Part shown: piece by piece, positions 1 to 64,000 of the stretch
How positions within the stretch are numbered: the first letter of the stretch is position 1
Layout of the letters: every line of letters begins with the position of its first letter
Origin: an uncultured Mycoplasmataceae bacterium
GTDB taxonomy: Bacteria; Bacillota_I; Bacilli_A; Mycoplasmatales; Hepatoplasmataceae
Direction: 5' to 3'
Assembly (NCBI GenBank): GCA_947313745.1
Contig: CAMZNG010000008.1
Span: 1-64,000, forward strand
DNA length: 64,000 nucleotides
Notes under the pieces: generated by a model
The model's database searches: none
What the model was told of the DNA's origin: nothing
What the model saw: the letters and a program-made list of their open reading frames with translations, nothing else
Position numbers and translations under genes: made by a program

Positions 1-222
1 AACCTCTTTTTAAATGAGAAAGATTGATTAAAAGAAAATACAAAACTAGAAAATACAAAACAAAAATCATGAGCCAACAATGCAAATTTAAAAAATGGAA
101 AACTAACTACCATTCCTTATTTACCTATGTTTAATATGAAAGATAATTTTCCTAAGATAATTAAAGCTATGGAAAGAATGAAATATATTTTAATAGAAAA
201 TGAAATATATGTTATCAACTAA
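1..222 (+). CDS. C-terminal fragment of an unidentified protein
   Basis: An open frame runs from the first base of the window to a TAA at 220-222, giving 74 codons with two UGA tryptophans. The gene begins outside the window. The fragment is polar and Lys/Asn-rich at first, then has a more ordered end with the stretch LTTIPYLPMFNMKDNFPKII and a final ILIENEIYVIN. I do not recognise the family. It points toward the candidate tracrRNA. It does not look like a Cas9 C-terminus, but that cannot be excluded from so short a piece. Confidence 0.5.
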
Positions 223-341
223 GGATAATAGACAATTAACATATAAATCATAAACAAGGAAGACAATTAATCACTGTTGTAGGATAACTTACAATTATTT
301 AAGATCATAAGTAAAAAATTATTTTACAAAGAAATTTATGC

Positions 342-347
342 TATAAT
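342..347 (+). promoter_or_regulatory. Extended -10 promoter of the candidate tracrRNA
   Basis: TATAAT is preceded by TG one base upstream (TGCTATAAT), a classical extended -10 element. It predicts a start near 353-355 on the plus strand. No good -35 is visible, as expected for extended -10 promoters. There is no start codon and no reading frame downstream before the terminator, so the product is probably an untranslated RNA. Confidence 0.5.
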
Positions 348-374
348 AAAAATATCTTGGTTTTGAACTAAGGA

Positions 375-451
375 CGCTCACTATTATCAACCAACCATTG
401 AAAAAGTATAAAGTGTTTAAATATTGTTCGCTCACAATTATCAACCAATCA
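375..451 (+). repeat. Two direct copies of a CRISPR-repeat-related block, 54 bp apart
   Basis: Copy 1 begins at 375 and copy 2 at 429. They share CGCTCAC and ATTATCAACCAA, separated by one variable base, then a C/T variation (CCAACCA against CCAATCA). The 15-base core ATTATCAACCAACCA (383-397) recurs exactly at 2894-2908, just upstream of cas1. The 54-base spacing is too short for a normal 36-base repeat plus 30-base spacer, which argues against an ordinary array. Confidence 0.6.
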
Positions 452-477
452 AGATTTGGCTATACGCCGGAGGGTAC

Positions 478-513
478 GCAGGTAACCCTATTAAATCCTC
501 CTGCATTTTTTTT
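478..513 (+). terminator. Rho-independent terminator of the candidate tracrRNA
   Basis: GCAGG (478-482) pairs with CCTGC (500-504), followed by A and eight T. A competing pairing, GGAGG (469-473) with CCTCC (497-501), and a nested GGGTAC/GTAACCC stem are also possible, so the 3' end is strongly structured. Confidence 0.6.
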
Positions 514-520
514 ATGCAAA

Positions 521-550
521 TTTTGAAAAATAAAGAGGCCATAAGCCTCT
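521..550 (-). terminator. Terminator of the cas1-cas2-csn2 unit
   Basis: On the minus strand, just past the csn2 stop codon, AGAGGC and GCCTCT form a hairpin with a five-base loop (534-550), followed by TTATTTTT. It ends the cas transcript before it runs into the convergent RNA unit. Confidence 0.6.
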
Positions 551-560
551 ATTCCTTTCA

Positions 561-1616
561 TTAACCAAGATATTTTTCTAAAATATATTTTCCTATTTTA
601 GAAAGATTATTCTTGTATTCCACTTTATTTATCTTTAGGGATTCTTTATTACTTAATAAATATGAATATGCTGCTATATACATAGCTTCGCTTAAATATG
701 ATAAATCAATAATTCCATCTTCAGATGAAATGCATTGTTCAATTATATTTTTCAATACATTAGAAAATACAATTGAATGTTTTTTAATATCATCATCTTC
801 CACAAGATATTGTGAATTAACTTCATACTTGTCAAAGTCTTTTGCCTCTCCATCATAATCTTTCATCAAAACATATTTTTTAATTATTGTTTCATTGAAA
901 ATTAATTTATATAAAACATCATTGTGAAGATAATTGAAAGATTTCATTAAATTGAAGTCTTGTCTTAAGAAGTTAGTTTTTCTAGTTAATAATATTATGA
1001 TATTATTCTTTTTTAATTTATCTATATATTTAAATATGTTGTTTCCATGATCGTTTGAAAACTCATCATAATCATTTATAATGATTATTTTATTTTTTAT
1101 TTCATCATTACCTAAAACCATATCTACAAATATTGGTTTAAGATTTCATTGGTTATATATTTTTGAAGGTATTTCATTTTCATTAGGATCTATTATCAAT
1201 AACTCAAAAAGATTATCTATTACATTACCAGGAGTTTTAATTTTATTTACCAAAGATAATGAGTAATCCTTAGACATTATTTTTGATGAAACATCCTTTG
1301 AAAAATCATTAATCCCATCACTAAATAGGGAATTAATTTCAATGTTGTTATTATCAAAATAGTCTATTGAATAACTAATAATTTTCTTTCTTAAATTTGA
1401 ACTTTTCGATAGTGTAAATTCCTTTTTCATATCAATGTTAAAGTCAATGAATAGAAGGTCATTTATTTGTTGGTTATTATCAATATAATAATTTCCTGAC
1501 TTAATAGAGCTTGACAATTCAGAAACAAATTCTTGTTGTTCTAAGTAATCTTTACATAAGATTACCGCCATATTTTTATGAAACCTAATCTTCTTTTTTA
1601 ATACTTCTATAATCAT
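561..1616 (-). CDS. csn2: CRISPR adaptation protein Csn2, long form
   Basis: Csn2 forms a ring-shaped DNA-end-binding tetramer that takes part in spacer acquisition in type II-A systems. The frame has 351 residues when the UGA at residue 157 is read as Trp, matching the longer (about 350-residue) Csn2 class rather than the 220-residue class. The N-terminal half has a hydrophobic strand followed by a degenerate nucleotide-binding loop (residues 15-35). IIIINDYDEF near residue 175 resembles the beta strand with acidic residues that takes the Walker B place. It starts four bases after the cas2 stop and is last in the cas operon, the usual type II-A position. Identity rests mainly on position and length, since Csn2 is poorly conserved. 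Confidence 0.75.
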
Positions 1617-1620
1617 AATA

Positions 1621-1929
1621 CTAAATTAAAATTAAGTTTCCTCTCTCGGTAATCTTTTCTGTTATGCTTTTTTCACCTTTGAGTAATTTCATATCTATAT
1701 ATTGTTTTTCTGTAATTGCTATGGCTCTAATATCACCTTCACTTGGAAGAATTCTTTCTACATATATAAGAATCCTATTTAGTGAATCATGATTAATACA
1801 TTGTTTTACATATACTGATTCTTGCATCATAATAAAACCTCTATTCATTAGTTGTTTTCTAAATAATGCTGCTTCTTTCATATCTTTTTTTGTTGTGGTT
1901 GGTAAATCATATAATACAATTAATCTCAT
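1621..1929 (-). CDS. cas2: CRISPR-associated endonuclease Cas2
   Basis: Cas2 forms the dimer at the centre of the Cas1-Cas2 integrase. The protein begins MRLIVLYDLPTTTKKD, with the ferredoxin-like first strand and the conserved aspartate of the Cas2 family, and has RKQLMNRGFIMMQESVYVK in the place of the family's helix-strand. The 102-residue length is typical. The start chosen at 1929 gives the standard MRLIVLYDLP beginning; an upstream in-frame ATG would add 11 residues overlapping cas1 and lacks family support. It lies ten bases after cas1 and four before csn2. Confidence 0.9.
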   Translation of the reverse strand: MRLIVLYDLPTTTKKDMKEAALFRKQLMNRGFIMMQESVYVKQCINHDSLNRILIYVERILPSEGDIRAIAITEKQYIDMKLLKGEKSITEKITERGNLILI

Positions 1930-1939
1930 AATCCTAAAG

Positions 1940-2884
1940 TTAGAATTCCGGGAATTCACCATCAGAAATTTGATTCCTTATATTATCTAAATATATAGTT
2001 GGTAGTGATAGTTGATCTACTTCACCACTCAAAAAAGATATATAACTTTTTACCATAACATCAATAGCATTTTTAATTCTAAAAGTTTTTCCATCAATAT
2101 TAACCTTCATATCTAAGATTCTTAAAATCTTTAATTTTAATGGAATTGTAAGTTCATCATCAAGTTCCATTGATAAGTGATTGGCAAGCCAATCAACGAT
2201 TGGTCTTAGCGGTTCAATAAAATCATAAGACAAATTAAAGTAATTTGTTTGTGACTTATGAAACACACCAATAGCCGGATGTAATCCATATTTAACTATG
2301 CAATTTGATATTTTGCTAGCAATTATTTTATAACCAAAATTTATAAATGAGTTTATTCCATCATCAGCAAACCTTAAAAATGACGACCCATAAATTTCTC
2401 TAAAGAATATTCTAGCTGCCATTGCTTCTCTGTTTGTTTTATCTCCTTGAGTTACGTCGCTAGTATACTTAGATAGTTTAATGGTTGTTTCCTCTTTTGC
2501 ACCAACATCTTCTAAAACAATTCGTTGGTTTTCAATTTTCTTTTGTATAAGTTGTTTATGCAATATGTTTTTTAATCTTGAATTTTGTTCTAATTGTAAA
2601 TTAAAATTTTGCAATGGTTTATGATGAGATGAAATTGGTAGCATCATTGTTGATGGAACATGTTTTGCATCAGAGATTACCAATGTTATATTCCTTTTTG
2701 ATAGTTCATTTAATGATGCAATAGTAATTAGTGATTTAATATTTTCAATAAGGATTAGATCTATTTCTTCTAGGGAAATTTTAATCGTTTCAGCATCCTT
2801 ATTGTTATAGTCTTTAAGTAGTAAAAATCCATTACCTATAGAAAATTTTTTCTCTGAGGTAATCATTATTGTTTTTCATGACAT
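1940..2884 (-). CDS. cas1: CRISPR-associated integrase Cas1 (type II-A)
   Basis: Cas1 is the metal-dependent integrase that inserts new spacers. The start is placed at 2884 rather than 2866 because it yields MSWKTIMITSEKKFSI, the classic type II Cas1 N-terminus, with Trp3 coded by UGA. The protein is then 314 residues. Active-site candidates are visible: Glu in REAMAARIFF (about 153), His in GVFHKS (about 209) and Asp/Glu in LSYDFIEPLRP (about 221). It is first in a cas1-cas2-csn2 operon. cas9, which normally precedes cas1 in type II-A, is absent: upstream comes only a 385-base non-coding stretch and then an unrelated plus-strand gene. No Shine-Dalgarno sequence precedes the start. Confidence 0.93.
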
Positions 2885-2893
2885 AATATTTTA

Positions 2894-2908
2894 ATTATCA
2901 ACCAACCA
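2894..2908 (-). repeat. Repeat-core copy in the cas1 leader
   Basis: Read in the cas1 direction this is TGGTTGGTTGATAAT, nine bases upstream of the cas1 start codon. It is exactly complementary to bases 383-397 as read in the candidate tracrRNA, and to 14 of 15 bases of the second block (437-451). It may be a stranded half repeat, a leader element or a regulatory target. Confidence 0.55.
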
Positions 2909-2911
2909 AAA

Positions 2912-2917
2912 ATTATA
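2912..2917 (-). promoter_or_regulatory. Candidate -10 box of the cas1 operon
   Basis: TATAAT on the minus strand, 27 bases before the chosen cas1 start. The predicted start of transcription is about 2905, inside or beside the repeat-core copy, so the cas1 mRNA would begin with that element. No convincing -35 box is seen. Confidence 0.4.
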
Positions 2918-3269
2918 TTTTTACTCATCAATAATAATATCTCATTTGCTTTAATAAAGTATCTTATTAGCATAATTTATTGTATAAAAAATATTTATAT
3001 TTGACACAATAGAAGAAAGAGAAGTGAATTCTATCTTATTATCAAGTTCATATTTTAATATCCTATTAGGAACCATATTCTCTGAAGATAACATAATTAT
3101 TACAACATTAAAATTACTAATAATCCACACCTATTTATTAGATGATTATTTTAACATTTCATATAATTATGTTTTAACACCTTTTATTAGAATGTTTATA
3201 TTTCATTTGGGATTAGCGATATTAAAATATTTTAAATTTAATAAATAAAATTGTATAATTTAATTAATA

Positions 3270-4088
3270 ATGAAAACAGTTAGTAAGAAAATAATACTTT
3301 TAACAATATTTTTTATTATTGGGTGCGTATTTTTAATAGGTTATAAAACTTCATTTGAAAATAATATAAATGATAAGTTTATTAAACAAAATTCAACATT
3401 GGTTAATAATGAAGAATGAGCTCAACCCAAGATAGATGATGATAATGTAATAATAGACGAAGCAAGCATAACTTCAGAAGGGTTTGATTTTGCTATTTCA
3501 ACATCCTATCTCCCAAATGATTATTTTAATGCTAATAAGGAAAATTTACCATATAGAATAGAAGTTCAATCAAGTGAAGTATCAATTTGAAATTCAAGAG
3601 TTTATAGTGAAGCACTAACAAACAATAACTTTAATGTCACAGGATTAAGTCCATCAACAACTTATCCAGAAATATCATTTGTTTTAATTGATGTACTTAC
3701 AGGAGACCCAATTGGAGATTCAGTTCCAAGTAGCAAAAATGAAATAAAAACAAAGAAATCACTTTTACTAAAGATTTCTGAAATATCATTTATACTATTC
3801 TTTGCATTATCTATAATTATTGGTATTGCACTAGTATTTAAAATAATAGATAAAAGAAGAGGCGGAGACAATTATGATTATGGAGATAATTATAGTGGAA
3901 GTGGCGGTGGCTACTATGGAGGCTTTTTAAATTATGATGATTATAGCAAACCTGCAAAACAAAAGAAACCTAAACGTCAGAAGAAAGGTAAAGGCAGCAG
4001 TGGCTATGGTGGTGGCTACGGTGGCTACGGTGGAAGTGGCGGATATTATGGTGACAATGGTGGTTACAGAAACGGCGGATGAAATTAA
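3270..4088 (+). CDS. Membrane protein with FN3-like domain and Gly/Tyr-rich cytoplasmic tail
   Basis: 272 residues. An N-terminal hydrophobic segment (residues 6-25) is followed by an outside domain (about 60-165) whose pattern, including LSPSTTYPEISFVLID, resembles fibronectin type III. A second hydrophobic helix (about 175-195) is followed by a positively charged stop (KIIDKRR). The last 75 residues are a low-complexity tail rich in Gly, Tyr, Ser and Lys. The expected topology puts this tail in the cytoplasm. Similar Asn/Tyr-rich tails occur at the other termini of the proteins at 60533 and 63224. TATAAT (3254-3259) ends ten bases before the ATG and no ribosome site is seen, so the mRNA may be leaderless. 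The function is unknown. Confidence 0.75.
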
Positions 4089-4112
4089 AACAAAGCATTT
4101 CTTTGTTTTTTC
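4088..4112 (+). terminator. Terminator after the 3270 membrane gene
   Basis: AAACAAAG pairs with CTTTGTTT across a five-base loop, followed by a T run. It lies directly before the mnmG promoter. Confidence 0.6.
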
Positions 4113-4132
4113 ATTTTATAATTTAAATACAC

Positions 4133-6004
4133 ATGAAAAAAATAATAATTGTTGGTGCAGGTCATGCTGGAATAGAAGCAGCACACTTTGCAAATAAACT
4201 TGGTAATGAAACGATGCTTGTAACTTTTAGTAAAAGTGATATTTCACAATTGCCTTGCAATGTTTCAATAGGTGGATCAGCAAAAGGGATTGTTGTTAAA
4301 GAACTTTTTGCTTTAGGTGGGTTAATGCCCATTGCAGCAGATGAAACTCAACTCCAAACAAAAGTTCTTAATAAATCTAAGGGACCAGCTGTTCAAGCCT
4401 TGAGAGCACAAGTAGATAAAATTAAATACCCTCAATGAATGAATAACTATATTTCTAATTCAAAAATAAAAGTCATTGAAGGAGAGGTCCTTTCCTTAAT
4501 TATTGAAGACAACCAAACAAAAGGAATAGTTTTCGCAAATGGAAAAGAACTTAGGGGAGATGCTGTAATTATTACGACAGGAACTTTTTTAAGAGCAAAA
4601 ACAATGAAAGGAACAATCATTAAGAATGAAGGTCCAGATGGTAAAAAGACAACCAAAGGAATATCAGAGCAACTTGATGATTTAGGAATAGAATTAATAA
4701 GATTAAAAACTGGTACACCACCAAGAGTAAAAAAAGAATCTATAAATTTTGATGTTCTTGAAGAGGAACCAGGATCTAGTCAACCAATTTATTTTACAGA
4801 GGATGAAAAAATAAATAAGCCTTATCAAAATATTCCTGCATGATTAGCATATACAAATAAGGATGTTCACAAAATTATTGTAGATAACTTTGATAAATCA
4901 TATTTATTTTCTGATGAGATGAATGGTAAAGGACCAAGGTATTGTCCATCCATAGAAGATAAAGTCAAAAGATTTAGTGACAAGGATAGACATCAAATAT
5001 TTTTAGAATTGGAATCTGAAGAATTAGATACTATATATTTAGCAGGGATATCTTCTTCAATGCCCAAAGATGTACAAGACAAATTTGTAAAGAAGATTAA
5101 AGGATTTGAAAATGCAATTATTTCAAAATATGCATATGCAATTGAATATGATGCAATAAACCCAACCCAACTAAAACAAACTTTAGAATTAAAAAAAATA
5201 AGTAATTTATATTTTGCTGGACAAATAAACGGAACAAGTGGATATGAAGAAGCTGCTGCTCAAGGAATGGTGGCTGCCGTTAATGCGAATAATAAATTAA
5301 AAAATAAAGATGAATTTATATTGGGTAGAAACGATGCATATATTGGAGTGATGATTGATGATATTACAACAAAAGGAATTATTGATCCATATAGACTACT
5401 ATCTTCAAGAGCTGAATATAGATTATTATTAAGAACAGACAATGCTATAAAAAGACTATATAAATATGCTTATAGTAATAGTTTAATTTCTAAGGAAAGA
5501 TATAATAAATTAGAAAAAAGATTTAAGATTCTTTCAACAATGAAAGGAAAACTATGAGATTCAAGAGCTAATGTAAATGATGAAAGATTTTCGAACCTCT
5601 TAAAAGAAAAGAAAATAAATTTAAGTGTTAATTCTATACCAATACTAGATATTATTAAAAGATCAGAATTTAATATCTTGGAACTAAAGGAAATAATAAG
5701 TGAACAAATTCCAGAATTTAGTGATTTAACTGAAAACGATATTATTACATTAGGAATTGAATTAAAATTTGAGGGATATATCCTAAAACAAGAAAAAGAA
5801 ATATCAAACTATCTTAGGTATCAAAAACTTACCCTTCCAAACAATATGGATTATGGAAAAGTTCCTAACCTAGCTCTTGAAGCAGTTGAAAAATTAAATA
5901 GTTTTATGCCAAGATCAATTCATCAAGCACAAAATATTCAAGGAATAAATCCATCAGACATTATGAATTTAGTAGCTTTTTTAAATAAAAAAACAACAAG
6001 TTAA
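4133..6004 (+). CDS. mnmG: tRNA uridine 5-carboxymethylaminomethyl modification enzyme MnmG
   Basis: MnmG (GidA) works with MnmE to modify the wobble uridine of several tRNAs using FAD, NADH and a methylene-folate. 623 residues, the normal size. The N-terminus carries the FAD-binding loop [15 protein letters not shown]. Further family motifs are [43 protein letters not shown], the Cys-containing [28 protein letters not shown] and [20 protein letters not shown]. Several tryptophans are UGA. A TATAAT (4117-4122) ends ten bases before the ATG, with no Shine-Dalgarno between, suggesting a leaderless message. Confidence 0.95.
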
Positions 6005-6023
6005 AAATATTTTTAATATTCTT

Positions 6024-6100
6024 TGGCGGGAGTGAAAGGAATCGAACCCTTAACCTGCGGTTTTGGAGACCGTTGCTCTACCTAATTGAGCTACACTCCC
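6024..6100 (-). tRNA. trnW: tRNA-Trp (anticodon CCA)
   Basis: A 77-base cloverleaf on the minus strand. The acceptor GGGAGTG (6100-6094) pairs with CACTCCC, followed by discriminator G and an encoded CCA. The anticodon loop has CCA and the T arm has GGTTCGATTCC. It reads UGG. Because UGA is also used for Trp throughout the window, a second tRNA-Trp with anticodon UCA must exist elsewhere. Confidence 0.95.
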
Positions 6101-6156
6101 ATATTTTTATTAACTTGTTGATTAGAAATTACTAATATAAATTAGTATAAACATAT

Positions 6157-6162
6157 TATAAT
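6157..6162 (+). promoter_or_regulatory. Candidate -10 box for the 6193-10291 gene pair
   Basis: TATAAT lies 31 bases upstream of the GTG start at 6193. A short inverted repeat, ACTAAT/ATTAGT (6131-6146), lies in the -35 region and could be an operator, though AT-rich palindromes arise easily here. Confidence 0.4.
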
Positions 6163-6192
6163 AGTAAAGACAAATAATTTTAAGGTGTTAAT

Positions 6193-6831
6193 GTGAAAAA
6201 AGAAAAGAAAAAATATAATACAAAAGATATGAGAGAAGCTTCATTCTCAAAAGAAACTCAAGGTAAATATAACATTCAAACCAAAAAAGAATTAAAAGAT
6301 TCTATGGCTTTTTCAAGTATGAAATTTTCAGCAGACGATGAGAAGCTTTATAAAAATTTAAATAAGTTAGGATTTTTTGAAAAGTTTGTAAAATTCTTTT
6401 TTAGGGGAACTTATAATAAAACATATGATAGAGGGGCAACAGATGCAGTTTCAATAAGTAGAAATTTAAATTCACCTTCTCCCACAACTAAAATAAGTAA
6501 AACAAAAACTAAAAACCAAGAAACAAACGAACCTAAAAAAGTTGAAAAAACTACAGAAATTAGAAAAATCATTGAAGAATCAAAAAAAGAAAAAATTGCA
6601 AATGAATCTTCTTTAACAAGAATTGAAATTAATAATAAAAAAAATAAATTAAAAAATAAACCATTTTCTAACGAGGATGATATTCATAAAACAGCAAATG
6701 ATAGATTTGCAAAAGCCGGAAATCTTGATGATAATATTATTTTTAAGGATGCCAAAGAAAATAATTCTGAAGAAGAATATTCATTGGATGATGAATTCAA
6801 TAAAAGAGCAATGAAGGTAAAAAAGAAATAA
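6193..6831 (+). CDS. Charged cytosolic protein with a DRFxKxG motif, function unknown
   Basis: 212 residues, very rich in Lys, Glu and Asn, with no signal peptide or membrane segment. The most hydrophobic part is FFEKFVKFFFRGTYNKTYD (about residues 60-78). The C-terminal part has NDRFAKAGNLDDN, closely related to the DRFSKSGH motif repeated in the next gene. The GTG start at 6193 is chosen because AAGGTG lies five bases upstream; an overlapping ATG at 6191 would give MW at the start. The gene lies 28 bases before the next, so the two are probably cotranscribed. Likely a cytoskeletal or scaffold-type protein, but this is a guess. Confidence 0.65.
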   Translation: MKKEKKKYNTKDMREASFSKETQGKYNIQTKKELKDSMAFSSMKFSADDEKLYKNLNKLGFFEKFVKFFFRGTYNKTYDRGATDAVSISRNLNSPSPTTKISKTKTKNQETNEPKKVEKTTEIRKIIEESKKEKIANESSLTRIEINNKKNKLKNKPFSNEDDIHKTANDRFAKAGNLDDNIIFKDAKENNSEEEYSLDDEFNKRAMKVKKK

Positions 6832-6859
6832 ACCATTGGTCTATCAACAAAAGAGATTT

Positions 6860-9800
6860 ATGAAAGAAAAAGAAAGAATACAAAAAGGAATAGTTACATT
6901 TGAAAAAATTGACAAAGAAACTTATGAGTGTTTCATTTATGATGGACTTATTGTAAGTTATCTACATCATTGAAATGGAAAATGAACTAATTATGTACCT
7001 CAAGATAGAGGTAATTTTCCTAGGTTTTCAGATGAAGAAAGAGAAGAAATTATAAAAATAATTAATGATTTTGAAGCGACTCTAAACAATAGAAAAAATA
7101 TAGATAAACAAAAAGGTATTAAGGCAAGAATTAAAATACAGATAATATCTGATGACGTCTATCTTTTTGATCCAAAAAATGCGAAAATAAATAACAAAGA
7201 TTTAGAGTTATCATGAATTCAAACAAGAAGATTACCAAACGGAGAATTTTGATTTTTCTTATTAAATCTTACTACCAACATACACTATAAAGATTTATAT
7301 ATTATAAATTCTGGATTACCATATGATATAAAAATTGATGATATTTTTATTGAAGTAAAACCACCTAAAGAAGGAGAAAAAGAATCTTTACAAGAGATCC
7401 AAAATCCCAAGACAATAGAAGTTAAACTAGATAATATCCCCATCAAAAAACCTACACCTAAGAAAACAGTTGAAACAAAAGTAGTTTCAAAACCAACTAC
7501 TAAAAAACCTACATCTAAAAAAACAACCGAAACAAAAGTAGTTGCAAAACCAGTTATAAAAAAACCTACACCTAAGAAAACAGTTGAAACGAAAGTAGTT
7601 GCAAAACCAACTACTAAAAAACCAACACCTAAGAAAACAACCGAAACAAAAGTAGTTTCAAAACCAACTACTAAAAAACCTACATCTAAAAAAACAACCG
7701 AAACAAAAGTAGTCGCAAAACCAATTATCAAAAAACCAACACCTAAGAAAACAACTGAAACAAAAGTAGTTTCAAAACCAACTACTAAAAAACCTACATC
7801 TAAAAAAACAACCGAAACAAAAGTAGTCGCAAAACCAACTACTAAAAAACCAACACCTAAGAAAACAACTGAAACAAAAGTAGTCGCAAAACCAACTACT
7901 AAAAAACCTAATGTAAAGAAAAAATCTAAAACAACCTCAAAGAAAAGAATCTCATTTAAAGAATTGACAGCTGATAGAGAAACTAAAAAACCTCAAGTAA
8001 TAAAACCAAAATCAGCAAAAGATAGATTTTCATTAGCTGGAAGTGGAAACGATGATTGACTTAATGATAGTAATAAAGTACCATCAAAATCATCAAACGA
8101 TAGATTTGGAAAATCAGGCCACACATCTTCCGATCTACCTGATAGCGTTGAACTAATAAAAAAATCATCAAGTGATAGATTTGGAAAATCAGGTCACGCA
8201 TCAGAAGAAACATCAAGCAAAGAAATTTCAGGAAAATCTTCAACCGATAGATTCAGCAAATCAGGCCACACATCTTCCGATCTACCTGATAGCGTTGAGC
8301 TAATAAAAAAATCATCAAGTGATAGATTTGGAAAATCAGGCCACACATCAGAAGAATCATCAGACAAAGGAATTGCAGGAAAATCTTCAGCCGATAGATT
8401 CAGCAAATCAGGACATGACAATGATGAATCATCAGACAAAAATAATCTAGAAGAAAAAACTTCTGAATCAAGATTCAACAAATCAGGTCACGGATCAGAA
8501 GAATCATCAAGCAAAAGAATTGCAGGAAAATCTTCAGCAGACAGATTCAGCAAATCGGGACATGACGAAGAATCATCAAGCAAAGGAATTGCAGGAAAAT
8601 CTTCAGCAGACAGATTCAGCAAATCAGGACATGACAATGATGAATCATCAGACAAAAATAATCTAGAAGAAAAAACTTCCGAATCAAGATTCAGCAAATC
8701 AGGCCACGCATCAGAAGAAACATCAAGCAAAGGAATTGCAGGAAAATCTTCAGCAGATAGATTCAGCAAATCAGGTCATGATGATAAAGAAATAAGTGAA
8801 TTTTCTGGAGAAAAAACTTCTGAATCAAGATTCAGTAAATCAGGTCACGGATCAGAAGAATCATCAAACAAAAGAATTGCTGGAAAATCTTCAGCAGATA
8901 GATTCAGTAAATCAGGACATGACGAAGAATCATCAAGCAAAGGAATCACAGGAAAATCTTCAGCAGATAGATTCAGCAAATCAGGTCATGATGATAAAGA
9001 AATAAGTGAATTTTCTGGAGAAAAAACTTCTGAATCAAGATTCAGCAAATCAGGTCACGGATCAGAAGAATCATCAAACAAAGGAATTGCAGGAAAATCT
9101 TCAGCAGATAGATTCAGTAAATCAGGACATGACGAAGAATCATCAAGCAAAGGAATCACAGGAAAATCTTCAGCAGATAGATTCAGCAAATCAGGTCACG
9201 GATCAGGCGAATTATCAAATGAACTTAAAAATAAAACATTAGAAAGCAGACTTATTACAAAACCAGAAACAGAATCATACAAGAAAAAATCATTAGAAGA
9301 TAGATTACTTTCAAAACCAGAGGAAAAAACATTTGAAGGAAAAAACTTAGAAAGCAGACTTATTGCAAAACCAGAAACAGAAACATATAAGAAAAAATCA
9401 TTAAAAGATAGATTGATTTCAAAACCAGAAACAGAATCATACAAGAAAAAATCATTGGAAGATAGAATAGTTGGAAAATACAAAGATAAAAAAGAAACAT
9501 CAGAACCTACTGTAAATACATTAAATAACACTAGTAATTTACCACAAAGTGTTATTCCAGTTGAGATAAAAAATATTCCTGAAGAACATGAAAAGGGTAA
9601 TTCATTAGATGAGTTTATATATAAAAAATATGATGTAACAGAAGAAGTTAAGATTGGGAAAGAAAGAAGCTTACAATCAAATACAATTGAAACAACTTTA
9701 AACATACAAAACAAATTAGAAAATACAGATAATAATCAAAGTGATTTAAGTATTGGTACTGATAGTTTTGTTAAAGAGAAAAATTCATTAGGAAAAAAAC

Positions 9801-10291
9801 AAAAATTAACTAAACAAGACCTTAAAAAAGAAGATTTAGTTTTCGATGAAAAAAAAGAAAAAATAATAGACAACAAAATTGACACCTTAGAAAAAATTAA
9901 TTATTGAATTAAAGAGGTAAAAGAATATCTTAATGATAGATTAGATGATGAAAATAACAAACCATTGGAAAACATAAATAATAGAGAGAAAAATTTAACA
10001 AAAGAAAAAAGCAATAATAATTCTAAGTCAAGCCTTTCTGGAAATAATGATTATATTCTTTTAGAAAGAAAATTATCAAAACATTTTAAAGAACTTTTAT
10101 TAAAAAATAATGCAAAAAATAAAAAAATAACTAACCTCTTAAAAAAAGAAGTTGAAACATTAAAAAATAAAATTGAACGTGAAAATAATAAATCCTTTGA
10201 GATGATCAAAAGTAATTCTCGTGAAGAAAAAGAAAAAGCAATGAAAAAAATAGAAGACTTTATACAAAAAGAATGAATCCCAGAAAAATAA
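6860..10291 (+). CDS. Large tandem-repeat cytosolic protein (DRFxKSGH repeats), function unknown
   Basis: 1143 residues. Residues 1-195 form a folded-looking domain with four UGA tryptophans. Next come eight to nine 19-residue repeats of the type KKPTPKKTTETKVV(A/S)KPTT (about 197-350), strongly basic. Then about 16 copies of (D/E)(S)RF(S/G/N)KSGH separated by Ser/Glu-rich linkers (about 410-780), and four units resembling KSLEDRLISKPETESYKK (about 790-875). A charged coiled-coil-like end with a UGA Trp closes it. There is no signal peptide or membrane helix. The last (S)LEDR/LESR repeats echo the DRF repeats. It shares the DRFxKxG motif with the upstream gene. The nucleotide repeats are nearly identical, so copy number probably varies among strains. 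I do not recognise the family. Confidence 0.75.
7445..7910 (+). repeat. 57-bp tandem repeats in the 6860 gene
   Basis: The unit beginning at CCTACACCTAAG recurs at 7451, 7508, 7565, 7622, 7679, 7736, 7793 and 7850, always 57 bases apart, with a last partial unit at 7907. Two alternating variants (TPKK and TSKK) are visible. Confidence 0.9.
8080..9200 (+). repeat. About 16 tandem RFxKSGH-coding repeats
   Basis: In-frame repeats of roughly 66-78 bases, each coding for a DRF/SRF-x-KSGH core with a variable Ser/Glu linker. Higher-order duplication is visible: the block around 8760-8970 is nearly repeated at 8970-9180, and the TSSDLPDSVELIKKSS linker occurs twice (8116 and 8269). Confidence 0.85.
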
Positions 10292-10402
10292 ACACCATCA
10301 TAATGATAGTTTTATATAAAATCCTAATAATATAATAAATATGATAGTAAGAGATTGCAATCATATTTTTTATATTATAATTCATATAGTTATAGTGAAA
10401 TT

Positions 10403-11464
10403 ATGAAAAATCAAATACACAAAAATTTAGTAGAATTAAAATCTGAATATGATGCAATACAAGCAAAACTTTTAGAATCAAATATACACTCAAACATTAA
10501 AGAAGTTACAAAACTTAATAAATTTATAAAAAAGTCAGAAGGCAAAATTAAATTATTTAATCAATGAAATGAACATAATAAAGACATTGAAGATGCAAAA
10601 GAAATCATTGCTTCTGAAACATCGAAAGAATTAATAAATGATCTAAAAAAAATGATCGATGATTCTTCTAAAGAAATCATTAAAATTGAATTATTATTAG
10701 AAAACTTAATGATTAATAAAGATCAAAATGATGAAAGAGATGCTATTATTCAACTTCAAGGAGCCGCAGGGGGAGATGAGGCAAAAATCTTTGTTGGTGA
10801 TCTATTTAGAGCATATCAAAAATATGCTTCTAAAATGGGTTGAACAATTGAAATGATTGAAGAAGCAGAAGCAGATATGGGAGGGTATTCAAATGTATCA
10901 TTCTATGTAAGGGGAGTTGATGTTTATGGACATTTAAAATTTGAATCAGGAGTCCATAGAGTTCAAAGGATCCCTTCTACAGAAACTCAAGGTAGAGTTC
11001 ACACTTCTACAATTACAGCTTCAGTAATGCCCGAAGTTGAAGAAGTAGATGTTGAGATTAATAATTCAGATCTTAGAGTTGATACATATAGGTCTGGAGG
11101 AAAAGGTGGACAACATGCAAACAAAACGGATTCAGCTGTTAGGATTACCCACATACCAACAGGAATTGTTGCTCAATCACAAGATGGAAGATCACAACAT
11201 CACAACAAAGATATTGCAATGCAACTTATAAGATCTAGAATATATGAAATAAGAATGCAAGAAGAAGCGAAAGAAGCAGCAGGAAATAAAAAAATACTTG
11301 TTGGAACAGGTGATAGATCTGAAAAAATAAGAACTTATAATTATCCTCAAAATAGAATAACTGATCATAGGATAGGATTAACATTAAAAAAATTAGATAG
11401 AGTAATGGACGGAGGACTTGACGAAGTAATAGATGCATTAATGAGAAATATTTTAGAAAGTTAA
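10403..11464 (+). CDS. prfA: Peptide chain release factor 1
   Basis: RF1 terminates translation at UAA and UAG. 353 residues. The PST triplet of the stop-codon recognition site lies in [17 protein letters not shown] and the catalytic GGQ in [17 protein letters not shown]. The ATG at 10403 matches the family's short N-terminal helix; an in-frame ATG at 10355 would add a hydrophobic, unsupported 16-residue extension. Finding RF1 together with many UGA tryptophans fits an organism without RF2. The usual neighbour prmC (methyltransferase for GGQ) does not follow here. Confidence 0.95.
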
Positions 11465-11547
11465 AAAATACTTCAAAAATACTTTTTTTTATTACTACTA
11501 AGGAGTAAAATATACTTATATAAGTTTTAATCTACAAGGAGATAAAT

Positions 11548-11955
11548 ATGGAAACAAAAACAATCAAAACAATCAAAACATTAAAGAGAAATAATATTAC
11601 AATAATTACAATGGCAATAATTTCTTTTATTGTTTTAACAACTCTTTTCATTATATTAATGACTAATGATGGAGCATTAACTCCCTTAAGTAATATGTCA
11701 ATTTTAGGAGAATATTCAAGTACAGGGGCAACTGATAGTGGAATTGTTGCTATTGGAGCAGGGATTGCATCAATATCATTCATTGGTGCTGGAATTGGTC
11801 AAGGATATGCAGCTGGGAAAGCAGCTGAAGCAGTTGGGAGAAATCCAGAGGCAGAAGCACAAATTAGAAATATGATGTTTGTTGGAGCAGCAGTAGCTGA
11901 ATCATCAGCACTATATGGTTTAGTTATTGCTATTATGTGTTTATTTGTTGCTTAA
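11548..11955 (+). CDS. atpE: F-type ATP synthase subunit c
   Basis: Subunit c forms the proton-carrying ring of F0. 135 residues: an extra N-terminal region with a membrane helix (about 17-40) precedes the normal two-helix hairpin. The hairpin has [20 protein letters not shown] for helix 1 and loop, and [19 protein letters not shown] for helix 2, with the proton-binding Glu in [10 protein letters not shown] good ribosome site (AAGGAG) lies nine bases upstream. It is first in the operon, ahead of the atpI-like gene and atpB, not between atpB and atpF as in most bacteria. Confidence 0.9.
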
Positions 11956-11982
11956 TTAAATGCAAAAGGGAATGTTAATTTA

Positions 11983-12435
11983 ATGTTTCAAAGATGGTTA
12001 GAAAAAGAGTCGTTTTATAGAAGCATACCTTTTTCAATATTTTATTCAATAATTGCATTAGGTGTTTCATTAATATTATTATTAATTGATAATTCATGAT
12101 TATATGGAACATTATTTGGAATAGCAATTTTATGACTTTCATATTTTGCAATATGAATATTATGATTTAAAATTCCAAAGATAAAAACATTTATGACAAA
12201 AATAATTCCTATTGGGACAATCGCATTAAGAATATTAATATTTGTTATATCATTATTATTAATAAGTTTGCTAATTAATCCTTGGTTACTTCCAGGGATC
12301 GAACATAAAGATAAGTTATTGAAACCAATCAATACATTATCACTATTATGAACATACTCAATTCCAACAGTTTCATATATAACAATTGGAATAATAGATG
12401 TTGTTCAAAGAAAAAAATTATATAAGGAGGAGTAG
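11983..12435 (+). CDS. AtpI-like membrane protein of the ATP synthase operon
   Basis: 150 residues with four predicted membrane helices and several UGA tryptophans. It sits between atpE and atpB, the place where the poorly conserved AtpI (a c-ring assembly or Mg-related accessory protein) is usually found. There is no recognisable motif beyond the helix pattern, so the name is positional. Its stop codon TAG abuts the atpB start, and the GGAGG in its last codons acts as the atpB ribosome site. The start at 11983 follows a short upstream frame (11960-11983) that ends at once. Confidence 0.55.
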
Positions 12436-13278
12436 ATGGATATTTCATTATTACTAGAAGTAGCAGAACCAAAACCTTGATGAGATGTATTTGCATCTTC
12501 TCAATTTCTTGGGTTAGTAATGACAACATTTTTTACAATGGTGTTATTGATATCTTTATATTTTGGAGTAATTAAAAAACAAAAAAATGGACAAGCTCCA
12601 ACTAGCAAAATAATGGTATTGCTTGAAATGTATTTCACAGCATTCACAGATTTGCTTGACAATGTAATGGAAGGAAAAAATAAATGATCTCAACCTTACT
12701 TATTTACACTATTTAATTTTATCTTATTCAATTCCTTAATTCCATGATTAGGATTTGAAGCTGCTCCGTCAACTTTAATGTTTACATTTCCACTAGCATT
12801 AATAACATTCATTATTATTTATGTTATAGGAATAGGTACAATGGGATTAGTTGGATTTGCAAAACATAAATATAAGAATCCGATGGAAATAATTTTGCAA
12901 TTCACACCAATACTATCAATGTCTATTAGATTATTTGCAGCAACTCTTGCAGGTGCAGTTATTGGAAATATTGTATGAATAATTATTTGAGGGATAACTT
13001 CTGAGGCTGGTGAAATATCAACAATAACACTTTGATTTCCTGCCTTACAAGGGACTTGAAAATGAATTTGATCAATTGCTGACACCGCATTATCAGCGTT
13101 ACAAGCTTTTGTATTTATAATGTTAACAGCAATTTTTTGAACAATGGAAACAGGTGATACATGATCTTCGAAAGAAAGAAAATCAATTAAACAAGAAAAA
13201 AACAAAACTTTTAAAAAAGAAACAACAGTAGAAATATTTGTTGGAGATGAAAATGGAGAATGAGAGAGTTATAATTAA
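12436..13278 (+). CDS. atpB: F-type ATP synthase subunit a
   Basis: Subunit a forms the proton half-channels facing the c-ring. 280 residues, polytopic. The key arginine lies in TPILSMSIRLFAATLAGAVIG, and FTDLLDNVME and FNFILFNSLIPWLGF match the family. The second half has SALQAFVFIMLTAIFW, the conserved Q-containing last helix. The C-terminal 35 residues are a charged extension. Many tryptophans are UGA. It is immediately adjacent to the preceding stop codon. Confidence 0.92.
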
Positions 13279-13288
13279 TAAAGAGAAT

Positions 13289-13927
13289 ATGAAAAGGAAA
13301 AATAAAAATAATAAATTCCACATACTTAAAAAAATACTTGCTTGAGGTTCAGTGGTTTTAATTATATTATTCACCATATTTATGGTTATTGTTGGTGGAT
13401 TTATTTCTGACTATGAACTTGATCATGGTGGGAAAGTTGGTATTCCATTGGAAATGCCAATTGCAGTATTAATAGGAACATTAATTTCTTTATTTGCAGT
13501 TTTAGCAATGACTTGATATTTCTTCTGAGACCCAGTAAATGAAAAACTTGAAAAAAGAAAAGAAAAGATACAAAAAGAAATTGATGAAGCTTCAAACAAA
13601 AACAAAGAAGCCGAGATTAATAATGAAAAATCTATTAAGGAATTGGATGAATCAAAAAAGAAAGCATTAGGTATAGTTTCAAGTTCAAAACAAGAAGCAA
13701 TTGAACTTAAAAAAGAAATCATTGATTTAGCAAAAAAACAATCAGAAACAATGATGGAAAAATCAAGAGAACAAATTGAAAACGAAAAGAAACAAATGCA
13801 AGATGATGTAAAACAAGAGATTATTTCTACATCAATTTTAGCAGCGGAAAAAATAATTGAAAAAGAATTAAGTGATAAAAATAATGAAAAGCTAATTTCT
13901 GATTTGATAGATAAGATGAAGGAATAA
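13289..13927 (+). CDS. atpF: F-type ATP synthase subunit b
   Basis: Subunit b is the peripheral stalk linking F0 to F1. 212 residues: two hydrophobic segments (about 18-42 and 55-82), then a long charged coiled coil (about 85-205) rich in Lys, Glu and Ser, ending DLIDKMKE. The first hydrophobic segment may be a signal-like or lipoprotein-type leader, but no lipobox cysteine is visible. It starts ten bases after the atpB stop and is followed by atpH after 15 bases. Confidence 0.88.
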
Positions 13928-13942
13928 GATTAGGTAGGTAAT

Positions 13943-14473
13943 ATGGTAAACACAAATTCTAGACAATATTCTGAAGCAATATATGAAATAGCCAAAGAGG
14001 AAAACATGGTTGAAGATTACATTCAATTATCGTTAGCATTAATTAGTATTTCAAATGATAATAAAAAAATATTTAGTTATCTTGCATCAAGGGAAATAAC
14101 AATTGATGAAAAGAAAAAATTAGTCAAGGAATTAACTTGTGATTATGAATATTATAATAACTGATTGAATATTTTAATTGAATCCGGAAGATCAAAATAT
14201 TTAAAAAACTATATAGAAGAATTAATAAATATTTATAACAAGGAAAAAGGAATCATTAAAGGTTTTGCTTACACTACAATTCCTTTAAATCAAAACTTAA
14301 TAAAGGAATTAGAAGAATCTTCATCAAAGAAGATTAACAAAAAAGTAATGCTTATAAACAAAATAGATAAGGAATTAATTGGCGGGATTAGATTAGAAAT
14401 TGATGATGATGTTTGAGATAACTCAATAAAAAATAAATTAAAACAATTATTAAAAGAAGGAAGTGAATCATAA
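13943..14473 (+). CDS. atpH: F-type ATP synthase subunit delta
   Basis: Delta joins the peripheral stalk to the top of F1. 176 residues with two UGA tryptophans. The N-terminal helical domain begins NSRQYSEAIYEIAKEEN, and the C-terminal domain has the family-like KVMLINKIDKELIGGIRLEIDDDVWDNSI. Its TAA overlaps the atpA ATG by one base (TAATG), giving translational coupling. Confidence 0.9.
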
Positions 14474-15978
14474 TGAGTAAAGCAATAGAATTAAGTACAA
14501 TAATTAAAAATAAAATTAAAAATTATAACTTAGAAATTAAAGAATCAGAAGAAGGAAAAGTAATATCTATTGCCGATGGAATTGCAACAGTTTCAGGATT
14601 GGAAAAAGCAAAAGCAGGAGAGCTTTTAAAATTTCCTGAAGAAACTTTTGGGATGGCATTAAACCTTGAAGAAGATTCAATAGGAGTTATAATCTTTGGT
14701 GATTTCTCACACATTAGAGATGGGGATCCAGTTTCAAGAACAAACCAAGTTGTTGAAGTTCCTGTTGGAGATGAGTTACTTGGAAGAATAGTTAATTCTT
14801 TAGGTGTTCCTATTGATGGAAAAGGAAAAGTAAATTCTAAAAAAACAAGACCAACAGAAAGAATTGCTCCTGGAATAATGACAAGAAAACCTGTTTCACA
14901 ACCACTAGAAACAGGAATACTAGCTATTGATTCAATGATCCCAATTGGTAAGGGACAAAGAGAATTAATAATTGGAGATAAAAAAGTTGGGAAAACAGCA
15001 ATTGCAATTGATACAATTCTTAATCAAAAAGGAAAAAATGTTAAATGTGTTTATGTATCAATAGGACAAAAAAATTCAACACTTGGAAATACAGTTAGAA
15101 AATTGGAATCTTCAGGTGCAATGGAGTATACAACAATAGTTGCAGCAAATGCTTCAGAATCAAATGCGATGCAATATCTATCTCCATATTCAGGAATAAC
15201 AATTGCAGAAGAGTGAATGGAAAATGGAGAAGATGTATTAATAGTTTTTGATGATTTAACAAAACATGCCATCTCATACCGTGCAGTTTCATTACTACTT
15301 AGAAGACCTCCAGGTAGAGAAGCATATCCTGGAGATGTATTTTACCTTCATTCAAAATTATTAGAAAGAGCTGCATCAATAAATGAAAAATATGGGGGTG
15401 GGTCAATAACAGCTTTACCAATAATTGAAACACAAGCTGGTGATATTTCTGCCTACATTCCAACAAATGTTATTTCTATAACTGATGGACAAATATTTTT
15501 AATGGCAGACTTATTTAATGCAGGACAAAGACCAGCTGTTGATGCTGGTAAATCAGTTTCAAGAGTTGGTGGTTCCGCACAAACAAAACTTATTAAAAAA
15601 ACATCTGGATCTTTAAAAATACAATTAGCATCATATTTTGAATTGAAAGCATTTTCACAATTTGCTTCAGACATGGATGAAGACACAAAATCAATTCTTG
15701 ATTCTGGTGAAAAAATAATGAAAATGATTAAACAAAAACAATATTCTCCATACCCACAAGAAATAGAGGCATTTATTTTATTTGCAATAAACGAAGGTTT
15801 AATAAAAGAAATTCCTATGAATAAAATTTCAACATTTAATGAAAAATTAATAAAAGAAATTTCGGTGAATAAAGATTTAAATAGAATAAAAAAAGAATTC
15901 CAAAAGGAAAAACAATTATTAGACAAGACTTCAAAAGAGTTAAAAACATTAATAAGTAAATTTATAAAAACATTATAA
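14473..15978 (+). CDS. atpA: F-type ATP synthase subunit alpha
   Basis: Alpha is the non-catalytic nucleotide-binding subunit of the F1 hexamer. 501 residues. The Walker A variant is [11 protein letters not shown] (usual GDRQTGKTA). Other motifs are the beta-barrel [49 protein letters not shown] and VGGSAQTK. One UGA Trp at about residue 248. It is coupled to atpH by a one-base overlap and followed by atpG after 12 bases. Confidence 0.96.
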
Positions 15979-15990
15979 GAGAATTAAATT

Positions 15991-16818
15991 ATGGCAACTT
16001 TAAGACAAATAAAAGACAAACAAAATTCTGTATCAACAATAAACAAAATTACAAAAGCAATGCAATTAGTTTCTTCTGCAAAATCTCAAAAAGCCATAAA
16101 GGCAAAAAAAGAATATGAAGATTATTTTAATAAGGTTGAAAAAATGATTGGAGAAGTTTCAGGAAATCAAAAAACAAGAAATGATTTTAAAGGGACATAT
16201 TGAATTGTGATAATGTCAAACCTTGGTCTTGCTGGAGGATATAATAATAATATTTTAAAAACATTAAAATCACAAATTGATAAAAACGATAAGGTGCTGA
16301 TCATTGGTCAAAAAGGAATGTCATTTAAAAATCAAGAAAAAGATAAAGTTGAAGTAATTAATTTAGAAGAACTTAATCATAGTCATAAACTTGAAGAAAT
16401 TACAGTAAAAATAAAAGCTTTATATTATGATGATGATTATCAAGTTAAAGTTATTTATACAAAATACATTTCTGCAATGGACTTCCAACCAACAACAAAA
16501 ATAATTCTTCCAATTCAACGAATAGCTATTTCAAATAACGAGAAAGAAACAAAACAATTAGCAATTACATTGTTTGAACCAGAGAGATCTTTATTGTTAA
16601 AAGAATTAGAGGGGTTATATATTCACTCATTCTTGGTTGGTATTTTTAGGGAATCACAAGCATCTGAACATACATCAAGAAAAAATGCAATGGAAGCAGC
16701 AACCAAAAATGGAGAAGAATTACTTGATGCTCTAAACATAGAATATAATAGGGGTAGACAAGCAAAAATTACCCAAGAGATATCCGAAATAATAGGAGGA
16801 GCAGAGTCCCTGAAATAA
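15991..16818 (+). CDS. atpG: F-type ATP synthase subunit gamma
   Basis: Gamma is the rotating central shaft. 275 residues. The N-terminal coiled coil begins MATLRQIKDKQNSVSTINKI and contains KITKAMQLVSSAKSQKA. The C-terminal helix has SEHTSRKNAMEAATKNGEEL and RGRQAKITQEISEIIGGAES, both family hallmarks. The middle GLAGGYNNNILK follows a UGA Trp (about residue 71). It is followed not directly by atpD, as is usual, but by a small gene starting two bases later. Confidence 0.94.
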
Positions 16819-16820
16819 TT

Positions 16821-18439
<1,619 letters not shown>

Positions 18440-18441
18440 TT

Positions 18442-18840
18442 ATGAAAACAACATTATTATCAATTGCAACACCCACAGGAAAAAGATTTCAAAAAAATGT
18501 GGTTCAAATAAATGCAGAAATTGCTGAAGGAAGAATAGGAGTTCTTGCCAAACATGTGCCACTAGTTTCTTCGCTAAAAACTTCTTTATTTAGCATTAGA
18601 TATGAAGATGGGAAAATAGAACATGGAGTTGTAGCCGGAGGAATATTTAACGTTACAGGTGCAGAGGTTACAATCTTAACTATTGATTATGTTTTTGAAT
18701 CTGAAATAGATGTTTCAAGAGCAAAAAAAGAAATAGAGAAAATAAAAAAAGAATTATCAAACAATATTAAAGATGCTCAAAAAAAAGCTTTGAATGAAAG
18801 ATTAAAGTATGAGGAATTAAAGATTGAATTAAAAAGTTAA
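18442..18840 (+). CDS. atpC: F-type ATP synthase subunit epsilon
   Basis: Epsilon connects gamma to the c-ring and regulates ATP hydrolysis. 132 residues: the N-terminal beta sandwich has GRIGVLAKHVPLVSSLKT and HGVVAGGIFNVTGAEVTIL, and the C-terminal helical hairpin is Lys/Glu-rich. It starts two bases after atpD and ends the operon, followed by a strong hairpin. Confidence 0.93.
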   Translation: MKTTLLSIATPTGKRFQKNVVQINAEIAEGRIGVLAKHVPLVSSLKTSLFSIRYEDGKIEHGVVAGGIFNVTGAEVTILTIDYVFESEIDVSRAKKEIEKIKKELSNNIKDAQKKALNERLKYEELKIELKS

Positions 18841-18855
18841 TCACTAAAATAGAAA

Positions 18856-18896
18856 AAACAAATAATGCTTGCACTGTTGTGTAAGCATTATTGTTT
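18856..18896. terminator. Hairpin ending the ATP synthase operon
   Basis: An imperfect long stem forms between AAACAAATAATGCTTGCAC and GTGTAAGCATTATTGTTT with a four-base loop. The T run after it is short, so termination is likely but not certain. Confidence 0.55.
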
Positions 18897-18937
18897 AACC
18901 AATAGAATATTAAATTACAAACATAAAAAATAAATAT

Positions 18938-18943
18938 TATAAT
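18938..18943 (+). promoter_or_regulatory. TATAAT six bases upstream of pth (leaderless type)
   Basis: The -10 box ends six bases before the pth ATG, so the predicted transcript starts at or next to the start codon. No Shine-Dalgarno sequence is present. Confidence 0.5.
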
Positions 18944-18949
18944 TAACAT

Positions 18950-19507
18950 ATGAAACTAATTGTTGGACTAGGAAACATCGGTGATAAATATAAAAACACA
19001 AGACACAATCTTGGGTTTTTAGTTATTGATAAATTAGCAAAAGAATTAGACTTAAATTTCAAGGAAGCTCCTTCCTCATCATATGCCTCAACTTTTATTA
19101 ATGGAGAGAAAGTTGTTATTGCAAAACCAAAACTATATATGAATAACTCAGGAAAAGTAATTAAGGGAATGCTTGATTATTATAAAATAGATATTTCTGA
19201 TTTATTAGTTATTCAAGATGATAAAGATCAAAAAATAGGCGATTATAAAATAGTTTTTAAAAGTGGTCATGGTGGACAAAATGGAATTAGAGATATAATA
19301 GATAATTTAAATTCAAATGAATTTACAAGATTAAAAGTAGGAATAGGTTCAGATATAAAAATTGATACAGGAAATTATGTTCTTGGTAATTGAACAAGCA
19401 AACAAAAAGAAGTTATTACAAATGATTTACATAAATATGTAAATATAGCAAAGGACTTTGTTGACTTAGATTTTATCGAACTAACAAATAAATATAATGG
19501 AAAATAA
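18950..19507 (+). CDS. pth: Peptidyl-tRNA hydrolase
   Basis: Pth releases peptides from prematurely dropped peptidyl-tRNAs. 185 residues. The motifs GLGNIGDKYKNTRHNLGF (with catalytic His in RHNLGF), KPKLYMNNSG, VIQDDKDQKIG and KSGHGGQNGIRDII are all visible and in the normal order. One UGA Trp lies near residue 148. It overlaps tilS by 11 bases, and the pth-tilS-hpt-ftsH order is the conserved Firmicute/Mollicute arrangement. Confidence 0.95.
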
Positions 19508-20393
19508 AAAAGTTATCGTTGCTGTTTCTGGTGGACCTGATTCAATGTACCTGCTAAATTATTTATTAGAAAATAATTTCGTTCCCATTGTTGCACATGT
19601 AAATTATAATTTTAGACCTGAATCAATTGATGAAAAAAAATATATAGAAGAATATTGTAAATTAAAAAATATTAAAATATATATAAAAGATGTAAAAGAA
19701 AAGGATTTAGAGAAATACTCTCATTTAAAGAATAAACAATCAATGGCAAGAGAGTTAAGATATGATTTTTTTAAAGAAGTTTCCACTAAAGAAAAAGTAA
19801 GTTATATTTACATAGGACATCATAAGGATGATTTTATTGAGACTGCAATCATGCAATCAAGAAGATCAAATGATTATTTTTTCTATGGAATCCAAGAAGA
19901 AACAAAATTAAAAGGAATGATTATTAGAAGACCATTATTAAATTTGTTTAAGGATGAAATCGTTAAATTTCTCAAGGAAAATAATATCAAATATTTTATT
20001 GATAAAACAAACAATGAACCAATATATGAAAGAAATAAAATAAGAATAGAATTAAAAAATAAAACACAAAAAGAGAAAGATAAAATTTATTATGAATTTA
20101 AAAAGAAAAATGATTCAATGAAAAAAGAACAAAAAGTTTTTGAATGCATTTATCAAGAATTTATTGATTCAAAATATTCTTGAAATTATTTTGATTCAAT
20201 AAACCCCTCTTTTAAAAATAAGGTTATATATAAGTTTTTAATTGACTCAAAAGATAGAATTAACATCAATAAAAATAAAATAGATTCCTTACTAATATTC
20301 TTAGAAAATAAAAGAGGAAATAAAGAATATAGATTAATGAAAAATACTTTTATTTTAATAAAAAGTAGTAGAATTATTATATTAAGTAAATAG
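19497..20393 (+). CDS. tilS: tRNA(Ile)-lysidine synthetase
   Basis: TilS converts C34 to lysidine in the CAU anticodon of tRNA-Ile so it reads AUA. 298 residues, a short Mollicute form. The PP-loop VAVSGGPDSMYLLNYL is at the N-terminus, followed by VAHVNYNFRPES, QSMARELRYDF, YIGHHKDDFIET and IRRPLLN. The C-terminal part after a UGA Trp (about residue 229) is weakly conserved. It overlaps pth and ends two bases before hpt. Confidence 0.93.
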
Positions 20394-20395
20394 TT

Positions 20396-20938
20396 ATGGG
20401 AACAGAAAACAAACATATTATAAGAATAATAAAAAGTCATAAAGAACTTGTTAAAGCAATTAAGGGCGTTGCAAAAAAACTTAATGCTAAATTTCCTAAA
20501 AAAGATAATGATGTTATATTAATAACAATAATGAAAGGTGGACTTCCATTCTCATTAGAGTTAATGAAACATCTTGATTTTGATTTAAAAATGGATTTCA
20601 TAACTTCATCATCATATTATTTAGATCAACAATCATCAGATATTAAAACAAGTTATGAAGCATCTATTCCAATAAAAGGAAAAGATATAATTATTGCAGA
20701 TGATCTTGTTGATTCTGGAAAGACAATGAATAAGATTATAAACATCCTTGAAGCATATGAACCAAAGTCAATCACTGTTGTTGGAATATATGGAAAACCA
20801 AAGAGAGAGAAAATTTCTTATGACGAAGTATATTGTTGAGAGGAAGATCCAAAAGGATTCCTATTAGGGTTTGGATTAGATTATGATGAAAAATATAGAA
20901 ATCTCCCTTATATTGCTATAATTAAGGAAAGTGAATAA
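20396..20938 (+). CDS. hpt: Hypoxanthine phosphoribosyltransferase
   Basis: Salvages hypoxanthine and guanine with PRPP to IMP and GMP. 180 residues. The PRPP-binding motif is KDIIIADDLVDSGKTMNKI, with the family ITIMKGGLPFSLELM upstream and the C-terminal GFGLDYDEKYRNLPYI. One UGA Trp is present. It lies between tilS and ftsH, its usual place. Confidence 0.94.
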
Positions 20939-20939
20939 A

Positions 20940-23141
20940 ATGAAAACAAGAACGATTACAAAAATAGAAGAAAATAAAGATTCTAAAAACAAAGAGAATA
21001 AAGAAAATAAGGGAAATAAAGATTTAAAAAATACTGAAAAATCTACTTCAGTAACACCAACTCCTAAAAAGAAATCTAGTTCAGCAAAATGAATATGAAT
21101 AATGTTCTTTGTATTTTTATTTATGATTTTAATGATGATGATTTTTAGTGGACCTAAGGTTGTTACATTTAATCCATACTTTGATGGAACTAATTGACAA
21201 GGTGTTGACATATTTAAAAGTACCGAAGTTTTTCCAGATTGGACAAAGGTAAAGGTTGAATTTTATGATTATTCTCCTTCGGGCGGAAATATCATAGCAT
21301 TAATTGATAATGGAGTAAAAGGGAAAGATCATACAATTTTTGAAGCATCATTTAGTTCTGCAACAGGTCTATCCGGATTTAATGCATTTATTGATTTCTT
21401 AGTTAAAACTTATAAATTTGATAATACAAAAAACCTAATTCAATTATCAACTTCACCAGGATTATTATATATATTAATTGTTGGTATATTACCATGAGTA
21501 CTTATAATTGGTGGTTCATATTGATTAATGAAAAAAATGATGACACAACAAGGAAACATTGGGAATATGTCAAAAAAATCAATGGCACCTCAAATATCAA
21601 ATATCAAATTTGCTAATGTTGCTGGTTATGAAGAAATTAAAGCTGAGCTTTGAGAAATTGTTGATTTCCTAAAAAATCCTGATAAGTATTCAAAGGTTGG
21701 AGCTAGAACTCCTAAAGGAGTAATGTTATCTGGACCTCCAGGAACAGGGAAAACTTTCCTTGCAAAAGCCGTTGCTGGAGAAGCTGCAATTCCTTTCTTT
21801 TCAATTTCGGGTTCAGACTTTGTTGAAATGTTTGTTGGAGTTGGAGCTAAAAGAGTTAGAGAACTTTTTGCACAAGCAAAATCAGTTGCTCCTGCACTTA
21901 TATTCATTGATGAATTAGATGCTGTTGGTAGACAAAGAGGAGCTGGAGTTGGTGGCGGAAACGATGAAAGAGAACAAACACTTAACCAAATGCTAGTTGA
22001 ACTTGATGGTTTTACAGCTAATAGTGGAGTTATAGTTATGGCTGCAACTAATAGACCAGATGTCTTAGATCCTGCTTTAAAAAGACCAGGGAGATTTGAT
22101 AGATCAATTGAATTTAGAATGCCTGATATTGTTGAAAGAGAATCAATTTTAAAAATATATTCTAAAGTTGGAGAAAAAGTATTTTCAAAAGATATTGATT
22201 GAGAAAATATTGCTGGAAGAACTCCGGGATTTTCACCAGCAGAATTAGAAAATGTAATTAACGAAGCAGCAATATTATCTGTTAGATTAAAGAAAAAAGA
22301 AATTACATTAGATATACTTGATGAAGCTATTGATAGAGTTATTGGAGGACCTTCAAAATCTAATAACCTAATGTCTGATGAAGAGAAAAAATTAATTGCT
22401 TATCATGAATCAGGACATGCTCTTATTGGGCTTGCATTATCTGATGCTGAAAAAGTTCAAAAAATAACAATTGTTCCTAGAGGATCAGCTGGAGGATATG
22501 TATTAATGACTCCAAAGAAAGAAAAATTTGTTCAAACTAAATCAGAGCTTGAAGCAAAAATTGTTTCTTATATGGCTGGTAGAGCATCAGAAGAATTCTT
22601 CTTTGGAAAAAATGAAATAACAACTGGAGCATATTCAGATATTCAAGAAGCAACAAAAATTGCAAGAAGAATGGTTACTGAATTCGGAATGTCAAACCTT
22701 GGTCCAATCCAATATGAAAAACCTGAAGGATCAATATTTTTAGGAAGAGGAGATAGTTCAAGCAAGAATTATTCAGGACAAATTGCTAATGATATTGATA
22801 AAGAAGTTAGATTATTAATTGATGGTGCATATAAAAAAGCATACAAATTAATTTCAAATAACAAAAAACTTATGGATTTATTAGCATCAGCACTTCTTAT
22901 AAAAGAAACTCTAAATGCAGAAGAAGCAGAATATATTTATGTAAATAAAAAATTACCTGAAAAAATTCTTGACATGCAAACAAAGCAAAAGAAAAAGAAG
23001 AAAACTGCAATCAATAGACCATCTTCTGAAAAGAAAAAAACTACTACAAGTGATAAACCAAAATCAACAAACGATAAATCAAAACCATCATCAGAAGAAA
23101 AAAAAGATAAACCAAAATCAGAGGAGAAGAACAAAAAATAG
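20940..23141 (+). CDS. ftsH: ATP-dependent zinc metalloprotease FtsH
   Basis: Membrane-anchored AAA+ protease for quality control. 733 residues. A Lys/Asn-rich N-terminal tail precedes TM1 (about 53-72); an outer domain follows; TM2 is at about 175-200. The AAA domain has [33 protein letters not shown] and the second region of homology [20 protein letters not shown]. The protease site is [10 protein letters not shown], with a third zinc ligand likely in [14 protein letters not shown]. The last 60 residues are a Lys/Ser/Pro low-complexity tail. It follows hpt by one base and is followed by the ABC permease two bases later. Confidence 0.96.
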
Positions 23142-23143
23142 AA

Positions 23144-26100
23144 ATGCTTATTTTTGAAATACTATTATATTCATTACTTACTGTATTCTTATTATTAACA
23201 ATAAGAATACTTTTTGTATTTACCTTAAATTTTAAGAAAAATAAAGTAATTAATAAATCGGTTTCAAAATCTGTTTTTTCAGGAAAATTATCATTATTAA
23301 TTATTTTAATGTTTTTTGGTATTTCTTTTTCATTGGTTGGAGGAACACAATTATTAGCAAAAAATACACAAAGATCAATTGAAAAACAATATACTGAAAA
23401 TAATCTTTATCAAATCGAACTAAGTGCTGGTGCATTAGATTCTGAAGACACTAGTCAATTAAGAAAAGAAAAATATTACAATATAATAAATTTTAAAAAT
23501 ACAATATCAGAAGAAGGTTTATTTATTAAACCATGAATAATTGAAAATACTCTTGATTGAAAAAATGTTGATGAAACTAATGGTTATGATAGATATACAG
23601 ATGAAAATGGAAACCCATACTGAAACATACATCTAAGTATGTATGAAGAAGATCCATCAGAAGAAAATCTTATAAACACTGCTCCTAGTAAGGTTTGAAA
23701 AAATGATGAACACTATCAATCTTACGGATGATCAACAACGGATTGAACAAGTGCATTAAAATCAGATTTAATAGAGAGGTTTAAAGGTTCGAAACTTGAA
23801 GATTCTTGAGGAGAAGACAAGTCTAAAGGTGCTGACACATTAATTAATACAATTTTTGGAAACTGGATAAATTATGGAAAAGCAATTGCAATGGCAAGAT
23901 TATTTAATGATGATCCAATCCTTCATCCAGGAGGAAAATTTCTTTATCCATTGAAAACATATACAGATACAGATGATGTTTATTCTTCAACAAAGCAAGT
24001 AGATGCAAGAAAAGTAATTGAAGACTATGATAAAGGTGTCTCATATAACTTTACAAGTTATATGAATGTAACTCCTAATTCAAAAGATGCAAATGTTGAT
24101 TTTGAAATTAAATTAATCAATGATATTGATTGGACAAATGGACATTACTTATTTGAAGAAGAAAATCCTGATGATGTTCTTTTGAAAGAAGTTAATGGAA
24201 GAGAGATAAATAAATCTACTTATATAGATGAAGGGAAAAGCAGAGAAGACTTTCTTGGGCAATCAAAAGCATTAAACTCTAGTCAAGATGGATATAAAGT
24301 TTTAGTGCAAAAAGATTTCTATGAAAAGAATAAAGGTAACGATGAAATAGATTTTATGAATTTGACAAAATTTAAAACTTATTCACCAGTTTATTTTAAT
24401 GAAATTACCTATCCAGCAATTGGGTTTAATGTTCTTCCTGATGAGTCAAAACAAGCATTTTTAGGAATGAGCACATCTGATTATATTGATTTTTATAACA
24501 ACTATGGAAGCTACTATTCATCTCTTTCAAATATTTATAATTCAGTTTATCTTGGAACTGAAGATGGTTATGAAGAACTATCTTCACTAAAATCTTGAGA
24601 ATTTGGCTCAAAGCAATTCGATAAAATTTTATTAGATTTTGAAGATGTTGAGACAAATGGTTTTAGAAAAGTTGTAAATCCTAATGCAACATTCATAAAG
24701 AAAAATCAAATTGGTTCAAGAGCAATAGCAAAAGAAAATTCACATCCTATGAATGATTATGATACACTAAGTTCTATTTGGGCATATACAGGAGTAGTCG
24801 AAATAAAAGGGACACAAAAAATGATCAACGTTATTGTAGGTATTTTTATGGTAATTGTTTTAATTGTAATATCAATGTTAACAAGCAAACGTATAAAATC
24901 TTCTGGAAAACAAATTGGAACTCTTAAGGCACTAGGGATGTCTAACAAGTCTATTGCATCTGCATATACAATATTTCCAATGATTATAATATTTTTTGGA
25001 TTTATAATTGCATCAATATTATCAATTCCAGTAATGATGATATTTACAAATTTAATGAGTAATTATTATTATATTACTTTTTCTTCAAATCCAATATCAC
25101 TAATGTTTTTCTTATTGTTGTTATTTATTCCAATGGTTTTAGCAATTGGATTGACATATTTAATTTCAATAAAAACCCTTAAAAAACCAACAATAGACTT
25201 ATTAAATAATACAAATGCTAATTCTCCAAATATCTTAGTTAGAGCATCTGGTTATTTAACACCAATAAACACACCATTTGAAATATCATATATGAATAGA
25301 GGAGCATTAAGAGCAGTTGGAAAATCTACATTATTATTTGGTTCAATATTCCTTGCGACACTATTAACTGGATTTTCAATGGCTGCAACAACAATGGTTG
25401 AAAAACAAACAAAAAATGCACTAAAGTATTTAAATTTTGATATTTATAATCATGATACAATTAGTGATCGTGGACAGTATGAAAGAAAACCACTTTGGGT
25501 AATGGGTGAAGATGGAAAATATCATAAAGCATATGAGTATGGAGATGGTAAAGAAACACCAATTGATATATCAAATAATATGATGAATTGAAACATTAAT
25601 ATGATTCTTAATAATTCTAATAATAGCATTGATGTTTTATCTTCTATGTATCAAAATGAGATTAACAACACAATTTGAAATGTTGTTGGCGATAAGGAGA
25701 TAATAAATTACACACAAGACGAAGGACCTAAAAGTAATTTTTATTTTACAAACCACTTTATGGAAGCGGTTACTTTTGGATATATTGGTCTTTCTGAATA
25801 CTCTCATATAACAGGAGAGAGCTTTGGGTTTTCAAGACTAACGCTTTCTCCATACCTTCCTTCAATGATTAAGGCATGATCAAGTTCGTTAATTTTTAAC
25901 TATATTTATTCTACTGAAGATACATCTCCAATCAAAATTAATTCAATAAAAGATTTACAAAAAATAGTTGATAAATATGGAAATGATACATTTATAATGG
26001 AAAAATTTTATGACCAATTTACTCATTCAACAATATATCATTCTTATTCATTTTTATATAAGGATTCAATAAATTTAAAAGATCAAAAAGCAATTTTTTC

Positions 26101-27490
26101 TAATAGTTCTTTCGCTGATTTCAATATTGCAAGCAATATTGATGAAATGGAAAATTCATTTGGTTCAATTGATACAAATATTGGACAAAAAGTAAGAGGC
26201 TTATTTCAAGATGACCTTGATTATGTAAAAAATGGAGGACACCTAGACTACATTCCTGTTATATTAACAACACAAGCACAGAAAAAAATTAATGAAAATG
26301 TTAAAAAAGGAAACATTATTCAAGACAAAGATCACAAAGATCAATATGTAATTTCGACACAAGTAAGAACTACTTCTGATAGTGAAAGATGAGGAATTAA
26401 AAGTGATAATAACATTTTTTCTCAATACAAAGTATTAACAAAAATAAAGGTTGTTGGAAAACCATTTTTTTCAGGGGTTGATGTTGGGATTAATACCACA
26501 ATGGAATTTTATAAAAACTATTTTGATAATTATTCAGAACATGATTTCCTTATCAATGGAAAACAATATCAAACTGATTATTCACCAGGATCAATTTTAG
26601 AGAAAGACAATAAAAATGATGCCTATAAAATTCATAGTCATAAGAAAGATTCGTCATTTTTTTATAATAATAATTTTACGACAATTCAAAAAGAAAAAGG
26701 AACTTACTTCAATACTCGTAAAAGTTGAGAATTCAGACTAAGAGATTCAAAAAATCTTCCTTCAGATGATATGTTTGCCACTAACAAAAAAGGAAAATTT
26801 TTTCATAATAATTTAATGTCTACAAGTTCAATTTTATTTAGTCATAAAGAATTTGATAATATAACAAGAAAAGATGGAATAAACAATAATAATTATACAG
26901 TTGGATGTAAACAACTATTTTCAAAAGATGAGTGAGGAGATATACAACCAATTTATACAATGATTGGTAAAGATAAAATTGATACAGGAGAATACTTCTC
27001 TGATTTAGTGGATAATGATTCATTACAAATTCCGTTGAAATCTGAAACATTATTATCACAAGGAAAAGCAATGGAACAAATGATGATTTCAATGTTAACC
27101 GTGATTTCACTATTTGCAATATTTATGGCAGTTACAATTATTATTATTTCAGTAAAGGACATAATTGACTCTTCAAAAAGAGAAGTTTCAATGTTGAAAG
27201 CTTTTGGATATTCAAATAGAAAATCATCTATTCTTATTATTGTTCCATATGTAGTTATAATTATATTGGCATTTGCAATTTCTCTTCCATTAACATTTTT
27301 ATCATTGTCATCCATTGCATTGATATTAACAGAAGTCACCGGAAATACTTTTAGATTTACACTAACAATAATACAGTCTTTAATTTTAACTGTGTTTATA
27401 CTTGGAATAGTATTATTATTATTAGGAATGAGTTATATTTCATTTAAGAAAACAGATGCTCTTGAAGCAATAAAATTAACTGATGAATAG
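23144..27490 (+). CDS. Large FtsX-type ABC transporter permease
   Basis: 1448 residues, read through many UGA tryptophans. Two hydrophobic segments at the N-terminus (about 5-30 and 45-70) are followed by a large outside domain, a membrane cluster at about 555-690 containing SKRIKSSGKQIGTLKALGMS, another membrane segment near 725, a second outside domain, and a final cluster (about 1310-1445) containing DSSKREVSMLKAFGYSNRKS. The GTLKALGMS and SMLKAFGYS segments are the FtsX-family cytoplasmic loops that contact the ATPase. The duplicated layout fits MacB/LolE-type exporters common in Mollicutes. The partner ATPase follows 13 bases later. Substrate unknown; a role in lipid, lipoprotein or peptide export is possible. 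Confidence 0.8.
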
Positions 27491-27503
27491 AAAGGAAATT
27501 ATT

Positions 27504-28526
27504 ATGGATAAAGAAACAAAAAACAAAAATAGCAATACAGAAAATAAAAAATCTTTAAAAAATATTGAAGCGAATGACTTTGATAATATAGATGCTAAAA
27601 AGAAAAGACCAAACCTTAGAGAAATAAGAGCTGAAAATAAAAAGAAAAGAAGCGAATCAAAAATAATTTCTAATCTAGGAAAAGATTTTGTTAAGGAAGA
27701 GAAAGAAGATTTTATTAAAAAAATAAAATCTGAAGAGAATATTGATGAAAAAAAGAAACTAAAAGAAGAACTTAAAAAAATATTTAAAAATGGTGAAGCT
27801 ATCAATAGCAAGGGAAACATCATTGATATTAAGGGATTAGAAAAGTACTATTGCAACGGAATAAATTGTGAACATATTCTTCATAATATTAACTTAGAAA
27901 TAAAGGAAGGAGAAATTGTTGTAATTCTTGGTGCATCGGGTTCTGGGAAAACAACACTTCTTAATATAATGTCTGGACTTACAAATCCTACATTGGGTGA
28001 TGTAGTTGTTGCTGGTAAAAATATGTTATACCTTTCAGAGGCAGGAAGAACAAAATTCAGAGCAGATAATTTATCATTTGTTTTTCAATCATATAATTTA
28101 ATTCCATCGTTAACGGTTGTTGAGAATATTAAGGTTGGAGAAAACTTAAGATCAAAAGATGTTGAAAAAATTGAAATGAGTAAAATCTTAGAAACTCTTG
28201 ATCTTGAAAAACAAGCAAAAAAATATCCCTTCCAATTATCCGGAGGACAAAATCAAAGGGTTTCAATAGGGAGAGCACTTGCAAAAAATCCAAAATTATT
28301 ATTTGCTGATGAACCAACTGGTGCATTGGATGAAGAAAAAGGAAGAGAAGCATTACAAATGCTTTTAGATATTAACGAAAAATATAAAACAACATTAATA
28401 ATGGTTACTCATAATCCAAACTTTGCAAACATTGCAGATATGGTTCTTTACATAAAAGATGGTAGAGTAGATAGAATTAAGAAAAATAAAACAAAACTAA
28501 AAGCATCAAAAATTGATTGATCATAA
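27504..28526 (+). CDS. ABC transporter ATP-binding protein with charged N-terminal extension
   Basis: 340 residues. The first 105 or so form a Lys/Glu-rich extension not present in typical LolD/MacB ATPases. The ABC domain has Walker A VVILGASGSGKTTLLNIMSG, the Q-loop SFVFQSYNLIPSLTVVENI, signature LSGGQNQRVSIGRALA and Walker B LLFADEPTGALDEEKG, with the switch His in MVTHNPNFANI. The start at 27504 has AAAGGA ten bases upstream; an earlier in-frame ATG (27483) overlaps the permease end. It forms an exporter with the preceding permease. Confidence 0.88.
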
Positions 28527-28548
28527 TAAAAATCTATAAGGAGAAATA

Positions 28549-30039
28549 GTGAAAACAAAATTTACAGAACAACAAATAATCAGAAGAGAAAAATTAGAAA
28601 AACTAAAACAAATGGATAGAAATCCATACTTTTCTAAATTTAATTTAGATATTAAAATTAGTGAACTAAATAAACTTTATGGATCAAAAACAAAAGAAGA
28701 ACTTAGCAATAATAAAACTCCAGAATATTCAATTGCTGGAAGAGTTATGATGATTAGAGATCAAGGAAAAGCTATGTTCATCGCTATTCAATCAAATGGA
28801 GAATCATTTCAATTTTATTTAAGGAAAGATTCAGTTTCAGAACAAGATTGAGAAGTTTCACAATTATTAGATGTAGGTGACATTGTTTCATCAACAGGAA
28901 TAATTATGAAAACAAACACTGGACAAATGACTTTAAGATCATCAAACTTTAATATCTTAACAAAATCATTAAGACCACTTCCAGAAAAATTTCACGGTTT
29001 AACGGATATTGAAGAGAGACAAAGAAGAAGATATGTTGACCTTATAATGAACAAGGATTCAAGAAATGTTTTTATCAAAAGGTCAAAAATAATATCTTCA
29101 ATTAGAACCCAACTTGAAAAATTAGGATACTTTGAAGCAGAGACACCTGTTCTTCAAGCCACTCTGGGAGGAGCATCAGCATCACCATTTAAAACACATC
29201 ATAATTCTTTAGATATGGAATTTAAATTAAGAATTGCTACTGAACTTCCTTTAAAGAGATTAATTGTAGGAGGAATAGATAAAGTTTTTGAAATTGGAAG
29301 ATTATTTAGAAATGAAGGAATTTCAATAAAACATAATCCAGAATTTACTTCAATAGAAATATATGAAGCTTATGGAGATGTTGAATCAATGAAAGGGTTA
29401 GCTGAAGATTTAATTTTAAATGCTTCAATGGAAGTAAATGGAACTTCTGAAATAACTTATCAAGGAACAAAACTATCTCTTGCTAAACCTTTTAAATCTA
29501 TCGAAATGATTGATTTAATAAAAGAGGTAACAGGAATCGATTTTACAAAAATCAAAGATTTAAGTGAGGCAAAATCTCTTGCTAAGAAACATGGAGTTGA
29601 ATTAAAGAAACATTATAATTCAATCGGATATATTATTAATGAGTTCTTTGAAGAAAAATGTGAATCTAAATTAATTCAACCAACATTTGTTACTGGATAT
29701 CCAGTAGAAGTTTCTCCTCTTGCAAAAAGAAGAAAAGACAACGAACTACTTACAGATAGATTTGAATTATTTATTGATGGTAGAGAATATGCAAATGCGT
29801 TCACAGAATTAAATGATGCAGATGATCAAAGAAAAAGATTTGAAAACCAACTAAGAGAAGCAAAAGAAGGTAATGAAGAGGCTAACGAAATGGATGTTGA
29901 TTATGTAGAAGCTCTTGAATATGGTCTTCCACCAACAGGAGGGATTGGAATAGGAATTGATAGATTAGTAATGTTACTTACTGATTCAACATCAATTAGA
30001 GATGTAATACTTTTCCCACACCAACGTAATAAAAAATAA
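28549..30039 (+). CDS. lysS: Lysyl-tRNA synthetase (class II)
   Basis: Charges tRNA-Lys. 496 residues. A GTG start at 28549 with AAGGAG just upstream. The OB-fold has [19 protein letters not shown]. The class II core has [20 protein letters not shown], motif 2 [20 protein letters not shown] and [13 protein letters not shown], and motif 3 [18 protein letters not shown]. One UGA Trp. Its stop codon overlaps the ATG of the next gene (TAATG). Confidence 0.96.
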
Positions 30040-31004
30040 TGGAAAATAATAAATTTCTTAAAAAATATATTCCTGTTCTTACAATGAGAGAAACACAGGA
30101 AGCACAAGAATTAATTGTTAATCTTTTGAAAGAAGAATTAATTAATAATTTGAATGTTATATTGGTTAGGTCTCCAAGAATATCTTCTAAGAGACAATAT
30201 GCAAATTTCTCATCTTTAGATGGCAAAAGATCAATCAATTTTGATAGTTCAAACAATAATAATATTTATTATATTTTTAATAGATATAAATATTGATTTA
30301 TAAATATAATGAAAGATCTTGATGTAAAAAACAACAATGGTGTTATGTCAATTATTAATTATGTTGAAAGAGATAATGTAATTTCTAATATTAAATCTAT
30401 GGAAGAGAATACTCTTCAAATAGAATATAGGTTTGATATAAAAGATGAAATATTTAAAAAATCTAAAGACTTGGCAGAAAAGATATATGAAATCTTTTTA
30501 AAAATAGAAAAAATAATTAGCAACAAATATAAACTAGAAGAAACTTTTCCAAAAAAAATATCTTCAAAAGAACTAAAAAAAATTATAAAAAACCCTGCAC
30601 ACATAGAGGAAGTTAAATCAATGGTTGCAAGCGAGAAATCAATGTACTTCCTTATAAATAAATTAAGTTCAAATGAAATAAGGTTTGATCATAACTTTGA
30701 GATTACTTTAGAATCATATTTAAAAGAGATTGATTCTTCATTTTCTATCCTTACTATTAAAGATAGAAAAACTCTTGAAGACTTAAAACCTTTTGTTTAT
30801 AAAACAGATAGAACAGTGGAAGAGTATAGATTTGCAAAAGAAATTCTTGACAACAAAGATATTAGAACTTTAAATATAACTATAGACATTGATCTATTAG
30901 CAATGGTGATACTGAAGAAAGCTCACATTTTGGAATTGCAATCAGGAAGAAATTCAAAAGAAATTGAAAAGTTTTTTAACACATTTAACATAAATCACTT
31001 ATAA
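30039..31004 (+). CDS. Degenerate AsnA-like (aspartate-ammonia ligase related) protein
   Basis: 321 residues with a UGA Trp at about residue 86. The N-terminus (FLKKYIPVLTMRETQEAQEL and ILVRSPRISSK) follows the pattern of bacterial asparagine synthetase AsnA, and GVMSIINYVERDNVISNI lines up with the AsnA segment usually reading GLYTxMxAIRxDE. The residues expected for catalysis are not there: the AKWKR-type motif 2 basic cluster is replaced by YIFNRYKYW. If the relation is right, this is a catalytically dead paralogue of the AsnA/AsnRS/LysRS family placed next to lysS and coupled to it by a TAATG overlap. The call rests on a by-eye alignment. Confidence 0.5.
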
Positions 31005-31033
31005 AATGGTAAAATTATATTGATTTAATATCC

Positions 31034-31057
31034 TGCTAATATATAAAGATATTAGCA
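31034..31057 (+). promoter_or_regulatory. Hairpin in the rpsF leader
   Basis: TGCTAATAT and ATATTAGCA form a perfect nine-base stem with a six-base loop, 22 bases before the rpsF start. It may be a terminator of the upstream unit (only three T follow) or a leader structure. I see no CCG-containing bulge of the kind described for S6:S18 leaders. Confidence 0.4.
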
Positions 31058-31078
31058 TTTAACCATAGGAGGAAGAAA

Positions 31079-31531
31079 ATGAACAATAAATACGAGGTTT
31101 TACTTTTAATAAGACCAAATTTAGATAAAGAGGAATTAAACAAAGTTATAAAAAATGTTGAAACAAAGTTAGGTGGCAACATTGTTAAAAAAGAAGAGTG
31201 AGGGGAAAAAACTCTTGCTTATACAATTAAGAAATTTAAGAAAGCATATTATATTTTATACTATGCTGAAACTAGCGCAGAAAACATTGATGCATTAAGA
31301 AAAATGATTTTAATATCAAAAGATATTTTAAGACCAATGATCTTAAGACATGAAAAAAAATGACCTTATGAATATAAGAATGCATCTGCACTTAAGTTTC
31401 CAGAGAGAAAACCAAGAAGAGAATTTAATAAAAATGATTCTTACAAAAAATCTTTTTCAGAAAAAACTAAAGAAGATAAAAAACCGTCTACTGAAAAAAA
31501 ATCAGAAACTTTAAAAGAAGAAAATAAATAA
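31079..31531 (+). CDS. rpsF: 30S ribosomal protein S6
   Basis: S6 binds S18 on the 30S platform. 150 residues; the core (MNNKYEVLLLIRPNLDKEEL, GGNIVKKEEWGEKTLAYTIKK, AYYILYYAE) fits the family's four-stranded fold. The C-terminal 45 residues are a Lys/Glu/Ser-rich extension not found in the usual 95-residue form. A strong ribosome site (AGGAGG) precedes it. It is first in the conserved rpsF-ssb-rpsR cluster. Confidence 0.94.
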
Positions 31532-31544
31532 GGGAAGGTATAGA

Positions 31545-32033
31545 ATGATTAATAAAGTAATATTAACTGGAAGATTAACTAGAGATATTGAAATTAGAAG
31601 AACCAACGATGGAACTCCATATACATTCTTTACTTTAGCAGTAAACAAAAGATTTGGTAATGATCAAACTGATTTTGTCCCATGTGTTGCATGAAGAAAA
31701 ACTGCAGAACTAATGGAAAATTATTTAAACAAAGGTGCATTAATAGGTGTCGAAGGAACAATAAATGTATTTACAAAAAGAGATAATGGCAACTTTGAAA
31801 CAAGAGTAAATGTACAAGTTGAAAACATTACTTTCTTAGAGTCAAGATCACAATCCACTGAAAGAACACAAGAAAAAAGTTTTAGCAACAATAACAATAA
31901 TCAAAAAATGACATTTTCAAATGAACCTTCATTTGATCAAAGTGATGTAACTCCTCCACCAGAGGAAGATGCATTTAGCAAACCAGAAGAAGTTAATGCA
32001 AACAATATTAACTTAGATGAAATAAAATTTTAA
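31545..32033 (+). CDS. ssb: Single-stranded DNA-binding protein
   Basis: 162 residues. The OB-fold starts MINKVILTGRLTRDIEIRRT and has YTFFTLAVNKRFGN and DFVPCVAWRKTAELMENYL (Trp by UGA). A Gln/Asn-rich linker follows. The C-terminus, NINLDEIKF, is an acidic tail variant of the usual DDDIPF protein-interaction tip. It lies between rpsF and rpsR. Confidence 0.95.
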
Positions 32034-32045
32034 AAAGGAGAAAAC

Positions 32046-32306
32046 ATGCCAAGAACAGCAAAAGGTAGAAAAACACCACCAAAAAAAGTATATAAAATGA
32101 ATAAAAGATGTTTGTTCACTGAACAAAACATTGAATATATAGATTACAAAGATGTAGAAATTTTAAAGAGATTTATATCAAAACAAAATGGTAAAATAAA
32201 ACCAAGAAGAATTACTGGAACTTCAGCAAAGTACCAAAGAAAACTTGCTAAAGCAATCAAGCAATCAAGAGAAATGGGATTGTTACCATTTGTAGCAGAA
32301 AATTAG
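32046..32306 (+). CDS. rpsR: 30S ribosomal protein S18
   Basis: 86 residues. Family motifs are [40 protein letters not shown] and [21 protein letters not shown] good ribosome site (AAAAGGAG) precedes it, and it follows ssb by 12 bases. Confidence 0.96.
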
Positions 32307-32333
32307 AATTTCTAATACAATAAGGGAGAAAGA

Positions 32334-34295
32334 ATGAAAAAAATTAATATTTTAAAAATGTTACAATTTTTACTTGGGTTAATATTATTAAGTATTGTAG
32401 CATTGCTAGTTATTGATGTTTTCCAAAGTTCAAAAACTGATGGAAAAGCAATTGAAATAGTATTAATTATTTTCTTCTTTCTTTCCTTTTTTCTTTTGGG
32501 ATTAATTGTTTTTGCGTTTTATTGAATGAGATGAAAAACAACAAACTCAATAATTAGTTCCTTAAACAGTATCGATTCATCACAAGAAGAATTCTTTAAT
32601 GTTGGATCAATAATATATAATGACGATGGAAAAATTTCCTTTATTTCTCCATGACTATTAAAAGAAGGAATGAATAAATTCTTAGGAACAAAAGTAAAAA
32701 ATATTGGTATTAATATTGAAAGTACAAAAATACAAAAATGAAATTATGAAAATCATGATTGAGAAGTTTTATCTTCAAAAGAAGATAAATCAATTTTGCT
32801 AAGAGATGTGACACACAATGAATTATTAAAAGATATAATTATTAAATCACAATTATGTTCAATTTCATTGCATGTTTCTTATTCAAAGAAAATTAATTTT
32901 AATGATTCTTGAAAGTCAGAAGCAAGTTTGAAAATAGAACAAACACTTCAAGAGTGAGCGAACAAAGTTAATGGAACCTTTTACCATTTAAAACTAATTG
33001 ATAATACTTATAATATTTATTTTAGATGAGAAGAAGGAGAAAAAGATATTAGAGACGAAATATTTTTTAATAGCTTAAAGTCATCGATTTCAAAATTCTT
33101 AAATGATATTACAATATCAGCTGGAGCTTCATTTGGTAAAGGAAATATTTTAGATTTAAAAGACAAATCACTTAAGGCATTAGAGATTTCAAAAAATCGT
33201 GGAGGAGACCAACTTGTTTTAGAAAATGCACTTGGAGAAATTGAATATCTTGGTGAATCATCAATTCATACACAATCTAATACATCTCAAGCATTAAGAA
33301 TATTTTATTCAAATTTAGTGGATGATATTAAAAATTCAAAAGAAGTATTTATTACATCACATAAATTAGCAGATTTAGATTCAATTGGTTCAACATTAGG
33401 GATGTATGAGTTTACAAAGACATTAGGAAAAACTGCATACATTATTTTAGATAAACTAGGAAGTACTGCAACTGACCTTTACAATAAACTTCCAAGGTCA
33501 TTGAAAGATAAGTTTATTACTGAAGTGGAAGCACGTAAATTATTATCAAATAGATCAAGAATAATTATTATGGATACTTCAGTTGCATCAACAACTCAAG
33601 CATCTAGTATAATTAGGAAGTTACAATCAGAAAAAATTACAATAATTGATCACCATAGGGTTGGTGAAGATACATATAAATCCTTGGGTGAAAGAACCTT
33701 TATTGATACAGCTTCATCTTCAGCTTCTGAAATAGTTGTTGAAATGATGAATTTATTTTTAACAAAAGATAATCGTTCAAAAATAAATTCTTTTGTTGCA
33801 ACATCACTTCTTGCTGGGATAAAGCTTGATACAAAAGGTTTAACAAAAAATACCTCAGATTCTACACACAATTCGATATTATTTTTATTGAATAATGATG
33901 CAGATACAAACATGGTAAATGAATTGTTTTTACTTCCAACATCATTTCTTTCAGTAAAAAATGATGCATTAAAAAATATAAAAACAATAAGAGCAAAATT
34001 TTTATTCACTGCTTTACCAAAGAAAAATATTATTGATGATGAAGTAGTAGCAATTCTTGCTGACGACTTTTTAAATTATAAAAAAATAGAAGCATCATTT
34101 GTATTGGCAAGAACTAGTGACAATAAGTATAAATTATCAATAAGATCAAATGGGAAAGTTAATGCTCAATTAATTGCCGAATCCCTTGGTGGTGGTGGAC
34201 ACTTTAATTCTGCAGCAGCCTCATGACCAATAGTGATTGACTATGAAAATATAATTAAAAAAATAACAAAACAAATAAATGGAGACATACAATAA
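32334..34295 (+). CDS. gdpP: c-di-AMP phosphodiesterase GdpP
   Basis: Degrades cyclic di-AMP to pApA. 653 residues: two N-terminal membrane helices (about 8-30 and 40-63), a PAS-like stretch, a degenerate GGDEF region (about 200-300, where the GGDEF signature itself is missing, as in the family), and the DHH-DHHA1 phosphodiesterase. The metal-site motifs HKLADLDSIGSTLG, IIIMDTSVAS and IIDHHRVGEDT are intact, and the C-terminal LGGGGHFNSAAAS is the DHHA1 hallmark. Several tryptophans are UGA. It overlaps the dnaB ATG by one base. In relatives rplI usually sits between gdpP and dnaB; it does not here. Confidence 0.93.
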
Positions 34296-35635
34296 TGAGT
34301 GCTAAATTATTCTCAGAGAAAACTGAAAGAGCTCTTCTTGGGTTATTAATATCAAAACCACATTTAACAAAAAGGGTTACAGGAACAATTAATCCTGGAG
34401 ACTTTTATTTTAAAGAAAATAATTTAGTATTTCAGGCAATACTAAATTCATTTAAAATACATAATTCAGCAGATGAAATATTAATTGCAGAAGAACTTTC
34501 AATACTATCTTCAGAATCTAAAGAAAAAATGTTTTCATACATAACAGAGTTAATGATGGATAGTGGAATTGAAACAAATATTGAAAAGTACATAAACATT
34601 ATTAAAGAGAAACAACAAACAAGATCTCTTGAATCAACACTGAAAGAATCAATTAGCATTGTTTCGTCAAGTAACGGAAATTCTGTATCAGAACTTATTG
34701 GTCAAGTTGAATCAAAAATTTATAATGTTACAAAAAATAGAGAGTTAAAAGACTTTAAAAATGTTAATATCCTCACAGAAGAATATCAATTAAAAATGAA
34801 AAAAATGTCCGAAGAAGGATATCAAGAAGGATTAAGAACAAAGATTACTTCTCTTGATAAAAAAATTGGCGGACTTAAAGATGGTGAATTTATTATTGTA
34901 GCTGCTAGACCTTCAATGGGAAAAACAGCTTTTGCTTTAGAGATTGCCAAGAACATTTCTGTTGTTAAAAATGTAGGTTTCTTTTCTTTGGAAATGCCTG
35001 CAGAGCAATTGATTAAAAGAATGATTTCTTCTGAATCAATGATCGAACAAAGAGAGTTTAATAAAATGTCACAAATGTCACAGATATCAAATGCAAGACT
35101 AACAACAAGCATTGATAAAATAAGAAGATTAAACTTATGGATAGATGATTCAGCATCACTTAAAATAGGGGAGTTATCTTGGAAAGCAAGAAAATTAAAT
35201 AGTTTACATAATTTAGATTTAATCGTTATTGATTATCTTCAATTGATTGAATCAGAAACCAATACAAGGGACAATAGACAACAAGCAATTGCAGATATTT
35301 CAAGACAACTTAAAGGTTTGGCAAGAGAACTTAAAATTCCAATAATTGCCTTATCACAACTATCAAGAAGAGTTGAACAAAGAGAAGATAAGAGGCCACA
35401 AATGTCTGATATTAGAGAGTCAGGAGCAATTGAACAAGATGCTGATATAATTATGTTCTTATATAGAGAAGATTATTATAAGCATGATGAACAGTCAACA
35501 AAAAAACCAATGTCTGATTTAGAAGTTATAATTTCAAAACATAGAAATGGACCAACAGGTATTGTTAGACTTGGATTAGATTTAACTTATGGTAAAATAT
35601 CTTCGATGAACTCTATGCAAAGGAAAGGAAATTAA
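34295..35635 (+). CDS. dnaB: Replicative DNA helicase DnaB
   Basis: Hexameric 5'-3' helicase of the replisome. 446 residues. The N-terminal domain starts FSEKTERALLGLLISKP. The RecA-like domain has Walker A FIIVAARPSMGKTAFALEIA, FFSLEMPAEQL, Walker B LDLIVIDYLQLIE, and IALSQLSRRVEQREDKRP followed by SDIRESGAIEQDADIIMFLYR. The start codon overlaps the gdpP stop (TAATG). Confidence 0.96.
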   Translation: MSAKLFSEKTERALLGLLISKPHLTKRVTGTINPGDFYFKENNLVFQAILNSFKIHNSADEILIAEELSILSSESKEKMFSYITELMMDSGIETNIEKYINIIKEKQQTRSLESTLKESISIVSSSNGNSVSELIGQVESKIYNVTKNRELKDFKNVNILTEEYQLKMKKMSEEGYQEGLRTKITSLDKKIGGLKDGEFIIVAARPSMGKTAFALEIAKNISVVKNVGFFSLEMPAEQLIKRMISSESMIEQREFNKMSQMSQISNARLTTSIDKIRRLNLWIDDSASLKIGELSWKARKLNSLHNLDLIVIDYLQLIESETNTRDNRQQAIADISRQLKGLARELKIPIIALSQLSRRVEQREDKRPQMSDIRESGAIEQDADIIMFLYREDYYKHDEQSTKKPMSDLEVIISKHRNGPTGIVRLGLDLTYGKISSMNSMQRKGN

Positions 35636-35636
35636 T

Positions 35637-35873
35637 ATGACACCAATAGAAATATTTTTATCTATAGTATTGCTAATATTAGGATTAATACTAATCGTAT
35701 TAATTATTTTGCAATCAGGAAGAGTTAAAAATCTTGGTTCTTCAATAGTTGGAACAAGTAATGTTGACTTATTTGAACACAAAAAAAGAGGTGGAGCAAA
35801 ATGACTTCACTACATAACAATCGTTTTAGTGGTATTATTTGTCTTGATAGCATTTATTTTAGTATTTGTTTAG
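35637..35873 (+). CDS. secG: Preprotein translocase subunit SecG
   Basis: 78 residues with two membrane helices (about 5-24 and 56-78) and a connecting loop with LQSGRVKNLGSS, the conserved SecG loop (usually LQ.gkg.glsg). One UGA Trp. It sits directly before rnr and smpB, the standard secG-rnr-smpB-ssrA cluster, which supports the call for such a short protein. Confidence 0.85.
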
Positions 35874-35882
35874 AAAGAAACC

Positions 35883-37970
35883 ATGATTAGTGAAAAGAAA
35901 ATTTTAGAGGAGCTGCAAAAAGGTCCAAAAACATTCAAAGAGATTAAGAGAAATTTATCCCTTAATTCTTTTGATTCATCAAAAAAACTTGATGAATCTT
36001 TAAGAAAGCTTTGAAAAGAAAAAAAGATTTTCTTTAAAAGATCAAAAGAAACATATCATATAAAAGATAGCGAAGAATTAATAGGAACTTTTAGAGAAAC
36101 TAAAAATGACTATGCTTTTGTTGAAACTGAAAAGATGGATATATTTATTCCAGGTAGATTTGTAATTAATGCTTTAAATGGCGACACAGTTAAAATAATA
36201 TTATTTCCTTTAAAAGAAGACGAAGATCCAAATAGAAGAGCAGGCAAAGTTGTTAGGGTTATGCAAAGAAATGGTTCTGCAATAATTGGTAGAGTTACAT
36301 TAACAGATGATGGAACAAAAGAATTTACACCAGATGATTTAGTTACAAAACACAAATATAATGTTCATGACATTGATAACTATGAAGAGAATGATATATT
36401 AGTAACAAAGTTTATTGATTTTACTGATGGAGTAATTGAGCTTAAAATTGTTGAAACAATTGGTAAAACAAATGACGCAACTTTAGATCCAAAAATAATT
36501 TCATACAAGTATGATTTAAGAACTTCTTTTTCAAAAGAAGTAATTGAAAGTCTTAACAAAGAGATTCCTAAAGATGATGTTGAAAGAAAAGATTTGTCAG
36601 ATAGATTAATATACACAATTGATGGAGAAGATTCAAAAGATTTAGATGATGCAGTTGATGTTACAAAATTAAAAAATGGAAATTATAAGTTAGGAGTTCA
36701 TATTGCTGATGTTTCTCACTTTGTTAAAGAAGGATCTTTAATAGATGAGGAAGCAAGTTTAAGAAGCACATCTGTTTATTTAATAAACACTGTATTTCCA
36801 ATGCTTCCCAAAAAGCTATCAAATGACTTGTGTTCTTTAAACCCTAATGAAAAAAAATTCACCTTTACTTGTGATATGGAAATAAACCAAAAGGGAGAAG
36901 TTATAAATGTTGATATTTATAAATCATCAATTATTTCTAAACATAGACTTTCATATAATCAGGTAGATGAATTATATGAAAACAAAACAACAACTCTTAT
37001 AAATGATGATTTAACAAAATCACTTATTTTAGCAAAAAAACTTTCTGATCTTTTAAGGAAAAATAAGATTGAAAAGGGAATGATTGATTTTGAATTATCA
37101 GAAGTAAAAATAAAACTTGATGATAAAGGTGAAGTTTCTGAAATAAAAAACAAACTACAAACTCTTTCAGAAAAAGTAATTGAAGATCTAATGGTTGCAA
37201 CAAATGAAAGTGTTGCAAAGAAATTAACAAGTAAAAAACTTCCTGGAGTATTTAGAGTTCATCCAAAACCAAAAGAAGAAAATCTTGAAACATTTAGTAA
37301 TCTTGCAAAAGCTTTGGGTTCATTTCTTCCAAAATCTGTAGAAAAAATTAAGTCAAAAGACTTAATGGATTTTTTAGTTTCACAAGAGAATAATGAATCA
37401 GCAGATATCTTAAAAAGGTTTATGATTCAATCGATGGAGAAAGCAATATATAATGTTGAAGATAATGGTCACTATGCATTAGGGTTAGAAAATTATCTTC
37501 ACTTTACTTCTCCAATAAGAAGGTACTCAGATTTAATTATCCATAGATTAATAAAAAAATATTTCATAGATAAAAATGCATCAGCAAATAGAGGAAGTTG
37601 TGGAGATGATGTTTCCTATCTAGAATCAATTAGTAAAACTATTTCTGAAAACGAGAGGGTTGCAATTCAAGCAGAAAGAAAACTTCTTGATATAAAAAAA
37701 TCAAGATTTATGCGTTCAAGAATTGGTAGTGTTGAACTTGGTAAAATAGTTTCGGTAGTAAAATTTGGATTCTTTATTGAGTTTGAAAATCTAACACAAG
37801 GATTAGTTCATATTGATAATATGAAAGATGATGACTACTACCTTGATGAGGTTAAGTTTTCAATCATTGGAAAGAAAAATAAAAAATCCTTTAAATTAGG
37901 AAGTAAAATAAAAGTAAAAATCGTTGATGTAAATATAATAAAAGGACTTATTGATTTAGAGGTTGCATAG
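35883..37970 (+). CDS. rnr: Ribonuclease R
   Basis: 3'-5' exoribonuclease that degrades structured RNA and helps tmRNA clear defective messages. 695 residues. An N-terminal winged-helix-like part, cold-shock domains, then the RNB domain with [19 protein letters not shown] (metal-binding aspartates) and [21 protein letters not shown], and a C-terminal S1 domain ([20 protein letters not shown]). One UGA Trp near residue 43. It follows secG by nine bases and precedes smpB by two. Confidence 0.95.
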
Positions 37971-37972
37971 AT

Positions 37973-38413
37973 ATGAAAATAATTTCTAAAAATAAAAGAG
38001 CAAAATTCGATTATCAGTTTCTTGATAAATACGAAGCAGGTATTTCATTATTAGGGACAGAAGTTAAATCAATAAAAGAAGGAAATGTAGATTTATCAGG
38101 ATCATACATAGTTATTGATGATAAAAATAATGCCCAGTGATTAAATGGAAATGTTGCAAAATATAAATTTCAAACTCAAGGAACCCACGAAGAGAAGAGA
38201 ACGAGACAACTTTTATTAAATAAAAGAGAAATAAAAAAATTAAAAAATGATGTAAGTCTTAAGAGACTTACGATAATTCCCTATATAATTTATATGAATA
38301 GAAAAGGAGTTATTAAATTAGAGATTTATACTGCTAAGGGTAAAAATCTTGTAGATAAAAGACAAACAATAAAAGAGAGAGATTCAAAAAGAGAAACAAA
38401 AAAATATTATTAA
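37973..38413 (+). CDS. smpB: SsrA-binding protein SmpB
   Basis: Binds tmRNA and brings it to stalled ribosomes. 146 residues. Motifs [54 protein letters not shown] and [20 protein letters not shown] are in family order. One UGA Trp. The tmRNA gene lies 19 bases downstream. Confidence 0.96.
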
Positions 38414-38432
38414 TTTTACACAAATAAGTTAT

Positions 38433-38772
38433 GGGGGTGCCATGGCTTCGACAAGTGTTGATTGGTATATATGCAGTGGTTTGGTAAACCTTAATACCAA
38501 CAAATTTTTTTAATCGGAAACGAACAAGAAATTGTTGATCCAGCTTTAATGCCTTCTGACTCAATGTCAGTTGCAGCATTCGCTTAGAATAGATCAACCC
38601 GCAACCTACGACTTAACCCTTGGGTTTTAGCGAGCGGTCAATTACAAGGGAGTGGGCACACTTAAATGCAAAATATACAATAGTCTCTAGGACTTTAAAC
38701 TAGAACATAAACTGTAGACTTATGTATTTGATTGATGTTTGGACTCGGGTTCAATTCCCGACACCTCCACCA
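38433..38772 (+). ncRNA. ssrA: Transfer-messenger RNA (tmRNA)
   Basis: About 340 bases. The 5' end GGGGGTGCCATGGCTTCGAC pairs through GGGGGTG with CACCTCC at 38762-38768, followed by A and an encoded CCA. The tRNA-like 3' end has GGACTCGGGTTCAATTCCCG. The tag frame reads GNEQEIVDPALMPSDSMSVAAFA (38516-38584) and stops with TAG at 38585-38587; the exact resume codon cannot be fixed by eye, GGA at 38516 or the codon just before. It follows smpB, its protein partner. Confidence 0.96.
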
Positions 38773-38785
38773 AAATTTAAAAGAA

Positions 38786-40561
38786 ATGATATTAACTTTA
38801 ACTTTTTTTATTATCAATAATTTTATGGTAATACTTTTTGGTAGTATTATATATTTTTTTTCTAAAGAAACCATCAGGTCTTCAGGAGGTAATTTTTCTA
38901 AATTTTCTTTCTTAATTTTAGGTCTCGTAATTGGATTTTTTATTTTTTACATTACATTCATTGTAAATTTTAAGATTACAAGTGATAGTGAAAACATATT
39001 AAATATTCTAAATCCTTTCATGGTATATTTAATATTATTCAGCACAATGATTGACAGGAGATATTTTATTCCGTTAATGATATTTTCATTATTAGGATTT
39101 ACATTTAATAATAACTTATATTTTGTGTCAACATCAACACTTGAAGAAACCTTTTTATTTTTCTCAAATATAATAAATATCTTAATATTATCTATATTAT
39201 TATTTCTTCCAAGTGAAAATAATATTTTTAAAAAAAATAGTAGGGGAGCAATTTTTTGATCAATAACTATGTTCATTATATATATTTCAATATCATTCAT
39301 ATCAATTTCTATTATTATTTCACTTTATCCAAAAGAATACCTAGGTATTATGAAAATATGAACTATAAATTTCTTATACATAATGCTTATTTTTTGAATT
39401 CAAATATTTATTATTTCATTCATTGAAAAAATGTATAGGAACTTTAATAAATTAGAAACTTATTCAATTAAGGATGATGTCTCATATTATAAGATGTCAC
39501 TTGCACAAAAAAAATTGAAAAATATTATTAGTACTGAAAAGTATAAAATAGGATTCTTACTTTTATTTGATATTAAATCTTCTGAAAGAAATAAGACACA
39601 TAATATTTTGAATGAAATAAAGGAGAAGACTAATGAAAAATATAATGATGTTTTTTATTTTAAAGCAACTACAAATTATTATGGTGCTTTTATACCAATG
39701 AAAAATGACATTGATTTAGATATTATTTTTAACAACAACAAAAAAGATCATCGTACCGAGGAAGATAAATTATATGAATTTGATAAGATAATATCCAATA
39801 CAAAGAAAAAATATGAAACCAACATAAACATCTCAGGATCTATATATGGTGTTCATAGTTATGATATAAAGGAAATAATTGAATTTGCAAAATTCCTTTT
39901 CTCTCCTTTTGTTGCTATGAAAAATAAATCAACAATTATAATATATGATTTTAAAAGAATAAAAGAAAGACTTAAAGAAAGGGTGCATGTTTCAAGTTTG
40001 GCAATTTCAACAAATAATACTGACATTTCTTTTCTAAGAGCAATATCAAAAGATAACATTTTTTATCCGAACATATATTTTGGGAATAATAAAGATGATT
40101 CAAAAATAAGTATTACAAATCTTTTTAATAAAAAAGATATAACTCCTGAAGATAAAGAAATGATCATTAGAAACTCTGCATATCAATCTTTAAGAAACTT
40201 TGATAAAAAAAATTCATCACTAGTTATTTACTATCCTAACTCATACTTAGAGAATGAAGATTTTGCATTAAATAGTTTTATTAATAAAGTTGAAAGACAT
40301 ATGCCTACAAACAAACTTATCTTAGGACTTTTCGGAGAAGAAGAAATATCAGAGAAACTTCTAAAAAATATAAATTTATTAAGAGAAAAAGGAATTAGAG
40401 TAGCCTTATTAAATCCTTCAAATGTTAAACAAAAATTTCATGACGATTTAAATCCTGACTTTTTACTTCAATTAGATGATAATAAATCATTGCTTAAGCT
40501 TAATAAAGAAATTTTAAAAATTAATAGCAATGTACCAAGTCTTAATATTAATTTAGTATAA
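38786..40561 (+). CDS. Polytopic membrane protein with degenerate GGDEF- and EAL-like domains
   Basis: 591 residues. About seven membrane helices occupy residues 1-215. Then comes a region with the layout of a GGDEF domain but without GGDEF: a strand KIGFLLLFDIKSSERNK, a TNYYGAFIP strand in place of the signature, INISGSIYGVHSYDIKEII, and AKFLFSPFVAMKNKSTIIIYD like the family's last helix and strand. The C-terminal third (SSLVIYYPNSYLENEDFALN, KLILGLFGEEEISEKLLKN, LREKGIRVALLNPS) resembles an EAL domain whose metal residues are lost. Neither activity is likely to remain; a sensor or scaffold role is possible. It starts 14 bases after tmRNA and is followed by cdaA after 28 bases. Confidence 0.65.
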
Positions 40562-40589
40562 TTAATATAATTTATAGAAAGAAGGAATC

Positions 40590-41165
40590 ATGGATACATT
40601 AATAGCCTTATCATGAGTAATAATAGTTTTTGTAATTATTTTATCACCAATTACTTATTCATTACTATATAGAGCAACCAAACATATAAAAACTTATTTT
40701 AGAAAAGCATCATCAGAGGAAGAGAAAATATCTGTTGTTCAAGAAATTCAAAAATCAATCGTTTCTTTATCTGGAGTAAAAAAAGGAGCAACAATTGTTA
40801 TTGATATTAAGAATGAAACAAATGAATATGTTACCGATTCAGAATTAATTGATTCAAGACTTACTTCAAACTTATTAATAAATATTTTTGAAGGATCAAA
40901 AACACCTTTACATGATGGAGCTGTTATTCTCAAAGAAAATAGAATTGATAGAGCTTCAGCATATATAACAAATTTATCAAAACAATCTGTTCCAAAGAAA
41001 TTCGGAACTAGACATAGATCTGCTCTTGGTCTTTCGGAAGTAACTAAAGCAATAATAATTGTTTTATCAGAGGAGACAGGAACTATAAGAATATTTTACA
41101 AATCAAAATGAGAGGATGTAAGTCAAAGGGATTTATTCGGTAGAATAATTGACCTTTGAGCATAA
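40590..41165 (+). CDS. cdaA: Diadenylate cyclase CdaA/CdaM-type
   Basis: Makes cyclic di-AMP from two ATP. 191 residues. One N-terminal membrane helix (about 5-30), fewer than the three of Bacillus CdaA and like the short mycoplasma form. The DAC domain has both catalytic motifs, DGA in TPLHDGAVILKENRI and RHR in KKFGTRHRSALGLSEVTKA. GAAGGA lies just before the ATG. Three UGA tryptophans. It is paired functionally with gdpP at 32334. Confidence 0.93.
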
Positions 41166-41169
41166 GAAA

Positions 41170-41886
41170 ATGTCAACACCACATATAGAAGCAAATAAGA
41201 AAGATATAGCAAAAATAGTTTTAATGCCAGGCGATCCGCTTAGAGCAAAACTATTTGCTGAAACATATTTAAAAAATTACAAGCAAATAAATTCAGTTAG
41301 AGGGATGCTTGGATTTACAGGAACATATAAAAATAAAGAAATCACTGTAATGGGACATGGAATGGGATTAGACTCAATTGGGATATATTCATATGAACTA
41401 TATACAGAGTATAACGTTGAAACAATAATTAGATTTGGATCATGTGGTTCATATAACGAAGACATAAATATCTTCGACATAATAATTGCCGATAAAGCAT
41501 ATACCAAATCTAATTATGGAGAAGGATTTGGATTTTATAAAGATACAATAGGTGCAACTCCTTCGTTGATAAAAATAGCAAACAAAGTTGTAAAAGATTA
41601 CAAAACAGAAAAGAAAGTTTTTAACACAACGGTTAATTCATCAATGTGATTTTATAAAACTGATAACATTGATGTTCCAAAAGAATTTGTTAAAAAAGGA
41701 ATTGATGTTGTAGAGATGGAAGCTTTTGCTCTTTATTCAATTGCTAAATCTTTAAACAAAAATGCACTAACATTACTTACTGTTTCTGATCATCTTGTAA
41801 AAAATGAATTTACAAGTTCAGAAGAAAGAAGAACAGGATTTAAAGATATGTTCAACATTTTATTAAAAATAACTGAAGAACTGTAG
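41170..41886 (+). CDS. deoD: Purine-nucleoside phosphorylase DeoD
   Basis: Phosphorolysis of purine nucleosides. 238 residues. Motifs MPGDPLRAKLFAETYL (phosphate binding), GMGLDSIGIYSYEL, RFGSCGSYNEDI, and VVEMEAFALYSIA with the ribose-binding Met-Glu. TVSDHLVKNE is the family's catalytic-Asp strand. The ATG at 41170 is four bases after cdaA; the longer frame with a TTG start overlaps cdaA and is not needed. Confidence 0.94.
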
Positions 41887-41894
41887 ATAAAAAT

Positions 41895-43466
41895 ATGAAA
41901 AATCAAAACACATTACTTAAAGGATTATCAAAATTTGTTGAAGAAGGAAACATAAAGAAAGTTAGATTAATTTTCGAAGAATTCCACTCTTCAGATATTT
42001 ATGAAACAACAAAGAACTGAAAAATTGAAAAAACAGTTCTTCTTTTACGTTTGCTTAAAGAAGAAGATGCTTCAGATTTATTTTCTGAAATGACACCTGT
42101 CCAGCAAACAAGTGTAATTAATTTATTATCAAAGGAAGAAATTTCAGAGTTGTTTGAGGAAATGTATACAGATGAAGCTATTGATATTTTAGAGGATTTA
42201 CCACCTAAGATAATGACAAGAGTTTTAGAAAATTCAGATGAAAAGACAAGAGGAAAAATAAATAAAATCCTAAGATATGATAAATCAAAAAATGGTTATC
42301 ATATGGTTGTTGATTTTATTTCAATTCCCAATAATCTAACAATTAGCAAAGCTAAGAAAGAGTTGAAAAGAAAAATAAAAAATGATGATTTAGAAATTGT
42401 TGGTAATATTTTTATTCATGATAGTAAAACAGAAAAATTCGTTGGTTTCATTAAACCCGATGATATTTTTGCTAATGAAGATGAGGATGAAATTGAAAAG
42501 TACATTATAAAAATAAATCCAATTTTTACAAGTGATCATATTTTAAAATCTCATGCAGCAATGTCAAAATATGATATTCCTTCAATGCCGATTCTTGACA
42601 AGAAACATAAATTAGTGGGAGTTGTTGAAGCAGAGGATATTATTGAAAAATATGAAAAAGCTGGAGATATTGCTTTAGAGCAAGCTGCTGTAACATCTCT
42701 TGGAAAACCATACCTTGAATCTAATATTTGAGATATCGTTAAATCAAGAATTCCGTGAATAATTGCTTTATTAATAATTGGTTCACTTTCACAAATAATA
42801 ATTACATCTTTTGAGATTTTATGACACCACTATGAAATGTTTAATAATCTTTCTAATGCCACTGCTGGAATTGAATTATCTGGTATTGCAACAATTGCTG
42901 TATCTACAGCTTTGTCAGTATCATCTTCAATTAATGATACTGCTGGAAACGTTGGTTCCCAGACATCTTCAACCCTTGTAAGAGCAATAGCGCTTGGAGA
43001 GGTTGGACCAAAAGGAACATACTCTAAAGCAATAAAGAAAGAATTTTATACATCTGTAATAATAGGTTTTTCAATAATGATTGTTTCATTTGCTAGGATA
43101 ATAATAATATGAGCAATATTTGGATACTTTAATAATTATGGTCCTAACTCTGATCCAAAGAAAATAACATCATATTTAATGTTGATTGCATTCATTGCAT
43201 CTATTTCATTTTTTATTACTATTGTTATAGGTAATATGGTTGGTGCAACATTACCAATAATTGCTCACAAATATGGTATTGATGGGGCCATATTTTCAGG
43301 CCCGGTACAAACAACAATTGTTGATATAACAACATTAATTGTATACTTCTCATTAACATCAGCTGTATTCATACCTTTGAATAATGTGATAAATGATGTG
43401 ACATCAAAAAACAACATTATTGAGTTTATTTCAATAATTAAAAATAATAAAATTATTATGCTATAA
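41895..43466 (+). CDS. mgtE: Magnesium transporter MgtE
   Basis: Mg2+-gated channel. 523 residues. The N-terminal superhelical domain (ADLFSEMTP-type LFSEMTPVQQTSVINLL and EEMYTDEAIDILEDLPP) is followed by a CBS pair (VGNIFIHDSKTEKFVGFI and PSMPILDKKHKLVGVVEAED), a plug helix, and five membrane helices containing NDTAGNVGSQTSSTLVRAIALGEV, the MgtE pore hallmark. Four UGA tryptophans. It follows deoD closely. Confidence 0.95.
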
Positions 43467-43497
43467 ATTAATTAGTTGAAAAAAACTAATATTTACT

Positions 43498-43585
43498 GGA
43501 GTAGTACTCAAGATGGAAAAGAGGCCTCCCTGCTAAGGAGGTAGGCGTTATGCGTGCATGGGTTCGAACCCCATCTACTCCGCCA
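43498..43585 (+). tRNA. trnS: tRNA-Ser (anticodon GCU)
   Basis: 88 bases with a long variable arm. The acceptor GGAGTAG pairs with CTACTCC, then discriminator G and encoded CCA. The anticodon arm CCTCCCTGCTAAGGAGG carries GCT, reading AGC and AGU. The T arm has GGGTTCGAACCCC. Confidence 0.96.
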
Positions 43586-43598
43586 TTTTTTAATAATT

Positions 43599-45026
43599 AT
43601 GAAAAAAGAAACAAAGATAAAAATAAGCGCCTTATTTTTTTTAACAAAGGTTTTTATAATATTTTTATTCTTAATATTACTGTTAAGTTTTAATTTTTAT
43701 TTATGATTTTTTTTCACTTTATTTATTGCTTACCTTTTTAATTCTATTGCATTATTTGGTGTAATAGACAATAGAAGAACAAACAATCAAAATAAATTTG
43801 TTTGAATTTTAGTTTTAGTTTTATTTCCAGGAGTTGGAGCATATGTTTATTATTCAACTTCAAGGATTCCACAAAGCAAAAAGAAAGTATATGAAAAATC
43901 AAAATTATTAAAAAGTGATTCATTAAAATCTATATCTAATTCTGACATTCATCTTCTAGATAGTGGAGATGAAAAATTTAAAACATTATTTTCTGAATTA
44001 GAAAAAGCAAAAAAATATATAAATATACAATATTTTATTATGACTGAAGGAATAATTTTTTCACAGCTTAAAACTATTTTAATAAGAAAAGCAAAAGAAG
44101 GTGTAAAAATTAGAGTCTTATATGATTATGTTGGATCAGGGTTAACTGATAAAAAAGCATTTAAGGATCTTGTTAATAATGGTATTGAAGTTTTAGAATT
44201 TGGGAAAGTAAAAATTATTCAACAAAATGGAACGGACAATTTTAGAAACCATAATAAGATTGTTGTTGTTGATGGAAGAATAGCTTTTTTTGGAGGATTA
44301 AATATTGCTGATGAATATGCAATGGTTGACAAATATTTTGGAGATTGATATGATACACACTTTTTACTTGAGGGAGAAGTTGTAAGAGAACTTAATTCAA
44401 TATTTATTAATCATTGGTTTATAGGTTCGAAGAAAGACATTAAGAATGAATACACATATCCTAAATATAAAATAGAATCTAAATTTAAAAATATAAAAAT
44501 CTTGGCAGACTCTCCATTTGAACCAAAACCAATTTTTTATAAAGAACTAATTAATCAAATAAACTCCTCTGTAAAATCAATAAAAATCATTACTCCATAT
44601 GTAGTAATTCCAAGTTCCCTAAGGGAACCAATTAGAAATGCAATAGCAAGAGGGGTAAAGATTGAACTTATTACTATTGGATTACCTGATAAGAAATCTG
44701 CATACATAGTAGGTAAGTATGAATTAGATTCTCTTTATGATATTGGAGTTAATTCTTATAGAACTGAAAATATTTTTTGTCATACAAAAATGTTTTTATT
44801 CGATAATAAGAGAGCATTATTTGGAACTACAAATTTAGATTTTAGAGCATTGTATTTGCATTTTGAAACAAACATATATATCGAGTCTAAAAATTTAGAT
44901 TTTCTGAATAAGCATTTTGATATGTATATGAAAAAAGCAACCCCTTATACAGGTAGCAGGAGAGAATGAACAACGTTTAATGAAATTATTTATTTATTCA
45001 TCAGGATGTTTAAAGGAATTTTCTAG
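43599..45026 (+). CDS. cls: Cardiolipin synthase
   Basis: Condenses phosphatidylglycerols to cardiolipin. 475 residues: two to three N-terminal membrane helices (about 10-75), then two phospholipase D motifs, HNKIVVVDGRIAFFGGLNIADEY and HTKMFLFDNKRALFGTTNLDFRA, each with the catalytic H-x-K. One UGA Trp follows the first, in GDWYDTH. It starts 14 bases after tRNA-Ser, with no clear ribosome site. Confidence 0.93.
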
Positions 45027-45252
45027 GAAATAAAACTTTCGATATAAAACTTTTAACTAATTTACTCATAAGTGAATTTATTCATGTTTTATCTAGGGAT
45101 ATTTTCCAAGATTTTTTCTAAAAATAATAGGCAGATTATAACCAAATTAATATTCTTTTTTAATGACCAAAACCCATAATTTTTTAAAAAAGTGATTGTT
45201 AAAAAGTGATTTTATATATAATAGATTTGTGTTGAATATTTATATATGAGAT

Positions 45253-45327
45253 GCGTGTGTAGTATAATGGCTATTATGATTGGCTTCCAACCAATGGATG
45301 AGGGTTCGATTCCCTTCACACGCTCCA
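45253..45327 (+). tRNA. trnG: tRNA-Gly (anticodon UCC)
   Basis: 75 bases including CCA. Acceptor GCGTGTG pairs with CACACGC, discriminator T. The anticodon arm ATTGGCTTCCAACCAAT carries TCC, reading GGN in organisms with few tRNAs. The T arm has AGGGTTCGATTCCCT. Confidence 0.96.
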
Positions 45328-45368
45328 TTTTTTTTATCTTTTTTGACTTTTTTCAAGATAAAAAAAAT
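45327..45368 (+). terminator. Inverted repeat ending the tRNA-Gly unit and overlapping the ptsI promoter
   Basis: A 14-base stem, A-T8-ATCTT against its exact complement (45355-45368), encloses a T-rich loop. It starts at the last base of tRNA-Gly. The ptsI -35 box (TTGACT, 45343-45348) lies in its loop and the -10 begins at its last base. Confidence 0.5.
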
Positions 45369-45373
45369 ATAAT
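45343..45373 (+). promoter_or_regulatory. Promoter of ptsI-crr
   Basis: TTGACT (45343-45348), 19 bases, then TATAAT (45368-45373). Start predicted near 45380; a ribosome site AAAGGAG follows, 9 bases before the ATG. Confidence 0.55.
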
Positions 45374-45407
45374 TAATATATGTATATTGTTAAAGGAGAA
45401 ATAATAA

Positions 45408-47132
45408 ATGAATAAACTTAAAGGAATAGGAGCATCAAATGGAATATCAATTGCAAAAGCATATATTCTTATTGATGATGTTCCTAATATTAAGAAAAAA
45501 AATATAAGCGATTCCTCAGCAGAAGTAAAAAAATATTATGCTGCAATTAAGGAAGCAACTAAACAAATAAATAATTTAAAACAAAAGGCGTTAAAAAAAC
45601 TTGGTGCTGAGAAAGCTGCAGTTTTTGATGCTCATTTAGGAATCTTGACTGACCCTGAAATGGAAAGACAAGTTGTTGAAAAAATTAATCAAGAAAAGGT
45701 AAATGCTTCATATGCACTTTCAGATGTTTCAGATGTTTTTAAACAAATGTTTTTATCAATGGATGATCCATATATGCAAGAAAGAGCAGCAGATATTTCT
45801 GATGTTACAAATAGAGTATTAAAAATAATTGAGGGAGTTAAAATTAAAGATTTAACTTTAATAAATGAAGAGGTAATTATTATTGCTCATGACTTAACTC
45901 CATCAGAAACTTCACAATTAAATGCAAAGTTTGTTAAAGGATTCATTACTGAAATCGGAGGAAGAACTTCTCACTCTGCTATAATGGCAAGATCATTAGA
46001 AATACCAGCAATTGTTGGTTGTGGAAAGAACGTCTTTAAAATAAAAGAAGATTCAAAATTACTAATGGATGGAAACTTAGGAGAGATTGCAGTTAATCCA
46101 GATAATAAACTTATAAAAGAATTTGAAGAAAGATCAAAAAAAATTGAAGAAGCAAAAAAAATTCAACAAACATTTAAAAATAAAAAATCTATTTCAAAAG
46201 ATGGATGAGAAACAAAAATTGCTGCTAATATAGGATCTCCTAATGACATTGATGGTGTACTTAAAAGTGGAGCAGATGGAATAGGATTATTTAGAACAGA
46301 GTTCTTATATATGGATTCAGATGATTGACCAACAGAAGAAGAACAATTTAAATCATATAAAAAAGTTTTAGAGAGCACAAAAGATAAAGTTGTAATTAGA
46401 ACTCTTGATATTGGTGGAGACAAAAAATTAAACTACTTTAACTTTCCTTATGAAATGAATCCTTTCTTAGGATATAGAGCAATAAGATTCCAATTAAAAA
46501 ATAAAAAAGTTTTAAATGCACAATTCAGAGCTTTACTTAGAGCATCAGCATTTGGAAAGCTTGCGATCAATGTTCCTATGGTCGCAACAATAGAAGAAAT
46601 GAAATCAATTAGAAAAGAATTTGATAGAATTGAAAAAGAGTTAAACAAAGAAGGAACAAAAGTTGGGAAATATGAATTAGGTATAATGGTTGAAATTCCA
46701 TCAACAGTTGAGTTGGCAGATAAGTTTGCTAAATATGCAGACTTCTTCTCAGTGGGTACAAATGATTTAATTCAATATACATTTGCTGTAGATAGAATGT
46801 CTGAATCTGTATCATATTTATATCAACCATTTAATCCAGCAACATTGAGAAAATTAAAAAGAACAATTGATGCATCTCATGCTGAAGGGAAATGAACCGC
46901 AATCTGTGGAGAGGTTGCAGGAGAACCAATGTTAACGCCAGTTCTCGTTGGAATGGGGCTAGATGAATTTTCAATGTCATCTTCCTCAGTTTTAGAAATA
47001 AGAAAATTAATTTCAGAAATAAATAAAAACGAAGCAGAAAAACTAGTTGAAAAAGTTTTAGATGCTGAAACTGAAACTGAAGTTAAGAAATTAATTTCGA
47101 AATGAATGAAAGAAAAAGGAATAGAAATATAA
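45408..47132 (+). CDS. ptsI: Phosphoenolpyruvate-protein phosphotransferase (PTS enzyme I)
   Basis: EI takes phosphate from PEP and passes it to HPr. 574 residues. The phospho-His lies in [21 protein letters not shown] (about residue 187). The PEP-binding barrel has [55 protein letters not shown] and the conserved Cys of [10 protein letters not shown]. Its TAA overlaps the crr ATG by one base. Confidence 0.97.
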
Positions 47133-47602
47133 TGGCAAAAGAAATATTAATATTATCACCTATGACAGGTAAAGTAAAAGAATTATCAAAAGTAAATGAT
47201 GAAGTATTTGCAGGAGAAATGGTTGGAAAAGGTTTTGCAATTACACCAGATGCAAAAATCACAGAAGTTTTTTCACCAGTACAAAAAGGAAAAGTTAAAA
47301 TGGCTTTTGAAGGTGGACATGCTTATGGAATAACTTTTAAAAAGATTGAATTGTTAATCCATATTGGTATAGATACAGTTAATCTTAAAGGAGAAGGTTT
47401 TGAACAAAAAGTTTCTGAAGGGGATAAACTTTCTAAAGATACAGTTTTAACAAATGTTGATATCAAAAAAATTAAAGCAAAAGCTAAATCAATTGATACA
47501 ATGGTTCTTGTTACAAATGAGACAATTGGAGATTGAAAAGTTGAAAGAGTTGCTAAAGATAAAGTTGAAGCCGGAGAAGTACTTTATAAATTAGTTAAAT
47601 AA
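47132..47602 (+). CDS. crr: PTS glucose-type EIIA component
   Basis: EIIA-Glc receives phosphate from HPr and passes it to sugar EIIB domains. 156 residues, free-standing. The phospho-His lies in IELLIHIGIDTVNLKGEGF (about 82) and the partner His in AFEGGHAYGITF. The first residues [18 protein letters not shown] and the VLVTNETIGDW end fit the family. One UGA Trp. Coupled to ptsI by TAATG; a terminator follows. Confidence 0.95.
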
Positions 47603-47906
47603 ATAAAACAAGTAATTGAATAAATTACAATAAAAATTTTTCACTTGAACATGTTAATGTTCAAGTGTTTTTTATTAGTAGTAAGGATGATAATGCATAC
47701 AACTAGAAAGCTTTTAAAAAAATAAAGAGAAGCAAAATTTTTCTAAGAACTTTAAAAATAGATTTTCTAATGTATTGTTACAATAATATAATATTTATGG
47801 TTTTTTAAAATGTTAAACATCACATAAGTATATTTTAAATATAAAATACTAACTACTTATCTTAACATTGTTATATAAAGTATAATCTTATAGAAAGGAG
47901 AAATAT
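47603..47906 (+). other. Intergenic region crr to 47907 gene
   Basis: 304 bases. It begins with the crr terminator (47642-47674). The rest is AT-rich. The downstream gene has an AAAGGAG ribosome site at its right end. No other structure is evident. Confidence 0.4.
47642..47674 (+). terminator. Terminator of ptsI-crr
   Basis: CACTTGAACAT and ATGTTCAAGTG form a perfect 11-base stem with a GTTA loop, then seven T. The same stem core, CTTGAACA, recurs at 54811 and 63112. Confidence 0.85.
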
Positions 47907-48389
47907 ATGGAAACAATAAAAAATAACAAAATTTTACACAAGCTTTTTATTTTTACAATTATATTTATGTCATTAGGATTTCTATTGTTAATAATAGGTT
48001 TATCAGTAAAAGCAACAATAGACTATAAAACTTTTGATTCTCATGGAGAACTTTTATTTGAAGTAAATTATTCAACATCAATAATTAGCAAAGACATTAT
48101 GGATCAAATAAAATCAATAAATGCATTTCATGATTTATTACCTTGAATTGGTTCTTCTCATTATTCACCAAGTTTATTTGGATCTCATAAATTTGTTAAA
48201 GATCTTCTAGATGCTGCAACAGCGGATAGATCTTATTCATACAGCATAGATTTTTTTACAAAATTATTTAGATTATCAAATGTAGCAATAGCAGGATTCT
48301 CATTCATAATGATTTCAATATTAACTTCAATGGCATTTGTACCCTTGTTTTTAAAAACAAAAAAAGAAGAATTAAATGAGAATAGTTAA
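47907..48389 (+). CDS. Small two-helix membrane protein, function unknown
   Basis: 160 residues. Membrane helix 1 at about 15-38, an outside part of about 80 residues with a UGA Trp (about residue 80), and helix 2 at about 120-148, ending with a Lys/Glu-rich cytoplasmic tail. A strong ribosome site (AAAGGAG) is present. It is flanked by crr and ptsH, but terminators on both sides suggest it is transcribed alone. I do not recognise the family. Confidence 0.65.
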
Positions 48390-48439
48390 TTTTTCTAAAT
48401 CATAACTTTATATAAAAATAAATTTCTATTTGTTTAACA

Positions 48440-48472
48440 ACATTGTTCTAATATTGAACAATGTTTGTTTTT
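48440..48472 (+). terminator. Terminator after the 47907 gene
   Basis: ACATTGTTC and GAACAATGT form a nine-base stem with a seven-base loop, followed by TTGTTTTTA. Confidence 0.6.
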
Positions 48473-48611
48473 ATTAAAAATTATATAAGTTAAAACTTTT
48501 TTGATTAAAGCAGACATTTTATTTAAATTAATAAAATATTTATTATCAAAATGATTAATCAAATTTACTATTTTTTTTATATAATATATTTATAGAAGAA
48601 AAGAGGAAGAT

Positions 48612-48872
48612 ATGGAATTTAAAGCAAAAGTTATAGATCCAATTGGTTTACATGCAAGACCAGCATCAATAATCACTCAAGAAGCAAACAAATTTAAAGC
48701 AGATATAAAGATCTCTTCTAATGGAAAAGAAGCTAATTTAAAATCAATTATGTCAATTATGGCACTTGGTGTTAAAAACGGAGATGAAATTACAATTTCT
48801 GCAAAAGGGTCAGATGCTGAAAAAGCAATTGCTCAAATTGAGAAAACTATGAAAGAAAAGAAAGTTATATAA
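48612..48872 (+). CDS. ptsH: PTS phosphocarrier protein HPr
   Basis: HPr carries phosphate from EI to sugar-specific EIIA. 86 residues. The active His lies in IDPIGLHARPASI (residue 15), and the regulatory-serine region reads LKSIMSIMALGVKNGDEI (Ser46). A TATAAT at 48580-48585 and a GAGGAAG ribosome site are visible. It is transcribed apart from ptsI-crr, as often in Mollicutes. Confidence 0.96.
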   Translation: MEFKAKVIDPIGLHARPASIITQEANKFKADIKISSNGKEANLKSIMSIMALGVKNGDEITISAKGSDAEKAIAQIEKTMKEKKVI

Positions 48873-48907
48873 TAATTAGTCATATAACTATAAAAATAAT
48901 ATTGATT

Positions 48908-48934
48908 AATAAAGGGGCAACCCTTTATTTTTTA
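48908..48934 (+). terminator. Terminator of ptsH
   Basis: AATAAAGGG and CCCTTTATT form a nine-base stem with a GCAA tetraloop, followed by T. The T run leads straight into TATAAT (48935-48940), the likely -10 box of the next gene. Confidence 0.8.
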
Positions 48935-48949
48935 TATAATTAAAATAAT

Positions 48950-50530
48950 ATGTTTTTAGTAAAATTAATATCAAAAAATAATAATGTTGAGTTATCTCTA
49001 TATTTTATATTGATAATGTTTATTTTTTATGCACTTGGAAGAATAGTACAAAGTAGAACATCACTTAAGAAAAACACCACTACACTCGCAATCCCAATAG
49101 GATTTGTTGCTTATTTAAGTGTTACTCAAATATTTTATATGCCATTAATATTTTTCTCACTTCAAGGTAATATAATAAATTTTATTGAAAACATAAAAGA
49201 ATTTATAGTTATTATCTTTGTGGTATCTTATTATAAAGAGTGACTCCCTCAAAAAAAAATTTCATTTTCAAATATAAGATCAACATCTATTATTATTTTT
49301 TCAACTTTATCATTAATAACTATATTTATTTTAATGACTTTATATTTTAAATGATTTATGCCAACAATAAATAGTAGTGTATACACTTTAAAAGGGTTTG
49401 TAAATTCAATTGAAGATCTTGCTAATGGAAGAAAAATATTTTTCGATACACACATTAACAACATTTCTTCAGGGTTTGAAAAATATGAAACAACTTATTA
49501 TTGAATGGCAAACATATCTCATAATCTAAATATTGATGTAAAGGTAATTGTAAATATCTTTATTCCTATTATTTCAGTCATTGTTGTTTCATCAATTGTT
49601 CAATCATTTTTAATTGATGCTGAAGGCAGTATTATTAGTAATGCTATTTCTTGACTAGTATCTTTATTCTTTATAATTATTCTTGGAATATTTGGATCGC
49701 AAAATGAATACTTCCTTCCTCTCGTAGTTATTATATTTATTTTGTTTTTGCTTCTCTCATTCTCTCTTCAAGAAATACCCAATAATAAACTTATAATTAC
49801 CTCATTAATACTTCTTACTTCTTTCTTGAGCACAACTTATTTATCATTATTCTTAATGATTATTTGTGGGTCAGTAGCAACATTAGTTTCATCAGCAAAA
49901 AATAGTAACTATGTTTTTAATGTTTTTATTTTCCTAAATATATTATTTGCATCTTTTGTTATATTTATATCTCTTGTTTTATTAAATACAATATCAATCA
50001 CTAGAGAAACTTATCGTTTATTTGTAATGTCTCTTTTATCAATGATATTTATTACACCAGTCTATTTTCTTTGAAATTCTGATGATAGAAAAGAAGATCA
50101 AGTTTCAGTGGAAAAAAACTTTCATGAAAACCCGTTGAGATATGCATTTATTATTTCACTAGTGATGATATTGATTATTTTACTAGTAAATCATTTGAAA
50201 GGATATGATACACCTCAAACAAACTTCAAAAAATTCCTTGAAACAATTTCTAATAAAACTTGATTGTCAATAACCTTATGATTATCAATAATTATTGCTC
50301 CATCTTTATCCATCTTATTTCTAAAAGATTATATTCCCAATTCATCAATTTTAGTTTCTGCTAGTTTTATAAATATATTATTTATTAATCCAATAACTCT
50401 AACTTTCATTCTTTCATTCTTTCATTTAAACATTACAATATTAGCAATCTTTGCTCCTACCTTTTTGCTTTTTGTAATGTGAATTATTGGATTATTAATA
50501 TCTAATATACCTGATAAATTAAGGTTATAA
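48950..50530 (+). CDS. Polytopic membrane protein, function unknown
   Basis: 526 residues with roughly 12 hydrophobic segments, several UGA tryptophans and short polar loops. One longer loop (about 125-190) has VYTLKGFVNSIEDLANGRKI. It has no recognisable motif. TATAAT ends nine bases before the ATG and no ribosome site is present. It ends seven bases before ligA. It could be a transporter or envelope-assembly protein, but nothing visible decides this. Confidence 0.65.
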
Positions 50531-50531
50531 T
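50526..50531 (+). promoter_or_regulatory. TATAAT six bases upstream of ligA (leaderless type)
   Basis: The box overlaps the stop codon of the preceding gene and ends six bases before the ligA ATG. Without a ribosome site between, the message is probably leaderless, or ligA is read from the upstream transcript by another route. Confidence 0.45.
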
Positions 50532-50537
50532 ATTTAT

Positions 50538-52538
<2,001 letters not shown>

Positions 52539-52542
52539 TAGT

Positions 52543-54072
52543 ATGGCAAAAGAAACAGTTAAAAAAGAAAGTCAAAAAGAATTAAGTCCTGATAGTTTAA
52601 AGAAAAAAACATCATCGTTTTTTTATAAATTTACATCAGGACTTTCATCAATAAGATACATATTAATTTGGTATGTCTTAATTTCTTTTATTGGAACTAT
52701 ATTATTATGGTTGCCAATAAGTCATAAAGGCGGAGGATGAGATGTTTCTTTTCTTGATGCGTTATTTATGTCTTCATCATCTTTTTCAGATACCGGATTA
52801 TCTACATTGTCTGTTTCAGAAACATTTAATACATTTGGGAAACTTGTAACCTTAATACTTTTAAATATAGGAGGTGTTGGATTATTTACTATTAAAATCT
52901 TTTTTCTAAAATATATTTTAAGGAAAAAATTAAGTTTTTCAAAAATTGCAGATAGCACAGCAGAAGTTGGAACAAACAATAAAAGTGAGACGATTGGATT
53001 AATATTCTCTTCAATAATTGTTTCGGTATTTTCAACAATATTATTTGGAATAATATTTGGAATTTTATTTGCAACAGTTCACAATAACCCAATATTAGAT
53101 CCTAATGCTCCAGATCCAGAATTGTTTGGGAATTGAGGAAAATCAATTTGAACAGGATTTTACCATGCATCTGCATCAGTTAATAATTCAGGTCTCGATA
53201 TATTTTCTGGTGATACATCAATGGCAGCATTTTCAGGTAATATAACTATTCAAGTAATGACTGTATTCTTATTTGTTATTGGTGGAATAGGGTTTGGAGT
53301 TTTCTATGATGTGTTTAATTATATAACATCAAAAAAAACAGGGGAAGCATTTTCGTTTTCATTACTTACAAAAATTTCTGTTGTGACCTATTTAATAATT
53401 TCTTTAGCAGGTTTATCATTGGTTTTTATTTCAGAAGGACTTTCAACAATTAATAATCCTAATGCATTCTTAAGCGGAGATAATGCAGGGTATAAATCTT
53501 TAGCTTTAGCATTTAATACATTCTCAACACGTAATGCAGGATTTTCAACAATTAATCTTGGTAGTGATGGTGGTTTAAATCCAGTTACAACATTAATTCA
53601 AGGAGTAATGATGTTTATTGGTTCTGGACCTGGGTCAACTGCTGGAGGACTTAGAACAACAACCTTTGCAGTTATCGCCATTGTGACCTGATCATCTATA
53701 AGAGGAAATCAAAAACCACATGTATTTAATAGAGCAATTCCAGAAGAAACAATTAGAGTTGCAATAACAATATTCCTTTCATCAATAATATTAATATTCT
53801 CTGAAATTATTATTATTTCATTATCTGAATCAGTCATTAATGCCGAGGAACACAAATCAATATTAGATTTTACATTCTTGATTTTATCTGCTTATGGAAC
53901 AACTGGTCTTTCAACAATGCCTCTTGCAGATGTTACATTTGTAACTAAGTGAATTTTAATAATAACAATGTTCATTGGACAACTTGGAATGTCTACAACA
54001 CTTTCACAATTAAAATCTAAAAAAGTGGTTATTAAAAAAACTTATGTTGAAGAAAAAGTTAGTTTAGGATAA
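52543..54072 (+). CDS. ktrB: KtrB/TrkH-type potassium transporter membrane subunit
   Basis: K+ uptake channel subunit. 509 residues with four pore-loop repeats whose filter motifs are SSFSDTGLSTL, SASVNNSGLDIF, STRNAGFSTINL and SAYGTTGLSTM. GSGPGSTAGGLRTTTFAVI is the family signature. The cytoplasmic RCK partner (KtrA) is not adjacent. In Firmicutes c-di-AMP acts on the Ktr system; cdaA and gdpP are both in this window. It starts four bases after ligA. Confidence 0.92.
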
Positions 54073-54103
54073 TATAAATATTAGGTAAACTAGAAAAAAA
54101 TTC

Positions 54104-54188
54104 TTCAGTCTAAACCTATGTTAAATAATTAGTGAATTAATGTATGATTATAATTAACATAATATTTCAAAGGTTGTTTTAGACTGAA
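54104..54188. repeat. Long-loop inverted repeat downstream of ktrB
   Basis: TTCAGTCTAAAC (54104-54115) is matched by GTTTTAGACTGAA (54176-54188), its reverse complement with one extra base. The 60-base loop is AT-rich. A perfect 14-base palindrome, TGTTTTTAAAAACA, follows at 54202-54215. The role is unknown; a structured RNA or a protein-binding site are both possible. Confidence 0.5.
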
Positions 54189-54344
54189 ACTCCCATTAGA
54201 GTGTTTTTAAAAACATTATAAACAATTGCAAAAAAATATATCTCATTTTAATACCCAACTTTTAGTGTGTATGTCTGTATTAATATAAACAACTAATATT
54301 GCAGTATAATCAATTTATATTAAAAGATATGAGGAAAATAAATT

Positions 54345-54775
54345 ATGAAAAATAAACCAAATACAATAGGAATTTTAGGTGCAGTTATTTCAATAGTAGG
54401 ATCATTAAGTTTAGCAACATATTTTTTAATTACAGGAGTAGCTTTAATAAAATTTACTACTCTTTTTACTGGAAAACATACTAAAATGGGAATGGGAATT
54501 TTTTTCTTAATATTATCAATTTTGTCATTTTTATCAATGATTTTTAATATAATATTTTTAACAAAATATAGTATGAAAATCCCGGCAGGATTATGTGCTA
54601 TTTTTTTAGTGGAATAATTGGTGGTATACTAGTTTTAGTTTCATCAAGCAACGAGAACTTAAAAGAAGAAATTAAAGAAGAATTAAAAAAAAGAAGCCGA
54701 AGAAGAGAAAAAATAATCATAAATATTATAAATACTTTTTACCAAGCTATTTCTCTAATAAGAAAATATAAATAA
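54345..54775 (+). pseudogene. Small membrane protein gene with a poly-T frameshift
   Basis: The first frame (54345-54617) gives three membrane helices and breaks at a run of seven T (54601-54607). The continuation lies in another frame and ends at 54775. With one more T the product joins smoothly as PAGLCAIFFSGIIGGILVLV, a fourth helix and a Lys/Glu/Arg-rich tail of about 45 residues. The gene is therefore phase-variable, recently broken or affected by a sequencing error. The full protein would be about 143 residues; its family is unknown. Confidence 0.65.
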
Positions 54776-54810
54776 AGGTTATCCTATAAATTAAGATAGA
54801 GAAAGTTTTT

Positions 54811-54840
54811 ACTTGAACATATTTATGTTCAAGTTTTTTA
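54811..54840 (+). terminator. Terminator with the shared ACTTGAACAT stem
   Basis: ACTTGAACAT and ATGTTCAAGT form a ten-base stem with an ATTT loop, followed by TTTTTT. Stem sequence almost identical to that at 47642. Confidence 0.85.
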
Positions 54841-55070
54841 TTAAATAAAATATAAGAAAGAACACCCATTCTTTAGATGACTTTATATATTAGAAAATTC
54901 ATTATAAATAAATTATATAAATCTTTACTTACATATATTAAATAAAATATGCAACCAAATATATTTTCAGTAACAATTAAAGAATCTGAAAGATTCAGCA
55001 TGTCAAAAGGAAATAGTTTACTAATATAAATAACTTAAGAGTGCTCATTTTCATACAACTCCTTTTCATA

Positions 55071-55076
55071 TATAAT
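55071..55076 (+). promoter_or_regulatory. TATAAT six bases upstream of the RCC1-repeat gene
   Basis: A -35-like TTTTCA at 55048-55053 lies 17 bases upstream. The predicted start of transcription falls at the ATG, so the message is probably leaderless. Confidence 0.5.
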
Positions 55077-55082
55077 ATTAAT

Positions 55083-58000
55083 ATGAAGAAAAATTTTTTA
55101 ACAATTAAAAAAATAACAATATTATCTTTATTATTAATTTTTGCAATATTATTATTTGGATTTACAAATAAAACTAATAAACCTTTAATGCAAAATAATA
55201 CACCTTTACAATCTATAGAAGATAGTAATTTATCTGATATAAAAGATGACTTTATAATAAAGGATGCTGGTACTAGTTATGATGAATCATATGTAGTTGT
55301 TACTGAAAAAAAAGAAGATCATTTATTTGTGTGGGGAAACAACAATGTTAATCAACTTGGTCTCGGAGATGACAAAGATGCTTTTTATTCTACTCCTCAA
55401 GAATTAGTGATTGATGGTGCAGTTAGAATTGAAAAAGTTAATATTGGTGCTGGACATTCATTTGCTTGAGTAAAAAATCAATTTAATAATGATGAACTTT
55501 ATATGTGAGGAGCAAATGATACAGGTGAATTAGGATTAGGATCTGAAGCAGAAAAAAACTATTCATCTCCTCAAAAATTAAAATTACCCTCAAATAGAGA
55601 TGAAATAGTTGATGTTTCAATAGGTGGGTTTGGCAAACCGGATGAACGCTACGATTCAGAAGGATCGTCAGCAATGATAACTTTTGATAATGTTAGTGAA
55701 GAATATAACTTGTATACTTGAGGAATTAATTATATGGGTAATTTAGGACTTGGAGATCAGTTAGACAATATAATTTATAAACCAACCAAAGTAACTGATA
55801 TTGATTATGAAAAAGGAGATTCAATTGTAAAGGTCAGACAAACAAAAGATACAATGTTAATTACAACAAAAAAATCCGATGGAACAGAACATATATATGA
55901 TTGTGGATTTAATGATGGTAATCATGGTGAACTAGGCCTTGGAGATGGTTTTAATGAAACTTCATATGATACTCTACAAGAAATAACTGATATTCCCCAC
56001 GGTGAGATTAAAGATGTATCTTCATCAAGACATAATTATAGTGCAATAATTAATGTTGATGGAGAAGATGAACTTTATACTTGAGGTAGAAACAATTATG
56101 GTTCTTTTGGGATTGGTGATAAAAAAGAATATAACAAACCAATGAAAGCACAATTGCCAAGCGGAACAATTGCAGAAACAAAACTTGGTTACTATTCAAA
56201 TTCAGCAATTGTAACTGATGAAAATGGAGTTAACAACCTTTATGTTTGGGGTTCAAATGAAAATGGATCATTTGGTCTTGGAGATTCATCTCCAGAGGAA
56301 TTTTTGATACCGTATAAAACAGACCTTTCAAAAGACATCGGAACTCCAGTAAATTTTTATTTGGGTAAAAATCATTCGTTGCTTGAAACAACTAGCGATG
56401 ATGGATATAGAAAAATATATTCATCTGGTGAAAATTCAAATGGACAATTAGGAATCGGAACCACAGAAGACCACAATACCTTTCAATTTGTTACAACCGA
56501 CTTTCCAAAAATACCAAATCAAGGATCAATAAATCATGACACGATAACAAACAAATCAGTAGATTTTGATTTTTCAAACACCATTGAATTAAGTTATTTA
56601 TCTGGAGTAGCAACTCACTATAAATTAAATATAAAATCTGATACTAAATCATTTGATTGAACTTCAGGAATTATTGATGATACACCAACAACACAAACAG
56701 TAACAGGATTTGAAAACGGAACCCTTTACAATAATTTTGTTGTTCAACCAATAGATATATATGGCGCTAAAATTGGTGAATCATTTGAAATAATTGATTC
56801 ATTTGAAACAACTAAAAATGCTCCAACAGGAATCTTGTCAGCAAAGATTAATTTAAATACTGTGACAAATAGTTCTTTTGATACAATCATAAAAATTGAT
56901 ACAGAAGATGGAACAGGAGTTGGCATCGATACATATAAAATAGAAGCATATGCAAAGGTTGGAGAAGATATTTCTGAATCTTTAATTTGAACATCAGAAG
57001 ATCAATCTGATAAAAAAGTAACTGTCACTATAGATAATTTAACTACATCAACAGAGTATAAAGAAATCCAATTTTGACTAATTGATCCAAACAATCCATC
57101 TAAAAAATTAGGGGATGTTTTTGAAACCGGTAAAAATGTAACTACAACCGATGAAAAAGTAACTAAAATATTATCAGCAACAATTGCTTTAAGTAGTGTG
57201 AAATATAATTCATTTACATTTGATATGGAAGTAGAACCAAAACTAGAACCTGATAAAAAAGTTCAAGATTATTATATTGAATCTTTATATCTAAAGAATG
57301 ATGGAACAAGAGAAGTTTTTTGAACTTCCGGTGTTCAAAAAACAACCTCTCTAGAAGATGTTCTTGTTGATGGTTTAGAGGCTAGTTTCAGTTATAATCA
57401 AGTTCAATTTCAATTATTAGAAAAAGACAAGACAACAAAAATAGGTGATCCTTATGATACAAATATAGATGTAAAAACAAAGAAATTAAAAGCAGGAAGT
57501 TTAACTGATATATTTACAACTGACATAACATATGATTCAGTTGTTGTTAATGTTACTGTAAATGGGTCAACAAATAATTTCCTTGGAAAAGATTTACAAA
57601 AATATGATTTGATTGTTAGAGATAAAAACAGTGAAAAAACATGAACAGAAGAATATCTAAACACAGATGGACTAAAAACAATTTCTGTTGATGGCTTAGA
57701 AACTGAAACTTCTTATGATTTGACTGTTGAAATAAAAGGAACAGAAGAAATAGAAGATATTCCCGAATTTACAACAGAAAAATTTCCATTTATAGTTGGT
57801 GAAGATTCATTTTCAGTAAGTGGAATTACAAAGAAATCTTTTGACTTTAATATTACAATTACTAATCAAAAATGATTTGAAGGAGATTTTAATCCTAATG
57901 ACTTACATTTATTTTCTGATGGAAAAGAATTAAAAATTATTTCTGTAAATGGCAATAACAATGAAGGAAACATCTTTTCATATAAAGCTATTGGTTTACA

Positions 58001-58250
58001 TCCAAAAAAAATATATAGTAATTTTGAAGTAACGATTAATGGTTCTGAAGCAAAGACAAGTATAAATGATGCTGAAGGAAATCCAATAATTGTCAAAACT
58101 AAAATAAATATGATACCAATTTATATTTCAATAGGTATATTAATAATATTAGTTTTAATAACATTAGTATTTGTATTTATATTTATCAAAAGAAAAATAT
58201 CAAGAGAAATTGCTGATGCACCAAATAAATACAGATCAAATTTTTATTAA
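55083..58250 (+). CDS. Surface protein with seven RCC1 repeats and FN3-like domains
   Basis: 1055 residues. An N-terminal hydrophobic segment (about 9-27) acts as signal or anchor. Seven RCC1-type repeats follow (about 75-475), recognised by units such as LFVWGNNNVNQLGLGD, LYMWGANDTGELGLGS, LYTWGINYMGNLGLGD, LYTWGRNNYGSFGIGD and LYVWGSNENGSFGLGD; seven is the number of blades in an RCC1 propeller. About five beta-rich FN3-like modules follow (about 490-1000). A C-terminal membrane helix (about 1010-1035) and a short basic tail (KRKISREIADAPNKYRSNFY) end it. Topology puts the propeller outside. Many tryptophans are UGA, often in the repeats. A role in adhesion or host-ligand binding is an inference. 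Confidence 0.85.
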
Positions 58251-58387
58251 TCATAATTTTATATTAAATAAGAAAATAGCTTAACATTAATAGGCTGATT
58301 TATATTTTGAAATTGCACGATGATTATTATAATCTTTATTAAAATATTTTTATCATATTTAAAATGTTTTTTATTTTAATTAAAAAA

Positions 58388-60403
58388 GTGAAAAGAATAA
58401 ACATAAAAACTTTAGTAATATATTTTCTCTTAATCTTGTCTATAATGGGAGGTATTTTTTTTATAAAAATAATGAACAAAAAATTAACCAAACTTCTTCT
58501 TATGTTTCTAATGAGGATACATTACCAATAATAGGTAAAGAGTTAACAGATCCTGATTATGATGTTTCTTCAGAAGAAGAAACTGCCATGTATCATTTAA
58601 AAATTATAAACGGAATTGGAAAAGGAAAAATAAAAGGGTTTTCTTGTGATATAGATGATCCCAATGGACTTTCATTTTTTGCAACAGATCCTAGAGAAAA
58701 TGAAAATAATGAGATTATTGTTAGTAATGCAAAAAATGGATCAATATTAACCATAGAACTAACGACGGATGGAGGAGATGTTGTCACTCAGGATTTTGTT
58801 GTTAATATTAATTATGTAGAACCAATAATAGAAGATCCTCAAAATATAATTCACACTAATGATGGAGCTACTTTTGAAGTTAATATTATTGATGGATTTG
58901 CAGAAGGAATAATTACTTCAATTGATTTAACAACAGATAATGGTGTTGTTGAACCGGCAGAAGGAGATAACCTTGTAGTGGGTAATAATAGTATTGTTCT
59001 TTCTGGATTAACCGATGGAGAAGAAGCAAGCATAACAATAGTTGCACGTGTAAAACCAAATACAGAACTAGGTAAAGATATTGAAAAAATATTTATTATT
59101 AAACGTGGTAAACCTGCAATAATTGAAGATCCACAATCTATGGTTTGAACAAATGATGGTGTCAAATTTGATATTGATATAAAAAATGGAATGGATACAG
59201 GATCTGTTTCAAAAGCTGACCTTGAACTTGATAATGAACTTGGAACAGTTACAGTTCTTGGTGATTAACTTATTATAGGTACAAATCATATTACTGTTTC
59301 AGGTTTAAACCCTGGAGATAAAGCAATAGTCACAATAACATTACATTCAGAAATGGAGGATGTAAAAAAAGATATTAATATTGAAGTTAATAAAGAATCA
59401 GAAATTGAAGATCCTCAGAACGTTACATTAACAGAAGACGGACTACATTTAATATAGATATTATTGATGGTGTTGCCCAAGGTAAGGTTGATTCATCTGA
59501 AATGACTGTTAATAAAGGATCAATAGAAGTTACCGGCGGAGGAGATCTTGAGATTGGAACAAATAATATTACACTTTCAGGACTTAAAAATGTTGATCAA
59601 ACAATGGTAACAATCATATTACATTCAAAATTAGGAGATGTAGAAAAAGATTTTCCAATTATATTTGGTGTAAGTGCAATTATTGATGATGCACAACATA
59701 TGACACCAACATCTGATGGTGCTAAATTTGACATTAATATTACCGATGGAGTAGATAAAGGAGCAGTTACTTCATATGACATTTCTATTGCTGATGGACA
59801 TCCTGGAAATGTTGAAGTAGAAAGTCATGATCATTCATTACATGAAGGGAATAATACTATTGTTACAACAGAATTAAATATGCATGAAACAAACACAGTT
59901 GTAATAACTTTAAATTCAGGTCTAAATGATGTGATTAAGAATGTTAAAATTCCTCCAAGAACTTTCCCAAAAACAAATGTAGAAAACATATCAAAAGAAT
60001 CTAAAGGAGCAACTTTCTCAATAAATATTGAAGATGCTCCAGAATCTGATAAAGAATTTATTGGGATAGAATCTGCAGATATGAGTGTTGATAATGGAAC
60101 AGCTAAAGTTAAAGATGGAAGCGATCTTAAAATTGGAAATAATGACATTGTTGTTACGGGTTTAAAACATGGTAAAAAGCAAATGTTTCAATAATATTAC
60201 ATATAAAAAATGGAGAAACAATAACAACAAACGTAGAAGTTCAAGCTTCAAACGTTGTCTTTATTGCTATTCTTTCATCTTCAATTATTTTAATTCTTAT
60301 AATAATAGCAATCTCTATTGCAGCATTTATATTTATTCAAAATAAACATAAACAAGAAATTATAGAGACAAGAAAAAACTTTAGAGGAAATAATTGAGGT
60401 TAA
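58388..60403 (+). pseudogene. Decayed surface protein with beta-sandwich repeats
   Basis: A GTG start (58388) gives an anchor helix (VIYFLLILSIMGGIFF) that breaks at a run of eight T (58555-58562). One more T joins it to NNEQKINQTSSYVSNEDTLP and the rest. About five repeats of roughly 95 residues follow, with the pattern DPQ, then DGA-F-I-I-DG, then G--L-IG-N-I--SGL. Further lesions: TAA at 59266-59268 where repeats have Asn or Glu, a one-base loss near 59446 (GGACTACATTT for GGAxCTACATTT), and a missing A near 60178. The end codes a membrane helix and a basic tail. Four lesions in 2 kb mark it as inactive unless they are sequencing errors. Confidence 0.75.
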
Positions 60404-60532
60404 GATACAAATTTATTATAGTTTAAATAATCACGTTAAAAAATTACCATAGTTTATTACTGATGATTACTATATCAAACTTTGATATAATATATAAGTA
60501 TTTTATTATATTTAAAATATAAAAAATTGACT

Positions 60533-63076
60533 ATGAGAACAAATAATTATAACAACTATAATTACAACTATAATAATTTTGGTCATAATGAACCAAATAA
60601 TAATAAGAAGAGATTATTAATAATAATCTTAGTAATTTTTCTATTCTTAGTAACTTTGACCGGAATACTTTTAGGTGTGTTTCTTGGAGGAGGAAAAGGA
60701 GATGATCATAAAATAGATCCTAGTGTTCCTTCCCCTCATATCAGTACAAAAAATGTAACTGAAAATGAAATTGATATTGATATAAAAATATCTCCTGATT
60801 CAGAAGACACATCGATTTCATACTTTGATATTCAGGTTTCTAAGAAAGAAAATTTCAATAAGTTTGATGAATATAAAACTTCCGGTGTTGTTGAAACATA
60901 TAATATCACTGGTTTAAACGATGACACTCTTTACTACATAAGATCTTATTCTGTAGATGAAAATCAAAAAGGATCAGATTATAGTGATGTTATAAAAGCA
61001 ACAACAGATAGAATAAGTGGTGATGGTCCATCATATCCAGACATTTCCCCAAGACCAGATGTATACCCATCAGATTGAGGTTATGGTTCAGGGAAAAAAT
61101 GAGATGATAAAGTATATGCACCATTTGTTGATATAGTTTCTACTCCAACACCAGACTTATCTTACTATAACCAAAATATGGGAGCAAATTATTTCAATCT
61201 AGGATTTGTTAATACTCTTCAAAATGCAACTGGTTTATCTGATGATGGAACTATTCCATGATCATGAGGTGGATGACCTGGATTAAGTGAAGATGATGGA
61301 ATTGAACAATATACTACAATAAAAAATTCAATAAAAGATTATAGAGAAAAATGTGATGGAGATGTAACTGTTTCATTTGGAGGAGCAGCAGGTATTCCAT
61401 TTTGAATGAATGATTATGCAACTGTTGATAGTTTAGAAAAAACTTATGAATTACTTATAAATGGAATGGGACTAAGTAGAATTGATTTTGATATAGAAGG
61501 ACAAGGAAACATATTAGAGAAAAATGTTATGAATGCAAAAGCATTAAAATTAGCACAAGATAAAACAGGTGTACAAGTAGACTTAACTTTACCTATTTTA
61601 CAAACAGGACTTACAGATCGTGATAATAAAATTCTAAAAGCATATCTTGATGAGGGTATTGATATTACTGAAGTAAATGTTATGGCAATGTGTTTCAATA
61701 GCACAATGGGTGATCCAGGACAATTCGATGATGTTATTATGAGTATAGATGCTTTACAAAAACAAATTAAAGAAAATTGAAAAAACATTAGAGGAGAAAA
61801 CTTAACTGACGAGGAAGCATATCACTTAATTGGAGTAACTCCATCCATTGGATTTGAAAATATGCAAAATGAACCTTATTCTCCAGAAGATGAAATAATA
61901 GTTGCAAAATATGCTGAAGAGCATGAAGTAGGAATGATGTCTGATTGAGTAGAAAATAGGGATGCTCTTGAAGGAGAATATGGGAGAACTCAAACTTCCC
62001 ATGTAGATCACGGTGGAATTGACACACAATGAGAATTTGGACTTGATGGACGTAATAATTTTACTGATGAAAACTTTAGTAAACCAACCCCTCCTGACCC
62101 AAATAAAATAACAGGATTTAAGATTTCTTCAAAAACATTTAACAGTGCTAATATTACATGAGATGATAATCAACCAATAGGAATTGATACAAGAGTATAT
62201 TTTGCAAAACAAAATGATGATAACTATGAACTTGTAGATTCTTTCAGTAGTGGAAAAGGTGGATCATATGAGTTTGATTATTTAGAACCGAACCAAGGAT
62301 ATTGGGTTTTACTAGCGGCAGTGAATGATAATTTGGATAGAACATTTTCTCAACCAATAAACTTTAAAACCAATCCACTTCCAGAAGATCATGAACCACC
62401 AAAATGAAAAGAAGGTTCTACAATTCATATTGATGATAGTTTATCTTCATACAATAAAGTTGCATTTGATTTTAATCAAGCGACGGATAATGTTGGTGTT
62501 TCAAAATATGTAGCAACATTATCAGATGATTCAGGAACATTGCAAACACAAGAGTTTATCGATGGACAAGACTTTACAGCTAAAGATGATATTATTAATG
62601 TTTCATTTGATGGGTTAAAGTTAGGAAGTTCATATAAGCTAAATGTTAATGCATATGACTTATCTGGAAATAAATCTAATAATTTAGAAACTACATATGC
62701 AACTCCTAGTGATTACCCTCTATTTGATTATGATAAATCACAAGATAATTTTTATAGGTTAAATGACATCGTTAAATTTACCTCTACAGATAAAGATTGA
62801 GTTAATGCTGGAATAGGAGAAAAACTTTATCAAAAAACAGGAACATGAGGAGGATGAGCTCCTGATGGAACAACTGTTGGTTCTCCAGGATCAACAGATT
62901 ATGAACCAGGGACAACAAGACCGGGTTCAACAGCTTGAGATCATTACACAACAGATTCACATCATAATGAGAAGGTTAATAAATTTACAAACTTTAAACC
63001 TATTATTGATAAAAATTATTATTTAGATAAAAGGAATACATTCTTTTGTCAAAATAACGTAATATATAAAGATTAA
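60533..63076 (+). CDS. Membrane-anchored GH18 chitinase-like protein with FN3-like domains
   Basis: 847 residues. A short Asn/Tyr-rich cytoplasmic tail (residues 1-28) precedes a membrane helix (about 30-53). An FN3-like domain (about 65-165) follows, then a GH18 barrel (about 185-505) with DVTVSFGGAAGIPFW for the SxGG motif and LSRIDFDIEGQ for the DxxDxDxE motif, including the catalytic Glu. Two or more FN3-like domains (about 525-740) come next, then a C-terminal module with DWVNAGIGEKLYQKTGTWGG that resembles small chitin-binding domains. Many tryptophans are UGA. The enzyme would act outside on chitin or related GlcNAc polymers, which fits an arthropod host. An ATG at 60533 is chosen over an in-frame TTG at 60527. 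A terminator follows. Confidence 0.85.
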
Positions 63077-63111
63077 TTATAAACATTATTTAGACTAGTA
63101 TAAAAAGTTTT

Positions 63112-63147
63112 TGCTTGAACACATTTATGTTCAAGCATCTTTTTTAT
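63112..63147 (+). terminator. Terminator of the GH18 gene
   Basis: TGCTTGAACA and TGTTCAAGCA form a ten-base stem with a six-base loop, followed by a T-rich run. It shares the CTTGAACA core with the terminators at 47642 and 54811. Confidence 0.85.
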
Positions 63148-63223
63148 ACAAGAGAAATAGGTTAAAATATTCCTATTTGTTATAATTATATACAACATTA
63201 ATAAATGTAGCGAAGAGGTAGTT

Positions 63224-64000
63224 TTGCATAAAAAATATAGTTATCAAAATAATAATAATTATGGTTATCAAAACAACAATAACTATGGTTATAAAAATAG
63301 AAACAATAACTATGGGTATCAAAACTATGGTTATGAAGATAAAAAAGGAAGCAAATGAAAAATAGTAATTATTATATTTTTCCTTCTTTTTCTTTTTTTG
63401 GGAGTAGCACTTGCATATTTATTTTTTAAAAAAAGCACAACCATTCCTGAAGACACTCTTGTACCACCAACAAATTTAAAATCTAAAGGACATGATACTA
63501 CAAGCATTGTCATTGGATATGATAGTGTTGATGGAGATGGAATAACTTATGATATTAGATGAACAGAAAATTCAGGAAGCTATTCAGAAAATTGAGAAGA
63601 AGAATCTTTTAAAGAAACTGAATACACAATTACTTCTTTAACTGAAGATACAATGTATTTTATAGAGGTAAGATCAAACAATACTGAAACCAATAAGAAA
63701 TCAAAATGATCTAATGAACTATCACAAAAAACAGATTCAACAACAACACCAGTAATCCCAGTCCCTCAAGACTTATCAGTATCAACACAAGGTTCATACG
63801 ATATTGATGTTACTTATAGTCCTGTAACTCTTGGTAGTGACACTATTAAATATGATCTTAGATGATCTAAAACAAGTGGAGGATATACTGAAGGATGAAC
63901 CAAAACAGAGATTGATTCAACAAGCTATACAATCTCATCACTAGATGCTGAAACTATGTATTATATTGAGGTAAGAGCAAATGACATTACAACAAGTAAT
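63224..64000 (+). CDS. N-terminal part of a membrane-anchored FN3 protein
   Basis: 259 codons to the window edge. A TTG start with AGAGGT a few bases upstream is the best choice; no in-frame ATG fits. The first 45 residues are Asn/Tyr/Gly-rich with repeated NNNNYGYQ-type units, followed by a membrane helix (about 46-68). At least two FN3-like domains follow, each with a TYDIRW or KYDLRW strand and a DTMYFIEVRSN or ETMYYIEVRAN strand. Tryptophans in the domain cores are UGA. It is of the same design as the GH18 protein upstream, so a catalytic or binding domain may lie beyond the edge. Confidence 0.8.

Follow-up and report, generated by a model that had tools for sequence, protein, structure and literature searches.

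A predicted tracrRNA with tandem anti-repeats beside the cas1, cas2, and csn2 genes in the Hepatoplasma/Tyloplasma family

We analyzed a 64,000-nt stretch of DNA (referred to here as the window; contig CAMZNG010000008.1 of assembly GCA_947313745.1), position 1 of which is the first base of the contig. The genome (695 kb; 24 contigs) belongs to the same genus as "Candidatus Tyloplasma litorale," within a family (i.e., Hepatoplasma/Tyloplasma) of isopod gut symbionts. At its left end, the window carries a predicted tracrRNA (354 to 513) and the genes csn2, cas2, and cas1 (Table 1). These genes lie on the opposite strand (561 to 2884), and the operon thus converges with the RNA, as the initial annotation had described. 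The csn2 label rests on similarity to genes of the relatives, which were assigned to Csn2 by HHpred (PMC10928387); the Csn2 model PF09711 matched neither this genome nor the control genomes. The array and most of cas9 are absent from the assembly, in which a contig break falls at that place. Only the N-terminal ~150 residues of Cas9 are encoded, on another contig (C21), where the gene is cut off by the contig end. The relatives have full-length cas9 genes, and the Cas9 of the family is compact (~1,100 to 1,200 residues). An open frame at 1 to 222 was ruled out as the cas9 C terminus and is without a relative in the family. When the inferred repeat was searched against the window's own genome, it matched the two anti-repeats described below and no array copy, indicating that the array is unassembled; pairing was therefore examined in relatives. 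An RNase III gene is present in 10 of 10 family genomes. Farther into the window, an open frame of 1,151 aa (6836 to 10291) contains many tandem protein repeats of the KSSADRFSKSGH and KKPTPKKT types.

Table 1. Coordinates of the tracrRNA parts and neighboring features in the window
Feature	Position	Strand	Basis or remark
Extended -10 element TGCTATAAT, predicted long-tracrRNA promoter	339-347	+	Sequence
5' leader, able to pair with the AR2 3' end	354-370	+	MFE fold; leader-AR2 duplex versus shuffles
Anti-repeat 1 (AR1), upstream extra copy	371-397	+	54-nt offset duplicate of AR2; homologues pair with family array repeats
Anti-repeat 2 (AR2), probable working copy, ends CAAGAT, abuts nexus	423-455	+	
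Nexus-type hairpin GGC-TATAC-GCC	458-468 (stem, 458-460/466-468)	+	Sequence; fold
Possible H-type pseudoknot	472-504	+	Alignment; variable-pair test
T8 run, probable transcription end	506-513	+	Sequence; unlisted by simple terminator scan
csn2-like gene, 351 aa	561-1616	-	E, 4e-31 to same-place gene of Ca. T. litorale
cas2	1621-1962	-	PF09827; TIGR01573
cas1, type II	1940-2884	-	TIGR03639 (E, 3.7e-73)
Repeat-like element TTTTGGTTGGTTGATAATT, 19 nt, complementary to AR1 and AR2	2893-2911	-	Just upstream of cas1

Two related blocks in the predicted tracrRNA had been described as 19 to 20 bases long and 54 bases apart. The blocks are real (372 to 396 and 426 to 450; start to start, 54), but they are longer than that, reaching ~27 and ~33 nt. 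The best self-similarity score of 354 to 513 was 19, at offset 54, exceeding all of 400 dinucleotide shuffles (mean, 7.7; standard deviation, 1.2; maximum, 13); hence, the duplication is not due to chance. A repeat finder returned a 50-nt pair with 70% identity (348 to 397 and 402 to 451). The proposed extended -10 element and GGC/GCC hairpin were both found; a TATAAT-like element occupies the equivalent place in 5 of 5 homologues, and AGC/GCT stands at the nexus place in Ca. T. litorale. The possible pseudoknot combines a GGGT/ACCC stem (472 to 475 and 485 to 488) with a loop, GCAGG (478 to 482), that pairs with CCTGC (500 to 504). As for the terminator, which had been called strong, a G+C-rich stem precedes the eight T's, but the scan did not list that site, its two terminator-like matches both falling at 534 to 550. 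A shorter form from an internal promoter had also been suggested. The letters TATAAA do occur at 407 to 412, but promoter-like sites around them were about as frequent as expected by chance (4 versus 2.6), and the near-absent linker in the four Hepatoplasma copies leaves hardly any space for a promoter; the short form is thus not supported. Rfam returned no match for positions 1 to 3300 at E values up to 1. The beginning of the tracrRNA region and the csn2 3' end share a 15-nt perfect inverted repeat (348 to 362 and 563 to 577), which may be due to chance in AT-rich DNA.

Ca. T. litorale, Ca. H. crinochetorum Av, H. scabrum, and H. vulgare, all with complete genomes from which array repeats were also read, each carry a homologous tracrRNA whose two full anti-repeats share one orientation. 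Both anti-repeats in these four genomes lie on the same strand and outside the array. The spacing between them is 50 nt in Ca. T. litorale, 38 nt in Av, 39 nt in H. scabrum, and 37 nt in H. vulgare (with other scan settings, 37 nt for Av and H. scabrum and 38 nt for H. vulgare), compared with 54 nt in the window. H. crinochetorum Ps has a sixth tandem tracrRNA, apparently intact, at the syntenic place (L068:5148-5528). Its genome yielded no cas1 or cas9 matches, and an array remnant of three repeats lies near G008:C1:53,473-53,624. A more distant family member (G006) apparently has a single anti-repeat.

Other observations were made at the relatives' loci. Ca. T. litorale has one array (L036:5846 to L018:6428; 16.5 kb) of ~250 repeats, a count estimated from coordinates, with a 66-nt period in a 616-kb genome. 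Between its csn2 and its tracrRNA lies a gene for a 781-aa ATPase-like protein (L018:10831-13176; P-loop GVGKTT by eye), which is absent from that place in the window. Past the array end of H. vulgare, two repeat-like copies, both degenerate, lie 45 nt from each other (L039:946-1026).

The initial annotation had named an array repeat lacking complementarity to the two blocks as a refutation; the repeats of all four relatives proved complementary to both anti-repeats. In each genome with an array (four in all), the duplexes with the own repeat had energies of -32.3 to -43.7 kcal/mol (AR1) and -43.0 to -46.9 kcal/mol (AR2), and none of 500 shuffles was as strong for any AR1 or AR2 duplex. H. crinochetorum Ps was scored with the Av repeat. 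Pairing between clades was much weaker than within clades, and cross-pairing among the close relatives Av, H. scabrum, and Ps was about equal to own pairing; AR1 thus follows the repeat of its clade. The features of a type II-A tracrRNA are otherwise present, with cas9 in the genome, cas1, cas2, and csn2 beside the RNA, and a nexus hairpin and probable terminator 3' of the anti-repeat, while complementarity to the own repeat is seen in the four relatives with arrays. Two anti-repeats stand in one predicted unit, they match the own repeat in four relatives, and the layout recurs in six genomes. We consider it highly probable that the RNA is a tracrRNA carrying tandem anti-repeats, in agreement with the identity first proposed. 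The second block had been taken as the working copy, and this assignment is strengthened because in 6 of 6 sequences AR2 adjoins the nexus and has CAAGAU as its 3' end. Placed beside the nexus and the 3' pseudoknot, AR2 would pair with the crRNA repeat and load Cas9 as usual.

AR1 might be a nonfunctional duplication or an array relic inside the tracrRNA transcript. Degradation of its 3' end is seen in three genomes (the H. crinochetorum/scabrum clade) and in the window's genome, and the same end in H. vulgare and Ca. T. litorale resembles the repeat antisense (CCAAAAC) rather than AR2 (CAAGAT), as a relic would. Yet AR1 has been retained in six genomes of two genera and tracks the repeat of its own clade, and the inter-anti-repeat spacing (37 to 54 nt) is unlike the 66-nt period of the array. 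Moreover, AR1 and AR2 show about the same degree of conservation across the close relatives H. crinochetorum Av, Ps, and H. scabrum. This argues against a dead relic, short of proving function, as recurrent copying of the array or of AR2 would leave a similar picture. We regard a relic as rather improbable. Since both copies still match the repeat in at least four related species, the second copy is probably functional; that the tandem form has stayed in register with a changing repeat across the family suggests selection on that copy.

The regions flanking the anti-repeats were compared among the six tracrRNAs. An H-type pseudoknot (GGGUAC-NCAGG-UAACCC...CCUGN') is possible in 6 of 6 3' domains; the pairs of Ps were read by hand, as the aligner had shifted its end. 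At the variable position, every one of the six sequences has a Watson-Crick pair, and four types of pair occur, a result equaled by 4 of 720 permutations. As the pattern was noticed post hoc and the sequences are related, this covariation is support rather than proof. The 3' domain of the more distant G006 differs and can likewise be drawn as a pseudoknot. With regard to the 5' leader, 19 to 98 of 1,000 shuffled leaders, depending on the species, formed a helix with AR2 as good as the natural one (six species), and leaders paired about equally with the AR2 of other species. In Ca. T. litorale, the leader helix is not the favored fold (pairing probability, 0.07). In the predicted Hepatoplasma folds, AR1 pairs with the center of AR2 and the leader with its 3' end; the AR1-AR2 pairing may simply follow from the near-palindromic nature of the repeat.

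The best explanation of the whole, which we hold to be about evenly balanced between right and wrong, is that AR2 loads Cas9 while AR1 captures repeats, an RNase III cut then trimming the AR2-bound leader. A stronger version, in which AR1 licenses the tracrRNA, is put forward tentatively and may well prove wrong. When pre-crRNA is absent, the 5' leader would fold onto AR2 and hold the precursor closed, a closure that the near-palindromic center of AR1 may assist in Hepatoplasma. AR1 would sense pre-crRNA by pairing with its repeat, RNase III would cleave the resulting duplex and release the inhibitory leader, and AR2 would then be available to a repeat, arming Cas9. What we infer comprises a single transcript, cleavage within AR1, closure by the fold, and licensing. 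Against licensing, the crRNA repeat binds AR2 strongly enough that it could displace the leader unaided. AR1 may instead be a plain extra processing arm that pairs with neighboring pre-crRNA repeats and brings more RNase III cutting, with no switch. Full-length pairing of AR1 with the repeat and the presence of RNase III agree with this simpler arrangement, which also has no need of the leader fold, the weaker part of the evidence. It leaves the recurrence of an AR2-pairing leader in 6 of 6 sequences unexplained, and we judge it unlikely. The two-anti-repeat form allows control of tracrRNA maturation by pre-crRNA to be tested simply in vitro.

Two further readings would turn the RNA against the cas genes. 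Leader and AR1 might mimic the repeat in cis, making a natural single guide of the kind formed by S. pyogenes tracr-L (PMC11417352), with the Cas9-bound long form repressing cas genes. The predicted pairing of the leader with the AR2 3' end and of AR1 with the AR2 center does resemble a cis repeat-anti-repeat duplex. The comparison with tracr-L had been made at the outset, and what survives of it is that the leader can pair with AR2; roughly 0 to 3 nt separate the helix from the predicted 5' end, too few for a guide, and the second promoter is unsupported, as promoter-like sites were at chance level. A single guide is thus very unlikely. The other reading applies to the window's genome, where the tracrRNA might pair with the repeat-like element just upstream of cas1 and so act in antisense on the mRNA of cas1-cas2-csn2. 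This element, TTTTGGTTGGTTGATAATT, is the sole exact copy in the assembly and ends 8 nt ahead of the cas1 start codon; among 7,962 32-nt windows, its site was the best partner of AR2 (-23.5 kcal/mol) and the second best of AR1. However, it could itself be a repeat relic, and it is missing upstream of cas1 in 5 of 5 relatives inspected and thus cannot account for conservation of the tandem. We find antisense action scarcely credible.

tracrRNAs have been described with one anti-repeat, and the initial annotation had called a tandem layout unusual. We scanned 96 loci around cas9 or cas1, taken from the order and class. A usable array was present in 74 of them, and at least one match outside the array was found in 56, not all of these matches being true anti-repeats. 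Six loci were flagged as tandem, namely, the four of the Hepatoplasmataceae family and two others (L120 and L143); the latter, with 66-nt spacing and near-perfect repeats, were read as array pieces. Thus, among the 74 type II loci with a detectable array, there was no true tandem outside the family, within which the layout is conserved, and the expectation of rarity held. Because the scan used ungapped matching and a single threshold (14), which split anti-repeats can escape, the survey samples such loci rather than counting them exhaustively. Elsewhere in the order, the 3' motif had weak matches, which by eye resemble coding sequence.

Cas9, Cas1, Cas2, and the arrays of these same systems have been reported previously (PMC3942034 and PMC10928387), and Csn2 in the family was reported by PMC10928387, correcting earlier reports of its absence (PMC3942034 and PMC6882279). 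The word "tracr" does not occur in the main texts of PMC3942034 and PMC10928387, and the tandem is accordingly not described there. The main text of the Mollicutes survey (PMC6882279) describes a single anti-repeat region in Ca. H. crinochetorum Av and classes its system as II-C. A tracrRNA with a tandem, duplicated, or second anti-repeat was not found in literature consisting of main texts and few subscription papers, where the searches brought up a paper on Cas12g, and within that limited coverage the form is apparently undescribed. It offers a naturally different guide-RNA scaffold (i.e., tandem anti-repeats and a 3' pseudoknot) for a compact Cas9.

S. pyogenes tracr-L, which matches its own promoter target over 11 nt (PMC11417352), shares with the RNAs described here an extended 5' part that lies upstream of the working anti-repeat and can pair in cis. 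Unlike in tracr-L, the 5' part here holds a second anti-repeat in the same orientation, the predicted start leaves no guide space, and a second promoter lacks support. A type II-A tracrRNA has an anti-repeat with a terminal G-U pair, a nexus hairpin, and an end in a T run, and it lies beside the cas genes (PMC6882279). The family agrees with this general plan in its repeat-complementary anti-repeat, terminal G-U pair, nexus, T-run end, and cas-adjacent position, and it departs from the plan in having two full tandem anti-repeats and a possible 3' pseudoknot.
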